Below, piece after piece: positions 1 to 64,000 of a stretch of DNA of 64,000 nt. Where the stretch lies: contig GG704596.1 of NCBI GenBank assembly GCA_000161775.1, positions 1,821,593 to 1,885,592 of the forward strand, given 5' to 3'. The position numbers and the translations under genes were made by a program. Positions within the stretch are counted from its first letter, which is position 1. The number at the start of each line of letters is the position of its first letter. The stretch is from Ruegeria lacuscaerulensis ITI-1157. Lineage in GTDB: Bacteria; Pseudomonadota; Alphaproteobacteria; Rhodobacterales; Rhodobacteraceae. The notes beneath the pieces are model-generated. The model was not told the origin of the DNA. It did no database searches and saw only the letters and a program-made list of their open reading frames with translations.

Positions 1-751
1 CCACGCATCGGCGGCCTCGCAGCGCGTGTTCGACCAGATGCAGCGCCTGATAGTACCCAAGCCCGCCCGGAACAGGTGTTCCGGTCGCCGGCATCAGCGA
101 CGGGTCCAGCCCGTCGACGTCAAAGCTGACATAGACCAGTTCGGGGAAATCTTCGGGCAGATCGACGGCCAGGATGTTGCCGGTGACCAGCTCCTCGGCA
201 TCCACATGAAAGACGCGGTTCTTCAGGCGGCTTTTGGCTTCTTCGGTGGAAAAGGCACGTACGCCGAACTGGGCCAGGCGGATGCCTTCCTCGGCCAGCA
301 GGTGCATGACCGAGGCGTGGCTGTGTTTCTCGCCCTGATAGGCGTCGCGCAGGTCGGCATGGGCGTCGATCTGCACGATGCCGATAGGTTCACCCAATGC
401 TCGCGCAACGCCCATCACCGCGCCATAGCTGAGCGAGTGCTCGCCGCCCAACGTGACTGGAACCTTGCCGGCGCGGATGGCGGCCTCGGTGCGCCGGGCC
501 AGACGCTCCATGATGTCCGGCAGCGGGCCGGTGCAATCCAGCGGAGGCTCGGTGAAGATGCCATCGACGCAGGGTTCGGAATGGCCGATGATGCGTTCAA
601 GTTCATTGCTGGCTGCGATGATCGCGGCGGGGCCGCCTGCGGTGCCCGCGCCATAGGAGACCGTGCGCTCCAACGGCACTGGGATCACACGGAACCGGGC
701 GTCTTCGCTGCGCTCGGCCTCGGTCAGTTCGCTGTCGAGGAAAACGCTCAT
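1..751 (-). CDS. speB: Agmatinase (ureohydrolase family), 3' end cut by the window edge
   Basis: Only the first 250 codons are inside the window; the frame is open to base 1. The product would hydrolyse agmatine to putrescine and urea in the cytoplasm. The reading shows the ureohydrolase metal motifs in order: GGEHS, then QIDAHADLRD, then SFDVDGLDP followed by ATGTPVPGG. The ATG at 751-749 overlaps the TGA of the carboxynorspermidine decarboxylase gene (ATGA), so the two are translationally coupled. It is the last visible gene of a four-gene polyamine operon that starts with arginine decarboxylase. That context favours agmatinase over guanidinobutyrase or arginase. The family is usually about 315-320 residues, so roughly 65 residues are missing. 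Confidence 0.93.
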   Translation of the reverse strand, partial: MSVFLDSELTEAERSEDARFRVIPVPLERTVSYGAGTAGGPAAIIAASNELERIIGHSEPCVDGIFTEPPLDCTGPLPDIMERLARRTEAAIRAGKVPVTLGGEHSLSYGAVMGVARALGEPIGIVQIDAHADLRDAYQGEKHSHASVMHLLAEEGIRLAQFGVRAFSTEEAKSRLKNRVFHVDAEELVTGNILAVDLPEDFPELVYVSFDVDGLDPSLMPATGTPVPGGLGYYQALHLVEHALRGRRCV

Positions 752-1908
752 GATAGCCTCTCTTTAAAGTCGTCGTAGCCGAATTGCTTGATGATCTTCA
801 GGTCATCGGTTTCGCTGTTCCACAGGGCGATGGTGGGCAAGGGAACGCCGTTGAACGTGTTGGTCTTGACCATCGAGTAATGCGCCTGATCGAGGAAGGC
901 AAAGCGCTGACCGATCTGCAGCGGCTCGGCCCAAGTGTAGTCGCCGATCACGTCGCCCGCCAGACACGATGGGCCGCCCAGGCGATAGGTGTGGCCGGTT
1001 TCGGCCTCGTCCATCAGGGCGGGGCGATAGGGGGCCTCGATCACGTCGGGCATGTGGCAGGTGGCCGAGATGTCGGTGATTGCCAGATCCATGCCGTTGT
1101 GCGGCAGGTCGAGGATTTCGCCCACCAGGATGCCCGCGTCCAGTGCCACGGCCTCGCCGGGTTCCAGATAGATCTCGACGCCGTATTTGGCGCGGATATG
1201 TTTGATGAAATCCACCAGCCCGTCGCGGTCATAGTCGCTGCGGGTGATGTGGTGGCCGCCGCCGAAGTTCAGCCATTTCAGGTCGTTCAGGAAAGGTGCC
1301 AGCTTCGGTTCGACCGCGGCCCAGGTGCGCGCCAGCGGTTCGAACCCCTGTTCGCAGAGCGTGTGCATGTGCAGGCCATCCACGCCCTCCAGCGCCTTGG
1401 CGTCGAGTTGGCTGACCGGGGTGCCGAGGCGCGAGCACGGGGCGCAGGGGTCGTATTTCGCGACCTCGCCTTCGGAATGCTCGGGGTTGATGCGCAGCCC
1501 GACCTGACGCCCGGCGGCCTGCGCCTTGGGCAGAAAGCGGTCTTTCTGCGCGGGGCTGTTGAAGATGATGTGGTCGGAGAGCGCGAGGATTTCGTCGATG
1601 TCGGAATCCTTGTAGCCCGCGCAGAAAGTCGCGACCTCGCCGCCATATTCTTCGCGGCCCAGCCGGGCCTCGTAGATGCCACTGGCGCAGGTGCCGCCGA
1701 GATACTGGCGCACCACCGGGGCCAGCGCGAACATGGAAAAGGCCTTGAGCGCGGACAGGACATGCGCGCCGGACCGCTCGCCGATCTCGGCAAGGATGCG
1801 AAGGTTCTTCTCCACGGCCTTCTCATCAACCACGAAGCAAGGCGAAGGAACGCGATTGAGGTCGAAGCTGCGGAAGGCTCCGGCGTCGCCGGCCTGTGTG
1901 GGCATCAT
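748..1908 (-). CDS. nspC: Carboxynorspermidine/carboxyspermidine decarboxylase
   Basis: PLP-dependent fold III decarboxylase of 386 residues. It removes CO2 from carboxyspermidine (or carboxynorspermidine), the last step to the polyamine. Visible family features are the N-terminal SPCFVVDEKAVEKNL segment, the lysine in LSALKAFS expected to hold PLP, the FGGGHHITR segment that binds the phosphate, and a C-terminal GPSCLAGDVIG segment with the active-site Cys. The frame is open far upstream, but the homologous part begins at the double ATG at 1908/1905. An AGGAG lies 18 bases before that ATG but only 9 bases before an in-frame TTG at 1917, so TTG is a real alternative start (three extra residues). 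The stop overlaps speB. Confidence 0.93.
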   Translation of the reverse strand: MMPTQAGDAGAFRSFDLNRVPSPCFVVDEKAVEKNLRILAEIGERSGAHVLSALKAFSMFALAPVVRQYLGGTCASGIYEARLGREEYGGEVATFCAGYKDSDIDEILALSDHIIFNSPAQKDRFLPKAQAAGRQVGLRINPEHSEGEVAKYDPCAPCSRLGTPVSQLDAKALEGVDGLHMHTLCEQGFEPLARTWAAVEPKLAPFLNDLKWLNFGGGHHITRSDYDRDGLVDFIKHIRAKYGVEIYLEPGEAVALDAGILVGEILDLPHNGMDLAITDISATCHMPDVIEAPYRPALMDEAETGHTYRLGGPSCLAGDVIGDYTWAEPLQIGQRFAFLDQAHYSMVKTNTFNGVPLPTIALWNSETDDLKIIKQFGYDDFKERLS

Positions 1909-1945
1909 GTCGGACAAAACCAGCGTCTCCTGATCTGGAGGAGCC

Positions 1946-1991
1946 GGGGGCGCTGCCCCCGGGCCCCCGGGATATTTTTGGCCAGATGAAG
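1946..1991. repeat. Intergenic GC-rich repeat element, copy 1
   Basis: It contains GGGGGCGCTGCCCCC, a second G/C block, and then CCCGGGATATTTTTGGCCAG followed by ATGAAG. The same two blocks recur at 61086-61146, with an inverted half copy at 61161-61184. It fills the gap between the carboxynorspermidine synthase stop and the nspC start, inside one operon. The first block folds on itself (GGGGGC/GCCCCC). Confidence 0.75.
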
Positions 1992-2002
1992 TCTGGAACG
2001 GT

Positions 2003-3214
2003 TCAGAATTCGACCGGGCCGTCGAGTTCGTGGACCTGCCAGGGAAGGCCGTGCTTGTTGAGCATGTCCATGAAATCATCTGGGTCCAGCTGTTCCATGT
2101 TCCAAACGCCCGGCTCGCGCCAGTTGCCTTTCAGCACTTGGGCCGCGCCGATCATGGCGGGGACGCCGGTGGTGTAGCTGACGGCCTGCGAACCGACCTC
2201 GCGGTAGCATTCCTCGTGGTCGCAGATGTTGTAGATGTAGTAGGTCTTCTCGCCCGAGCCGTCCTTGGCCTGGCCGGTGGCGATGTCGCCGATGCAGGCC
2301 TTGCCCTTGGTTTCGGCACCCAGATCGCCGGGATCGGGCAGCAGCGTCTTCAGGAACTGGATCGGGATGATCTCGACCCCGTTGTGCACTACCGGGTCGA
2401 TCCGGGTCATGCCGACATTCTGCAGCACCTTGGCATGGGTGATGTAGGCATCGCCGAAGGTCATCCAGAAACGGGCGCGCTCGATCTCGGGGAAGTGGGT
2501 GCTGAGCGACTCCAGTTCCTCGTGATACATCAGGTACATGTTCTTGGGGCCGATGCCGGGGAAGTCGAACTCGACCTTGTGGGTCATGGCCGGCGTCACT
2601 TTCCACTCGCCGCCTTCCCAGTGGCGGGCGTCGGCCAGCACTTCGCGCAGGTTGATCTCGGGGTTGAAGTTGGTGGCGAATTCCTGATCGTTCTGGCCGC
2701 CATTGGCGTCCAGCACGTCGATCTGGCGGATCGTGTCCAGCTTGTGTTTCTTGAGCCACTTGGCGAAGACGCTGGTCACGCCCGGATCGAAGCCCGAGCC
2801 GAGGATCGCAGTCAGGCCGGCCTGCTTGAACTTGTCCTGATAGGCCCATTGCCAGTGGTATTCGAACTTGGCCTCGTCCTCGGGCTCGTAGTTGGCGGTG
2901 TCGAGGTAGTGGCAGCCGGCCTCGAGGCAGGCATCCATCAGCACCAGATCCTGATAGGGCAGGGCCAGGTTCACCAGGATCTCGGCCCCGGTTTCCTTGA
3001 TCAGCTTGACCGTGTCGGCGACCTTGTAGGCGTCAAGCTCGGCCGTCTTGATGTCGACGCCGGTGCGTTCCTTGACCGATTTGGCGATGGCATCGCATTT
3101 CGCCTTGGTGCGGCTGGCCAGCGTGATGTCGGTAAAGATATCGGAATTCATCGCCATCTTGTGCACGGCGGCGTGGCTGACGCCACCCGCGCCAACAACC
3201 AGTGTCTTGCCCAT
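2003..3214 (-). CDS. Carboxynorspermidine/carboxyspermidine synthase (saccharopine dehydrogenase family)
   Basis: NAD(P)H-dependent enzyme of 403 residues. It reductively condenses aspartate semialdehyde with putrescine (or diaminopropane) to the carboxy-polyamine that NspC decarboxylates. The N-terminal Rossmann motif is VGAGGVSHAAVHK, followed by the LASRT stretch typical of saccharopine-dehydrogenase-like proteins, then GSGFDPGVTSVFAKW and a long C-terminal substrate domain. The ATG at 3214 has GGAGA about 8 bases upstream. The speA stop lies 23 bases upstream, and nspC follows after a short gap filled by a repeat, so this is one operon. With putrescine made by the flanking genes, spermidine is the likely product. 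That choice is inference. Confidence 0.92.
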   Translation of the reverse strand: MGKTLVVGAGGVSHAAVHKMAMNSDIFTDITLASRTKAKCDAIAKSVKERTGVDIKTAELDAYKVADTVKLIKETGAEILVNLALPYQDLVLMDACLEAGCHYLDTANYEPEDEAKFEYHWQWAYQDKFKQAGLTAILGSGFDPGVTSVFAKWLKKHKLDTIRQIDVLDANGGQNDQEFATNFNPEINLREVLADARHWEGGEWKVTPAMTHKVEFDFPGIGPKNMYLMYHEELESLSTHFPEIERARFWMTFGDAYITHAKVLQNVGMTRIDPVVHNGVEIIPIQFLKTLLPDPGDLGAETKGKACIGDIATGQAKDGSGEKTYYIYNICDHEECYREVGSQAVSYTTGVPAMIGAAQVLKGNWREPGVWNMEQLDPDDFMDMLNKHGLPWQVHELDGPVEF

Positions 3215-3237
3215 GGGAAATTCTCCTTTCGCCGGGG

Positions 3238-5127
<1,890 letters not shown>

Positions 5128-5226
5128 TCCAGTCAGTCCTTGCGTTGCAGGCGTGGAAATTTCGCCCGCCAATACGGCAGCCGTTCGATTCTTCCAAGTG
5201 TTATCTGTATCGGAGGTTAGCCCAAT

Positions 5227-6315
5227 TCAGATCATGGGTCGAATGGGAACCAGATGGTTGTCCCAGTGAACCCGAGGATGGGGTGAAACCGCCGGGTTTG
5301 ACCCAACCAGATGCCCCACATCGCCATGCCCGGTGGTAAAGACAAAGCCGGATGGCCCGGGGCCCAATCCGCACACGTCGGTCAGCGAATGGGCGCGGTC
5401 AAAACGGCCCGCCTCGGCATCAAAGACGTGCAGCGCGTTGCCGCGTGGGCAGGTGATGGCGACCTGCCGTCCCTCGGCGGAAAAGGCGACACTGCCTGCA
5501 TAGCCGGCAAGCGTCGCCTGTATGTCTTCCGGTGCGGACAGAAGGTGGTAACGGTCACCCCGCCGATGCAGCCCCAACAGGGCCGGCTTGTGGGTCAGGT
5601 CGCCCTGCCACTGCATCGCAAAGGCCAGCAGACCATCCGCACGCACGGCCAGATGCCGGATCGAATTCTTGTGCAGCGCCACGGGCAGTTCGACCTGTTC
5701 CAGAACCGATCCGTCGAGGCTGACATAGGTCAGGTTCGGGCGCATGGTCGGCAGGTTCAGCTTGGTGCGGCCTGTGTCCGGATGGGTTTCGATGCCGCCA
5801 TTGGCGATGGCCAGAGATTTGCCGTCGGGCATCAGCACCACGTCATGGGGGCCGACCCCCGCCGAAGAAAACTCGCCCAGCCGGGCATAGCCCTTGGCCG
5901 CGTCCCAGACGCCGATGACACCGGTGCCTGCCTCATAGTCGTTTTCGGTGGTGAACAAACGGCGGCCGTCGGGCGAAAACGCGCCGTGGCCATAGAAATG
6001 GCGCCCGTCCGGCGCGTCGAGCCGGGCCAGTTGGTCCCCGGTCGCGCAATCGATCACCAGCGCAAACCGCCCCGGACGGCGCGCAAATGCAACGGCCCGC
6101 GCCAGATGGGGATGGGCGGCGGCGGCGTGCCCGCGGCCGGGCAGGGGGATCGAGAACCGAACCTCTCCCGCACTGGTCAGCCCGACCAGGCGGTACGTCC
6201 CATCGTCGAACAGTGCAGCCGACAGGAAATCGGGCGAACCGACCGCAGCCCAGCCGGGCATGGGGGCGAGAGTGGCCGCAGCCAAACCGGCCAGGAATCT
6301 TCGGCGGCTGGTCAT
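5227..6315 (-). CDS. DUF1513 family protein, Tat-exported beta-propeller-like
   Basis: A 362-residue protein with a twin-arginine signal (SRRRFLAGLAAATLAP, cleavage probably after GWAA). The body has repeated beta-rich blocks (GHGAFSPDGRRLFTTEND, GPHDVVLMPDGKSLAIAN, GSVAFSAEGRQVAI), which look like propeller blades. It is the last gene of the minus-strand iron cluster, 3 bases after the imelysin gene. Members of this family are usually found with imelysins and di-heme oxidoreductases of the periplasmic iron system. The biochemical role is unknown. Confidence 0.88.
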   Translation of the reverse strand: MTSRRRFLAGLAAATLAPMPGWAAVGSPDFLSAALFDDGTYRLVGLTSAGEVRFSIPLPGRGHAAAAHPHLARAVAFARRPGRFALVIDCATGDQLARLDAPDGRHFYGHGAFSPDGRRLFTTENDYEAGTGVIGVWDAAKGYARLGEFSSAGVGPHDVVLMPDGKSLAIANGGIETHPDTGRTKLNLPTMRPNLTYVSLDGSVLEQVELPVALHKNSIRHLAVRADGLLAFAMQWQGDLTHKPALLGLHRRGDRYHLLSAPEDIQATLAGYAGSVAFSAEGRQVAITCPRGNALHVFDAEAGRFDRAHSLTDVCGLGPGPSGFVFTTGHGDVGHLVGSNPAVSPHPRVHWDNHLVPIRPMI

Positions 6316-6318
6316 AGG

Positions 6319-7329
6319 TCAGTCTCCGTCCAGCGAATTGAACCCGGCACTGATGCCCAGGGTCGGACCCAGCTGTGCGGCGGCCAGGCTGCGGATGTCG
6401 TTGATCGACTGTTGCAGCGCCTCGACCCGCAGCCGCCCCTGCGGCGTGGCCACACCGGCCAGTGCGGGATCGTCCAGCGCCTGCGCCCGGGCGATGCTGC
6501 GGGCAAAGGCATCGTCCAGCGATGCGGCAATCTGCGGGTGGTCGGCCGCCAGCCGCGTCGCCAGATCGCGCAGCGCCACCAGCGACAGTTCCACGTGCCG
6601 CAGTGACCGCAGCGACCGGCGGGCCTCGGCCCGGTTGGGGCGGGGGCGGTCGAAACTGCCCATCGGGCGGCCCAGGCGCGTATCGGCCGTGAACTCGAGC
6701 CCGGTGGTCAGGGCCTTGTAGAGCTCCTGCAGGGCTTCATCGGCGGACCGATAGGGGCTGTCCGGCCCGGGTTGGGTAAGGATGCGGGCATAGCCGTGCC
6801 AGTCCCGATCGATGGCCCGGGCGGTGCGATGGATGTCGGCGGCGATGGCGCGGATCAACCCGCAGCGATAGGCCGCATCGCCCTGATCGGCAAAGGCCGG
6901 GTCGTACAGCATCATCTCGAGCGCGAGGAAACCGCGCCCGGCGATCGAGGTTTCTGCAAAGGCATCGGGGTCGGCAATGGCCGGGTCTTCGGCCGCGATC
7001 ATCGCCGACAGCGCCTTGGGCGTGAACCCTTTTCTGTCGGGCCAGAAGGCCAGGGCAAAGGCGCGGTCTCCGACTTCGGTCGGGCCGAACCGCAGGTGGC
7101 TGGCGGATATCCAGGCGTCGAAGGCGGCGTGATAGGCCGCGCGCAGGTCGGCGGACCCGGGCGCGCAGTCAGCGCGAGCAGCGGCATCCAGCGCAGCCGT
7201 CGCTTCGACAAGGTGATCGAAACGCGGCAGGATATGGGCTTGGGTCACGTCGGTCAGGATCGCATCGCGGCTTTGTGCCACCGCGCAGAGCGGCATCAAT
7301 GCGGAAAGGATCACGGCAATCAGGCGCAT
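6319..7329 (-). CDS. Imelysin family periplasmic protein (second copy)
   Basis: A 336-residue protein with a Sec signal peptide (MRLIAVILSALMPLCAVAQS). The helical body is of the imelysin/EfeO-M75 type: AYHAAFDAWISASHLRFGP, then GFLALEMMLYDP where the family has the GxHxxE metal motif. Here GRGFLALE lacks the histidine seen in the other copy (GYHAIEFLLWG at 9689-10960), so metal binding may be reduced. It follows the di-heme oxidoreductase gene by 3 bases and precedes the DUF1513 gene by 3 bases, which makes one transcript very likely. Confidence 0.88.
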   Translation of the reverse strand: MRLIAVILSALMPLCAVAQSRDAILTDVTQAHILPRFDHLVEATAALDAAARADCAPGSADLRAAYHAAFDAWISASHLRFGPTEVGDRAFALAFWPDRKGFTPKALSAMIAAEDPAIADPDAFAETSIAGRGFLALEMMLYDPAFADQGDAAYRCGLIRAIAADIHRTARAIDRDWHGYARILTQPGPDSPYRSADEALQELYKALTTGLEFTADTRLGRPMGSFDRPRPNRAEARRSLRSLRHVELSLVALRDLATRLAADHPQIAASLDDAFARSIARAQALDDPALAGVATPQGRLRVEALQQSINDIRSLAAAQLGPTLGISAGFNSLDGD

Positions 7330-7332
7330 CGG

Positions 7333-8868
7333 TCAGAGACTCTCCAGGAACCGGATCAACGCATCGCGGTCGGGTTTGGGCATGGAAACGACGGTGTCGC
7401 GCGCGGCCTGGGCCTCGCCCCCGTGCCACAGGACCGCTTCGAGAAGCGAGCGCGCCCGGCCGTCATGCAGGAACTGGGTGTGTCCCGAAACCCGCCGGGT
7501 CAGGCCGATTCCCCACAACGGCGCGGTGCGCCATTCGCGGCCCGTGGCGCGGGCCTCGGGGCGGTTGTCGGCCAGTCCCTCGCCCATGTCGTGCAGCAGA
7601 AGGTCCGTGTAGGGCCAGATCAGCTGGAAACTGTGCTCGGGCCGGTCGGGCAGGCGGTGGGTGACGAATGCGGGCGTGTGACAGGCCGCGCAGCCAATGG
7701 TGTGGAACACCTCTTTGCCGCGCAGAACCTGCGGGTCGTCCACATCGCGCCGGGCTGGAACGCCCAGGTTGCGGCTGTAGAAGGTCACCAGGTCCATGCC
7801 TTGCTGGTCGATCTCGAAGCCGCGTTCGTCGCCGTCACCATGCGGGGCGGCCCAGCAATCGGCCTGCGCCTGGGTGCAATCGCCAAATGGCGCAGGGTAG
7901 AGCGGGTTGGAAATGCCGATATCGCCGGCGAAGGCCGCGGCCGATTGCTCCATGATCGTCGGCATGCCCGCCTTGTGCCCGAACCGGCCCAGCATGGGTT
8001 CGCCGAATTCCGTCGACCACACGATGTTGGGCCGCCCCGAGATCCCGTCTCCGTCCGCGTCGTCGGGGTCGGCCTTGGCCAGGATGTCTTCGGCCGGGAT
8101 CGCCTCGAGCAGGCCCAGCCCGATCATCTGCGGCGCCACGCGCGGGCTGAGCATCGCGTCGGGGTGCAACGGCCCATAGCCCAGATCGGCCGCCCTGTAG
8201 GTGGGCTTGCGCAGCGATACGGTTTCGCCATCAGACAACTCCACCAGGATTTCCTCGTAGGTGATGTCCAGCCGGTATTCGGCCTTGTGGCCGGGCAGGG
8301 CGAAATCCTGCATCTGTCCGCCATAGGTGGGTTCGGGCAGGGTGGCGAGATAGCCTTTGATCTCGGCGGGGGCGTCGTCGGGCGAACCGGGGATCGAAAC
8401 GCGCAGGAACATCGAAATGGCGTTGTCCTCGGGTCCGGCGGGTGGATGACCGCGCCCGTCCTTGATGTGGCAGCGCTGGCATGACCGGGCGTTGAACAGC
8501 GGCCCCAGCCCGTCCGAGGCCAGGGTCGAGGACGGAGACGACACCCAGACCTTCTTGAACAGCCCGTTGCCGACCTTGAAGTCCAGCTCCTGCTCAAAGC
8601 TCAGGTTGGCCGAGGGTTGCGAGAACGCATCCGCATCGGTGCGGGCGCGCACCGTCGCGGCGCCTGCGGGCAGGTCCTCAAAGCGCTGAGGCTGGGTGAA
8701 ATCCGACGGCGCCGCGGTGACGGCTGCGATGCGTGCGCGTTCAGCGTCGGTTCGGGGAAGGGGGCTCAGGTGGTTGTCTCTCAGATCCTGAGACAGGGAA
8801 GGGGTGGCCGCAAGAACGGCCACCGCGAGAAAGCCGAACCTATTCGGCTTCGTCCATTTTCGTTGCAT
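7333..8868 (-). CDS. Di-heme oxidoreductase family protein (DUF1111, c-type cytochrome)
   Basis: A 511-residue exported protein with two c-heme sites, CQRCH near residue 130 and CAACH near 393, and a signal peptide at about residues 10-27. The family is related to MauG-type di-heme peroxidases and is recurrently linked to imelysins. The frame is open to 8913, but the ATG at 8868 gives a proper signal peptide. This start lies inside the end of the bacterioferritin gene (29-base overlap), so the two genes are coupled. Substrate is unknown; a role in periplasmic iron redox is inferred from context. Confidence 0.88.
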
Positions 8869-9325
8869 TGAGTTGCGCATAATTCGCTTCGCCAAGCCTC
8901 TCATATAGGTCAAGCTGGGTTTCGAGGAAATCGATATGCCCTTCCTCGTCCGCCATGAGTTGTTCGAACAGCGCCATCGACACGAAGTCGCCGGCCTGTT
9001 GGCAGTATTCGCGCGCTTCCTTGTAAAGGGCCCGGGCGTCGATCTCGGCCGCCAGGTCGCATTCCAGCGTTTCCTTGGGCGTCTGGCCGATACGCAGCGG
9101 GTCGAGCTTCTGCAGGTTGGGATGGCCGCCCAAAAAGATGATCCGCTCGATCAGCTTGTCCGCGTGCTGCATCTCTTCGATGCTTTCCTCGCGGCTTTTC
9201 TTGGCCATGTGGCCCAGGCCCCAGTCCTCCTGCAGGCGGTAATGCAGCCAGTACTGGCTGACCGCCGTCAGCTCATGCCGCAGGGACTTGTTGAGGTATT
9301 CGATGACCTTTGGATCGCCCTTCAT
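8840..9325 (-). CDS. bfr: Bacterioferritin
   Basis: Heme-containing iron-storage cage protein of 161 residues, the usual length. The ferroxidase ligands are visible: Glu in [12 protein letters not shown], ExxH in [15 protein letters not shown], Glu in [13 protein letters not shown], and ExxH in [13 protein letters not shown]. The heme-ligand Met is expected in the [14 protein letters not shown] helix region but I cannot place it surely. AGGAG lies 8 bases before the ATG at 9325. The start overlaps the bfd gene by 53 bases and the stop overlaps the di-heme oxidoreductase gene by 29 bases. Confidence 0.96.
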
Positions 9326-9566
9326 TCGCACTCTCCTGTGTTGACCCCGCACGAAGTGCGCGGAGTTGCATGGGTACCCCAATGGTATCAGTCGCCCGCA
9401 TGGTGTCGAGGAACAACGGCATGCAGCCGCCGCAATCTGCCGATTTTCCGAGGGCATGATAGATCTTGCCGGGGGTGATGATCGCCTGCGGGTCCGCAGC
9501 GCGCATCCAGTCGATCGCGGCGCGGATGTCATGGTCGGTGATGTTGGTGCAATGGCAAACGATCAT
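9273..9566 (-). CDS. bfd: Bacterioferritin-associated ferredoxin
   Basis: Small [2Fe-2S] protein that reduces bacterioferritin and releases stored iron. The four cysteines are in VCHCTN near residue 5 and DCGGCMP near residue 46. It has 97 residues where the family usually has about 64. The extra C-terminal tail is read through the bfr ribosome-binding site and start, so the tail may exist only because of the 53-base overlap. The stretch before the ATG (9567-9610) is AT-rich and probably carries its promoter. Confidence 0.92.
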
Positions 9567-9649
9567 CTGTGGCCCTGCCGAGTTTATTCCTTAGTTTAAT
9601 AGTCGGGTAATTTCGGGGCGTCCAGTGTCATCCTGTCGCAGGGTGTCGG

Positions 9650-9672
9650 GACGCGGGCCGAAAGCCCGCGTC
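9650..9672. terminator. Perfect 9-bp hairpin after the imelysin gene
   Basis: GACGCGGGC and GCCCGCGTC pair around a CGAAA loop, 17 bases past the imelysin stop at 9689. No T-run follows on either strand, so it may act as a Rho-assisted or pausing hairpin rather than a classical intrinsic terminator. It separates this imelysin gene from bfd. Confidence 0.55.
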
Positions 9673-9688
9673 TCTGCAAAGTCGAGGC

Positions 9689-10960
9689 TCACTGGAAGAC
9701 CGCATCCGGGTTGTCGAGGCTGTCGGACCCTTCGAACGCGACATGATCCAGGTCGAGCGCAGTCACGATCCGTTCGATCGTCTTGGTCTGGTCGATCAGG
9801 GCGTTGACGCCCCCCATGATCAGCGCCTCGCCGCCGGCATTGCCGCGTTCCAGCATCTGGTCATAGGCCAGCCCGGCTTCGGCCGTGGTCTTGATCCGGC
9901 CCAGAGCCTGCATCGTGTCGGCCAGCTTGGTCTTCATCTCGTCGTCCAGTTCAGGGGCCGACGCCATAACCAGATCTGACAAGGACGGGCCGGACACCAG
10001 CGTGCCGTCGATGCGGACATAGCTGCCCAGATACACATTCTGGATGCCCAGCCCGTCATAGTAGTGGCTGTTGTGGGTGTTGTCCGAGAAACAGTCGTGC
10101 TCCTCTTCCGGATCGTTCAGCATCAGGCCCAGGCGCATCCGCTCACCGGCCTGCTCGCCATAGGACAGTGACCCCATCCCGGTCAGCATCGCAGTCAGAC
10201 CGGCGCTTTCATTTTCGAACAGGGCTGCGCGTGCGGCGCCGCCGTCCTGCCATTGGGTCGCCATCCATTCCAGGTCACTGACCAGCAGATCGGTTGCGGC
10301 CTGAAGGTATTGCGCGCGCCGGTCGCAGTTGCCGCCGGTGCAGGCGTCGCCCTGCGCGTAATCCGTCCAGGGCCGGTCACCCGAGCCGGGGCCGTGGCCG
10401 TTCATGTCCTGCCCCCAAAGCAGAAACTCGATTGCATGATAGCCGGTGGCCACGTTGGCCTCGACGCCATCCGCCTCATGCAGGGTTTCGGCCAGCAGGG
10501 CCGGAGTGATGTCGGTCGCGTCGATGGTTTCGCCGGACAGTTGGAAGGTCGGGTTGGCAATCACGTTCAGGGCCGCAAGCGCGTTTTCGTCGGTGACCCC
10601 GCCATAGGCCGCATCGACATAGTCGATCAGGCCCTCGTCCAGTGGCCAGGCGTTCACCTTGCCTTCCCAGTCATCGACGATCGGGTTGCCGAAACGATAG
10701 ACCTCGGTCTGTTGATAGGGCACCCGAGCCGCGATCCACGCCGCGCGCGCGGCGTGCAGCGCCTCGGCCGATGGGGTTTCAATCAGCATGTCGATCGCTG
10801 CGCGCAGACGTTTTGCAGCGGCCAGGCTGTCTTCGTATGCCGCCTGCGCAATGTCGGCGTAAGTGTTCAGAACTTGGGCTTTCGCGGGTGGGTCACCGGC
10901 AGATGCGGTCGTGGCAATCAAAAGGGTCAAAGCGCTGGTCGCGCAAAAGAGGCGGGTCAT
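9689..10960 (-). CDS. Imelysin family periplasmic protein (iron-regulated, IrpA-like)
   Basis: A 423-residue protein with a Sec signal peptide (MTRLFCATSALTLLIATTASA). It shows the imelysin features ARAAWIAARVPYQQTEVYRFGNP near the N-terminus and the metal-type motif GYHAIEFLLWGQD in the middle. The open frame extends to 11020, but the Met at 10960 starts the signal peptide. A TGA-N9-TCA iron box at 11051-11065 lies upstream. IrpA-like imelysins are periplasmic or outer-membrane-associated iron-uptake proteins. It is transcribed ahead of bfd-bfr but separated from them by a 120-base gap with a hairpin. Confidence 0.9.
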   Translation of the reverse strand: MTRLFCATSALTLLIATTASAGDPPAKAQVLNTYADIAQAAYEDSLAAAKRLRAAIDMLIETPSAEALHAARAAWIAARVPYQQTEVYRFGNPIVDDWEGKVNAWPLDEGLIDYVDAAYGGVTDENALAALNVIANPTFQLSGETIDATDITPALLAETLHEADGVEANVATGYHAIEFLLWGQDMNGHGPGSGDRPWTDYAQGDACTGGNCDRRAQYLQAATDLLVSDLEWMATQWQDGGAARAALFENESAGLTAMLTGMGSLSYGEQAGERMRLGLMLNDPEEEHDCFSDNTHNSHYYDGLGIQNVYLGSYVRIDGTLVSGPSLSDLVMASAPELDDEMKTKLADTMQALGRIKTTAEAGLAYDQMLERGNAGGEALIMGGVNALIDQTKTIERIVTALDLDHVAFEGSDSLDNPDAVFQ

Positions 10961-11038
10961 GGGGCGATCTATCCTGTCTGAGCAATGTTCGAGTGGCGCA
11001 GATTGGCCACTTGAAGGCATAACTGATAAAAAAAGTCG

Positions 11039-11065
11039 GAATAGTCAACCTGAATTTTATTGTCA
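11039..11065 (-). promoter_or_regulatory. Iron-responsive box and promoter of the imelysin gene
   Basis: The plus strand reads CCTGAATTTTATTGTCAGG, a palindrome with TGA at 11051-11053, nine bases, and TCA at 11063-11065. TGA-N9-TCA is the iron box described for Rhodobacterales and RirA-type regulation. On the minus strand it sits immediately before TTGACT, a good -35, with a weak AGTTAT 18 bases on. An iron-dependent repressor bound here would block the promoter. Confidence 0.7.
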
Positions 11066-11265
11066 GGTTTTGTTGTCTGTCTTTCATTGCAGCTGCGGTC
11101 TGGGAAATCATCCAGACATGCGGCTTGGCAAGATCCTCTTTGGTTTCCGAGGTTTCCTGGTGGTCAAAGTCCCGTTTGCAGCGATGTCGGTTGCATCACG
11201 TCGCGACCAGCCGGTCCGGCCCGATCGGCGACCCGGTCGAAATGCAGCGACGGATTTGGCTGCTG

Positions 11266-12234
11266 TCATCGCTTCCGGGCGTGGAATATGAAGCCCAGGA
11301 AATTCAGCAGCAGTTGCGCGGCCAAAATCTGAGTGCTTTCCGTGGGGTCATAGGCGGGGGCGACCTCGACAAGGTCAATGCCGACGACACTGCCTTGGCC
11401 GGCCAAGCCCTGAAGCAGTTCCAGCACATCATAATACAGGAACCCGCCGTGGCTGGGGGTACCGGTTCCGGGCGCGATCGAGGGGCAGAAGGCGTCGATG
11501 TCTATCGTCACATAATACCGTGCCCCGGGAGGGATCCGCTCCAGTACCGCCGGGATGCCCAGCTTGCGCACCTGTCGGACCGACAGGATGTCGGAGCCAC
11601 GGGCCCGGGCGTCGTCGTACCCCGCCTTCGCGGTGGATGAGACATTGCGAATGCCCAGCTGCGACAAGCCCGAGACATAGGGTTTTTCAATCGCGCGCCG
11701 CATCGGGTTGCCGTGGCCCGCGGTGACGCCATGACGCGTGTCCACGAAGTCCAGATGCGCATCGATCTGGATGACGTGGATAGGGCCGTTGCGGGCGCAA
11801 TCCTCGTCAAAGGCGTTGATGCAAGGGATGTTGATCGAGTGATCTCCGCCGATGACCAATGGCAAGGCCCTCGCATCGAGGATCTTGCGAACGCCGTATT
11901 CGATGTTGGCGTGGCTGGCCTCGGTCCTGGTGTGGATGATGTCGGCATCCCCAAGGTCGACGATACGAACGTCGCTGCCCAGATAGGTGGCGTCGTCTTC
12001 GTGGTCATAGACGCCGGCATGGCCGAAACTGAACAGGGTCGAGGCCTCGCGCACCGCGCGCGGTCCGAACCGGGCGCCCGACCGGTATTGGCATCCGAAG
12101 TCGAACGGTGCCCCCAGAACGGCCACATCAGCATCGATCTTGTCCCAGTCCTGCACATAGGGCTACTTGCCGAATGTGGGAATGCCCACGAAAGGCAGGT
12201 TCAGGCGGCCGGTTTCGTACCCGTGGTCAGACAT
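11266..12234 (-). pseudogene. Second ureohydrolase (agmatinase/guanidinobutyrase-like), interrupted by an in-frame TAG
   Basis: From the ATG at 12234 the frame reads MSDHGYETGRLNLPFVG, then IPTFGK, then TAG at 12163-12165, then PYVQDWDKIDADVAVLG and on to 11266. The family has an aromatic residue at that position (FGKYPYV type), so one base change (TAC/TAT to TAG) explains the stop. After the stop, 296 codons are open from a GTG at 12156. They keep the metal motifs GGDHSIN, QIDAHLDFVD and TIDIDAFCPS with PGTGTPSHGG. No good ribosome-binding site precedes that GTG. It could be a recent pseudogene, a truncated but active enzyme, or a sequencing error. The operon speB at 1-751 is a different, intact ureohydrolase. 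Confidence 0.8.
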
Positions 12235-12540
12235 TGGCGCTCGCTTTCATGGTCGCGTGACAGACCCGATGATGCTAGCCGCCCCGCGAGGACAATCAAG
12301 CGGCCAGAGCGCCGGCAGGGCGCCATGAGATTAGCCTCAACAATATCAGTGATTTTATCGGCATTATGCATTAATCTTGCTAAATAACATCTAATTTGAC
12401 TGAGCTTTTGGGGGTTTCCCGGTTCTCCGGGTCGCGGATTGGGCGAGCCCGTCCGGCCCCGATCGGCGTCTTCGTTTTTTGAGAAGGTGAGGCTGCCGAC
12501 GCGAGATTTTGCGCCATTTTTTTGGGGGGGGAAACCGGCC
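12235..12540. other. Divergent intergenic region before the fusion gene
   Basis: It lies between the broken ureohydrolase (minus) and the fusion gene (plus). An AT-rich stretch at about 12330-12400 must hold the promoters, though I cannot name a clear -35/-10 pair. A CCCGG-ttct-CCGGG hairpin is at 12418-12431. A homopolymer block of seven T then eight G (12517-12531) ends 9 bases before the GTG start and overlaps the ribosome-binding region. No gene is visible. Confidence 0.55.
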
Positions 12541-15500
12541 GTGACAACACAAGTGATTTCCAATTCGAAACCGATTGAGGCAACCGAGGACGAATGGCGC
12601 AAGATCTTTGCGGTTCTTCCCAGCGAGCTGGCCCGAAAACACCCTGAAGAGGTGCGGCCGCGTTTCGACCTGTTCGAGGTCTTTGACGACACGCCCTTGC
12701 CGCCGCGGGGCATGTATGTGGTTCTGGATGGCATCGTGAAGCTGCGACAGGACGGGGTGGATCTGGCCACGGCCGCTGCCGGCGACTATTTCTACGAGGA
12801 ACATCTCGAGATCACCGATATTCCGGTCAGCCTGCAGGCGGTTGCGCTTCCGGGCACGCGTCTGGCCTGTGTTTCCCGCGATCAATGGCACGAGATTCCG
12901 GCCGAGATCCGCGCGCAGTGCTTTGCGATCCTGTTCGGCGATCTGGTCAGCGTGCACCTTCAGAATTTCCAGCAACCGATCAACTGCTGCAGCGTAACGG
13001 CGGCGGCGCTGAGCATGTCGGCGCTGGGCTTCAGTTGCGAGGTGAATGACATCTTCCGGGTCTGCGAACTGCCCACCAGTTTCGTGGTCAATGACGGCAT
13101 CTCGCTGGGCGAATTGTTCGACGTGGCCTGCGCCTACATTCATTCACAGGGTCTGCGCGATCAGGTTCAGGTTCAGGCCTATTTCATGGATGAGGCCACG
13201 ACATCGGTGCCGCTGCTGCTGGAGGCGATTGACGAATCCAACCGACTGGGCGGAGACAACGACATTCTGGTTGCCAATTTCCAGGTGGGCGTTGCGCATG
13301 GCAAACCCACCATGCCGGGCGGACATTTCGCGGTGATCGCCAAATGCAACCCCAGCACCGGGCTGGTGCACATGATGGATGTGCACCCCGAGAAATACGG
13401 CAAGCTCTGGGTCACCACGATCGACCGGCTTTACGCGGCCATGTCCGATCGTGACGGAACCTCGATGCGCGCGCGCGGTCTGTTGCGGTTTTCGGCGCGA
13501 GAGGCGGTCAAGACCACGCTTCAGACCTTCCGTCAGGACTGCAACTATGTTGACAGCACGCAATATCTGGCAAAAGACCCCAAAAGGCGCCGCAACCTGT
13601 TCCGGCGGGCCAGCCCGAACATGAACAGTCTGGGCGTCCTGGCTGAAAGCCTCAAGATACTGGGCGATGTGCAGGTGACAGAAGACAAGCTGCTGATCGC
13701 GACGCAGACATCCTATACCGAAGCGCTGAGCCGGGTTTCGACCGCCAAAAAAATGAGCGAGATGGCCCAGCGATACCTTGCCGGGACGTCCGAGGTGCAT
13801 ATCGGAAGCACCTTCCGCAGCTATGCCGAACGGCCCAAAAAGGACACCAGGTCGCCGCAGGAGTGGTTCCATGATCAATTGCGCAGCCTGAATGAACACG
13901 AAGGGCGGCACCTGATGATCAACATCGACTTCAACCGCGTGCTGGGGTTCGAGGTGATCCGCCCGCCGGAAAACGTGTTCCGCGAGACCGCCTTGCTGGA
14001 AGAATTCTGGTGCCTGTGCATCGCCTATGACGAAAAGACCGATCTTGTCACCGTCGTCGACATGAGCCCCGCGACCTCGCAGGTCTGGCAGGCGCCGCGC
14101 GGCCATATCTTCCGTGGGCTGCGTGATCTCAAGGCCCCCGCCATGCTGGTGATCGAAGAGGGAGAGGCCCCGGCAGACCCCAGCAACGTGTCGTGGATCG
14201 TGAACGAGCATCCGCTGGTGTTGTTCTACGAGGACGAAGATCCGTGGTCGCACATGTTGAAGAACATCCTCGCCAATATCGGGGCGACAGGCCTGAAGCT
14301 GGTCGATGTGGCCGGACACGGGGCCAATGCCATGAAAATGCGTCGGCAACTGGTGGCCGAAAGCGGCAAGGAAACGGTGCCCTACCTGTTCTTCAAGGGC
14401 AAATGCCTGGGCAAGCGCAGCGATATCGTTGACATGATCCTGGACGGCAGCCTGCAGGAAGACATGAAGAAGGCCGGTTTGCCGGTGTTGCAGCGCCACG
14501 AGTCGCCCAGTCTGGACAAGAACATCTTCGGCTATCCCAAGGGCGGGTTGACCGCGCCGCCGAACGGGCGTCGGAACGTTCTGCTGTGCGCCTGCGGCTC
14601 GTCCGCCGCCGACAAGGTGCCGGAACTGGTCGCCCGGATCACCGAGGCTGGCCACAACGTGAAACTGATCCCCTCGGTATCGGCCGAGAAGTTCTTCCGC
14701 GACATCGGAACCGACAAGGACAGCGAGGCCCGGAAAGCAAAGCGGAACGGCAAGAAGGCCAAGACCCGCAAGGTCGAGGACTACATCACCCACAACGATT
14801 ACTACCGCGACGATGACGAATGGAACTTTCGCTATACCGAGTTCGCCATGCCGCTGCGCGCGTCGCACCTGGCGCTGTGCGACTGGGCCGACTGCGTGAT
14901 CGTCGCGCCGGTCACCTGCAACACGATGGGCAAGATCGCCAATGGGATTGCCGACAACCTGCTGACCTCGGTCTTTGTGGCCTGGCAGTACCGCAACAAG
15001 CCGGCGATCCTCTGTCCGGCGTGCAACACCAACATGTGGAACAACGTCACCACCCAGAACAACGTCGAAAAGCTGCGCGATCTGGGGATTGATCTTGTCG
15101 GTCCCCGCAAGGGGCGCCTGTCGAACGGGATGATGGGCATCGGCATGATGGCCACGCCCGACCAGATCATGGAGGTGTTAGAAGAAGCCTTCGAAGAGCT
15201 GGAAAACCACGAACACAACATCTGCAAATGGGCGCAGGAGGCTGCGGCCTCGGACGATTTCAAGCGGTGGGAACCCGTGCTCAAGGCCATCGACGACGGG
15301 ATTGCCGGCATCGACATCGTGGACGACAACAATGGCGACACGCTGCTGCACTATGCTGCCGGCGGCGAGGGCGAGCTGACCGAGAACGGGCAGGATCTGG
15401 GTAAGCCGGACATCGAGGCCGCCAAGGCCCTGATCGCCCGCGGCATCAACGTGAACGCAACCAATGATCACGGCTTTACCAGCCTGCATGTGGCGGCGAT

Positions 15501-16200
15501 GAACAACTCGGCCGAGATGGTCGAAACGCTGCTGGCGGCGGATAGCATCGATGCAAGCCCGCTGATCCATTTCCTGCAGGATCCGGTGCGGTCACGCGGC
15601 ATCAAGGTTTCGGACGAGATCCGCGCGATGCTGGAAAACTGGGCCAACACCCATGGCCTGTCCGAGCCGGAAGAGATGGAAGACGAAGACGACCTGATCG
15701 AAGACCGCGAGAAGACCTATCTGTATTTCACCTACGGCTCGCTCAAGAAAGGCTTTCCGAACCACGACGCCCATGCGGATGTGCTGGATGATCTGGTCGG
15801 GCCGGCGACCACGCGGCAGCCGATGCCCCTGATCGTTCCCAAAGAGCCGTTCTGCGACAACCCGAATTGCGCGTATCTGCACCGCATGGCCACGCTGGTC
15901 GACCGCAAGGGCACCGGGCGTCCGATCAAGGGCGAGGTCTATCGGGTCACCTCGGGCGGGTTGAAGGAATTGGACAAGCTCGAGGGCTTTCACGGGCCGG
16001 GCGCGGCCGACAACGTCTATGTCCGCAAGCGGATCAACGTTCTGATGGATGGCGTGAAAAAGCCCGCCTATGTCTATGTCATCGCCAATCCGGAAAAATA
16101 CCTGGCCGACCTGGAGCGAGGCGCGTCCGAGTTGGTGGACGAGTACACGATCGACATGGCGACGGGCACGCTGAAGCCGGGGTACGAGGCGGTGACCTAG
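12541..16200 (+). CDS. Multidomain fusion: cNMP-binding-like / phytochelatin synthase / PCS-like repeat / glutaredoxin-like / HFCD flavoprotein / ankyrin / gamma-glutamylamine cyclotransferase
   Basis: A 1219-residue protein, no signal peptide. Residues about 35-135 resemble a cyclic-nucleotide-binding beta-roll (MYVVLDGIVKL). Residues 140-320 are a phytochelatin synthase (C83) domain with Cys150, His262 (GGHFAVI) and Asp280; the His-Asp distance of 18 equals that of plant PCS. Residues about 450-535 repeat the C-terminal half of that fold, with Trp490 where His should be. Residues 551-647 are glutaredoxin-like (TVPYLFF, SDIVDMILDGSL) but lack the active Cys. Residues 678-890 are an HFCD flavoprotein: His776, PVTCNT 790-795, PACNTNMW 826-833. 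Ankyrin repeats span 930-1005. Residues 1058-1200 are GGACT-like: YGSL at 1065-1068 and Glu1148. GTG 12541 was chosen because the upstream frame is not homologous; a TTG at 12439 would add 34 residues. The combined function in glutathione breakdown is inferred. Confidence 0.87.
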   Translation: MTTQVISNSKPIEATEDEWRKIFAVLPSELARKHPEEVRPRFDLFEVFDDTPLPPRGMYVVLDGIVKLRQDGVDLATAAAGDYFYEEHLEITDIPVSLQAVALPGTRLACVSRDQWHEIPAEIRAQCFAILFGDLVSVHLQNFQQPINCCSVTAAALSMSALGFSCEVNDIFRVCELPTSFVVNDGISLGELFDVACAYIHSQGLRDQVQVQAYFMDEATTSVPLLLEAIDESNRLGGDNDILVANFQVGVAHGKPTMPGGHFAVIAKCNPSTGLVHMMDVHPEKYGKLWVTTIDRLYAAMSDRDGTSMRARGLLRFSAREAVKTTLQTFRQDCNYVDSTQYLAKDPKRRRNLFRRASPNMNSLGVLAESLKILGDVQVTEDKLLIATQTSYTEALSRVSTAKKMSEMAQRYLAGTSEVHIGSTFRSYAERPKKDTRSPQEWFHDQLRSLNEHEGRHLMINIDFNRVLGFEVIRPPENVFRETALLEEFWCLCIAYDEKTDLVTVVDMSPATSQVWQAPRGHIFRGLRDLKAPAMLVIEEGEAPADPSNVSWIVNEHPLVLFYEDEDPWSHMLKNILANIGATGLKLVDVAGHGANAMKMRRQLVAESGKETVPYLFFKGKCLGKRSDIVDMILDGSLQEDMKKAGLPVLQRHESPSLDKNIFGYPKGGLTAPPNGRRNVLLCACGSSAADKVPELVARITEAGHNVKLIPSVSAEKFFRDIGTDKDSEARKAKRNGKKAKTRKVEDYITHNDYYRDDDEWNFRYTEFAMPLRASHLALCDWADCVIVAPVTCNTMGKIANGIADNLLTSVFVAWQYRNKPAILCPACNTNMWNNVTTQNNVEKLRDLGIDLVGPRKGRLSNGMMGIGMMATPDQIMEVLEEAFEELENHEHNICKWAQEAAASDDFKRWEPVLKAIDDGIAGIDIVDDNNGDTLLHYAAGGEGELTENGQDLGKPDIEAAKALIARGINVNATNDHGFTSLHVAAMNNSAEMVETLLAADSIDASPLIHFLQDPVRSRGIKVSDEIRAMLENWANTHGLSEPEEMEDEDDLIEDREKTYLYFTYGSLKKGFPNHDAHADVLDDLVGPATTRQPMPLIVPKEPFCDNPNCAYLHRMATLVDRKGTGRPIKGEVYRVTSGGLKELDKLEGFHGPGAADNVYVRKRINVLMDGVKKPAYVYVIANPEKYLADLERGASELVDEYTIDMATGTLKPGYEAVT

Positions 16201-17393
16201 CCGCGCTGGTGCGTCGCCGCCGGGGGCGCGCCGGTGTCCGGCCGCGCCTTCAGGCCGAGGTTCCAGCCGGTGATCGCGATCATGCAGATCAGGACGAACG
16301 GCCAGAAGGCAGCCTTGGGGATCAGATTGTCCCTGTAGTGGATGACCCACAGCGATGGCGCGGAGTCCGAGGCGAACAGATAGGTGTTCACCGAGACCGC
16401 AAGCAGCATGAAATACATCAGGAAAAAGAACGATTCCATGTAGATCACCGGCGACCCGGCGAAGCCTTCGCGCAGCTGCACATGGGCCAGCAGGATCACG
16501 AAGAACAGGACCGAACAGGTTCCGATCACGCCCGAGGTGCTGAAATCGTGCCGCTCGACCAGGCTGGGCTTGCGCGTCACGGTCATCACCGCGCCGAACA
16601 GCAGCATCGTCACCACGATCAGCGGAATCATGTGCACCACGAACGCGTTGGCGAAATTGCGTTTGATGACGAAGTTGTAGTGCAGTTCCGGCAGATTGGT
16701 CTGAAATTCGTTCTCGCCGATGCCCAGCGTCGTATCCAGATCGGACAGTTTGTAGTCGAAATAGGTGTTCTCGCGCTCCCACGTCCCCATGACGATGCGG
16801 TTGTCGATGCCAAAGATGTCCTGCGCTCCCGTGGCGGGGTAGGCGGTGAAATCCGGCACCAAGGCCACGTTGACGTCGAACCGTCCGGGCCAGAACCGGA
16901 CCCAGACGGTTTTGTGATCGAACGGATAGCTGGTGTAGTCGAAGGACTGGCGCAGGGTCTGTTCGAAATACCACCCGATCAGCGTGCTGCCGTCCCGTTT
17001 CATCCGGTAGGCTTCCTGGATCACGCCGTTTGCGACATCGACCGCTTCGGGCAGGAGAAAGCCCACCTCTCCCCGGTCCGGCCGGATCGCATCGTGTGCG
17101 CCATCCAGATAGTGCTGCCAGACATAGCCCGAAACCCGCACGTCGCTGGCGCCTTCGAAGCTGAAGCTTTTGATGAAGATGCCGGTCTTGACCCGCAGGT
17201 CCGGCGCGTTGTCCAGCCCGGTCAGAAAGGTATCGACGGCGGCCATATCCGGCAATTGCGTCGGATCGCTGTCAAACCGGTTCAACGCGACCCAGAGCTT
17301 GAACAGAACCAGCATCAAGACGGCGGACAGGATGCCCGACAACAGCCAAACCTTCTTTTCGATCGTCATCCGGGTGCTTGCGTTCTGAGGCAT
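16197..17393 (-). CDS. Pentameric ligand-gated ion channel-like membrane protein (divergent)
   Basis: A 398-residue protein. It has an N-terminal membrane anchor (15-37), a periplasmic beta-rich domain (about 40-245) with YPFD at 156-159, and four C-terminal membrane segments (250-271, 287-306, 317-341, 361-381). The YPFD motif, the M1 start with PLIVVTMLLF, and an M2-M3 region of AHVQL followed by FFFLMYF match the layout of prokaryotic Cys-loop-type channels (GLIC/ELIC). The Cys pair is absent, as in bacterial members. The extra N-terminal membrane segment is unusual. The ATG follows the cyclase stop by 3 bases, so the two are co-transcribed. Its TAG shares CTAG with the stop of the convergent fusion gene. 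Channel function is inferred; it could be a sensor using the same fold. Confidence 0.6.
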   Translation of the reverse strand: MPQNASTRMTIEKKVWLLSGILSAVLMLVLFKLWVALNRFDSDPTQLPDMAAVDTFLTGLDNAPDLRVKTGIFIKSFSFEGASDVRVSGYVWQHYLDGAHDAIRPDRGEVGFLLPEAVDVANGVIQEAYRMKRDGSTLIGWYFEQTLRQSFDYTSYPFDHKTVWVRFWPGRFDVNVALVPDFTAYPATGAQDIFGIDNRIVMGTWERENTYFDYKLSDLDTTLGIGENEFQTNLPELHYNFVIKRNFANAFVVHMIPLIVVTMLLFGAVMTVTRKPSLVERHDFSTSGVIGTCSVLFFVILLAHVQLREGFAGSPVIYMESFFFLMYFMLLAVSVNTYLFASDSAPSLWVIHYRDNLIPKAAFWPFVLICMIAITGWNLGLKARPDTGAPPAATHQRG

Positions 17394-17396
17394 CTG

Positions 17397-20300
17397 TCAC
17401 TCCGCGGGTTCCGGCGCCAGGAAATCCAGGCTGCCGGTCAACGACCGCGATATGCCCATCTGCGCGAACCCGGTTCGCAGCGCGTCGAATTCCGCATGGG
17501 TGCGGGGGTCCACCCCGGCGCGTCCGGCCTCGGCCAGAATACGGGTCTGGCGGATGGACAGATCGACCATCGGCAAGGGTTCCGAGGCGGTGAAGGCCGC
17601 AAGATCGTCGGCAAAGGTGATGGCGCGGCCCCAGTCATGCCGCGCCAGCATCACCGCGCTGGCGTCGGTATAGAAATGCAGGTGACTGTGGCCCACGCAA
17701 CCCTCGGCGATGATGGCGGCGCCCTGCGCCAGCAGATCGTCTTGCCGGTTGGGATCCACCAGCGCCAGCGCCAGTGCCGAAAGGGCCTTGGGGCCGACGA
17801 AGTTGCGTCCGTGTTCCAACGCGATGTCAACGGCCTGTTGCCCCGTTTCGCGCGCCGCGCTGACCTCTCCGGCATAGGCCTGGGTCCGGGCAAGATGTTC
17901 CAGCGCCTGCGCCTCGAGCCGTTTGGCCCCGACGCGTTGGGCGATCGCGGCGGACTGGGCGAATGCGTCGCGCGCGCCGTCGAGGTCGCCCTGAAATGTA
18001 CAGGCCACACCCAGACAGGTCTGGGCCACGCATTCGGGGACGAAGGCGAAATATTTCTGGCTGATCTCGATGGCTTCCTGCGCGTCGGCGCGGCCCTGGG
18101 CGACGTCTCCGGTGTAGCTGCGGGCAACGCTTAGATTGTGCAGGTTGGCGGCCAGATCGCGCACCAGACCGTGTTCCCGTGCCCGTTCGACCGCCTGTGA
18201 GTAGAAACTGGTAGCCGTCCGCATGGTGGCGTTCATGAAATTGGCGTCGCCAAAGCCGCTGAGCGCGCCGACCTCCAGCCGCGCCGACCCCAGCTTGCGG
18301 GCCAGCGTCAGGGCAATTTCGTTGCTGTCCATGGCGTCCTGAGCCCGGCCCAGCGGGAAATAGATGTTGCCCCGGACATAGTTGATCTGCGCCAGGTCCC
18401 GCTCTGATCCGGCGCGCTTGGCGGCGGCTTCGGCGATATCCAGGCTGTTCAGCGCGTCCTGATAGCGGCTGGCCTGACGGGCGGCCTGGGCCAGTCCGGT
18501 ATGGATCCGGCAGATCTGTTCGTCGCTTTCAGCCAGCGCCACGGCTTCGCCGAATTCCCGCAGAGCGTCGTCGGACAGCCCCTGCAGCCGGTGGATTTCG
18601 GCGCGCGCGCAGAACAGGTCCAGCCGGACCCCCGAGGGTGCCGGCAATTCCAGCGCGCGCTCGATCAGTGGGCTTGCTTCGTCGAACCGGAACGACTGGA
18701 TCAGGTTTTCCGCCGCCTCCAGATAGGCCCGGGCCGCATTCGGGGCGCCGCCCCGGTCGAGATGCCTTGCCCGCAAGGTGGCGTCTTTGCCTTCGTACCA
18801 CCTGGCGGCCTGTTCATGCAGCCGGGCGCGTTCGGATTTGACCAGCGTCGCGTAGGAGCCATCGCGGATCAGGGCGTGGGCGAACATCAGTTCGGACCCC
18901 GCCTCGCGGATCAGTGCGGTGCGGGTCAGGGTCGCGGTATCCAGATGTCCCTCGCCCAGCAGAAAGCTCAGGACCTCGGGCGAGAACCGTTGCCCCAGAA
19001 CCGAGGCCGCCTGGATCGCGATGCGGCTGCCCCGGTCCAGCCCGTCCAGCCTTGATTGTACGATGCCCTGGATGCTGCCCGGAACGTTTTCGCGCGTCAG
19101 GGCGTCGATGTTGCGCAGCAGCTGTTCCAGAAACAGCGGGTTTCCGCCCGCCCGCTGGACGCAGGTTTCCAGAAGCTCGGGGTCGATGGCGGTAAATTCC
19201 TCGACCAGCAGCCGGGCCTGATCATCTCCCATGGGGGACAATTCCAGCTTCGAGATCAGCGCGCCGTCCGAGGCCGTTTCCCAATCGCGGTCGATCGGAT
19301 CGCCTTCCACCCGGCTGGTCATCTGCAGGACGCAGGGCAGATTCCGCGTGGCTGCCGCGATATAGCAGCACTGCGTCAGTATCTCGGGTGAGGCCCAGTG
19401 GATGTCCTCGACCTGAATCAGCAAGGGGGTCTCGCGGCTGCGCGCCTGCAGAAGGTCCTCGATCACCTGACGCCGTCCGCGCATCCGCGATGCGTTGTCC
19501 ATCGCGGCATACACCTCGGCCAGACCGGTTTCCTGCTCAAGTTCCAGCAGGGCGCTGAGATGTGCCGACCCGGCCGGGTTGACCCAACCCCTGTCGATGG
19601 CCTGCCGAACGGCTGCGGCGCTGGCCTCGGGGTCGTCGGCGGGGTCCAGGCCAACAAGGCTGCGGGTGACGGACTGGATTGCGGAATGGCCTTCGCGGGT
19701 GCCGAAATCCATGATCGCACCGGAATGCACGGTGTATGACTGGCTTTCGGCCAGTTCCGCCACCTGTTCCGAGAAATGCGTCTTGCCGATTCCGGGGTCA
19801 CCTAGAATGATGTGTACCTCGCCCTTGCCATGTTGCCGGCAGCGGTCATAGGCGGCAGAAAACAAGGAAAGTTCCCGGTCACGTCCGATGAATTTGTGCC
19901 GGCGGGCACGGATGTTCCGGGCCAGGCGATCCAGACGCCACACCTCGACATCTTTATTCAGACCCTTGATGGCCTTCGTCCCGAACGCCTCGCCCACGAA
20001 AAGCGGGCCCAGCGCCCTTTGGATGTCGTGCGAGACCAGTGTCTCGCCCGGGGCCGAGATGTCGGTCAGGCGGGAGGCCAGGTTCACGCCATCGCCCGTC
20101 ACCGTGTATTCGGTATGGGCCTCGCTGCCGGTCGAGCTGGCGATGACCTGCCCCGAGGCGATGCCGATATGGCACGACAGCGGCGGGTCCAGCGTGGGCA
20201 GGGCGGCGTGGATCTCCAACGCTGCACGCGCGGCCCGTTCGGTGTCGTTGGTATGCGAGATCGGCGCTCCGAACACGGCCATCACGGCGTCGCCGATATG

Positions 20301-20684
20301 CTTGTCGATCCGGCCCCCGAACTTTTCGACCGCACGATCGACCTTGCCGAAAAATGCGTTCAGCAGGGCGTGGATGTCCTCGGCGTCGCGCTCGCTGGAC
20401 AGTTTCGTGAACCCGGTCAGGTCGGCGAACAGTACCGTGACCTGTCGCTTGGCCGGTTCCGGTTCGGTCCGGGGCTGAAAGGGGGTGACGGTTTCGGGTT
20501 CGTCCAGTTCGGCGATGGCGCGCAGCAGCCGCCGGCGGTCGCCCACGGCGGTGACGCCGATCTCGCGCAGGTCCTCTCCCGTCAGTTCGGGAAGGATCGC
20601 CAGATCGATCTTGTTGTCCGTGAACGCCTGGATGTAGTCGGACAACCCAAGCGCGCTCAGCCATTCCTTCAGGTCGCCAGACAT
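17397..20684 (-). CDS. SAM domain, class III adenylate cyclase, AAA-type ATPase and TPR protein
   Basis: A 1095-residue cytoplasmic signalling protein. Residues 3-60 form a SAM domain (LKEWLSALGLSDYIQAF). Residues 80-250 are a class III cyclase catalytic domain with metal Asp88 (FADLTGFTK) and Asp132 (GDAVMAVFG). Lys128 and the YTVTGDGVN segment favour ATP over GTP. Residues about 265-560 are a STAND/AAA-type ATPase with Walker A GDPGIGKT at 295-302. The rest is helical TPR-like repeats. ATG 20684 has GAGGG 5 bases upstream; the frame is open to 20702. The channel-like gene follows at once. The partner of the TPR part is unknown. Confidence 0.88.
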   Translation of the reverse strand: MSGDLKEWLSALGLSDYIQAFTDNKIDLAILPELTGEDLREIGVTAVGDRRRLLRAIAELDEPETVTPFQPRTEPEPAKRQVTVLFADLTGFTKLSSERDAEDIHALLNAFFGKVDRAVEKFGGRIDKHIGDAVMAVFGAPISHTNDTERAARAALEIHAALPTLDPPLSCHIGIASGQVIASSTGSEAHTEYTVTGDGVNLASRLTDISAPGETLVSHDIQRALGPLFVGEAFGTKAIKGLNKDVEVWRLDRLARNIRARRHKFIGRDRELSLFSAAYDRCRQHGKGEVHIILGDPGIGKTHFSEQVAELAESQSYTVHSGAIMDFGTREGHSAIQSVTRSLVGLDPADDPEASAAAVRQAIDRGWVNPAGSAHLSALLELEQETGLAEVYAAMDNASRMRGRRQVIEDLLQARSRETPLLIQVEDIHWASPEILTQCCYIAAATRNLPCVLQMTSRVEGDPIDRDWETASDGALISKLELSPMGDDQARLLVEEFTAIDPELLETCVQRAGGNPLFLEQLLRNIDALTRENVPGSIQGIVQSRLDGLDRGSRIAIQAASVLGQRFSPEVLSFLLGEGHLDTATLTRTALIREAGSELMFAHALIRDGSYATLVKSERARLHEQAARWYEGKDATLRARHLDRGGAPNAARAYLEAAENLIQSFRFDEASPLIERALELPAPSGVRLDLFCARAEIHRLQGLSDDALREFGEAVALAESDEQICRIHTGLAQAARQASRYQDALNSLDIAEAAAKRAGSERDLAQINYVRGNIYFPLGRAQDAMDSNEIALTLARKLGSARLEVGALSGFGDANFMNATMRTATSFYSQAVERAREHGLVRDLAANLHNLSVARSYTGDVAQGRADAQEAIEISQKYFAFVPECVAQTCLGVACTFQGDLDGARDAFAQSAAIAQRVGAKRLEAQALEHLARTQAYAGEVSAARETGQQAVDIALEHGRNFVGPKALSALALALVDPNRQDDLLAQGAAIIAEGCVGHSHLHFYTDASAVMLARHDWGRAITFADDLAAFTASEPLPMVDLSIRQTRILAEAGRAGVDPRTHAEFDALRTGFAQMGISRSLTGSLDFLAPEPAE

Positions 20685-20752
20685 CGGGGCCCTCAGAAGC
20701 ATCCACCCAAGCGCAGCCTAGACCAGACACTGTGGTTGTGTCTGCATTTTTT

Positions 20753-20770
20753 ATATCAATTCACTGATAT
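20753..20770. promoter_or_regulatory. Palindrome ATATCA-N6-TGATAT between the cyclase and nap genes
   Basis: A perfect 6-bp inverted repeat with a 6-base spacer in an AT-rich stretch, about 70 bases upstream of the cyclase start and 190 bases upstream of the nap leader. It looks like a dimeric repressor or activator site. The regulator is unknown, and the position favours control of the cyclase-channel operon. Confidence 0.45.
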
Positions 20771-20896
20771 GACTGCCCATTATAGGCCGTAGCCATATCC
20801 GAATGGCCGTATTGGGTTGCTTCGCAGGCCAAGTACAAGGTTTGCGGCATCGGCAGAGCAGCTTTTCCGATTCGTCATGGCAAAATCCGGCGCGAC

Positions 20897-20910
20897 CTGA
20901 TCCAGATCAA
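20897..20910 (+). promoter_or_regulatory. FNR/FnrL-type box upstream of the nap operon
   Basis: CTGATCCAGATCAA matches TTGAT-N4-ATCAA with one mismatch. Its centre lies about 41 bases before position 20945, where a class II activated promoter would start, with TATCCA at 20933-20938 as a poor -10. Periplasmic nitrate reductase operons are often controlled by Fnr-type proteins in this group. Confidence 0.6.
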
Positions 20911-20962
20911 TTCGTGATTGACGCAGGCAGGCTATCCACTCAACATCAAAGGAGTACCGCGA

Positions 20963-21001
20963 ATGTCTATTAAACAGGTGAGCGGCACATGTCTGCAGTA
21001 G
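20963..21001 (+). other. Short leader ORF overlapping the napF start
   Basis: ATG at 20963 opens a 12-codon frame (MSIKQVSGTCLQ, TAG at 20999-21001). It has the best ribosome-binding site of the operon, AAGGAG nine to ten bases upstream. The napF ATG (20989) lies inside it in another frame, with only AGGTGA before it. This may be a coupling leader or the remnant of a napE-like gene. Whether the peptide is made or matters is unknown. Confidence 0.45.
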
Positions 21002-21495
21002 CAAGCAGGCGCGCGTTCCTGACGGGGCGCCTGTCTGGTGAAGACGACAGCGCGATGTGGCCGCCGGGAGCAGCCCGCGACAACTTCCCCGATCTCTGCA
21101 CCCGTTGCGGCGACTGTGTCTCTGTGTGCCCCGAGAACGTTCTGGTGCTGGGCGCCCGGGGCCTGCCGGTGTTCCAGCCGCAGGATGCGGGCTGTACCTT
21201 CTGTGGCGACTGCGCCGATGTCTGCAAGACCGAGGCGCTGGATCTGGCCCGCTTTGCCGCCTGGCCGTGGCGCGCGCGGGTGGCCGATACCTGCCTGTCG
21301 CTGAACGCGGTCAGCTGTCGGGTCTGTCAGGACAGTTGCGACCAGGGCGCCATCGGGTTCCGCCTGAAAACCGGCGGATCGGCCGATCCTGTGCTGAACG
21401 AAGACGCCTGCATCGGCTGCGGTGCCTGCGCGACCGCCTGTCCTGCGGGCGCGATCTCGTTGCAGCGCGCACAACATCTGGAGGCAGCCGAATGA
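20989..21495 (+). CDS. napF: Ferredoxin-type protein NapF
   Basis: A 168-residue iron-sulfur protein that helps load or mature NapA in the cytoplasm. Three [4Fe-4S] binding motifs are seen: CTRCGDCVSVCP, CTFCGDCADVC and CIGCGACATACP, plus a CRVCQDSC segment. The N-terminus SRRAFLTGRL is the NapF-type start that interacts with the NapA system. It is the first full gene of the nap operon and its TGA overlaps the napD ATG. Confidence 0.94.
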   Translation: MSAVASRRAFLTGRLSGEDDSAMWPPGAARDNFPDLCTRCGDCVSVCPENVLVLGARGLPVFQPQDAGCTFCGDCADVCKTEALDLARFAAWPWRARVADTCLSLNAVSCRVCQDSCDQGAIGFRLKTGGSADPVLNEDACIGCGACATACPAGAISLQRAQHLEAAE

Positions 21496-21785
21496 ATATC
21501 TGTGGATGTCTGGTGCACGTCGCTCCGAATTACACGGCATCGGCCCGCTCTGCGATCATCGGGTTCGATGGGGTCGAGATTCATGCCGAGGCCGAAGACG
21601 GACGGTTCGTGGTGGTCGTCGAGGATACGCCCGACCGCCTGGCCTCGGAGACGATCATGGATCTGCACCAGATCCCCGGGGTCGTGTCCCTGACCCTGAC
21701 CTATCACCATTTCGAAGATCTCGCGGAGACCCGTCCGCGCCCTGAAACTCCCAGCCAAGATTCCAGCCGGAGGCCCTTGCCATGA
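21492..21785 (+). CDS. napD: NapA signal-peptide-binding chaperone NapD
   Basis: A 97-residue cytoplasmic chaperone that binds the Tat signal of NapA and holds back export until cofactor insertion. It starts [21 protein letters not shown], and the [13 protein letters not shown] segment matches the small ferredoxin-like fold of the family. ATG overlaps the napF stop by four bases and the napA ATG by four bases, so all three are coupled. Confidence 0.94.
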
Positions 21786-24274
21786 CCATTTCCGAATCTC
21801 GCCGCACGTTTCTGAAATCCACAGCCGCCGCCGCAACGGCGTCGGCGGCCGGTATCCCGTTGGCAACGGGGCAGGCCTCGGCCCAGGTCGCCAATGCCGA
21901 CATCCGATGGGACAAGGCACCATGCCGGTTCTGCGGCACGGGCTGCTCGGTTCTGGTGGGCACCAAGGAAGGCCGCGTGGTTGCCACCCAGGGCGACCCG
22001 GACGCGCCGGTGAACCGGGGGCTGAACTGCATCAAGGGCTATTTCCTGTCCAAGATCATGTACGGCAAGGACCGTCTGACCACCCCGCTGCTGCGCAAGT
22101 CGAACGGCGTCTATGACAAGAACGGCGAGTTCGAGCCCGTCAGCTGGGACGAAGCTTTCGACGTGATGGCCGAAAAGTGGAAAGAGGCGCTGGCCAAGAA
22201 AGGCCCGACCAGCGTGGGCATGTTCGGTTCGGGGCAGTGGACCGTGTGGGAGGGCTATGCCGCGGCCAAGCTGATGAAGGCCGGGTTCCGCTCGAACAAC
22301 ATCGACCCGAACGCGCGGCACTGCATGGCCTCGGCCGTGGTGGGCTTCATGCGCACCTTCGGCATCGACGAGCCGATGGGCTGCTATGACGACCTCGAAC
22401 ATGCCGATACCTTCGTGCTGTGGGGCTCGAACATGGCCGAGATGCACCCGATCCTGTGGTCGCGCCTGACCGATACGCGCCTGACCAAGCCGGGCGCGCA
22501 GGTGCATGTGCTGTCCACCTTCGAGCACCGCTCGTTCGAGCTGGCCGACAACGGCATCATCTTCAAGCCGCAGACTGATCTGGCGATCCTGAACTACATC
22601 GCCAACTACATCATCCAGACCGGCGCGGTGAACGAGGAGTTCGTCAAGAACCACGTCAACATCACCAAGACCGCCACCGACATCGGCTATGGCCTGCGCG
22701 AGACCCACCCGCTGCAACAGGCCGCCGCGCACCCGGATTCGGGCAAGCTCGAGGAGATCTCGTTCGAGGAATATGCGGCCTCGGTCGCCGATTACACGCT
22801 CGAATACGTCTCCGAGCTGTCGGGCGTGCCGGCGAACCAGCTCGAGCGGCTGGCCAAGGAATATGCCGATCCGAACCGCAAGGTCATGAGCCTGTGGACC
22901 ATGGGCTTCAACCAGCACACGCGCGGATCCTGGGTGAACTCGTTGATGTACAACGTGCACCTGCTGGTGGGCAAAATCGCCGAGCCCGGCAACTCGCCGT
23001 TCTCGCTGACCGGTCAGCCCTCGGCCTGCGGCACCGCGCGCGAGGTCGGCACCTTTGCGCACCGTCTGCCCGCCGACATGGTGGTGATGAATGATGAGCA
23101 TCGCAAGATCGCCGAGACCAAGTGGAACATCCCCGAGGGCACCATCCCGGCCAAGCCGGGGTTCCACGCGGTTCTGCAGCATCGCAAGCTGAAGGATGGC
23201 GACCTGAACGTCTATTGGGTGCAGTGCAACAACAACATGCAGGCCGCGCCCAACATGAACGAAGAGGGCTATCCCGGCTATCGCAACCCCGACAACTTCA
23301 TCGTCGTGTCGGACCCGTACCCGACCGTCACCGCAGTGTCGGCCGACCTGATCCTGCCCACCGCCATGTGGGTCGAGAAAGAGGGTGCCTATGGCAATGC
23401 CGAACGCCGCACCCAGTTCTGGCGTCAGCAGGTCAAGGCCCCGGGCGAGGCCAGGTCGGACCTGTGGCAGCTGATGGAGTTCTCGAAACGCTTCACCGTC
23501 GAAGAAGTTTGGGGCGAAGAGCTGCTGGCCAAGATGCCCGAGCATCGCGGCAAGACACTGTTCGACGTATTGTATGCCAACGGCAAGGTCGACAAATATC
23601 CGCTGTCGGAAACCGCCGAAGGGTTCCACAACGACGAGTCCGAGCATTTCGGTTTCTACGTCCAGAAGGGCCTGTTCGAGGAATATGCCAGCTTTGGCCG
23701 CGGCAAGGCGCATGACCTTGCGCCGTTCGAAACCTATCACCAGGCGCGTGGCCTGCGTTGGCCCGTCGTGGACGGGAAAGAGACGCTCTATCGCTTCCGC
23801 GAAGGCTATGACCCGTATGTGCCCGAAGGCGCCGAGGTGAAATTCTACGGCCACAAGGACGGCAAGGCCAAGATCATCTTTGCCCCCTACGAGCCGGCGG
23901 CCGAGGAACCGGACGAGGAATACGATCTGTGGCTGTGCACCGGCCGCGTGCTGGAGCACTGGCATTCCGGGTCGATGACCCGCCGCGTGCCCGAGCTGCA
24001 CCGCGCCTTCCCCGCCGCCGTGGTGTTCATGCACCCCGAGGACGCAAAGGAACGCGGCGTGCGCCGCGGGCAGGAGATCGTGCTGTCCACCCGCCGCGGC
24101 GAGGTGATCAGCCGTGTCGAGACCCGTGGTCGCAACAAGGTGCCGCGTGGCCTGGTGTTCATGCCTTGGTTCGACGAAGGCCAGCTGACCAACAAGCTGA
24201 CGCTGGATGCGACCTGTCCGCTGTCGAAAGAAACCGACTTCAAGAAATGCGCCTGCAAGGTCGAGCGGGCGTAA
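21782..24274 (+). CDS. napA: Periplasmic nitrate reductase catalytic subunit
   Basis: An 830-residue molybdoenzyme that reduces nitrate to nitrite in the periplasm. It has a Tat signal ([12 protein letters not shown], cleavage near ASA at 32-34). A [4Fe-4S] site is formed by Cys48, Cys51, Cys55 and Cys83. The Mo-ligand Cys181 lies in [10 protein letters not shown]. The C-terminal MGD-binding region contains [16 protein letters not shown]. Length and all key residues match functional NapA. It needs NapD and NapF from the genes just upstream and NapB as electron donor. Confidence 0.98.
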
Positions 24275-24301
24275 GGGCTGGAATCGCAGAGGACGGGTGT
24301 G

Positions 24302-25120
24302 ATGTCTCTGGTCGGCAAACCTCTTTCACCGCAACGGCGCCGGTTCCTGCAGGATTCGGCGCGCGCGGCGGGCGGCTGTCTGGTCGCCGGGTCGTTGCTG
24401 GCCTATCTGGCCCGCGACGCCCGCGCCCTGCCGGCCGAGGCATTGCGGCCGCCGGGGGCGTTGCCCGAGGATGATTTTCTGGGCGCCTGCATCCGCTGCG
24501 GGCTGTGCGTCCGCGACTGTCCGTATGACACGCTGAAGCTGGCCGAGTTGGGGGTTGATGCGGTAGCGACCGGAACGCCGTATTTCATCGCCCGCGACGT
24601 GCCCTGCGAAATGTGCGAAGACATCCCCTGTGTTGCGGCCTGCCCGACCGGGGCGCTGGACAAGGGGTTGCAGGACATTGACGACGCCAAGATGGGTGTC
24701 GCGGTTCTGGTCGACCAGGAGAACTGCCTGAACTTCCTGGGGCTGCGCTGCGACGTGTGCTATCGCGTCTGCCCCGTCATCGACGAGGCGATCACGCTGG
24801 AGCTGTCGCACAACGACCGCTCGGGCCACCATGCGATCTTTGCGCCGACCGTTCATGCCGACCACTGCACCGGCTGCGGCGTCTGCGAGAAAAGCTGCGT
24901 TCTGCCCGAGGCGGCGATCAAGGTGCTGCCCACACGTCTGGCGCGCGGCAGTTCGGCCGAGCATTACCGCAAGGGATGGGAAGAAAAGGCCGAGAAGGGC
25001 GGGCCGCTGGTCGAAGGCATCATCGACCTGCCCGATCGTCTGCCCGGACCGGGCGCGGACAACCTTGCCGCGCCGGGCGGGTACGAGCCGGGCTACAACC
25101 TACCGGGGGCAGGCCAATGA
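24302..25120 (+). CDS. napG: Ferredoxin-type protein NapG
   Basis: A 272-residue iron-sulfur protein with a Tat signal ([14 protein letters not shown]). It has four [4Fe-4S] motifs ([46 protein letters not shown]). With NapH it forms a quinol-oxidising module that passes electrons toward NapB/NapA. The ATG at 24302 has GAGG nine bases upstream; a GTG at 24299 is also in frame. The TGA overlaps the napH ATG. Confidence 0.94.
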
Positions 25121-26034
25121 CGGCGCGAACACATATGCCCGTCGGGCACGAGGCCCGCCAGGTCAAGGGATGGGTCGGCGCTCATCGGTTCCTGCTGCTG
25201 CGGCGGTTCAGTCAGCTGTTCTTTCTGGCCCTGTTCCTGCTGGGGCCGTGGTTCGGCATCTGGATCGTCAAGGGTACGCTGGCCGGATCGCTGACGCTGG
25301 GCGTGCTGCCGCTGACCGATCCGTTCATCCTGCTGCAGGGGCTGATGGCCGGCCACTGGCCGGAAATGACCGCGCTGGTCGGCGGGCTGATCGTTCTGGT
25401 GGCCTATGCGCTGATCGGCGGGCGGGTCTATTGCTCGTGGGTGTGCCCGATCAACCCGGTCACGGATGCCGCGCATTGGCTGCACCGTCGGCTGGATCTG
25501 CCCAAGGGCTGGCAGCCCAAACGCAGCACCCGGCTGTGGATATTGGCGACGGTTCTGATCGTGTCGGCCCTGACCGGCGTGATTGCATGGGAATTGGTGA
25601 ACCCGATCACCATGCTGCACCGCGGGCTGGTCTTTGGCATGGGTTTTGTCTGGGCGATGGTCGTGGCGATCTTTGTCTTTGACCTGTTCGTGGCCCGGCA
25701 TGGCTGGTGTGGCCATATCTGCCCGGTCGGGGCCTTCTACGGCCTGATCGGCGCCAAAAGCCTGCTGCGGGTCAGCGCCACCAACCGCGTCGCCTGCGAT
25801 GACTGCATGGATTGCTATGCGGTCTGCCCGGAAAACCAGGTGATCTCGCCCGCGCTGAAGGGCAAGCCGGGATCCAGCCCGCTGATCCTGTCGCCCGATT
25901 GCACCACATGCGGTCGCTGCATCGATGTGTGCTCGGTCGATGTCTTCAAACTTACCCACCGGTTCGATGACGCCGTCGTCGCGCCACCCGATCCAGCCGC
26001 CGCGCCCCAGGCGCGTGCCGCCAGACCTGTTTAA
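25117..26034 (+). CDS. napH: Quinol dehydrogenase membrane component NapH
   Basis: A 305-residue inner-membrane iron-sulfur protein. It has about four membrane segments (near 30-52, 80-103, 142-163, 172-193). The cytoplasmic CxxxCP motifs CSWVCPINP and CGHICPVGA follow membrane segments, and two C-terminal [4Fe-4S] sites are [12 protein letters not shown] and [11 protein letters not shown]. It partners NapG. Together with napC downstream, the cell has two possible quinol entry routes. Confidence 0.94.
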
Positions 26035-26046
26035 GGGAGTGCCAAG

Positions 26047-26484
26047 ATGAGAAAATCAATAGCGACAGGCGCAATCGCCCTGGTCCCAGTGCTTCTTGTG
26101 GGTGGGCTTGCCTTTGCGCAATCCGCCCAGGTGTCAACTTTGCGCGGTGCCGATGTGGATGAGCCCGTCATCCTGGACGAGGTGCACCGCAACGTCGAGG
26201 GCCGCATGCAGCGCAACTATCGCCAGCAGCCGCCGTTGATCCCGCACAAGATCGACCAGTACCAGATCGACATCCGCACCAACCAATGCCTGTCCTGCCA
26301 CGACTGGACCAAGGCCGGTGAGCGCAACGCGCCGACCCTGTCGATGACCCACTATCTGGACCGCGAAGGCAACGAGCTCGATCAGATCGCGGGCACCCGG
26401 TATTTCTGCAACCAGTGCCATGTGCCGCAGGCGGATGCGCCGGCCCTGGTCGACAACCTGTTCCAGCCCTCGGCCGGAAACTGA
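26047..26484 (+). CDS. napB: Periplasmic nitrate reductase di-heme cytochrome subunit
   Basis: A 145-residue exported c-type cytochrome that donates electrons to NapA. It has a signal peptide at 1-25 (cleavage AFA-QS) and heme sites CLSCH at 81-85 and CNQCH at 121-125. The start follows napH by 12 bases with GGGAG upstream. Confidence 0.96.
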   Translation: MRKSIATGAIALVPVLLVGGLAFAQSAQVSTLRGADVDEPVILDEVHRNVEGRMQRNYRQQPPLIPHKIDQYQIDIRTNQCLSCHDWTKAGERNAPTLSMTHYLDREGNELDQIAGTRYFCNQCHVPQADAPALVDNLFQPSAGN

Positions 26485-26514
26485 TCCAGCTTCGGACTGA
26501 AAGGAGCACCGAAT

Positions 26515-27210
26515 ATGGCAGACTCTCCTGAAAAGCGCGGCTTGATCGGCCGCATCTGGGCGTGGATCTGGACACCGGCCGCCGCGTTCAGCGCAGGCTT
26601 TCTGGTTCTGGCGGGCTTTCTGGCCGGCATCCTGTTCTGGGGTGGGTTCCACTGGACCCTCGAGATGACGAATACCGAAGAATTCTGCGTCTCGTGCCAC
26701 ACGATGGAAACCAACCTTGGCGAATACCGCGAAACGATCCACTACAACAACCATTCCGGCGTACGGGCCATCTGTTCCGATTGCCATGTGCCCAAGGAAT
26801 GGAGCTTCAAGATCGAAGCCAAGATCATGGCGGTGAAAGACGTCTATCACGAGCTGGTCGGCACCATCAGCACGCCCGAGAAATACGAGGATCACCGCCT
26901 GCAGATGGCCTCGGCCGTGTGGAAGAAGATGAAGGCCTCGGACAGTCGCGAATGCCGCAACTGTCACAATTTCGAATACATGGACTTCACCATTCAGGAA
27001 ACGCGCGCGGCCAACGAGCACCAGCGCGCGCTGGACGAGAACATGACCTGCATCGACTGCCACCAGGGCATCGCGCACAGCCTGCCGCCGGGGTATCTGG
27101 AGCAGTATCAAAAGGTGGTCGCGTCGCTGGAGCCGGTGACGGGCACCGAGATCGCGCAGGATACCGGTGCGGCCGAGATCCGGTCATTCCTGAACAGTGC
27201 ATCCGACTAG
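26515..27210 (+). CDS. napC: NapC/NirT-type tetraheme cytochrome c, quinol dehydrogenase
   Basis: A 231-residue membrane-anchored cytochrome that moves electrons from quinol to NapB. There is one N-terminal membrane segment (about 20-46). The heme motifs are CVSCH 58-62, CSDCH 87-91, CRNCH 147-151 and CIDCH 179-183. AAAGGAG precedes the ATG. It is the last recognised nap gene, followed at 12 bases by a small membrane protein. Confidence 0.96.
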   Translation: MADSPEKRGLIGRIWAWIWTPAAAFSAGFLVLAGFLAGILFWGGFHWTLEMTNTEEFCVSCHTMETNLGEYRETIHYNNHSGVRAICSDCHVPKEWSFKIEAKIMAVKDVYHELVGTISTPEKYEDHRLQMASAVWKKMKASDSRECRNCHNFEYMDFTIQETRAANEHQRALDENMTCIDCHQGIAHSLPPGYLEQYQKVVASLEPVTGTEIAQDTGAAEIRSFLNSASD

Positions 27211-27222
27211 GAGTGGAACGCC

Positions 27223-27480
27223 ATGCTTGAGATTTTGGGAACGATCGGCGGCAACGTCCTGAGCCTGCCCGGTATTCTGGGCCTTGCTCTGGGCATGATG
27301 ACGCGCAAGCTGTGGCTGGGCGCAGTCATGGGGGCGATCGTCGGGTTGTTGGAAACGCTCGCTTTTGCGCATTGGCAATTCGGCAATGTCGAAGCGATGG
27401 AACTGTCGATCGGCATACTCGTCGGCTTGCTGGCCGGGACCGTAGGCAGCGCCATCCGGATCAAGGGGGCCACTGTCTGA
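27223..27480 (+). CDS. Small two-segment membrane protein at the end of the nap operon
   Basis: An 85-residue hydrophobic protein with glycine-rich membrane helices at about 8-25, 31-48 and 62-80. AGGAG and a 12-base gap from napC place it in the operon. I do not recognise the family. It is not NapE by sequence, although NapE is also a small membrane protein of nap operons without a settled role. Confidence 0.7.
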   Translation: MLEILGTIGGNVLSLPGILGLALGMMTRKLWLGAVMGAIVGLLETLAFAHWQFGNVEAMELSIGILVGLLAGTVGSAIRIKGATV

Positions 27481-27504
27481 GGCGCAGGTGCGTCCGGCGC
27501 TGTT

Positions 27505-27536
27505 GGCACGAGCGCGGCGGACACTGCCGCCGTGCC
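27505..27536. terminator. Two-part hairpin between the convergent nap and holin-like genes
   Basis: GGCACG pairs with CGTGCC outside and GCGGC with GCCGC inside, with a 3-base bulge and a 7-base loop. No T-run follows. It lies between the nap operon end (27480) and the stop of the convergent gene (27546), where a two-way terminator is expected. Confidence 0.5.
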
Positions 27537-27545
27537 TACTCTGTG

Positions 27546-28016
27546 TCAGTCCTTGCGCTTTTTCAGATGTCGGATCACCGCATTGGCGATCACACCGGCC
27601 AGGCCCGGTGCCAATGCGCCAAGCGGGTCGCGCGAAACGGCCTTCAGGCCCTGCACCGTGTCACGGACTTCGGTCAGAGTGTCCTGCAATTCGGTTTCGA
27701 TATCCGCGATCGCCATGTCCCGCAGTTCGGCCACGGGGGCGGTGTCGGTTTCGGCGCTGAACGAATTGGCCACGGCCAGTAAGGCCAGCGCCACCCCAAT
27801 ATCAACCAGCCCCGCGATCAGCGCGGCCACCGGTTTGGACAAGGTGGCCGAGAGGGCGAGATAACCCGCGACGTTCAGCATAACGACAGCCAGTGCGGCC
27901 GCCAGACCAGCCGCGGCAAAAAAACCGGTGCGTTTGACCAGCACGGCCAGGTTCCGCTGTGCGATCAAGCGTTCGGTGCGCAGTACGATCGACACGTTTC
28001 TGGAAATTCGGCTCAT
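27546..28016 (-). CDS. Phage-holin-family-like (DUF1469-type) membrane protein
   Basis: A 156-residue protein with two adjacent membrane helices (about 30-58 and 64-86) followed by a helical cytoplasmic tail. This layout fits the Phage_holin_3_6/DUF1469 proteins that are common in bacterial chromosomes and not tied to prophages. The gene 12 bases upstream encodes a membrane-anchored helical protein, a frequent partner. The pair may act in envelope stress, but nothing here proves it. Confidence 0.65.
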   Translation of the reverse strand: MSRISRNVSIVLRTERLIAQRNLAVLVKRTGFFAAAGLAAALAVVMLNVAGYLALSATLSKPVAALIAGLVDIGVALALLAVANSFSAETDTAPVAELRDMAIADIETELQDTLTEVRDTVQGLKAVSRDPLGALAPGLAGVIANAVIRHLKKRKD

Positions 28017-28027
28017 CGGGCACCCTC

Positions 28028-28309
28028 CTAGCGCGCTTTGCCAAGCAAGTAGCCCAGCGCAAAGACACCCAAGGAAAACAGGATCGCCTTCTTGTGGGGC
28101 AGGGCGTCAAGCTCGGCCAGGATCGAATCGACTTCTCCGGACCAGTCCTCCCACTCGGACGAAAGCCGATCGGGGATGTCCTCGACGGCGTCCTGCAACT
28201 TTTGTTTGGCCGATTTGACCGTCGAGGCGTCAGAGGAGTCCGCTTGCGCACGTTCATCCAGCTGGCGCCGCAATTCCGCGACCTGCTTTTCCAATTCCGC
28301 CTTGGTAAC
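28028..28309 (-). CDS. ElaB/YqjD-like membrane-anchored coiled-coil protein
   Basis: A 93-residue protein with a charged coiled coil (KAELEKQVAELRRQLDE) and a single C-terminal membrane helix ending in GYLLGKAR, like DUF883 (ElaB/YqjD) proteins that tether to the inner membrane. The ATG at 28309 has AGAGG eight bases upstream. An in-frame ATG at 28345 has no ribosome-binding site. It is co-directional with the holin-like gene 12 bases downstream. Confidence 0.7.
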   Translation of the reverse strand, partial: VTKAELEKQVAELRRQLDERAQADSSDASTVKSAKQKLQDAVEDIPDRLSSEWEDWSGEVDSILAELDALPHKKAILFSLGVFALGYLLGKAR

Positions 28310-28793
28310 CATCTCCAGCACCTCTGTTGCCGCTATCATCTTCATGTTGCATCAATTTCAAGCATGAGGCGAGTCCCTCGGTCGGCTGCCTTCCGTTTGC
28401 CAGCTTCGATGTCCTTCAATCGGCCGCTTGGGTGATGCCCTTGTGCCCGCTGCAGCGTCGTGGCTGCCGATTGGTGGCGCAACCCGCCCGGAACTGGCAG
28501 GCGATCTGACGCCAACGCCGGGCTCGATCCATCACGCACCATTTGAATGTTGGTCGTGATTTGATGCCCAACGGCGAATAGTGACGAAAAGAGCCCAAGT
28601 GCTGCAAACTGAAAATGCAAATCCACCTGTGCGGACCGCTCAGAGTTTTCGCAGCGTTTCGCAAGATGGCAGCGGCCTTCAAGCCGGTATTTGGTGAATT
28701 GATCTTCGTGGGCATATTGGCAAACGGCTCCGCGTACACCACTCTTGTAACGTTGATCCGGGAGGGAAGCGTGACATTCGTGGACATGGCGGC
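28310..28793. other. 484-base region without a recognised gene
   Basis: It lies between two divergent genes. Short open frames on both strands (for example plus 28615-28797 and minus 28342-28626) have no recognisable protein features. The 3' end holds GGGAGGG about 25 bases before the Crp/Fnr gene start. Promoters for both sides must be here, but I see no sharp motif. Confidence 0.4.
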
Positions 28794-29459
28794 ATGACGA
28801 TCACCGACTGGACCGAGAGGTTTCAAGGCACGCGCCGACTTCCGCAGTCCGTGCGGCAGAGATTGCAGAAGGCGGCCCGGATCGTTCGCGTGCCCAAGGG
28901 CGGGCAGGTGTTCGGGCCAGACAACATACCCGACAGCCTTCTGTTTCTCTACGAGGGTCGAATCCGGGTGTCTCAACGTTCGGACTCGGGGCGTGAGATT
29001 GTTCTCTATCGGGTCGAAGCCGGCGAAAGCTGCGTGCTGACCACGGCGTGTATGCTGGCGGAAGAAGCGTACAATGCCGAAGGACTTGCAGAAACCGATG
29101 TGACGGCCATTGCCCTGCCGAAACTGGCATTCGACAGGCTGGTTGCCGAGGAGGACGCCTTTCGCCAGTTCGTTTTCGAGGCGTATTCCCGTCGTTTGAT
29201 CGATCTGCTCCGGGTCGTGGATGATGTGGCTTTCGGGAATCTGGACGTTCGTCTGGCTGCGCGCCTGTTGGCCCTGGCGGGGGCCGAAGCCGAAATCGCG
29301 ACAACGCATCAACAGCTTGCCAGCGAACTGGGCACGGCGCGTGAAGTCGTGTCTCGCATATTGCAGGATTTCCAAAAACGCGAGTTGATTGCCCAATCTC
29401 GCGGTCGGATCACGTTGACTGACAGGGGCGCCCTCGAAAAGCTGGCGCAGAGCATGTGA
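28794..29459 (+). CDS. Crp/Fnr family transcriptional regulator
   Basis: A 221-residue protein. Residues about 20-120 are a cNMP-binding-type beta-roll (SLLFLYEGRIRVSQR, REIVLYRVEAGESCVLTTACML). Residues 150-215 are a winged helix-turn-helix with the recognition helix in LASELGTAREVVSRILQDF. There is no N-terminal cysteine cluster of the oxygen-sensing Fnr type. Two cysteines lie together in SCVLTTAC, which could be redox-active or heme-linked. The nap operon lies some 7 kb away, so a link is only possible. The ATG at 28794 has no close strong ribosome-binding site. Confidence 0.88.
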   Translation: MTITDWTERFQGTRRLPQSVRQRLQKAARIVRVPKGGQVFGPDNIPDSLLFLYEGRIRVSQRSDSGREIVLYRVEAGESCVLTTACMLAEEAYNAEGLAETDVTAIALPKLAFDRLVAEEDAFRQFVFEAYSRRLIDLLRVVDDVAFGNLDVRLAARLLALAGAEAEIATTHQQLASELGTAREVVSRILQDFQKRELIAQSRGRITLTDRGALEKLAQSM

Positions 29460-29771
29460 GTATGTCTGGCTTGCGGCCGTCTTTCCATAGGCTCTCCGCA
29501 AGCCCGTGTCGCTGATCGGCTTGTATCGGTCGAGTGAACTTCCTCAATCGAAACGGCGCAAGAAGGTGTGACGCAACCGCTGCTTGTGGTCCGCTCCAGA
29601 CGCTGTGTCGCCCTGTCCGGGGGCAAGGCACGTCTGCCGAGGGTCGTCAAACGAAAGCTGCGAGGACAGTCCATGTCCACTCCTTGGGGTTGCGATGTGG
29701 CGGAAACCCTCTGTCGTCAAATCACCCGGAACTGCGCCATTGGCGGTGACGTCATGCGGCGGGCGCAGGTG
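29460..29771. other. 312-base region without a recognised gene
   Basis: It separates the Crp/Fnr gene from the convergent cyclase-TPR gene. An open frame starting at the ATG at 29672 runs into the antisense of the cyclase gene and has no family features. I see no clear terminator hairpin with a T-run. Confidence 0.4.
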
Positions 29772-31652
29772 CTAAGACGCGTTCTCCGGAACCCCCAATG
29801 CCCTCAGATCATCCAGCCAGCGGTCGTGGTACTCCTTGTCGGTGAACGGAGCAGTTCTGGCTTCTTCAATATCGTAGGCGGGATTGTCTGTCAGAAATTC
29901 GCGCATCATGGCGCGCGCCTCTTCGTCCCGCCCAAGCCGCAGCAGGATCGGAGCAAGCGTCCGTCTGAGGCGATCCGGGACGCTGTTCATCTTCTCGATC
30001 GACGCGAGCGCACCTTCGTAATCCTCTGCGAAGTACTGGGCCCAACCCAGATTCCACAGATACCAGTCCGGGTGATGCGGATTGAGGCGTATCGCAGTCT
30101 GCATCCGGTCAACGGCTTCGGCGGCCCTTCCGCCGTAAACCAGTGGATCAATGGAATCGGCCAGCACCTGAGCGGAGTTCGGGTTCAATGATATTGCCTT
30201 GTCGTAGATTGCAGCGGCCTTCTCGAGGTCGCCGCTATGCGCCGTAATGCTTGCCAAAACCTGATGGGCTTTGAAATTGAACGGCTCCAGCTTTATCGCC
30301 TTCCTGGCCGCTTCGAAAGCGAGGGTCAGGGCTTCCTCGCGCGAGGTCTTTTCAGTCCACCCCCATCGGTAGCCGAAATTGTGGGCCCAGGCGAGTTCGA
30401 TGTACGCGCCTGCAAAATTGGGGTCGAGCGCGATGGCCTTTTCGCTCAACCGCATTGCACGAATGTTGCCTTCCTTCGTGAATGTGAATGCCTGCTCCTG
30501 CGCACGCTTGAACAGTTCGTATGCATTCAAATTGTCGGTGGGCTTGTGTTCCAGCCGGTCATACTCGGCCAGGTCGATGTTTTCGTTGAGAGTCAGGGCG
30601 ATCGTTCGCGTGACCTCGTCCTGGACCGAGAAAAAGTCCTGTAGATCGCGGTCATAGCTATCCGCCCAAAGGGTTTTGCCGCTGGTTGCGTCGATCAATT
30701 GTGCAGTGACACGCAACCTGTCTCCTGCCACCTGGACACTTCCGTCAAGAACGTAGCGAACGCCTAGTTCTTCGGCCACTTGTTGAATTCCGACCGGTTG
30801 GTCCTTGAAACCAAGTGTCGAGTCGCGGGCGATCACGAAGAAGTCGACAAATCGCGAGAGCGCAGTGGTGATGTTTTCGCTGAAGCTGTCGCTGAGGTAG
30901 TCATGTTCCGGATCTCTGTTCAGATTGTCGAAGGCCAACACGGCAATGGACGGTTTGCCGGTCATCGGGACAGCGGCGTGATCTGCCGCATCGGAGGACA
31001 GGTCCCACGCCTTCGAGGTCTGCCACCAGACCAATCCCCCGACCGCAATCGCAAAAGCGACTGCAACAGTAAGCCACCGTGCGCGGCCTGCCGGTGCTTT
31101 GGGTCGGGCAATTTCGGAAACCAGGGCCCTTGCCTTGTCATCAAGCAGCAGGTTGAAAACGTGAATGGGGTCCTCGATGTTCTTGACCTCGTGCAGTCCA
31201 AGGTCTTCGATGTCGAGATCGAGTTTGTCTTTTACCTGGTCAAAAACACTGGCCGACATACAGATGCCATCGGGCACGGCCAGACCTTCAAGCCGCGCCG
31301 CGACGTTTACACCGTCCCCGTAGATGTCATCGTTCTCGGCGATGACGTCGCCTACGTTGATCCCGATCCGGTAGTGTATCTGGTTCTCTTGCGGGAGGTT
31401 CTTGTTCTTCAACCCGATGAAATGTTGAATTTCCACCGCACCTTGCACGGCTTCGACGGCACTGGGAAATTCGATCAGCAGACCATCGCCCATCAATTTG
31501 ACGATGCGCCCATTTCGGGCAGAGACGACAGGTTCTATCAGGTCTTCGCGATGGGCTTTGATGGCCGCCAGAGTTCCGGCTTCATTCTCCCGAATGAGGC
31601 GGCTGTAGCCCACTACGTCCGCAACAAGTATCGCCGTCAGGCGTCGTTCCAA
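29772..31652 (-). CDS. Adenylate cyclase (class III) with membrane segment and TPR domain
   Basis: A 626-residue protein. The N-terminal cyclase domain (1-175) has metal Asp12 (VADVVGYSRL) and Asp56 (KLMGDGLLIEF) and the GDGVNVAARLE segment. A single membrane helix is at about 192-210. Then comes a TolB-like/FlgO-like segment (SIAVLAFDN, FVIARDSTLGFK, VRYVLDGSVQ, WADSYDRDLQDFF), followed by TPR repeats. This architecture is common in rhizobial and roseobacter cyclases. The start at 31652 is followed directly by the conserved RRLTAILVADVVGYS. It is a second cyclase besides that at 17397-20684. Confidence 0.9.
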   Translation of the reverse strand: MERRLTAILVADVVGYSRLIRENEAGTLAAIKAHREDLIEPVVSARNGRIVKLMGDGLLIEFPSAVEAVQGAVEIQHFIGLKNKNLPQENQIHYRIGINVGDVIAENDDIYGDGVNVAARLEGLAVPDGICMSASVFDQVKDKLDLDIEDLGLHEVKNIEDPIHVFNLLLDDKARALVSEIARPKAPAGRARWLTVAVAFAIAVGGLVWWQTSKAWDLSSDAADHAAVPMTGKPSIAVLAFDNLNRDPEHDYLSDSFSENITTALSRFVDFFVIARDSTLGFKDQPVGIQQVAEELGVRYVLDGSVQVAGDRLRVTAQLIDATSGKTLWADSYDRDLQDFFSVQDEVTRTIALTLNENIDLAEYDRLEHKPTDNLNAYELFKRAQEQAFTFTKEGNIRAMRLSEKAIALDPNFAGAYIELAWAHNFGYRWGWTEKTSREEALTLAFEAARKAIKLEPFNFKAHQVLASITAHSGDLEKAAAIYDKAISLNPNSAQVLADSIDPLVYGGRAAEAVDRMQTAIRLNPHHPDWYLWNLGWAQYFAEDYEGALASIEKMNSVPDRLRRTLAPILLRLGRDEEARAMMREFLTDNPAYDIEEARTAPFTDKEYHDRWLDDLRALGVPENAS

Positions 31653-32135
31653 TGCCCAACCTCCCTAGCTCAATTTCGAGGTTAGCCAAAAAGGCGCGTC
31701 CAATCCAGCGACGTGGAGAGCCGCCAGATCCCCCGCGGCGGAAGCTGCCGTTAAAATCTTGATCGACGGTGACTGCGTTGTCCGCCGGACAAGTGTCGAT
31801 CCAGCATTGGTGACGTCGCAGGTTTCGGGCAGCTCACGTTTTGCTCGGGCGGATCCGTCGCTCGGATGGCCGCGCCTGCATCGACATGGCTTTGTCACGG
31901 CTTTGTCACGCAACTCGGCCAAGCCTGCCGAAAAAAACGAGGGCAAGCGCTCAATCCACATATGGCAAGGCAAAGCCTCGCTGGAGTCTCAATTTGACTT
32001 GACACTCGGGCAACAGACTTATGAAGGTTGCAATTCTGCCTCTTTTACGCCGGATTCATTGTTGATACGCACGGGCGTTTAAGTGATACGCACGGGCGTG
32101 TAAGTGGTGATGAGTTTGAAAGGTCGGGCGAGTAG
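31653..32135. other. 483-base intergenic region with short tandem repeats
   Basis: It lies between two divergent genes. It carries two tandem copies of GGCTTTGTCAC (31888-31909) and two tandem copies of a 21-base unit (32064-32105). No credible gene is visible; the open frames here lack homology and ribosome-binding sites. Confidence 0.5.
32064..32105 (+). repeat. 21-base tandem repeat, two copies
   Basis: The units at 32064-32084 and 32085-32105 differ at one base. Each contains ACGCACGGGCGT, itself a near-palindrome, followed by a TTAAGT or GTAAGT end. The pair ends 30 bases before the ATG of the orphan gene at 32136, a place suited to a regulator binding two helical turns apart. Confidence 0.7.
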
Positions 32136-32633
32136 ATGACATCCGGTTATAACGGACGTGTAGCAGTTTTTTGGTCTCAGACGGAAATTGACGGGCTGGA
32201 AGCCGCATCGATGGACGATTTGGCCGTTGGTGTAACTTGGTCGTGGCGCGGATGCGTGACACGTTTGCCGAACAGCGCCGCAAACTATTCAGGGCAAACC
32301 GGAAGCGGTCAGGCGCTGATGGCGCTGGCTGGGATTTTTTCCGAGGCTGCAGCGCTGCGGCCGGTTTCCCGAATCGCAAAAATCGCATTGACGAACGGTG
32401 CTCAGAGCTTTGAGGCCGAGTTGACGCTGGTCGAGGGCCGCAAGGACGCGGTTCTGCTGTTTGAGGATGGCTGCCCAGCGCGGGACCAGGAGTTCTGGGT
32501 CTGTGCCGTCGAAGAAATTGCCGACGCAAGCCAGGTCGATGCGGGCAATGTCGTTTCTTTCCAGACCCATCGCAACGCGACCAGGAAAGCGTTGGTTCTG
32601 ACGCCGCAGATGGCTGCGTCCGCTGCGGAATAG
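32136..32633 (+). CDS. Conserved-looking protein of unknown function
   Basis: A 165-residue protein, no signal peptide or membrane segment, slightly acidic. It starts TSGYNGRVAVFWSQTEIDGL and has a tryptophan pair in TWSWRGC. I do not recognise the family. Codon usage and GC match its neighbours, so it is likely expressed. AAAGG lies 11 bases before the ATG. Tandem repeats sit just upstream and the rpsD leader follows. Confidence 0.65.
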   Translation: MTSGYNGRVAVFWSQTEIDGLEAASMDDLAVGVTWSWRGCVTRLPNSAANYSGQTGSGQALMALAGIFSEAAALRPVSRIAKIALTNGAQSFEAELTLVEGRKDAVLLFEDGCPARDQEFWVCAVEEIADASQVDAGNVVSFQTHRNATRKALVLTPQMAASAAE

Positions 32634-32730
32634 GCACACCATTCTTTGGTTCCCGACTATCCTGTCGATGCGTCGTTGCGTGTTGACTCTGACGACGCCG
32701 CGGATATAAGCGCGGCTTCATTGGTGTTGG

Positions 32731-32806
32731 TGGCCCCCGCAAGGGGATGCCTGTCATGGGGGAAACCCCAAGAGGACAACGCCCTTCACAGTGGCCCTGC
32801 TGGGCC
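32731..32806 (+). promoter_or_regulatory. Structured rpsD leader with three small hairpins
   Basis: CCCC-GCAA-GGGG (32735-32746) and GGG-GAAA-CCC (32759-32768) both have GNRA tetraloops. GGCCC-TGCT-GGGCC (32793-32806) is third. They lie 25-100 bases before the rpsD start. Ribosomal protein S4 represses its own translation through leader RNA in other bacteria, so autoregulation is a reasonable guess. Confidence 0.45.
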
Positions 32807-32830
32807 TCGACCAAACGAAGGAGATCAGCC

Positions 32831-33451
32831 GTGACCAAACGCACGTCTGCCAAGTACAAAATCGACCGCCGGATGGGCGAAAACATCTGGGGTCGTCCGA
32901 AATCCCCGGTCAACCGCCGCGAATACGGCCCCGGCCAGCACGGCCAGCGCCGCAAGGGCAAGCTGTCGGACTTCGGTCTGCAGCTGCGCGCCAAGCAGAA
33001 GCTGAAAGGCTACTACGGCGACCTGACCGAAAAGCAGTTCCGTCGCATCTACGCCGAAGCCGAGCGTGTGAAGGGCGACACCGGTGAAAACCTGATCGGT
33101 CTGCTCGAGCGCCGCCTGGACGCCGTCGTCTATCGCGCCAAGTTCGTGCCGACCGTGTTCGCCGCGCGTCAGTTCGTGAACCACGGCCACGTCAAGGTGA
33201 ACGGCAAGCGGGTAAACATCCCCAGCTACCGCGTCAAGGAAGGCGACGTGATCGAGGTCCGCGACAAGTCCAAGCAGCTGGCCGTCGTTCTGGAAGCGGT
33301 TGCCCTGGCCGAGCGTGACGTGCCGGATTACCTGGATGTCGACCACTCGAAGATGACCGCGACCTTCGTGCGCACTCCGTCGCTGGGCGATGTGCCGTAC
33401 CCGGTCATGATGGAACCGAACCTGGTTGTCGAATTCTACGCCAAGAACTAA
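32831..33451 (+). CDS. rpsD: 30S ribosomal protein S4
   Basis: A 206-residue primary 16S rRNA-binding protein of the small subunit. The N-terminus ([20 protein letters not shown]) and the S4 RNA-binding domain ([34 protein letters not shown]) are diagnostic. Translation starts at the GTG at 32831 with AAGGAG seven bases upstream. It stands alone, as in many alphaproteobacteria, and ends at a strong terminator. Confidence 0.98.
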
Positions 33452-33474
33452 GGCGGCGGCATTCGCGAATTCTG

Positions 33475-33506
33475 GGGCCGTACGTCGCAAGGCGTGCGGC
33501 CCTTTT
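33475..33506 (+). terminator. Intrinsic terminator of rpsD
   Basis: GGGCCGTACG pairs with CGTGCGGCCC (one G-U pair) around an 8-base loop and is followed by TTTT. It lies 24 bases after the rpsD stop. Confidence 0.85.
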
Positions 33507-33551
33507 CGATATCATGTCCGCGTGCACTTCCATTCGAGGAAAGGGAACCCC

Positions 33552-34124
33552 GTGACGGCCAAACTCAGCATCGAGCATGTCCTCGAACGTACCATTTTCG
33601 CGCTGCGCTGGCTCATGGCGCCGGTCTATCTGGGCCTGGGCCTGACCATCGGTCTTTTGATGGTCGTGTTCCTGCGCGAACTTGCCCATTATCTGCCGCA
33701 GGCCATGGAGATGAGCGTCGAAACGGTGATCCTGGTCGCCCTGACGCTGATCGACCTGTCTCTGGTGGGCAACCTGATGGTGATCGTGCTGATGTCGGGC
33801 TACGAGAATTTCGTGTCGAAGTTTGATCTCGACAGTGTTTCCGACCGGCCGGCCTGGCTGGACAAGATCGATTTTTCAGGCTTGAAGATCAAGCTTTTGG
33901 GGTCGATCGTGGCGATTTCGGCGATCCATCTTCTGAAGCTGTTCATGGAGATCGGCAAGGAAGAGGGCGCATCTATCGACGCCGAGCAGATCCGGTGGCT
34001 GCTGGCGATTCACGCGGTTCTGGTCGTTTCGGGCCTTCTGCTGGCGGGTATGGACTGGCTGAAGGAACGCGCCGTCCCGGCCAATCACGGCAAACACACC
34101 AAAGGCGGGTCGTCAGGTCATTGA
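33552..34124 (+). CDS. UPF0114 (YqhA/TIGR00645) family membrane protein
   Basis: A 190-residue protein with about four membrane segments (near 14-38, 55-82, 112-132, 146-164). The ERTIFALRWLMAPVYLGL start and NLMVIVLMSGYENFVSK segment are typical of the UPF0114 family. Function is unknown. The GTG at 33552 has AAAGGG about 10 bases upstream; no in-frame ATG exists nearby. Confidence 0.88.
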   Translation: MTAKLSIEHVLERTIFALRWLMAPVYLGLGLTIGLLMVVFLRELAHYLPQAMEMSVETVILVALTLIDLSLVGNLMVIVLMSGYENFVSKFDLDSVSDRPAWLDKIDFSGLKIKLLGSIVAISAIHLLKLFMEIGKEEGASIDAEQIRWLLAIHAVLVVSGLLLAGMDWLKERAVPANHGKHTKGGSSGH

Positions 34125-34179
34125 TACCCAGTCCTGTCAGGCGGGGTCGTATGTCGGCCCGGCCTCGGCTACGCAGGGT

Positions 34180-34641
34180 CTACAGAGGCAGCGGTCGCCC
34201 TTCGGCGATCGCCTCCATCGCGAAATACGAGGTCACGCTGTCCAGTTCGACCTTCTCGATCAGGCGCTGATAGACCTTGTCATAACTCGCCATGTCCTGC
34301 GTCACGACCTTCAGCTGATAGTCATAGTCGCCACCGATCCGGTGAAAATCCACCACCTCGGGAATGGTCAGAACATGGCTGCGAAAGGCCTGCAGCCATT
34401 CCTTGGAGTGGTGCCGCGTGCGCAGCATCACGAACACCACGAGATCCAGCCCCAGTTTCTCGCGCGCGATCCGGGCTGTTGAGCCCGTGAGCACACCCGC
34501 GTCATTCAGCGCTTTCAGCCGCCGCCAACAGGCGTTCTGCGACAGGCCGACGCGCTCGGCCAGTTCCCGCTGGGACAGGGTCGCATCCTTTTGCAGTTCG
34601 CGAAGAAGGCGCCTGTCAATCTGATCTAAATTTGCTCCCAT
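34180..34641 (-). CDS. Lrp/AsnC family transcriptional regulator
   Basis: A 153-residue protein. The N-terminal helix-turn-helix is LSQRELAERVGLSQNACWRRLKAL. The C-terminal RAM/ligand-sensing domain is at about 70-145 (IGGDYDYQLKVVTQD). It is transcribed away from the class V aminotransferase gene, the classical arrangement of a local regulator and its target. Lrp proteins sense amino acids, so it may tune that aminotransferase. Confidence 0.93.
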   Translation of the reverse strand: MGANLDQIDRRLLRELQKDATLSQRELAERVGLSQNACWRRLKALNDAGVLTGSTARIAREKLGLDLVVFVMLRTRHHSKEWLQAFRSHVLTIPEVVDFHRIGGDYDYQLKVVTQDMASYDKVYQRLIEKVELDSVTSYFAMEAIAEGRPLPL

Positions 34642-34712
34642 ATCGAGGCATATGACACAAGAAACTTAAAAAATGAACAAAATAATGTGAGGTTTTCACG
34701 AGGCTCGTTGAT

Positions 34713-34732
34713 CATATTGGTTCAGCAATATG
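34713..34732. promoter_or_regulatory. Inverted repeat overlapping the aminotransferase translation start region
   Basis: CATATTG and CAATATG flank GTTCAG; the repeat ends at the GGAG ribosome-binding site 11 bases before the ATG at 34744. A protein bound here would block expression. The divergent Lrp-type regulator is the natural candidate. Confidence 0.5.
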
Positions 34733-34743
34733 GAGCGTGAATC

Positions 34744-36159
34744 ATGACCCTTTCCAAATTTCGTGCCGAGATCGAAACCGCCGCTCAGGAAAATACCCTC
34801 CGCGACGGATTGATCGGAGAGAACGTTCTGATCCCGGGTCTGCATGGGGACGTTCAGCTTGTTTACGCGGACTACGTCGCCTCGGGCCGCGCATTGCGGC
34901 AGGTCGAGGATTTTGTAGCCCAGCATGTGTTGCCTTTCTATGCGAACAGCCACACCGAGGCCTCCTATTGCGGTTCCTACATGACGCGACTGCGCCGCGA
35001 GGCGCGCGCTGAAATAGCCCGCATCGTTGGCGCGAGGGGAGAAGACGCGGTGATCTTCACCGGGTCCGGTGCCACTGCGGGACTCAACCGGCTGGTCAGT
35101 TTGATGGGAGTGCAAGAGGCTGACCAGCCGGTTGTCTTGATTGGCCCGTACGAGCACCATTCGAACATCCTGCCCTGGCGCGAGAGCAAAGCGCAGGTCA
35201 TCGAGATCCCCGAAAGCCCCGAGGGCGGGCCGGACATGGCGGTGCTGGAACAGACGCTGATCGAGCATTCGGATTCGGATCTGGTGATCGGGTCATTCTC
35301 GGCCGCGTCGAATGTCACGGGCGTGATCACCGACCCCGATCCGGTGACGCGGCTGCTGAAACGGCATGGGGCGCGCGCGGTCTGGGATTATGCCGGGGGC
35401 GGGCCCTACCTGCCGATGGACATGGGGCCGGACGAAGCGCGCAAGGATGCCATCGTCGTGTCTCCGCACAAGTTTCCGGGCGGGCCGGGGGCCTCGGGCG
35501 TTCTGATCGTGAACCAGGGCGCCGTGCGCCGTACCTGTCCCAGCTGGCCGGGCGGGGGCACGGTCAGCTTCGTTTCGCCCTGGCGCCACGACTACAGCAC
35601 CGATCTGGCCACCCGCGAAGAGGCCGGAACCCCGAACGTGATCGGCGACATCCGCGCGGCCCTGGCCTTCATCGTCAAGGATGCCGTGGGCACCGACGAG
35701 ATCGCCCGGCGCGAGGCGCTGTACAACCGCATGGCGCTGGATGGGTGGCGTGACAATCCGCAGCTGATGCTGCTGGGCGTGGATCACCCGCACCGCCTGC
35801 CGATCTTTTCCTTTCTGGTGCGCGATATCACCGGGCAGCCTGTGCACCAACAGCTGTTCACCCGGATGCTCAGCGACATCTACGGCATTCAGGCGCGCGG
35901 CGGGTGTGCCTGCGCGGGCCCCTATGCGCATCGGCTGCTGGGCATCGACAAGGCGGCCTCGGAGGCGCTGCACGCCGCGTTGTCGGCCGGGGAAGAGATG
36001 AAGAAACCGGGTTGGGTGCGCCTGAACTTCTCGTACATGATGACCGAGGATACGGTTCAGTTCATCATCGACAGCGTCAATGACCTGTCGCGCCGTACGC
36101 AGGAATACGCCCCGTTCTACGCCGCCGATCCGGCAACCGCCCGCTTCAAGGCGGCGTGA
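34744..36159 (+). CDS. Class V-fold PLP-dependent aminotransferase (cysteine desulfurase-like)
   Basis: A 471-residue fold I PLP enzyme. The PLP lysine is Lys243 in VSPHKFPGGPG. The substrate and PLP regions are YADYVASGRALRQVE, FTGSGATAGLNRLV and EHHSNILPWRE. A C-terminal RGGCACAGPYAHRLLG segment resembles the catalytic Cys loop of SufS/CsdA proteins. It may be a cysteine desulfurase or selenocysteine-lyase-like enzyme with another substrate. Standing beside an Lrp regulator, it is probably an amino-acid catabolic enzyme. Confidence 0.8.
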   Translation: MTLSKFRAEIETAAQENTLRDGLIGENVLIPGLHGDVQLVYADYVASGRALRQVEDFVAQHVLPFYANSHTEASYCGSYMTRLRREARAEIARIVGARGEDAVIFTGSGATAGLNRLVSLMGVQEADQPVVLIGPYEHHSNILPWRESKAQVIEIPESPEGGPDMAVLEQTLIEHSDSDLVIGSFSAASNVTGVITDPDPVTRLLKRHGARAVWDYAGGGPYLPMDMGPDEARKDAIVVSPHKFPGGPGASGVLIVNQGAVRRTCPSWPGGGTVSFVSPWRHDYSTDLATREEAGTPNVIGDIRAALAFIVKDAVGTDEIARREALYNRMALDGWRDNPQLMLLGVDHPHRLPIFSFLVRDITGQPVHQQLFTRMLSDIYGIQARGGCACAGPYAHRLLGIDKAASEALHAALSAGEEMKKPGWVRLNFSYMMTEDTVQFIIDSVNDLSRRTQEYAPFYAADPATARFKAA

Positions 36160-36223
36160 CGGAATTGCCGCTTTTCCCAAGGCCTTGAGACCTGTATGAG
36201 GGGCGCAACCAACGGAGCCCCTC

Positions 36224-37309
36224 ATGAACAAGATCACCCCGCAACCCGGCATCATGGATATCGCGCTGTATCAGGGCGGTCAGTCGCATGTCGAGGGCGT
36301 GGAAAACGTCATCAAGCTGAGTTCCAACGAAAACCCCTTTGGCCCCAGCCCCAAGGCGATCGAAGCCGTGCGCGACAGCGCCACGTTGCTGCATCGCTAT
36401 CCGGTGACCGATCATTACAACCTGCGCGCCGCGATCGGCGAGCGGCACGGGCTGGACCCCAACCGGATCATCTGTGGCGTGGGCAGTGACGAAGTGCTGC
36501 AATTCGTGGCCCAGGCCTATGCCGGGCCGGGGGACGAGGTGATCCATACCGAGCACGGCTTCTCGATGTACCCGATCATCGCCCGCATGGCCGGCGCGAC
36601 CCCGGTCGAGGTGCCCGAGCGTGACCGCAAGGTCGATGTCGATGCGATCCTGGCCGCGGTGACCGACCGCACCCGGATCGTGTTCGTGACCAACCCGGGC
36701 AATCCGACCTCGACCATGATCTCGGACGCCGAGCTGACGCGCCTGGCCGAGGGCCTGCCGCAGACCTGCCTGATGGTTCTGGACGGCGCCTATGCGGAAT
36801 TCGTGCCGGGATTTGACGGCGGCGCCGGTCTGGTGGACCGGTTCGACAACGTGATCATGACCCGGACCTTCTCGAAGATTTACGGGCTGGGCGGCATGCG
36901 GGTCGGCTGGGGCTATGCGCATCGCGAAATCATCGACGTGCTGAACCGCGTGCGCCAGCCCTTCAACCTGTCGCTGACGGCCATCGCCGCGGCCGAGGCC
37001 GCCATTGCCGATGTCGAATACATCGAGTTCTGCCGGGCAGAAAACGCGCGTCTGCGCGACTGGCTGTCGGCCGAGTTGGCCAAGATCGGCGTTCCGTCCG
37101 ATCCGTCCTGCACCAATTTCATCCTGGCGCGGTTCGCGGATCAGGCCGAGGCCGAGGCCTGCGACGCCTATCTGCAATCGAAAGGTTTGATCGTGCGCCG
37201 GGTTGCGGGATACAAGCTGCCCAACGCGCTGCGGATCACCGTGGGTGACGAAAAGGCCTGTCGCCGCGTGGTTGCGGCCATCACCGCGTTCAAGGGGGGC
37301 GCCGCATGA
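36224..37309 (+). CDS. hisC: Histidinol-phosphate aminotransferase
   Basis: A 361-residue fold I PLP enzyme. It converts imidazole acetol phosphate to histidinol phosphate and in this group may also transaminate aromatic keto acids. It shows [13 protein letters not shown] at the N-terminus, the PLP Lys218 in [14 protein letters not shown], and VTNPGNPT. The stop overlaps the prephenate dehydrogenase start by four bases, which suggests a tyrosine/phenylalanine role. Confidence 0.93.
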
Positions 37310-38226
37310 GCCAGATCTATGACCGCGTGGCGCTGATCGGGTTGGGTCTGATCGCCTCGTCGATGTATTGGGCGATCAAGCGCGCCGGGCTGGCGGGCGA
37401 AGTGACCGGCTATGCCCGGTCCGAGGCCACCCGGGACACGGCGCGGCGCATCGGTCTGTGCGACCGGGTCTGCGACACCGCGCAAGAGGCGGTCGAGGGT
37501 GCCGATCTGGTTGTCCTGTGTGTGCCGGTCGGGGCAATGGGCGCCGTCGCCAAGGACATCGCGCCCGCGTTGAAGCCTGGCGCGACCGTATCAGATGTCG
37601 GCTCGGTCAAGCGGCACGTTATTCAGGATGTCGGCCCGCATATTCCTGAAGGCGTGCATTTCGTGCCCGCCCACCCGCTGGCCGGGACCGAGCATTCCGG
37701 CCCCGAATCCGGCTTTGCCGAGCTGTTCGACAACCGCTGGTGCCTGCTGGTTCCGGTCGAAGGGTCTGACCCCGACGCCACTGCCCGCCTGCGCGCCTTG
37801 TGGGAGGGGATGGGGTCGAATGTCGACGAGATGGATGCCGATCACCACGATCTGGTTCTGGCCGTCACCAGCCACGCGCCGCACCTGATCGCCTATACGA
37901 TGGTCGGCGTGGCTGATGATCTGGGCCGCGTCACCGACAGCGAGGTCATCAAATATTCGGCTGCCGGTTTCCGCGATTTCACCCGGATCGCGGCCTCGGA
38001 CCCGACCATGTGGCGCGACGTGTTCCTGACCAACAAGGACGCGACGCTGGAAATCCTCGGCCGTTTCACCGAAGAGCTGTTTGCCCTTCAGCGCGCGATC
38101 CGCACGGGCGATGGTCAGCACCTGTTCGACTATTTCACCCGCACCAGAGCGATCCGGCGCGGCATCATCGACGCGGGTCAGGACACCGACGCCCCCGATT
38201 TCGGGCGTGTGAAGGCCAAATCATGA
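37306..38226 (+). CDS. Prephenate/arogenate dehydrogenase family protein (TyrC/TyrA type)
   Basis: A 306-residue NAD(P)-dependent enzyme for tyrosine synthesis. The Rossmann motif is [10 protein letters not shown] at 10-19. The substrate part shows [20 protein letters not shown] and the [15 protein letters not shown] segment with the family's catalytic histidines. It has no fused chorismate mutase or ACT domain. It is coupled to hisC upstream and to the extensin-like gene downstream by four-base overlaps. Confidence 0.92.
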
Positions 38227-39080
38227 AACGGCTCAAAGGCAAAGCCCTGTCGATGGTTGCGGTGGTTTGGGCCGGCGCAGCCCTTGCTGCCGCCCCCGAC
38301 ACATCATTGGTTCCGGTTGCGCGTCCATCCCCGGCGGCAGAGCTGGTGCAGGACGCCGATGTACCGCCGAGTTCTGCGACGTCGATAGCCGTGCCAGCAA
38401 AGATGCGACCCGTGCTGCGACCCGTATCCCCTCAGGTTCTGGCCGTGGCAGCGCGCCCGACCGATCTTCCCCTGCTTGGACCGGATAGGTCGCTGAAACC
38501 CTACCTGCGGCCCGAGACGCTGGAACAGGAGATCCTTTTCAGGAAACGCAAGCTGCGCAAAGGATCGGTGTGCGGCGACATTGCCATCCAGGGCAAACCG
38601 GTCGGAACGGTTCCGGGAAAGATCGAAGCCTGCGGGATCAAGGAGGCGGTCCAGATCACCTCGGTGTCCGGCGTGGCGCTTAGCCGGCCTTCGACGATGG
38701 ATTGCGGCACGGCCATCGCGTTGAACAAATGGGTCGACAAGACCGTGAAGCCAACCTTCAAACGACGCGGGCCGGTGGTCGAACTGCAGGTTGCGGCCCA
38801 CTATGCCTGTCGGACCCGCAACAACCGAAAAGGCGCGCGGATCTCCGAGCACGGCAAGGGGCGCGCCATCGACATTTCGGGGTTCAAGATGGCCGACGGC
38901 GAGGTGGTGACCGTTCTGAACGGATGGCGCAAGAACCCGTCGAAGAAGCAACTCACCAAGATCTGGCGGGGGGCCTGCGGACCCTTCGGCACCGTTCTGG
39001 GGCCGAATTCAGACCGCTATCACAAGGATCACTTTCACCTGGACACCGCCCGATACCGCAGCGGCCCATATTGCCGCTGA
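38223..39080 (+). CDS. Extensin family (extensin-like C-terminal domain) secreted protein
   Basis: A 285-residue exported protein. It has a signal peptide (about 1-22), a proline-rich low-complexity linker (25-85), and a C-terminal domain with CGDIAIQG, MDCGTAIALNKWV, RISEHGKGRAIDISGF and YHKDHFHLD. The His/Asp residues resemble those of the D-Ala-D-Ala metallopeptidase-like fold seen in this family, so a cell-wall role is likely. The frame is open further upstream, but the ATG at 38223, overlapping the dehydrogenase stop, starts the signal peptide. Confidence 0.85.
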   Translation: MKRLKGKALSMVAVVWAGAALAAAPDTSLVPVARPSPAAELVQDADVPPSSATSIAVPAKMRPVLRPVSPQVLAVAARPTDLPLLGPDRSLKPYLRPETLEQEILFRKRKLRKGSVCGDIAIQGKPVGTVPGKIEACGIKEAVQITSVSGVALSRPSTMDCGTAIALNKWVDKTVKPTFKRRGPVVELQVAAHYACRTRNNRKGARISEHGKGRAIDISGFKMADGEVVTVLNGWRKNPSKKQLTKIWRGACGPFGTVLGPNSDRYHKDHFHLDTARYRSGPYCR

Positions 39081-39105
39081 AATCCGATCCGTCCTGAGCT
39101 CTCTT

Positions 39106-39122
39106 GCCCGTCCGGGGCGGGC
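39106..39122 (+). terminator. Hairpin after the extensin-like gene
   Basis: GCCCG and CGGGC pair around TCCGGGG, 25 bases after the stop. A short ATT follows rather than a clear T-run, so termination strength is uncertain. Confidence 0.4.
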
Positions 39123-39176
39123 ATTGCGCGTGTCCCGCGTGAAACGGGAAACACCGGGCATCGGCTGACGCGACAA

Positions 39177-40919
39177 CTACCGCTCGGTCAGTTTCAGTTC
39201 GATGCGTCGATTCTTGGCGCGGGCCTCGGGCGTGTCGGCCGTGTCCACCGGTTGAAACTCGCCAAAGCCGTTTGCAGCCAGCCGGTTGGGGGGAATCCCC
39301 AGTTCTTCGACCATGTATCGGACAACGGACAAGGCCCGGCCCTGGCTCAGTTCCCAGTTGTCGCGATATCGGCCGGCTCCAGACACCGGAATGTTGTCGG
39401 TATGCCCGTCCACGCGGATGACCCAGTTCAGCTCGGGGGGAATCTCGGCTGCAACGCTGCGCAGGATTTCGGCCACTTTCGCTATTTCGCGTTTGCCCTC
39501 ATCAGACAATACCGCCGAGCCGGGATCAAAGAGCACCTCGGACGAGAACACGAACCGGTCGCCCTCGATACGGACGCCTTCCTGATCGCCCAGAACATCC
39601 CGCAGACGCCCGAAGAATTCGGACCGGTATCGTTGCAGATCTTCGGCCTGTTTGGCCAGTTGTTGGTTCTGTCCCGCAAGCTTTTCCGCCTCAGCCTCCA
39701 GCCGGATGCGTTCAGCCTCTTCCAGCAGGCGGCGGCGGCGTTCCTCAGACGCGGCGCGGGCCAAGGCTGCGTTCAGATCTTGGCCCAAAGTCTGAATCTG
39801 CACCTCGGCTTCGGCGTTGCGTTCCTTGTAATCGTCCAGCAGCGCCTGAAGTGCCCCCAATTGGCCACGCAGCGCCGCAATCTGCTGGTTCAGCAGGGCG
39901 GTCTGGCGCTGTGCCTTTTCCGAGATCTCCTTTTCGGCCGCGAGCGTCTCGCGGGCCACGGCCAGCAGAGAATCCCGTTCTTCAACCAATGACCGCTGCG
40001 CGAGCGCTTCGGCTTCGGCCCCGGAGCGGGCAGCCAGAGCCGCTTCGAGCTGGGCCCGCAGGTCCTCGATGTTCAATTCGCCGAATTGCCGCTCCAGCTC
40101 GGCCTTGGCGGCCTGCGCAGCGGCCAGCAGGGTCAGGGTTTCCTCAGCCTCCTTGCGCTGCGCTTCCAACGCCAGCGTCATGGCCGTCAGTTCAGCATCC
40201 GCATCCTGCAACTTCTTGCGCAGGTTCTCGGCAGCCGCGGCCTCGGCAAGGCGCGCGGCCGCTTCATCGGACAACTGCTCCTGCAGCGCGCTGATTTGAG
40301 CGGCGCGCTCGTGACCCGTCTTTTCGAGATCGGCAACCAACGCTTCAAGAGCTTCGCGCCGCGCTGCCGCCAAGCGTGCCGCCTCGGCTTGCGCGTCAAT
40401 TTCCTCGCGGCTTTGTGCCAGCGCGAGGTTCAGGGCTTCTTGTTCCGACAGCAATTGCTGGCGTTGGCTCTCAAGTGCTGCAATATCGCCCTGCGCGCGC
40501 TCCTGTTCGGCCAGCAAGGCGGCCACCTGCGCCTCGAAACCGGTAATGCGGGCTTGCGCCGCCTCCAACTCGGCAGTCCTCTGGTCGCGCTCGCTTGTCA
40601 GCGAGGATATCAGGGCGCGCGCCTCGGCCAAATCCTGTTCCGCCTGCGACAAAGTGGTGTTCAGCGCTCCCAGCCGGGCCTGCAGACGGCTGTTTTCGCG
40701 CTCTTCCAGGCCCAATGCATCGGCCAAAGCCGCGACTTCGTCAGACAGGGCCGTCAGTTCATCCTCCTGCCCCGAGATCGTTTCCCGCAGTACGAATTGC
40801 ACCACCATGAAGATGGTCAAGACGAAGGTCATAACCATCAACAGCCCTGTTATCGCGTCCACGAAGCCGGGCCAGACCGAGCCCTGGAACCGTTGACCGG
40901 TGCGACGGGACAGGGCCAT
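39177..40919 (-). CDS. MotB/OmpA-like protein with long coiled coil (partner of ExbB/MotA-like protein)
   Basis: A 580-residue protein. It has one N-terminal membrane helix (about 22-45, WPGFVDAITGLLMVMTFVLTIF), a very long Ala/Glu/Gln-rich coiled coil (about 50-440), and a C-terminal OmpA-type peptidoglycan-binding domain (VLFDPGSAVLSDEG, RVDGHTDNIPV, NRRIELKL). The Asp in GFVDAITGLL is placed like the proton-binding Asp of MotB. The ExbB/MotA-like gene lies 3 bases upstream. Together they would form a proton-driven envelope motor of unknown output. Confidence 0.85.
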   Translation of the reverse strand: MALSRRTGQRFQGSVWPGFVDAITGLLMVMTFVLTIFMVVQFVLRETISGQEDELTALSDEVAALADALGLEERENSRLQARLGALNTTLSQAEQDLAEARALISSLTSERDQRTAELEAAQARITGFEAQVAALLAEQERAQGDIAALESQRQQLLSEQEALNLALAQSREEIDAQAEAARLAAARREALEALVADLEKTGHERAAQISALQEQLSDEAAARLAEAAAAENLRKKLQDADAELTAMTLALEAQRKEAEETLTLLAAAQAAKAELERQFGELNIEDLRAQLEAALAARSGAEAEALAQRSLVEERDSLLAVARETLAAEKEISEKAQRQTALLNQQIAALRGQLGALQALLDDYKERNAEAEVQIQTLGQDLNAALARAASEERRRRLLEEAERIRLEAEAEKLAGQNQQLAKQAEDLQRYRSEFFGRLRDVLGDQEGVRIEGDRFVFSSEVLFDPGSAVLSDEGKREIAKVAEILRSVAAEIPPELNWVIRVDGHTDNIPVSGAGRYRDNWELSQGRALSVVRYMVEELGIPPNRLAANGFGEFQPVDTADTPEARAKNRRIELKLTER

Positions 40920-40922
40920 GAG

Positions 40923-42101
40923 TTACTCTCCTTCCGGAACCGAACGCACGGCTCCGCGTGGCAGGGTCAGGGCTTTTACCAGCAGCTCGAAATCCTTGCG
41001 CAATTCGTTCATGCTGTCCTGGCGACCGGCCGAGATTTCCTCGAGAATGCGCAGCAGCTGAACGTCCATCGACCGCAGGCGCATGCGGCTTTCGGCATCG
41101 ATCCCTTCGCCCGCACCGTGTTCCCGCATGTGATCCAGAAGCGCTTCCTGTCCCAGCGCGACCCGTTCCAGTGCGGCGGTCACGCCTTCCGTCTGCGTTT
41201 GCCGCTGGTTCATGTCGCTGATGACTTCGACAAGCTGGCCCAACTTGGCCGAGACTTCCGTGCGCTCTGCCTCCTGCGCCGCGAACAGGTCTTGCAGGGC
41301 GTCCATCTGTTCGGACATCGCATCCAGAACGGGCGTCAGCACCGCCAGCTCGGCCCCACCTTCATCACCCGAGGCAAAACCGACACGGGTGATCGACGAC
41401 AGCCATTCCTCCAGCTCGCGGTAGAAGCGGTTCTGGCCGTGGCCGGCGAACAGTTCAAGCAGCCCGACAATCAATGACCCAGCCAGACCAAGCAAGGACG
41501 AGCCGAACGCCACGCCCATGCCCTGCAATTGGCTTTCCAGGCCGGTCATCAACCGGTTGAACACCGCCAGACCTTCCTCACCTTCCTGGGGGTTCAGGCT
41601 GCGGATCGTGTCGACAATGGCGGGCACCGTCGTGGCCAACCCGAAGAACGTGCCCAACAGGCCCAGATAGATCAGAACATTGGTGATATAGCGCGTGAAC
41701 TCGCGCTCTTCTTCGATCCGTTCGGCGACCGAATCCAAGATCGACCGGGTCGATGTTGAACTGATCTGCGAGCGCGCGCCCCGCGACCGCAAAAGCGAGG
41801 CAAGTGGAGCCAGCAGCTGCGGTGTGCGGGCATCTTCATGGACCACGCCGCCGACGAATGCCTCGATCCAGCGCACGGACCCGATCAGTTGGGTGACCTG
41901 ATAAAAGCAGGCCAGAACGCCGACCAAAAAAACCAGCAGAATGAACCCGTTCAGATAAGGGTTGGCATAAAAAACCGGGAGCACATACGGCAACGCCAGG
42001 AAAACACCCAACCCCGACAGGCCGATGGCAATCAGCATCATCGCGATTTGACGGATCGGTTGCGAGAAATGCGGTCTCGCGCCCTGCTGTGGCTGCGCCA
42101 T
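40923..42101 (-). CDS. MotA/TolQ/ExbB-type proton channel-like protein
   Basis: A 392-residue protein. There are membrane segments at about 18-40, 50-70, 143-165 and 195-218. The block YLGLLGTFFGLATTVPAI, then MGVAFGSSLLGLAGSLIVGL, is the MotA/ExbB signature. The C-terminal 160 residues are helical and cytoplasmic. The ATG at 42101 has no very strong ribosome-binding site. It is co-transcribed with the MotB/OmpA-like gene. Confidence 0.85.
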   Translation of the reverse strand: MAQPQQGARPHFSQPIRQIAMMLIAIGLSGLGVFLALPYVLPVFYANPYLNGFILLVFLVGVLACFYQVTQLIGSVRWIEAFVGGVVHEDARTPQLLAPLASLLRSRGARSQISSTSTRSILDSVAERIEEEREFTRYITNVLIYLGLLGTFFGLATTVPAIVDTIRSLNPQEGEEGLAVFNRLMTGLESQLQGMGVAFGSSLLGLAGSLIVGLLELFAGHGQNRFYRELEEWLSSITRVGFASGDEGGAELAVLTPVLDAMSEQMDALQDLFAAQEAERTEVSAKLGQLVEVISDMNQRQTQTEGVTAALERVALGQEALLDHMREHGAGEGIDAESRMRLRSMDVQLLRILEEISAGRQDSMNELRKDFELLVKALTLPRGAVRSVPEGE

Positions 42102-42170
42102 GCGCGTTGGTTCCCGGTATTGCCTGCTCTGGGCCGAATCTATCGAAAATCTGGCGGCGACGCCAAGGGT

Positions 42171-42701
42171 TTATGCGGTCAGAGTGCGCACCCGTTGCGA
42201 CAACCACTCAAGATCCGGGTCGTGAAGGCCGATCTCGGCCAGGTGTTCCGCGGTATTGTACAGGTATTCGGTGTTTGGGCCGCGGCCGCCTACGGCCCGC
42301 GCGATGATCTGCGCCTGATCTTCCAGCGGCAAGCCGCCACAATACTGAACGTGGTCAGGATCGATCACGTAAGTGACCGCATTGACGACCGTTCCATTGT
42401 CCAGATGAACGTCCGGCATCTTTTCGACATAGGCTGACGAGATCAGTTCACGCTCGCGCAATTCGTCCAAGGTGCGCGCTTCGTGGCCCGGTTCGACCGC
42501 CAGCGCCAGCCCCTTGCAGTGGGCCTCGGGGTGTTCGTCCAGCGCCAGGACCAGGCCCGGGGTCTCTTCGGTGCCGCGATGGTGGATCGACCGCATGCAG
42601 AAGGACCGGGCATATCCGTACAGCGTTGCATGTTCACGCCTTGCCACGGGAAAGCCCGGGTTCCACAAAAGTGAACCATATCCGAAAACCCACATCGTCA
42701 T
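42171..42701 (-). CDS. ChaC-like glutathione-specific gamma-glutamylcyclotransferase
   Basis: A 176-residue protein with the FGYGSLLWNPGF start of ChaC proteins, and a Glu in the ELRERELIS helix where the catalytic acid is expected. It converts glutathione to 5-oxoproline and Cys-Gly. AAGGA lies nine bases before the ATG at 42701. It diverges from the DUF2125 gene. It is the second cyclotransferase in the window, beside the domain at the end of the 12541-16200 fusion. Confidence 0.9.
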   Translation of the reverse strand: MTMWVFGYGSLLWNPGFPVARREHATLYGYARSFCMRSIHHRGTEETPGLVLALDEHPEAHCKGLALAVEPGHEARTLDELRERELISSAYVEKMPDVHLDNGTVVNAVTYVIDPDHVQYCGGLPLEDQAQIIARAVGGRGPNTEYLYNTAEHLAEIGLHDPDLEWLSQRVRTLTA

Positions 42702-42768
42702 TGGTCTGGTCCTTGCCCGTTTGCGCCTATAAACATCAATTCCAAGGCTGGAAAAAGGGCCATTCGCA

Positions 42769-43780
42769 ATGCGCCGTCTGACAAAAGTTCTGATTTTCCT
42801 TGCGATCGGCTGGAGCGCCTATTGGGCCATCGCGGGCTATGGCTTGCGCAGCGCGATTACCGGTTGGTTCGACCGACAACAGGCGTTGGGCTGGCAGGCC
42901 GATTTCTCGGATGTGCGGATGGCTGGCTATCCGCTGCGCCATCGCACTCGCCTGAACAATCCCGCGCTGGCCGATCCGGTCAACGGAACGGCCTGGAGCG
43001 CGGATTGGATCGAATTCGAAAGCCCCGCCGTCTGGCCGGGCCGACAGGTTCTGCGGTTCGCCGATACACCACAGCGGCTGTCCTATTTCGATCAGACCGC
43101 GACCATCCGGGCCGAGAATATGCAGGCGGAACTGCACTTGCGACCCGGCATTGCGCTGGAACTCGAAAAGATGGCGTTGACGGCCGGGCCGTGGTCGATC
43201 GTGCGGGCAGGGACCGACATCGCTGCAGGTGGGGCGCTCGACCTTGTCATGGCGCTGGCCGAAACACCCGATACACCCGAAACCTATGATATCCGATTCA
43301 GTTCAGAGGCATTCACGCCGGGTTCGGAGCTTCGGGCGCTGATGCGGACCGCCACCTCGCTGCCGCAGGCGTTCGGCACGCTGGAAATGGACATGACGGT
43401 GACTTTCGACAAGGTCTGGAACCGTTCGGCGCTCGAGCAGGCCCGACCTCAGCCGCGTGTCATCGATCTGCATCTGGCCGAAGTGACATGGGGCGAGCTG
43501 CGCCTGTTTGCCGCCGGAAAGCTGGACGTTGACGCATCGGGCGTTCCTACCGGAGAAGTGGCTATCAAGGCCGAAAACTGGCGCGACATGATCGCCATGG
43601 CCAACGCTGCCGGCGCTTTGCCCGATCAGGCGGTGGATCCGGTCACACGGGCGCTGAACCTGCTGGCGGGTCTGGGGGGGCAATCCAGACGCGCTGGATC
43701 TTCAATTGAACTTTCGTGACGGGTTTGTCGCGCTCGGGCCTTTGCCGCTGGGGCCGGCTCCGCGCCTGATCCTGCGGTGA
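42769..43780 (+). pseudogene. DUF2125 family protein, frameshifted in a G7 run near the C-terminus
   Basis: The open frame (316 codons, stop at 43719) begins with a membrane anchor or signal (RRLTKVLIFLAIGWSAYWAIAGYG) and then a DUF2125 body (GYPLRHRTRLNNP, FADTPQRLSYFDQ). At 43674-43680 there are seven G. With six, the frame would go on as LGGNPDALDLQLNFRDGFVA then LGPLPLGPAPRLILR to a TGA at 43778-43780, the expected family C-terminus. With seven, the tail is replaced by SRRAGSSIELS. It is therefore frameshifted, either truly or by a homopolymer sequencing error. About 33 residues are lost; function of the family is unknown. Confidence 0.85.
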
Positions 43781-43797
43781 GGGCGCTCGGTCAGCCG

Positions 43798-44763
43798 TTA
43801 CTCGGTCCCAATTCGGATCGAGATGGTCTTTCTGCTGATGGACATACCGTGCCGCAAGAGGTCTACCGTCCCTGTATAGGTGCCGCTTTGCCACTGGCTT
43901 TCGGTCAGCCGGCGCCCCGATGCGCGATAGACCTGCGCTTGCGTCTTTTCCAGGATCACATCCTGTACAAAGATCATTCCTTGAGGTCCTGAAACTTCCA
44001 GCCGCATCACGTCGCCCGCCCTGCCACCAAATGCGAGGCCAAACAAAACCAGCGCCGGTGCCCGTGTGGACAGGTCGGTTCGCGCAGCGGTGCCATCCAG
44101 AACCACTGCATAGTCGGGGATTTCGTCCGAGAACCCAACCGACAGCAAACCTCCGGCCTGGTAGTCGAGCGTTCCGGCCCACAGGTCGTCAGTCGGGGCT
44201 GTGCAGTCCATCGGGCCGCCCGGCACAAACGGATCCACCGGCCGCCCGTCCTTGCGCACGGACAGGTGAAGGTGCGGAAATTGCGTCTTTCCACTCAGCC
44301 CGACCTTGCCCAGCACAGCGCCGGCGGGAACCCGTTCGCCGGAAGATACGCGGACGGTTCCCTGTCGCATGTGGCAATATTGAGTTTCCCAGCCGTCCTC
44401 ATGTGCGATCACGACGCCGTTGCCGCATTCCCTTTTCGCGATAGCCGCAGCGTTTTCCGGCGCATGGCGAACATCGGCCATCCCGTCGCGCACGCCACGC
44501 ACCACTCCGGGTGCAGCGGCCAGAACATCAACACCCGCACGCATCTCGGCCAAGGTTGGGAGTGCAAAATCCGTTCCCTTGTGCCCGTCGTAGCTGAGCG
44601 CCCCGCACCGATAATCCTGTGCGGCCTCTGACGGAAGATGATCGAAATAGTTCTGGATATGACAATCCGCGCCGACGCTGCAGGCCACCGGAACCTGCAA
44701 CAAGAAATCGCTCGCTGCCGAGGAGGCAACGAGCGACATGGCCAGTGCAAGACTGAGGCGCAT
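43798..44763 (-). CDS. M23 family metallopeptidase, exported
   Basis: A 321-residue protein with a signal peptide (RLSLALAMSLVASSAAS). The LytM-type zinc motifs are GHKGTDF (HxxxD) and PHLHLSV (HxH), with WETQYCHM between. It likely cuts peptidoglycan cross-links or regulates an amidase in the periplasm. Cysteines in VACSVGADCHI and elsewhere suggest disulfides. The clpA stop directly abuts its ATG, so the two share a transcript. Confidence 0.9.
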   Translation of the reverse strand: MRLSLALAMSLVASSAASDFLLQVPVACSVGADCHIQNYFDHLPSEAAQDYRCGALSYDGHKGTDFALPTLAEMRAGVDVLAAAPGVVRGVRDGMADVRHAPENAAAIAKRECGNGVVIAHEDGWETQYCHMRQGTVRVSSGERVPAGAVLGKVGLSGKTQFPHLHLSVRKDGRPVDPFVPGGPMDCTAPTDDLWAGTLDYQAGGLLSVGFSDEIPDYAVVLDGTAARTDLSTRAPALVLFGLAFGGRAGDVMRLEVSGPQGMIFVQDVILEKTQAQVYRASGRRLTESQWQSGTYTGTVDLLRHGMSISRKTISIRIGTE

Positions 44764-47088
<2,325 letters not shown>

Positions 47089-47220
47089 GCGGGTGCTCCT
47101 CTAGTATTGGGCCGGATGGGGAGTTCGAGATTGCGTCGGATCCCCATCCCAACCATGACCTCATACTATTAGAGTTTGGTTGATCAGGGCGCCGCTTCAA
47201 GGGTTTTCTTTCGCTTGACA

Positions 47221-47237
47221 GTCACATTTAATGTGAC
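47221..47237. promoter_or_regulatory. Palindrome GTCACATTTAATGTGAC upstream of clpA
   Basis: Perfect 7-bp inverted repeat with a 3-base centre, 133 bases upstream of the clpA start and just after the gloB stop. It resembles a dimeric regulator operator (GntR- or Crp-like half sites GTCACA/TGTGAC). No regulator gene is adjacent. Confidence 0.55.
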
Positions 47238-47265
47238 CGTGGCCGTGAAGAGGGGCATTTAGGCA

Positions 47266-48033
47266 TCAAAACCGGTCTTTTCTACCCCTTATCTCGGAAA
47301 AAACCTGGGCGGGGTCGGCACCGGCCATGCCAAGATGCGCCTGAATCGCCGGATTGTCCGCGCGCAGAAACGGGTTCGTCGCCTTTTCCAGACCCAGTGA
47401 GGACGGCACGGTGGGCCGCCCAGCGGCCCGCGCCGCGTCGATTTCGGCCGCGCGGCCTCGCAGATCCGGGTTGTCGGGATCCACGGTCAGGGCAAACCGC
47501 GCGTTCGACTGGGTGTATTCATGCCCGGAACAGACCAGCGTGTCGTCCGGCAGGGCGGCGAGCTTGCACAGCGAAGCCCACATCTGCGCCGCATTGCCCT
47601 CGAACAGGCGGCCACAGCCCAGCGCCATCAGGCTGTCGGCAGTGAACACCGCGTGGCTTTGCGGCATGTAATAGGCAACGTGACCGACGGTGTGCCCCGA
47701 GACGTCAAAGACCTCGACGGGCTCGCCGCCGATTTCGAACCGGTCGCCCTCGGCCACCTGCATATCCAGATGGGGCAGGCGGTGCGCGTCGGCCGCAGCG
47801 CCGATGACCTTGGCCGGATGCCGCGCGACGATACCAGCCAGGCCGTCGACATGATCCCAGTGATGGTGGGTCAGCAGCACATGGGTCAGGCGCCAGCCGC
47901 GCGCGTCCAGTTCGGACAAGATCGGGTCAGTCTCGGGGGCGTCGATCAGGGCCGTCTCACCGCTGGCCGGGTCATGGGCCAGGAAAGCATAGTTGTCGCT
48001 GAGACAGGGAATGGTGACGATCTCAAGAGGCAT
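47266..48033 (-). CDS. gloB: Hydroxyacylglutathione hydrolase (glyoxalase II)
   Basis: A 255-residue metallo-beta-lactamase-fold enzyme that hydrolyses S-lactoylglutathione to glutathione and lactate. The metal motif is [12 protein letters not shown], with further ligands in [12 protein letters not shown] and [10 protein letters not shown], and the usual C-terminal glutathione-binding helix region. It diverges from a methyltransferase gene. Confidence 0.95.
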
Positions 48034-48094
48034 GGTCTTTTGCCCTTTCGTTGCTAGACTGCGCCCAGCTAAGCCGATTGACCGGGTGTCCGCA

Positions 48095-48829
48095 ATGCAT
48101 CTCGACGTGCAGGATCTGAGGAACTTCTACTACCGCAGCACGTTGGGGCGTGCGGCGCAGGCGGCCATTCGTGGGCGGTTGGTCGAGTTCTGGCCCGAAG
48201 CCAAGGGCCAGACGGTTGCGGGGTTCGGCTTTGCGGTGCCGTTGCTGCGCCCGTATCTGGCGGATGCGCGGCGCGTGGTGGGCCTGATGCCCGGCCCGCA
48301 GGGGGTGATGCCCTGGCCCGCAGGCCTGCCCAATGTGTCGGTGCTGACCGAAGAAACCGCGTGGCCCATCGAGACCGGGCATGTGGACAAGCTGGTGGTG
48401 ATGCATGGGCTGGAGACCTCGGAGCGGCCCAGCCAGCTGCTGGAGGAATGCTGGCGCGTGCTGGGCCCCGGCGGACGGGCCATATTCGTGGTGCCCAACC
48501 GGGCCGGGCTGTGGTCGCGCACCGATCGCACGCCGTTCGGGTATGGCCACCCGTATTCCGCCACCCAGCTGGACAAGCAGCTGCGGGCGCACCACTTCGT
48601 GCCCGAGAAACACTGTTCGGCCCTGTACATGCCGCCGTCTTTCCGGCGCTTCTGGCTGCGCTCTGGCAGCCTGATCGAGAAGGCCGGTCAGCGCATCCCG
48701 ACGGTCATGGCCGGCGGCGTCCTGATGGTCGAGGCCAGCAAACTGGTACGCCCCCCCAGCGGAACCGTTGTGAAAGACCGGGAAAAACGCCCGATCAAGG
48801 CGCTTGACGGGTTGCTGAAGCCGGCGTGA
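48095..48829 (+). CDS. Class I SAM-dependent methyltransferase domain protein
   Basis: A 244-residue protein. The methyltransferase fold is seen in [17 protein letters not shown] (a degenerate motif I), [16 protein letters not shown] and [19 protein letters not shown]. The usual GxGxG is not intact, so activity is uncertain. The ATG at 48095 begins the homologous part; the frame is open further upstream through the divergent gloB start. Family members often flank gloB in this group, possibly for SAM binding or protein methylation; the substrate is unknown. Confidence 0.82.
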
Positions 48830-48979
48830 CGGTCGGCCCGCCGGGGCCGGGCGCGGGGCCGGAAAGTTGAGGGAAATCGGCCACAGGAATCGCAAAAAAC
48901 TGCAGCTTGGTAACATTTTTCACCTACCTTGACGGGTTCAAAGGGTCGCACTTGTTGTAAGTGTATGAAATCTAATGTT

Positions 48980-49009
48980 TTGTGGATAACCTGCCATCTG
49001 GCATAACAT
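48980..49009 (+). promoter_or_regulatory. Candidate promoter of the atp operon
   Basis: TTGTGG (48980-48985) and TAACAT (49004-49009) are 18 bases apart in the AT-rich part of a 313-base gene-free gap. The leader then runs about 130 bases to atpH. Inference from position and hexamers only. Confidence 0.4.
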
Positions 49010-49054
49010 ATTGCTAGGTTGGCAAGGCTCTGCTACATCCCCGGTGATTTTGAT

Positions 49055-49081
49055 CCCCGCCCTTCAAGGACGGGGTTTCTT
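49055..49081 (+). terminator. Attenuator-like hairpin in the atp leader
   Basis: CCCCG-c-CC pairs with GG-a-CGGGG around TTCAA and is followed by TTTCTT. It lies 60 bases before atpH, after the candidate promoter, so it would act as a leader terminator or attenuator. Confidence 0.5.
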
Positions 49082-49142
49082 CACGCCCCCGGGTTGGCTG
49101 CTGCCGTTCGAATCCGGGGCCTAAAATATCGGAAGGGTGGAC

Positions 49143-49703
49143 GTGTCCGAACCAGCTTCGATTTCCACTGGCATCGCCAAGCGCTATGCCACGGCGATCT
49201 TCGAGATCGCAAAAGAGAACAATGACCTTGCGGGCCTGGAATCCGGCATCAACGACCTGTCGGAGGCCCTGAGCGAAAGCGCCGAGCTGCGCGACGTGAT
49301 TTCCTCGCCGTTGATTTCGCGCGCCGACCAGCAGAAGGCGATCACCGCCGTTGCCGAAAAGATGGGCCTGAACCCGATCCTGCGCAACACGCTGGCGCTG
49401 ATGGCGCAGAAGCGTCGCCTGTTCGTGCTGCCGCAGTTGATCAAGGTCCTGCGCGAGATGCTGGCCGAGGAGCGCGGCGAAGTCTCCGCCGAAGTCGTTT
49501 CGGCCAAGCCGCTGACCAAGACCCAATTGGAAAAACTGTCCAAGACGCTGTCCGAGCGCGTGGGCAAGGACGTGACCATCAATGCGACCGTCGATGAAAG
49601 CCTCATCGGTGGTCTTGTCGTCAAAGTGGGCTCGCAGATGATCGACAGCTCGATCCGCTCCAAGCTCAACTCCCTACAGAATGCAATGAAAGAGGTCGGA
49701 TAA
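49143..49703 (+). CDS. atpH: F1 ATP synthase delta subunit
   Basis: A 186-residue stalk subunit joining F1 to the peripheral stator. It has the SISTGIAKRYATAIFEIA start and the C-terminal DESLIGGLVVKVGSQMIDSSI segment. GTG 49143 has GGAAGG six bases upstream; an in-frame GTG at 49137 lies within the ribosome-binding site. The stop abuts the atpA ATG. The Fo genes are not nearby. Confidence 0.96.
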   Translation: MSEPASISTGIAKRYATAIFEIAKENNDLAGLESGINDLSEALSESAELRDVISSPLISRADQQKAITAVAEKMGLNPILRNTLALMAQKRRLFVLPQLIKVLREMLAEERGEVSAEVVSAKPLTKTQLEKLSKTLSERVGKDVTINATVDESLIGGLVVKVGSQMIDSSIRSKLNSLQNAMKEVG

Positions 49704-51242
<1,539 letters not shown>

Positions 51243-51254
51243 GGAGACGCGGCG

Positions 51255-53575
<2,321 letters not shown>

Positions 53576-53587
53576 GGAGTATCCCCG

Positions 53588-53998
53588 ATGGCAAACACGA
53601 TGCAATTCGACCTCGTCAGCCCGGAGCGGAGCCTTGCTTCGCTTCAGGCCAGCGCGGTCCAGATTCCCGGTGCGGACGGGGACATGACGGCGATGCCCGA
53701 TCATGCCCCCACCATCACAACGCTGCGTCCGGGCATCCTGAAGGTCGAAGCGCCCGAAGGGACCAGCGAATACCTGGTCACCGGCGGGTTTGCCCAGATC
53801 AACGGCGATGCTCTGTCGGTGCTGGCTGAAAAGGCCATCCCGGTTGACGAAGTGACCCGCTCCCATCTGGACGAGCTGATTGCCGAGGCGCGCGCCTCGC
53901 ACGAGGCGGCGAAGGAAAACGGCGAGCAGACCATTGTCGACGAAGCAGCCAAGCTGCTGGCCGACATGGAAGCGCTGGGAACGCATATGAGCCTGTAA
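53588..53998 (+). CDS. atpC: F1 ATP synthase epsilon subunit
   Basis: A 136-residue subunit with the beta-sandwich N-domain ([34 protein letters not shown]) and a C-terminal helical hairpin. It completes atpHAGDC and is followed by a strong terminator. Confidence 0.96.
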
Positions 53999-54022
53999 CG
54001 GTTCATGCAGCGTCAGAAATGG

Positions 54023-54054
54023 AAACGGCCCTGCTCCTGCGGGGCCGTTTTTTT
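54023..54054 (+). terminator. Intrinsic terminator of the atp operon
   Basis: AAACGGCCC pairs with GGGCCGTTT around a 10-base loop and runs into seven T. Confidence 0.9.
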
Positions 54055-54109
54055 GTCGTGATTTTATCAAAGCACACGGCTAAGCTGTGGAAATTCAAAG
54101 CAAAGAAGA

Positions 54110-54463
54110 ATGATGAAGAAATTTCTGACTCACCCCATTGGAATTGATCAGGGCGAGGCCGTTGTGTTCTCGGAATTCGCCGATGGCGGCGACATGTCGA
54201 TAGGCGAGGGGCCGCGAGAGCGGCGCGCCACCATCCGCTTCAACGAAGTTTTCCGGTCGGTTCCGGTCGTGCAGATCAGCGTTTCGCTTTGGGATGTCGA
54301 TACGTCTTCGGCCCTGCGCGCCGAGCTGTTTGCCGACAATATCACTCCCAAAGGTTTTGATGCCGTGTTCCGCACCTGGTCGGACACTCGCATCGCCCGG
54401 ATCCGGGTGACCTGGACGGCAACCGGCGAGGTGTCGCATCCCGACGATTGGGAGATTTCGTGA
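54110..54463 (+). CDS. H-type lectin domain protein
   Basis: A 117-residue protein without a signal peptide. The alternating FNEVFRSVPVVQISVSLWDVD and ARIRVTWTATGE segments match the H-type lectin beta-sandwich. Such proteins bind sugars such as GalNAc in animals; in bacteria the ligand is unknown. ATG 54110 or 54113 are both possible. It stands alone after the atp terminator and ends at a strong two-way terminator. Confidence 0.75.
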   Translation: MMKKFLTHPIGIDQGEAVVFSEFADGGDMSIGEGPRERRATIRFNEVFRSVPVVQISVSLWDVDTSSALRAELFADNITPKGFDAVFRTWSDTRIARIRVTWTATGEVSHPDDWEIS

Positions 54464-54479
54464 CGGCCCCGAGATGCAA

Positions 54480-54511
54480 AAAGCGAAAACCGGGCAAGCG
54501 GTTTTCGCTTT
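54480..54511. terminator. Two-way intrinsic terminator
   Basis: AAAGCGAAAACCG and CGGTTTTCGCTTT form a perfect 13-bp stem around a 6-base loop. A- and T-rich stem ends give U-tracts on both strands. It lies between the lectin gene and the convergent prs. Confidence 0.85.
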
Positions 54512-54542
54512 GATAATCGCGGCGTCTGGGGTGGCACCCGCG

Positions 54543-55562
54543 TCAGTTCGGGTGGTACAGCGTTTCGTAGATCGGGGTCAGGGTCTTGTCCTCGAACAGC
54601 GAGGACACCGAGGTTCCGTTCCAGATGTTCAGGATCGCCTGGGTAAAGACCGGCGCGGTCGGCACCGTGCGGATGTTCTTGGCGTCCAGGATTTCCTGAG
54701 TGGGCTGGATCGTGTCGGTCAGGACCAGCGATTTCATCACTGAATTCGTCACACGCTCGACGGCGGGGCCGCTCATGACGCCGTGGGTGATGTAGGAATG
54801 CACTTCCTTGGCGCCGTTGTCCATCAGGACCTGGGCCGCCTTGCACAGGGTTCCGGCCGTATCGCAGATGTCGTCGACGATCAGGCAGATCTTGTCCTTC
54901 ACGTCGCCGATCACTGTCATCTCGGCCACTTCGCCGGCCTTTTCGCGGCGCTTGTCCACGATCGACAGCGGAGCCGTGATACGTTTGGCCAGTTCGCGGG
55001 CACGGGCCACGCCGCCCACGTCGGGCGAGACGACCATGATTTCGTCCATCCGGTCTCTGAACTGGTTCTTCACGTCCAGCGCAAAGATCGGCGAGGCATA
55101 GAGGTTGTCGACGGGGATGTCGAAAAAGCCCTGGATCTGGGCGGCGTGCAGATCCATGGTCAGCACCCGCTCGATCCCGGCGCCGGTCAGCATGTTGGCC
55201 ACCAGCTTGGCGCTGATGGGCGTGCGAGCCTTGGTGCGGCGGTCCTGACGCGCGTAGCCGAAATAGGGGATCACAGCCGTGATCCGGCGTGCCGACGACC
55301 GGCGCAGCGCGTCGGCGATGATCAGCAGCTCCATCAGGTTGTCATTGGCCGGGTTCGAGGTCGGCTGGATGATGAACATGTCCTCGCCGCGGACGTTTTC
55401 GAACACCTCGACGAAGATTTCTCCGTCGTTGAAGCGTTCGACGCGGGCATCGACCAGCCCCTGTTCGATACCGCGATGCAGGCTCATTCGGCGGGCAATG
55501 GACTCGGCAAGCGGAAGGTTTGCGTTCCCAGCTATGAGCTTGGGTTCGTGGCGTGACGACAT
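54543..55562 (-). CDS. prs: Ribose-phosphate pyrophosphokinase
   Basis: A 339-residue enzyme making PRPP from ribose 5-phosphate and ATP. The PRPP loop is [12 protein letters not shown]. The Mg/ATP sites lie in [21 protein letters not shown] and [14 protein letters not shown]. The frame is open to 55616, but ATG 55562 ([18 protein letters not shown]) begins the conserved part. Confidence 0.97.
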
Positions 55563-55669
55563 CGGCTGAGTTCCCCGGGCAGCAGTGGCAATGTGACAGA
55601 TTCGTGATGTTGACACCGCTTAGCATGGCCTTAACGTCGCGCAAAGATAACAGGGTGGAGAAATTGAAT

Positions 55670-56272
55670 ATGGCCGACATTGACTACTTTTTTGCGACAC
55701 TGTCGCCCTATTCCTACCTCGCCGGACTGCGGCTGGAGGAAATCGCGGCCAAGCATGGCGCCACCATCGCCTACAAGCCGGTCGACATCATTGCGCTGTT
55801 CGGGCGCACCGGCGGCGTGCCCCCCAAGGACCGCCATCCGTCGCGCATCGAATACCGGGCGCAGGAACTGGTGCGTCAGGCCAAGAAGACGGGCCTGCCG
55901 TTCAACCTGAAACCTGCACATTGGCCGACCAACGCAGCGCCGTCCTCATACGCCATCATCGCGGCCATTCAGGATGGGTCCGGCGACGTGGGCAAACTTT
56001 GCCATTCCTTCCTGCGCGCCTGCTGGGCCGAGGACAAGGATATCGCGCAGGATGACGTGATCCGCGACTGTCTGGCCGAGGCGGGCTTTGACCCGGCGTT
56101 GGCCGACAGTGGCCTGCTGGTCGGGGCCGAGACCTATGCCGCCAACCTCGAAGAGGCGGTGGACCGCGGCGTGTTCGGCGCGCCTTTCTACATCACGCAA
56201 GACGACCAGCGGTTCTGGGGGCAGGATCGGCTTGACGATCTGGACGCGCATCTGGCGACGCTCAAGGCATGA
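55670..56272 (+). CDS. 2-hydroxychromene-2-carboxylate isomerase family (DsbA-like/kappa GST fold)
   Basis: A 200-residue thioredoxin-fold protein: DYFFATLSPYSYLAGLRLEE at the active-site helix (Ser in SPYSY) and VFGAPFYITQDDQRFWGQDRLDDL at the C-terminus. Enzymes of this family use glutathione and isomerise aromatic breakdown intermediates. No aromatic catabolic genes are nearby, so the true substrate is uncertain. The open frame begins upstream; ATG 55670 has GGAG 10 bases before it. It overlaps the hydrolase gene by four bases. Confidence 0.85.
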   Translation: MADIDYFFATLSPYSYLAGLRLEEIAAKHGATIAYKPVDIIALFGRTGGVPPKDRHPSRIEYRAQELVRQAKKTGLPFNLKPAHWPTNAAPSSYAIIAAIQDGSGDVGKLCHSFLRACWAEDKDIAQDDVIRDCLAEAGFDPALADSGLLVGAETYAANLEEAVDRGVFGAPFYITQDDQRFWGQDRLDDLDAHLATLKA

Positions 56273-57081
56273 ATGAGGCCAAGACCGTGCTGCCACCCGT
56301 CCATGTCCGCACTCTGGGCGCGGGCGTCCGCAAGGTGCTGGCGTTGCATTGCACCATCGCGCATTCCGGTGCCTGGTCCGGTCTTGCCAGTGCCTTGGGC
56401 GATCAGGCGACGCTGATCGCACCCGACATGCTGTCACACGGGCGCAGCCCGGATTGGGACGGGCAGGGGGATTTCTTTGACCTCACCACCGCCCTGTCGC
56501 GGGCGCAACTGAGCGAACCGATGGATGTGATCGGGCACAGTTTCGGTGCGATGGTCGCCCTGCGGCTGGCCATCGAATGCCCGGATCTTGTGCGCAGCGC
56601 GGTTCTGATCGAGCCGGTGTTCTTCGCAGTCGCCGAGAAGGACGCCCCCGAGCTTGCGGCGCGACACGCGGCCGAGTCTCAGCCCTACAAGGCTGCCCTC
56701 GCCGAAGGTGACGCGCCTCGGGCTGCCCGCCTGTTCAACCGCATGTGGGGAACGACAGACCGCAGCCCGCGCTGGCCGGACCTGCCCGAGCGGACCCGCA
56801 ATGCGATGATCCGGGGTGTCGGAGTGGTCGGCGCAGTCGAAGGGCCGCTGTTCCGTGACACCACCGGCCTGCTGGCCCCGCAGGCCATGGCGCGGGCCGA
56901 AATGCCGATCCTGCTGCTGCATGGATCGGCTTCGCACCCGATCATGGCAGTGGTCAATGCCGGGCTTTGCGCCCGCTTACCCGACGCGCGGCAGGGCGTT
57001 GTCGAGGGGGCAGGGCACATGCTGCCCATCTCGCACCCGGGCGAGACGGCAGCGCAGATCGACACTTTCTGGAGCGCTTAA
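56269..57081 (+). CDS. Alpha/beta hydrolase
   Basis: A 270-residue hydrolase fold. The nucleophile elbow is VIGHSFGAMVALR (Ser near residue 92), the acid is likely in the PILLLHGSASHPI region, and the His is in VEGAGHMLPISHPG. The oxyanion region is LALHCTIAHSGAW. The substrate is unknown. It overlaps the isomerase gene upstream by four bases and converges on the threonine aldolase gene, whose stop it overlaps by four bases. Confidence 0.88.
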   Translation: MNEAKTVLPPVHVRTLGAGVRKVLALHCTIAHSGAWSGLASALGDQATLIAPDMLSHGRSPDWDGQGDFFDLTTALSRAQLSEPMDVIGHSFGAMVALRLAIECPDLVRSAVLIEPVFFAVAEKDAPELAARHAAESQPYKAALAEGDAPRAARLFNRMWGTTDRSPRWPDLPERTRNAMIRGVGVVGAVEGPLFRDTTGLLAPQAMARAEMPILLLHGSASHPIMAVVNAGLCARLPDARQGVVEGAGHMLPISHPGETAAQIDTFWSA

Positions 57082-58112
57082 AGCAGCGCTAGGAACCGGT
57101 CGATTTCTTCGGTCGGTGTCGACCAGTCGCAGACGAACCGGCAGGCCAGCATCTCGTCCTCGTCCGGGCCGTCCAGTGGGTCGCCCCACAGGTGATAGAC
57201 CGCACCGGCCGCGTGCAGCCGCTTGTGCAGGCTGCGGGGAAAGCTGGCAAAGATGATGTTGGCCTGGGGTTCATGCAGGAACTGCGCACCCGCAGCCCGC
57301 AACCCATCGGCCAGACGCGCGCAATTGGCGTTGGCCTGACGGGCCGAGCGCAGCCACAGATCGTCGCGCAGATAGGCCGCCATCTGGGCCGACAGATACC
57401 GGTGCTTGGAAAACAGATGCGCCCCGCGCTTGCGGCGCAACTCGAACTCCCAAGCCTTGCTTTCGTCGAAGAAGATCACCGCTTCGACACCCATCAGCCC
57501 GTTCTTGGTGCCGCCAAAGCTGACCGCATCCACACCCGCCTTCCACGTCATCTCGGCCGCAGTGCAGTTCAGCGCGACCAGCGCATTGGTGAACCGCGCG
57601 CCATCCATGTGGACGGGCAGGCCGAACTCCTTTGCGACCCCGCACAGGGCCTGCAACTCGGCCAGCGAATAGACCGAGCCGCGCTCGGTCACCTGTGTGA
57701 TCGACACTGGCCCGCGTTGCGGCCCGTGCACGCCGCGGGTCTCTTCGGCGGCGATGGTGCGGCGCAGTGCATCCGGCTGCATCTTGTCGCCACCCGGAAC
57801 CAGCGTCAGCTTGGCGCCGCTGTAGAATTCGGGCGCGTTGCACTCGTCCTCATGAATATGCGCGACGGGCGAGCAGAATATGGTCTCCCACGGCTGCGAC
57901 AGGGTCGCCAGAGCCAGCGAGTTTGCCGCCGTTCCGGTCGCCACCAGATAGACCGCCGCCCCGGGCGCCTCGAATATGCCCCGGATCCGGTCGCGCACCT
58001 CGTTCATCAGGTCATCGGCGCCATAGGCCATCTGATAGCCCTGATTGGCCTCGGCCAGAGCGGTCAGCACCTCGGGGTGGACGGGCCCGGAATTGTCAGA
58101 GGCGAAATGCAT
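57078..58112 (-). CDS. Low-specificity L-threonine aldolase family protein
   Basis: A 344-residue fold I PLP enzyme that splits threonine or related beta-hydroxy amino acids into glycine and an aldehyde. It starts HFASDNSGPVHPEVLTAL. The PLP lysine is in VSFGGTKNGLMG, and HMDGARFTNALVAL binds the cofactor. The ATG at 58112 directly abuts the ycgN-type gene stop, so they are co-transcribed. Confidence 0.92.
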   Translation of the reverse strand: MHFASDNSGPVHPEVLTALAEANQGYQMAYGADDLMNEVRDRIRGIFEAPGAAVYLVATGTAANSLALATLSQPWETIFCSPVAHIHEDECNAPEFYSGAKLTLVPGGDKMQPDALRRTIAAEETRGVHGPQRGPVSITQVTERGSVYSLAELQALCGVAKEFGLPVHMDGARFTNALVALNCTAAEMTWKAGVDAVSFGGTKNGLMGVEAVIFFDESKAWEFELRRKRGAHLFSKHRYLSAQMAAYLRDDLWLRSARQANANCARLADGLRAAGAQFLHEPQANIIFASFPRSLHKRLHAAGAVYHLWGDPLDGPDEDEMLACRFVCDWSTPTEEIDRFLALL

Positions 58113-58586
58113 TCAGGTCGGCTCCTCGATAATGTAGTCTTCCCACTCTTCCTCGGGCGTCTCGAATTCGGACACGGTCAGACCCTGAACCGAAACGCCG
58201 GCGGCGTGAACGCTGTCGGGCGACCCTGACAGCAACGGGTGCCAATCGTAAAGGGGCTTGCCCTCCCACAACAGGCGGTAGGCGCAGGTCTGCGGCAACC
58301 AGTAGGAGTGTTCGTGAATGTTGTCGGGGCGCATGACAATGCATTCCGGCACGAATTGGTGGCGGATGTCATACTGGGTGCAGCGGCAGGTCGCGTCATC
58401 CAGCAGCCGGCAGGCGACACGGGTCAGGGCAACTTCGCCGCTGTCCTCGTCCTCAAGCTTGTTCAGGCAGCACTTGCCGCAGCCGTCGCACAGGGCTTCC
58501 CATTCGCGCGGGTTCATTTTCTGCAAGGGCTTGCGCTCCCAGAAACGCGGGGCCAACCCGGCGCGGTCGATCGGATCCTTGCTCAT
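58113..58586 (-). CDS. YcgN family cysteine-cluster protein (UPF0260)
   Basis: A 157-residue protein with the cysteine pattern CDGCGKCCLNKLED, then RVACRLLD, CRCTQY and PECIVM, suggesting a metal or Fe-S site. Function is unknown. Its start overlaps the ribF stop by four bases. Confidence 0.9.
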   Translation of the reverse strand: MSKDPIDRAGLAPRFWERKPLQKMNPREWEALCDGCGKCCLNKLEDEDSGEVALTRVACRLLDDATCRCTQYDIRHQFVPECIVMRPDNIHEHSYWLPQTCAYRLLWEGKPLYDWHPLLSGSPDSVHAAGVSVQGLTVSEFETPEEEWEDYIIEEPT

Positions 58587-59515
58587 GTCGCGGCCAGGAT
58601 CTTGCGCGCGCGATCGCAGTCTTCGGTCATCTGGGCGATCAGGGCATCGAGGCCGTCAAAGGTCATCTCGGGGCGCAGGAATTCGACCAGACCAACCGAG
58701 AGGGTCGCCCCATAGAGATCGCCGGAGAAGTCGAACAGGAAGGTTTCGATATTCGGCACCTCGCCATGGAACATCGGCCGCACCCCGACCGAGGCCGCCC
58801 CGTGATAGCTGCCGGCATGCGGGCCATCCAGCACGTCGACCAGAACCGCGTAGACGCCGAATTTCGGGGGGTGGATTCCTTCGATCGACATATTGGCCGT
58901 GGGAAAGCCCAGTTCGCGGCCGCGCTGTTCGCCGCCGATTACCTCGCCCTCGATCCGGTGCCAGTGGCCCAGCATGGCCGCCGCGTCGCGTGGGCGGCCG
59001 TCGCTCAGGGCTTGCCGGATCGCGGTGGACGAGACCACGTGATCGGATTGCTGCATCAAGGGCGCAATGGTGACGCCGAACCCCATCTGCCGGCCGAACC
59101 GCACCATGTCCTGCGCGGTGCCGCTGCGGCCTTTGCCGAAACAGAAATCTGCGCCGATCACCACATGGGCCAGACCCAAGCCTTGGCAGATCACGTTGCG
59201 GGCGAATTCCTCGGGCGTCAGCCCGGCAAGCGCGGCGTTGAACGGCAGTTCGTACAGTTTCTGCACACCCAGCTTCTCCAGCCGGTGCGCACGCGCATTG
59301 CCGCGCATCAGACGAAAGGGCGGGGCATCGGGGGCGAAATATTCGCGCGGGTGCGGCTCGAAGGTCAGAACGCCCAAGGGTGCATCGGGGCATGCCTTCC
59401 GGGCCAGATCGATCACCGACTGGTGGCCAATATGAACGCCGTCGAAATTCCCGATCGCGGCGCTGGCGCCGCGGTCCTCTGGATCGACATACTTGTAGTC
59501 CCGGATGATCTGCAT
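58583..59515 (-). CDS. ribF: Bifunctional riboflavin kinase/FMN adenylyltransferase
   Basis: A 310-residue enzyme making FMN and FAD. The N-terminal adenylyltransferase has GNFDGVHIGHQSV and FGKGRSGT. The C-terminal kinase shows GRELGFPTANM and VSVGVRPMF-type segments (ASVGVRPMF). FMN from this pathway is the cofactor that the flavoprotein domain of the 12541-16200 fusion would need. Confidence 0.95.
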   Translation of the reverse strand: MQIIRDYKYVDPEDRGASAAIGNFDGVHIGHQSVIDLARKACPDAPLGVLTFEPHPREYFAPDAPPFRLMRGNARAHRLEKLGVQKLYELPFNAALAGLTPEEFARNVICQGLGLAHVVIGADFCFGKGRSGTAQDMVRFGRQMGFGVTIAPLMQQSDHVVSSTAIRQALSDGRPRDAAAMLGHWHRIEGEVIGGEQRGRELGFPTANMSIEGIHPPKFGVYAVLVDVLDGPHAGSYHGAASVGVRPMFHGEVPNIETFLFDFSGDLYGATLSVGLVEFLRPEMTFDGLDALIAQMTEDCDRARKILAAT

Positions 59516-59595
59516 GTGGCTTGCCTAGCGGTACTGCCCACCGGGTTCAAGCGGCAGTTCCAGACCGGGGCTCGGCTGGCCGATAAAACCTGCCG

Positions 59596-60039
59596 TCAGT
59601 CGAACTTGCGCGAGGGGGCCAGAACCATGGCCTCGCCCACCAGAACCTTCTTGCCATCGACCGAGCAATGGCAGTCCAGCTTGACCCGGCGCTTGGCAAA
59701 GTCGATATCGATCACCTTGACTTCGGCATAGACCATGTCGCCGGGGCGAACCGGCGCCAGGAATTTAAGCGACTGACCCATGTACACCGTCCCATGGCCC
59801 GGAAGCTGCTCGCCGATCACGGCCGAGATCAGGCCAGCGGTCAGCATCCCGTGGGCGATGCGCCCTTCGAAAATCGTATCGCGGGCATAGTCGTCATCCA
59901 GATGCACCGGATTCCGGTCGGTCGAGACCTGGGCGAACATCTCGATGTCTTCATCCGTCACCACTTTGCGCAGGTGCCGGGTCATGCCCATTTCGATGTC
60001 TTCGATACAGATCGTTCCGCGCGGAAGATTGTCCAACAT
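59596..60039 (-). CDS. MaoC-like (R)-hydratase family protein
   Basis: A 147-residue hot-dog-fold protein. The catalytic Asp/His are in DRNPVHLDDDYA and the RIAHGMLTAGLIS segment is typical. It hydrates enoyl-CoA or a related thioester. The ATG at 60039 has GAGGG five bases upstream; the frame is open to 60057. Confidence 0.9.
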   Translation of the reverse strand: MLDNLPRGTICIEDIEMGMTRHLRKVVTDEDIEMFAQVSTDRNPVHLDDDYARDTIFEGRIAHGMLTAGLISAVIGEQLPGHGTVYMGQSLKFLAPVRPGDMVYAEVKVIDIDFAKRRVKLDCHCSVDGKKVLVGEAMVLAPSRKFD

Positions 60040-60140
60040 GTCGCCCTCACTTTGCATTGGCTGGGCAATAAAAAATCACCAGCGGCCCAAGGTTGGCAAC
60101 TTTATTACTTCGCAGTTGCAGAAAATCAAGCTTTTTCTGA

Positions 60141-61016
60141 CTATCTCAGGCGGCCGATCGTATAAGTTGGGTTGATCTTTTCCTTGAAGATATAATCGCT
60201 CAAGGCTTCTGGATCCGGCTGGTGCGACGTTTTTGTTTCCGCTGCCGCCAGCCCGCCGCTGATGAAAAGGGAATCAATGCCCTCACCCATGGCGCCCGCG
60301 ATATCGGTATGCGGCCCGTCGCCGATCGCCAGGATCTCGTCGTCTGATATGTCCACTCCGAGCGCGCGAAGGCGGCGCCGTGCCAGATCGTAGATTGGCG
60401 GATGCGGTTTGCCGAAATACAGGCTCTCGCCGCCCATTTCGGTATAGAGCTTGGCCAGTGCACCGGCGCACCATTCCCGCACCTCACCCCGGTCGACGAC
60501 GATGTCCGGGTTGGCGCACAACAGCTTCAAGCCTTTCTGCTTGGCATACAGGAAGTCCGGGCGGTTCACGGCCGGATCGGCCATCGGATCGAACGGTCCG
60601 CAGCAGACGATCCCCTCGGCCTCGTCCAGCGGTACGCGTTCGATGTGGATCGGGTGGTCCAGAATCTTCAGCGGCTCGAAGAAGCCCGCGTCCCGCTCCC
60701 ATTCGCCCATGAAATAGACTTTTTCTCCGACCGCGCCGCGGAACATCGCCGACCGGGCGGAATCACCGCTGGTGGCAATGGTGTCGTAGCAGTCAGATGG
60801 AACGTTGAACTGTTTCAACTGTTCTGCGACGCCTGCGCGTGGCTTGGGGGAGTTGGTGACCAGAACAACCTTGCCACCTTTTTTTCGGTAGGCCTTCAGT
60901 GCGTCCACTGCTTCCGGGAAGGCGGTGATGCCGTTGTGCACGCACCCCCACAAATCCACGAACAAGGCTTTGTAACGGTCGGAAACCGCATCGAGGGCAG
61001 GAATTATCTGGGTCAT
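60141..61016 (-). CDS. TIGR01459 family HAD-type hydrolase
   Basis: A 291-residue class IIA HAD phosphatase. It has FVDLWGCVHNGITAFPEA (nucleophile Asp in DLWG), VLVTNSPK (motif II), FGKPHPPIYDLA (motif III Lys) and IGDGPHTDIAGA (motif IV). The first Asp pair is DLWG rather than DxD, so the general acid is replaced by Trp or Gly. Substrate unknown, probably a phosphosugar or nucleotide. Confidence 0.9.
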   Translation of the reverse strand: MTQIIPALDAVSDRYKALFVDLWGCVHNGITAFPEAVDALKAYRKKGGKVVLVTNSPKPRAGVAEQLKQFNVPSDCYDTIATSGDSARSAMFRGAVGEKVYFMGEWERDAGFFEPLKILDHPIHIERVPLDEAEGIVCCGPFDPMADPAVNRPDFLYAKQKGLKLLCANPDIVVDRGEVREWCAGALAKLYTEMGGESLYFGKPHPPIYDLARRRLRALGVDISDDEILAIGDGPHTDIAGAMGEGIDSLFISGGLAAAETKTSHQPDPEALSDYIFKEKINPTYTIGRLR

Positions 61017-61085
61017 GATGGTCTCTTTTGGCTTGGGCCGTGCATGCTATCAAGCCTATGGCAGACGTGGATCAAATTTGCCAGA

Positions 61086-61204
61086 GGGGGCGCTGCCCCC
61101 GCCGCCCGTCGGGCGTCTCCCCCGGGATATTTGCTGCCAGATGAAGGGCGGCACCCTAAGTTCATCTGGCTCAAAATATCCCGGAGCGCGAGGCAGAGCC
61201 TCGC
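61086..61204. repeat. Intergenic repeat element, copy 2 plus inverted half copy and hairpin
   Basis: Copy 2 (61086-61146) has GGGGGCGCTGCCCCC, a C/G-rich spacer, and CCCGGGATATTT ... GCCAGATGAAG, as at 1946-1991. An inverted half copy (TTCATCTGGC...ATATCCCGG) is at 61161-61184. A perfect GCGAGGC-aga-GCCTCGC hairpin follows at 61188-61204. It fills the gap between the HAD and ppaC genes. Confidence 0.75.
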
Positions 61205-61232
61205 AAAAAAAAAGCACCCGCAAAGCGGGTGC
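61205..61232 (-). terminator. Intrinsic terminator of ppaC
   Basis: On the minus strand GCACCCGC-ttt-GCGGGTGC is followed by nine T. It lies 23 bases after the ppaC stop. Confidence 0.9.
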
Positions 61233-61254
61233 CATTCGTTGTGCTTCAGCGAAG

Positions 61255-62175
61255 TCAGACCTTCAGGTTGGGAATGATCTGCTTCTTGCGGCTCATGATT
61301 CCCGGCAGAACGACGGTATCGCCGTCCACCGAGGCTCCAAAGCTCTTCTCGGCGACCGATTTGACCAGATCGTTGGGCACCAGCAGCGTGGCCTCTTCGT
61401 TCAGGATGTCGACCACGAACAGCAGAACCTGGTCCACGCCGTCTTCCTTGGCCACCTCGACCATCGACTGCGCCAGGCTGTCCTTGCGGTCCAGAACCAC
61501 GCCCGGTGCGGTGGTCTCCAGAACCGACACGCGGAACTTGGTGCCTTCGACCTCGTATTCCTTGCTGTCCATGCGGATCAGTTCGGCATCCGAGAAAGAC
61601 GACACGTCCGACTTGGCGGCGAACATGTCGGCGGCATAGGCCGAGATGTCCAGGCCCAGATCCGCGGCCAGCTTCTCGGCCACTTCGCGGTCATGTTCAG
61701 TGGTGGTTGGCGAGCGGAATTCCAGCGTGTCCGACAGGATGCAGGTCAGGGCGGCGCCTTTGACGGCCTCGGGCATCTTGGCGGCATCGTCGCCCATCAG
61801 GTCGATCATGATGGTTGCGGTGCAGGCCAGCGGGCGCACGGTGATGTCGATCGGGCCTTTGGTTTCCAGCCCGCCGACCAGCTTGTGGTGGTCGATGATG
61901 GCGCGGATGTCGGCGTTGTTGATGTTGGCCGGCAACTCGGCGGGGTTGTTGGTGTCGACGATGACAACCGGCGCATCGGTCTCGACATCCTCGATGATGC
62001 GCGGCTTGGGCAGGTCCCAGCGCTGCAGCATGAAGGCGGCTTCGGTGTTGGGTTCGCCTAGAAGAACCGGTTCGGCCTGTTCGCCTTTGACTTCGCTCAG
62101 ATACCAGGCCCAAAGGATCGGCGATCCGGTCGAGTCGGTGTCGGGGGATTTGTGGCCAAATACTTGGATGGTCAT
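61255..62175 (-). CDS. ppaC: Manganese-dependent inorganic pyrophosphatase
   Basis: A 306-residue DHH-family pyrophosphatase. It has FGHKSPDTDSTGSPI, VIVDTNNPAEL, IIDHHKLVGG (DHH) and the C-terminal SRKKQIIP. It hydrolyses pyrophosphate to phosphate. Confidence 0.96.
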   Translation of the reverse strand: MTIQVFGHKSPDTDSTGSPILWAWYLSEVKGEQAEPVLLGEPNTEAAFMLQRWDLPKPRIIEDVETDAPVVIVDTNNPAELPANINNADIRAIIDHHKLVGGLETKGPIDITVRPLACTATIMIDLMGDDAAKMPEAVKGAALTCILSDTLEFRSPTTTEHDREVAEKLAADLGLDISAYAADMFAAKSDVSSFSDAELIRMDSKEYEVEGTKFRVSVLETTAPGVVLDRKDSLAQSMVEVAKEDGVDQVLLFVVDILNEEATLLVPNDLVKSVAEKSFGASVDGDTVVLPGIMSRKKQIIPNLKV

Positions 62176-62270
62176 TTCAGAATCCTGCAGGTTGATAATT
62201 CGCGCGCCTTATATGCCGCGTGTTGGTCCTTGTCACCCGGCAGAAAAAGGACTGTTACCGTTTCGCTCCT

Positions 62271-63251
62271 TCAAAACGGCTCTCGTGTCAGGTTGTACCC
62301 TGCGTTTTGCAGTTGCATCAGCAAGCCGTGGTCTCCGGCCAGGTGCCCGGCGCCAACCGCTATTACCGCGGTCTGTCCCCTGATCGACAGAATCTTCTCC
62401 ATCCAGTTCGCATTGCGCTGCACCAGCAATTGGTCTTCGAACTCTGCCCATTCGCTGGCAAAGACCTCCGGGGGCAGGCCCGACGCCTCGCGCCCCAGAA
62501 TTTTCGCCAGCTGCAGGATTTCGGCGTGCTTTTCCTCGATATAGGAGTTTGCCATCGTGGCCATCTGGTCGTCTCCGGCCTGCAGGGCGCCGGTCATGCG
62601 AACCAGCGATTGCACCTGGTCCTCCAGCGAATGGCTCTGGAAGATCGCGATCAGGTCCTCGATCCGTTCCAGCGAGTGTTGCCGGATGCCCCGTGACAAG
62701 GCCAGTTCGCTCAGGCGCGCATCCATTCCGTGATCGGCATCGGGCATCTGCAGCATGCAGGGCGGCATGCCCAGCATCATCGACAGAAACCAGGGCTGCA
62801 TCTTGGCTGCCATCCACCCCGGAACGCCGCGTGCGGCAAGGGCGGTCGAGATCCGGGCCCAGTCTGCCTCATCCATCAGGTCGATCAGGCTGGGGCCGGA
62901 TGTGATCAGAACCGGGCTGAAATCCGCCGCCAGGTTCTTTTCGAACTCGGCCATGTCGGATTGCGTGATCTCGAAATAGAAGGCATCGGCCTGGCTCAGC
63001 GTGGGGGCCAGCCGTTCGACGATCGGGCCCATGCGCGGGTCGTTCAGGTGAAGCGTACCGATCAGGTGCAGGACCGTGCCCCCCTTGCGCGCGATCCAGT
63101 GGTTGCCCTCGGGAAACACGGTCTGGCCGACGGCGGCATCAAGTTCGGCGCGCGTTTCCGGGGCCATGTCCAACCGCAGGTCGCGCCCCGCGCAGGCTGC
63201 CTCTGCGGAAACGGGCAAGAGCAGGAGCAGAGCGAGACGGCGCAGGCGCAT
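62271..63251 (-). CDS. TraB/GumN family protein, exported
   Basis: A 326-residue protein with a signal peptide (RLRRLALLLLLPVSAEAACA). The first conserved motif is LHLIGTLHLNDPR (GTxH type) and the C-terminal one is VIAVGAGHLAGDHGLL (GxxH type), which place it in the TIKI/TraB metalloprotease-like fold. The ATG at 63251 starts the signal peptide. Role unknown; it is divergent from the DUF2161 gene. Confidence 0.88.
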   Translation of the reverse strand: MRLRRLALLLLLPVSAEAACAGRDLRLDMAPETRAELDAAVGQTVFPEGNHWIARKGGTVLHLIGTLHLNDPRMGPIVERLAPTLSQADAFYFEITQSDMAEFEKNLAADFSPVLITSGPSLIDLMDEADWARISTALAARGVPGWMAAKMQPWFLSMMLGMPPCMLQMPDADHGMDARLSELALSRGIRQHSLERIEDLIAIFQSHSLEDQVQSLVRMTGALQAGDDQMATMANSYIEEKHAEILQLAKILGREASGLPPEVFASEWAEFEDQLLVQRNANWMEKILSIRGQTAVIAVGAGHLAGDHGLLMQLQNAGYNLTREPF

Positions 63252-63361
63252 GGGACGATCCAATTGGTTGCTACATCGTGTATCCTTAGACCTCGGTCGC
63301 GGCCCGGGCGCAACCCGCGTGCAGCGCTGGTATTCCGCGGAAATGCGTCTAACATCGGGGC

Positions 63362-64000
63362 ATGAACCGCGAGCAGGATCTCTACCCTCCGATCAAGGCG
63401 CTGCTGGAGCGTCATGGCTATGTCGTCAAGGGCGAGGTCAGCGCGGCCGATATCGTCGCCGTCCGAGGCGCTGAAGATCCCGTCATCGTCGAGTTGAAGT
63501 TGCGGTTCTCGCTGGCACTGTTCCACCAGGCGGTGGCGCGCCAGAAGATCACCGATCATGTCTATGTCGCCGTCTGCAGGCCGACCGGGCGAACAGCGCG
63601 GCGCGCGCTTCGGGATAATATGTCCCTGTGCCGGCGGCTGGGGCTGGGCCTGATGACCGTCCGCACCGACGGCGCCGTCGATGTCCATTGTGACCCGGGG
63701 CCCTATGCGCCGCGCAAGGCCAAGGGCAGGGCCGCCCGCCTGCTGCGCGAGTTCGACCGGCTGCGGGGCGATCCGAATGCCGGAGGCGCCACCCGACATG
63801 GCATCGTGACCGCCTATCGCCAGGATGCATTGAAATGCGCCGCCCATCTGGCCATGCACGGCGCCACCAAGGGCGCGGATGTGGCCCGCGCGGTGCAGGT
63901 TCCCCAAGCCACCCGTTTGATGCGCGACAATCACTATGGCTGGTTCGAAAGGGTCGAAAAGGGCGTCTATGCCCTGTCCCCTGCCGGGCGGGACGGCTTG
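63362..64000 (+). CDS. DUF2161 family PD-(D/E)XK nuclease-like protein, 3' end cut by the window edge
   Basis: 213 codons are open to the window edge. The start NREQDLYPPIKALLERHGY, the ADIVAVRG segment and VIVELKLRFSLALFHQAVARQ give the D...ExK pattern of PD-(D/E)XK phosphodiesterases. A helical C-terminal part (GIVTAYRQDALKCAAHL) follows. A role in DNA processing is possible, but the family is uncharacterised. The ATG has GGGG upstream. Confidence 0.85.
   Translation, partial: MNREQDLYPPIKALLERHGYVVKGEVSAADIVAVRGAEDPVIVELKLRFSLALFHQAVARQKITDHVYVAVCRPTGRTARRALRDNMSLCRRLGLGLMTVRTDGAVDVHCDPGPYAPRKAKGRAARLLREFDRLRGDPNAGGATRHGIVTAYRQDALKCAAHLAMHGATKGADVARAVQVPQATRLMRDNHYGWFERVEKGVYALSPAGRDGL

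Follow-up and report, generated by a model that had tools for sequence, protein, structure and literature searches.

In the window, the whole 64,000-nucleotide stretch of Ruegeria lacuscaerulensis ITI-1157 DNA that was analysed, one gene encodes a protein that may take glutathione apart by itself. In the reading that we tentatively prefer and consider quite possible, this single protein would deglycylate glutathione and carry out a flavin-dependent oxidative decarboxylation of the product; release of 5-oxoproline and a small amino-enethiol would likely follow. All of the proposed steps are drawn from family chemistry, whereas the domains, residues, their conservation, the permuted relatives and the co-occurrence were observed directly. 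The chain combines three enzyme folds, namely phytochelatin synthase (PCS), HFCD flavoprotein and gamma-glutamylamine cyclotransferase (GGACT), each above its Pfam cut-off, with a catalytically dead second PCS fold, a glutaredoxin fold reading DPWS and an ankyrin block.

12541..16200, + strand: main gene, 1219-residue multidomain protein (GTG start, TAG stop; full-length relatives exist)
12562..12915, + strand: N-terminal cNMP-binding-like domain, residues 8-125 (PF00027, under cut-off)
12916..13545, + strand: PCS1, phytochelatin-synthase-like catalytic domain, residues 126-335 (PF05023, over cut-off)
12988..12990, + strand: Cys150, predicted PCS nucleophile (70/71; the other row is a gap)
13324-13326, + strand: PCS His262 (71/71)
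13378-13380, + strand: PCS Asp280 (71/71)
13546..14175, + strand: PCS2, a further phytochelatin-synthase fold that lacks the catalytic Cys/His, residues 336-545, fold match 354-541 (fold search)
14170..14487, + strand: glutaredoxin-fold domain, residues 544-649, CPYC replaced by DPWS, Pro614 kept (thioredoxin/Grx fold)
14566..15216, + strand: HFCD flavoprotein domain, PPC-decarboxylase-like, residues 676-892 (fold and profile score)
14866..14868, + strand: His776, counterpart of AtHAL3a His90 (72/72 and 9/9 further relatives)
14917..14919, + strand: Cys793, family-specific, Ala107 in AtHAL3a (72/72 and 9/9 further relatives)
15022..15027, + strand: Cys828-Asn829, Met141-Asn142 in AtHAL3a (both 72/72 and 9/9 further relatives)
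15124..15126, + strand: Asn862, replacing the reductive Cys175 of PPC decarboxylase (alignment to AtHAL3a; Asn in 72/72)
15217..15690, + strand: ankyrin-repeat block, residues 893-1050 (PF13637, PF00023, PF12796, PF13857, PF13606; ankyrin folds)
15712..16197, + strand: GGACT domain, mouse/human GGACT-like, residues 1058-1219 (Pfam and profile match)
15733..15744, + strand: YGSL motif of GGACT, residues 1065-1068 (69/69 domain-bearing bacterial-type members)
15853..15882, + strand: Cys1105-x4-Cys1110-x3-His1114, part of an insert that mouse GGACT lacks (69/69; further relatives 7/7)
15982-15984, + strand: catalytic Glu1148 of GGACT (69/69 domain-bearing bacterial-type members)

The open frame extends back to a TTG at 12439, with GTG 12487 as an alternative start. 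The initial annotation had assigned C150, H262, D280, H776, PVTCNT, PACNTNMW, YGSL and E1148 to the positions where we find them, and its PCS, HFCD and GGACT domains all exceed their Pfam cut-offs with catalytic residues present; among the other domains it named, ankyrin was recovered above cut-off, whereas Glutaredoxin and cNMP_binding stayed below. The second PCS fold, the absence of the HFCD reductive cysteine and the partner genes described below go beyond that annotation. A model of residues 660-1219 reached a mean pLDDT of 70.9 and a pTM of 0.45, too low for reading a domain arrangement from it.

PCS1 matches the Pfam Phytochelatin family (PF05023) at residues 171-313 with 35.7 bits against a cut-off of 24.9, and a profile that includes the permuted relatives matches Alr0975 with an E-value of 1.1e-11. 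The Pfam match spans profile positions 81-209 only and the nucleophile lies outside every HMM alignment obtained, so that Cys150 of the Cys-His-Asp triad was placed by conservation and by its spacing from Gln144, which we take to be the spacing found in PCS enzymes; the adjacent C149 varies, being Ser in four sequences and Gly in one. PCS1 would form a gamma-Glu-Cys thioester on Cys150 and then hydrolyse it, glycine being the leaving group. Hydrolysis and transpeptidation look alike in sequence, and hydrolysis is the predicted step. PCS2, identified by fold search with alignment end points that vary by one residue, is weak by sequence alone (hhalign probabilities of 7.2% and 1.4%; 15-43 bits in permuted relatives). 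Devoid of catalytic residues, it probably pairs with PCS1.

For the second step, the HFCD domain would bind FMN, and His776 would drive thiol oxidation and loss of CO2. Pfam Flavoprotein covers residues 679-879 with 93.6 bits (cut-off 22.7) and the nearest solved structures are of PPC decarboxylase, but the domain misses both NCBIfam equivalog cut-offs for that enzyme (TIGR00521, 118.4 against 219.7 bits; TIGR02113, 94.1 against 261.4). In PPC decarboxylase, the His serves oxidative decarboxylation and a Cys serves enethiol reduction, according to excerpts of PMC4626798 and PMC9604783. Cys occupies the position of this reductive residue, 862, in 112 of 114 other HFCD proteins (drawn from the best 120 of 1783 HFCD-domain matches), whereas nine additional relatives, of which five are permuted and four partial, have Asn (6) or Ser (3). 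Since the reductive Cys is Asn862 here, we predict an oxidised product, the enethiol, and not a cysteamine compound, unless C793 or C828 substitutes; the reaction would halt at gamma-glutamyl-aminoethenethiol, with electrons leaving through FMNH2, probably to oxygen. The ‘cysteamine-like thiol’ with which the initial annotation ended the chain thus gives way to a predicted enethiol. Of the PXMNXXMW motif, the Asn and second Met are kept (N829 and M832, 72/72) and the first Met is Cys828; N829 is also Asn in 114/114 of the comparison proteins. A stand-alone version of the domain was sought among the best 120 of the 1783 matches and rejected: the top ones, P0073-P0078, resemble family fragments, being short and encoded on contigs of 563-1824 bases (or, for P0075, on a transcript), P0169 is another family piece, and most others are CoaBC/PPCDC-like at 31-46% identity.

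The decarboxylated product would be a gamma-glutamylamine and therefore a GGACT substrate. Pfam GGACT matches residues 1062-1185 with 54.7 bits (cut-off 22.8), and the GGCT fold, the YGSL-type loop and the catalytic Glu are all present. The profile finds mouse/human GGACT with E-values of 3.4e-10 to 1.4e-6 and GGCT with 0.057 at best, and this proximity to the mouse/human enzyme makes the proposed chain chemically sound, bearing out the earlier logic that deglycylation followed by decarboxylation yields the class of compound that GGACT uses. The domain would cyclise the glutamyl part to 5-oxoproline, freeing aminoethenethiol, whose expected fate is hydrolysis to mercaptoacetaldehyde and ammonia. 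The earlier description as a ‘complete assembly line’ fails as a general rule. In the bacterial-type members P0070 and P0071 the chain stops once the ankyrin block is complete, and GGACT is thus dispensable in some lineages; three of seven further GGACT-bearing relatives (P0195, P0196 and P0197, from EukProt) have lost the catalytic Glu and altered YGSL, and P0193 reads YGTY. The C-x4-C-x3-H of the insert is kept even where Glu1148 is lost. Among the papers listed, five name gamma-glutamyl-cysteamine, most of them on cystinosis, and a term search of PMC13163973, consulted for comparison with the TDA gene tdaF, returned no mention of glutathione.

Family-wide conservation was read in a long set of 67 proteins of more than 1100 residues (the main-gene protein and 66 database proteins) and in a wider bacterial-type set of 72. 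Neither set shows any variation in the catalytic residues of PCS, HFCD and GGACT wherever the domain was read, one row being gapped at C150, and bacterial-type members keep those of PCS and GGACT down to ~48% full-length identity. Circularly permuted versions of this domain set occur in EukProt and metagenome proteins; the break point has shifted and the cyclic order is unchanged, which argues that the modules cooperate. In these permuted proteins, Ser replaces Cys150 in P0195 and P0197, which are isoforms of one transcript cluster, and Asp280 is Glu in P0195-P0197. None of 15 viral stretches that matched the search pattern codes for a relative; none of 57 matching plasmid records covers more than 80% of the query, and the best 30 of the 57 match the HFCD region alone.

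The remaining modules point to binding and control. The glutaredoxin fold (Pfam Glutaredoxin at 568-622, 19.6 bits, cut-off 22.9) is missing the redox cysteines of CxxC/CxxS, its DPWS being well conserved (D567 in 69/72, S570 in 72/72), and may hold glutathione or a product. Five ankyrin models exceed their cut-offs within residues 922-1004. The cNMP_binding match (residues 54-119) scores 21.9 bits against 27.5 and the label is carried by 6 of 71 relatives; a family profile of the N-terminal domain matches cyclic-nucleotide kinase domains (best E-value 1.1e-6). Downstream lie two partner genes:

16197..17393, - strand: c1, taken for a membrane protein on account of its hydrophobic stretches; it and the main gene lie tail to tail (no Pfam match)
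17397..20702, - strand: c2, SAM domain, class III adenylate/guanylate cyclase, AAA and TPR (domain scan)

The main gene, c1 and c2 occur in the identical 19 of 61 genomes, c2 at 72% identity or more, so that cyclase and membrane gene accompany the main gene in every gene-bearing genome of the genus (19/19). Five of the 19 c2 matches have one inner stop each as reported, and c1 found no solved-structure match. The partner-gene neighbourhood holds at no fewer than 30 of 39 loci, c1 in L022 probably being masked by an opposite-strand frame; the partners were not found beside the SAR116, Rhodospirillaceae-type and Halieaceae copies (7/39 loci, some at contig ends). In three genomes without the main gene, the neighbourhood comparison found only the arginase neighbour, plus a 30% stretch of c2 in one. 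Taken with the N-terminal domain, the cyclase and the membrane gene suggest that a signal and a cyclic nucleotide regulate the protein, and circular permutation together with gene co-occurrence supports one functional unit. Counted against the proposed pathway, Hydantoinase_B has no match in the genome. Cysteamine dioxygenase (PF07847) gave none there either, but as the control genomes are equally silent, this result carries no weight.

Several other accounts of the protein have to be weighed against oxidative glutathione breakdown. The same pathway could run without net oxidation, the HFCD domain making gamma-glutamylcysteamine and GGACT freeing cysteamine, with Cys793 or Cys828 acting as Cys175. 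Both cysteines are invariant, the residue after each is a conserved Asn (N794, N829), and Cys is rare at either position in the other HFCD proteins (2/114 each; otherwise Ala in 111 at 793 and Met in 112 at 828). We nevertheless think this version unlikely: the superfamily includes EpiD and MrsD, which catalyse the oxidative reaction, as the title of a MrsD paper also states for that enzyme; all 81 sequences read have Asn or Ser where the canonical Cys would be; and the C175S mutant of PPC decarboxylase keeps the enethiol, according to the title of PDB entry 1mvn. A role in detoxification or metal-peptide trimming, with glutathione S-conjugates, metal-glutathione complexes or phytochelatin-like peptides as substrate, seems distinctly improbable. 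HFCD chemistry requires a free thiol, so S-conjugates would halt after step one, even though PCS proteins also process such conjugates (PMC3561135, in the part available). Cys1105-x4-Cys1110-x3-His1114 could be a metal ligand, but the scanned neighbours include no metal-resistance family, though two of them (ferritin-like, imelysin) point to iron.

The protein might instead be a flavin-thiol sensor, in which HFCD alone works or merely binds and PCS, glutaredoxin and GGACT are ligand binders of a cyclic-nucleotide signalling unit. HFCD alone has its active site preserved throughout the members read, PCS2 and the glutaredoxin fold already lack catalytic residues, and the 19/19 co-occurrence with cyclase and membrane gene fits; binding alone would not, however, need the invariance of PCS and GGACT residues in domain-bearing bacterial-type members, and we give this account little credence. 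Least credible by far is an ordinary CoA-biosynthesis flavoprotein or an artefact of adjacent genes joined. The HFCD domain does resemble PPC decarboxylase, but a plain CoaC was rejected because the genome holds a separate CoaBC-size HFCD match and the reductive Cys is absent, and fusion by misannotation because the 66 other long proteins align along their length and all 19 full-length genome matches read through without an inner stop. Returning to oxidative breakdown, its fullest form is more doubtful than the core chain: a one-protein pathway to 5-oxoproline and aminoethenethiol (hence mercaptoacetaldehyde), in which dead PCS and redox-dead glutaredoxin hold glutathione and a cyclase and membrane sensor act as the switch, common to marine bacteria and eukaryotes by domain permutation.

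Most known glutathione breakdown routes begin at the gamma-glutamyl end. If the proposal is true, glycine would go first and the cysteine carboxyl next, giving the cell different sulfur products; lantibiotic-type cysteine decarboxylation would be brought to the main cellular thiol, and a marine bacterium would possess a novel sulfur-metabolic route whose end product is an unusual, reactive sulfur compound. The three predicted active sites are separable, and each is simple to assay. That no described enzyme joins these activities, as had been suggested, stands uncontradicted in the literature searched, a scope from which most subscription papers fall out.

Each part of the chain resembles a known system and departs from it. 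Alr0975 (NsPCS, PDB 2bu3/6th5), which removes glycine from glutathione, shares the PCS fold and the Cys-His-Asp triad; its solved structure comprises one domain of 200-220 residues, whereas here the domain stands in tandem with a catalytically dead copy in a 1219-residue chain. AtHAL3a and human PPCDC are the best fold and sequence match, and the counterparts of His90, Asn142 and Met145 are kept; here, by contrast, Asn replaces Cys175, Cys replaces both Met141 and Ala107, and the domain is fused to other enzyme domains. EpiD, MrsD and TvaF convert a C-terminal cysteine to an enethiol on ribosomal peptides, yet they are less similar to this HFCD domain than PPC decarboxylase is. Human and mouse GGACT, the best structural match among cyclotransferases, share YG(S/T)L, the catalytic Glu and the K-x-G-x-PNH signature, whereas the C-x4-C-x3-H insert and the domain fusion are features found here only. 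Finally, ChaC and GGCT, whose substrates are glutathione or gamma-glutamyl amino acids (PMC7022552, in excerpt), also end in 5-oxoproline, but in the pathway proposed here the amine would be formed first.

The main gene of the window encodes a single polypeptide (the window protein) that joins phytochelatin synthase (PCS), HFCD flavoprotein and gamma-glutamylamine cyclotransferase (GGACT) domains, and this architecture is conserved among its bacterial relatives. The gene lies tail to tail with two partner genes, c1 and c2, and its stop codon and that of c1 overlap in one CTAG palindrome (16197-16200).

12541-16200, plus strand: main gene, a 1219-residue reading frame with a GTG start
16197-17393, minus strand: c1, read as a membrane protein; no Pfam match
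17397-20702, minus strand: c2, built from SAM, class III cyclase, AAA and TPR parts

In Pfam searches with the window protein, the Phytochelatin, Flavoprotein, GGACT and ankyrin models all scored over their cut-offs, and the cNMP_binding and Glutaredoxin models fell below theirs; the NCBIfam match to the glutaredoxin region (2.5e-7) was likewise below that model's cut-off. The domain order in bacteria is cNMP-PCS1-PCS2-Grx-HFCD-Ank-GGACT, with PCS1 the putative catalytic copy, PCS2 a second fold lacking the catalytic residues, Grx a glutaredoxin fold and Ank the ankyrin block. All 76 GGACT domains of the family that were read, including those without the catalytic Glu, carry a C-x4-C-x3-H motif (15853-15882 in the window), a possible metal or thiol site. 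Within the HFCD domain, the window protein and one further locus (L002) share an insert rich in Lys/Arg (14707-14796), with a shorter version in L010; by length, it is missing from the other 14 of the 16 aligned rows. Elsewhere in the window, a second GGACT-family match (28.4 bits) lies at 42354-42689 on the minus strand (coordinates converted from the genome), and a ferritin-like and an imelysin gene adjoin each other at 8840-11020 on the minus strand, a pair that probably serves iron handling.

The genome holding the window is a 3.52-Mb assembly in two contigs. A protein search returned 71 relatives of the window protein, 66 of which were combined with it in an alignment set of sequences longer than 1100 aa; the closest named proteins are from Ruegeria (92% identity), and the closest loci are 92-93% identical, which makes Ruegeria or a near relative the most probable host. 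Among the 72 bacterial-type members, PCS1 was read in 71 and GGACT in 69, the exceptions for GGACT being P0069, P0070 and P0071, the first of which may be a cut sequence. The genome collection holds at least 39 loci, a lower bound because seeding was by exact pattern. Ruegeria titles account for 26 of them, and the other 13 fall under Seohaeicola, Roseibacterium, Roseovarius, Rhodobacteraceae, Rhodospirillaceae, SAR116 and other alphaproteobacterial records, together with two gammaproteobacterial bins (L023 and L039).

Across 61 genomes, 37 of them in the genus, one and the same set of 19 carries the full-length main gene, c1 and c2 (at 72% identity or more), and no other genome has any of the three in this form (Fisher p 5.7e-11, within the genus and uncorrected for descent); 5 of the 19 c2 matches were reported with one inner stop. 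The c2 type is one of many SAM + cyclase + AAA + TPR matches in the genus, and across the 61 genomes its close orthologues (at least 72% identity) are found only alongside the main gene; weaker relatives (38-41%) are located elsewhere, for example in G034, a genome without the main gene. Both partners are present at 30 of the 39 loci, c2 alone at 2 and neither at 7, these last comprising six alphaproteobacterial loci of SAR116/Rhodospirillaceae type and a Halieaceae locus. At L023 all three genes are retained in changed order and strands, and the c1 relative there (L023:10695-12863, 723 aa) has a Cache/PDC-type sensor region, so c1 may sense a small molecule. No solved-structure match was obtained for c1; its late half may resemble pentameric ligand-gated channels.

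A wider search (78 hits) added seven proteins, four of them from EukProt, whose domain order was read with purpose-built HMMs. P0195, P0196 and P0197 have the order Grx-HFCD-Ank-GGACT-PCS1-PCS2, as do the metagenome proteins P0194 and P0199, in which Grx is partial and missing, respectively; PCS2 scores in these rotated forms are low (15-43 bits). Read as a circle, the rotated order is identical to the bacterial one. The same HMMs found no PCS in P0193 or P0198. Both metagenome proteins retain Cys150, His262 and Asp280 of PCS, His776 and Asn829 of HFCD, and the YGSL motif and Glu1148 of GGACT. In P0196 the PCS Cys and His are kept, Asp280 is replaced by Glu and the GGACT Glu is lost; P0195 and P0197, by name isoforms from a single transcript cluster, carry Cys150 to Ser, Asp280 to Glu and Glu1148 to Leu. 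The EukProt forms could be read as bacterial contamination of transcriptomes, but the distinct domain order of the rotated forms and their divergence argue against this explanation.

In a tree built from 59 HFCD rows, of which 40 belong to the family (31 of the 72 bacterial-type members among them) and 19 were taken from 114 other HFCD proteins, the family forms a single group (support 100/98) and P0193 falls with the metagenome forms. The family stem is long, so long-branch effects may play a part in this grouping.

We infer that the main protein acts on glutathione by deglycylation, decarboxylation and cyclotransfer in turn. The initial annotation had envisaged such a glutathione-dismantling line ending in a cysteamine-like thiol; its three catalytic domains stand, and an oxidative (enethiol) ending is more likely than the one proposed. 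The bacterial enzyme NsPCS converts glutathione to gamma-Glu-Cys (PMC12065762), and the PCS triad in plants is Cys56, His162 and Asp180 (PMC7586750). In the literature searched, largely open-access papers, we found no description of this PCS + HFCD + GGACT protein, and the whole assembly and its predicted pathway are without a match there; the catalytic domains themselves are familiar, each belonging to a known superfamily.
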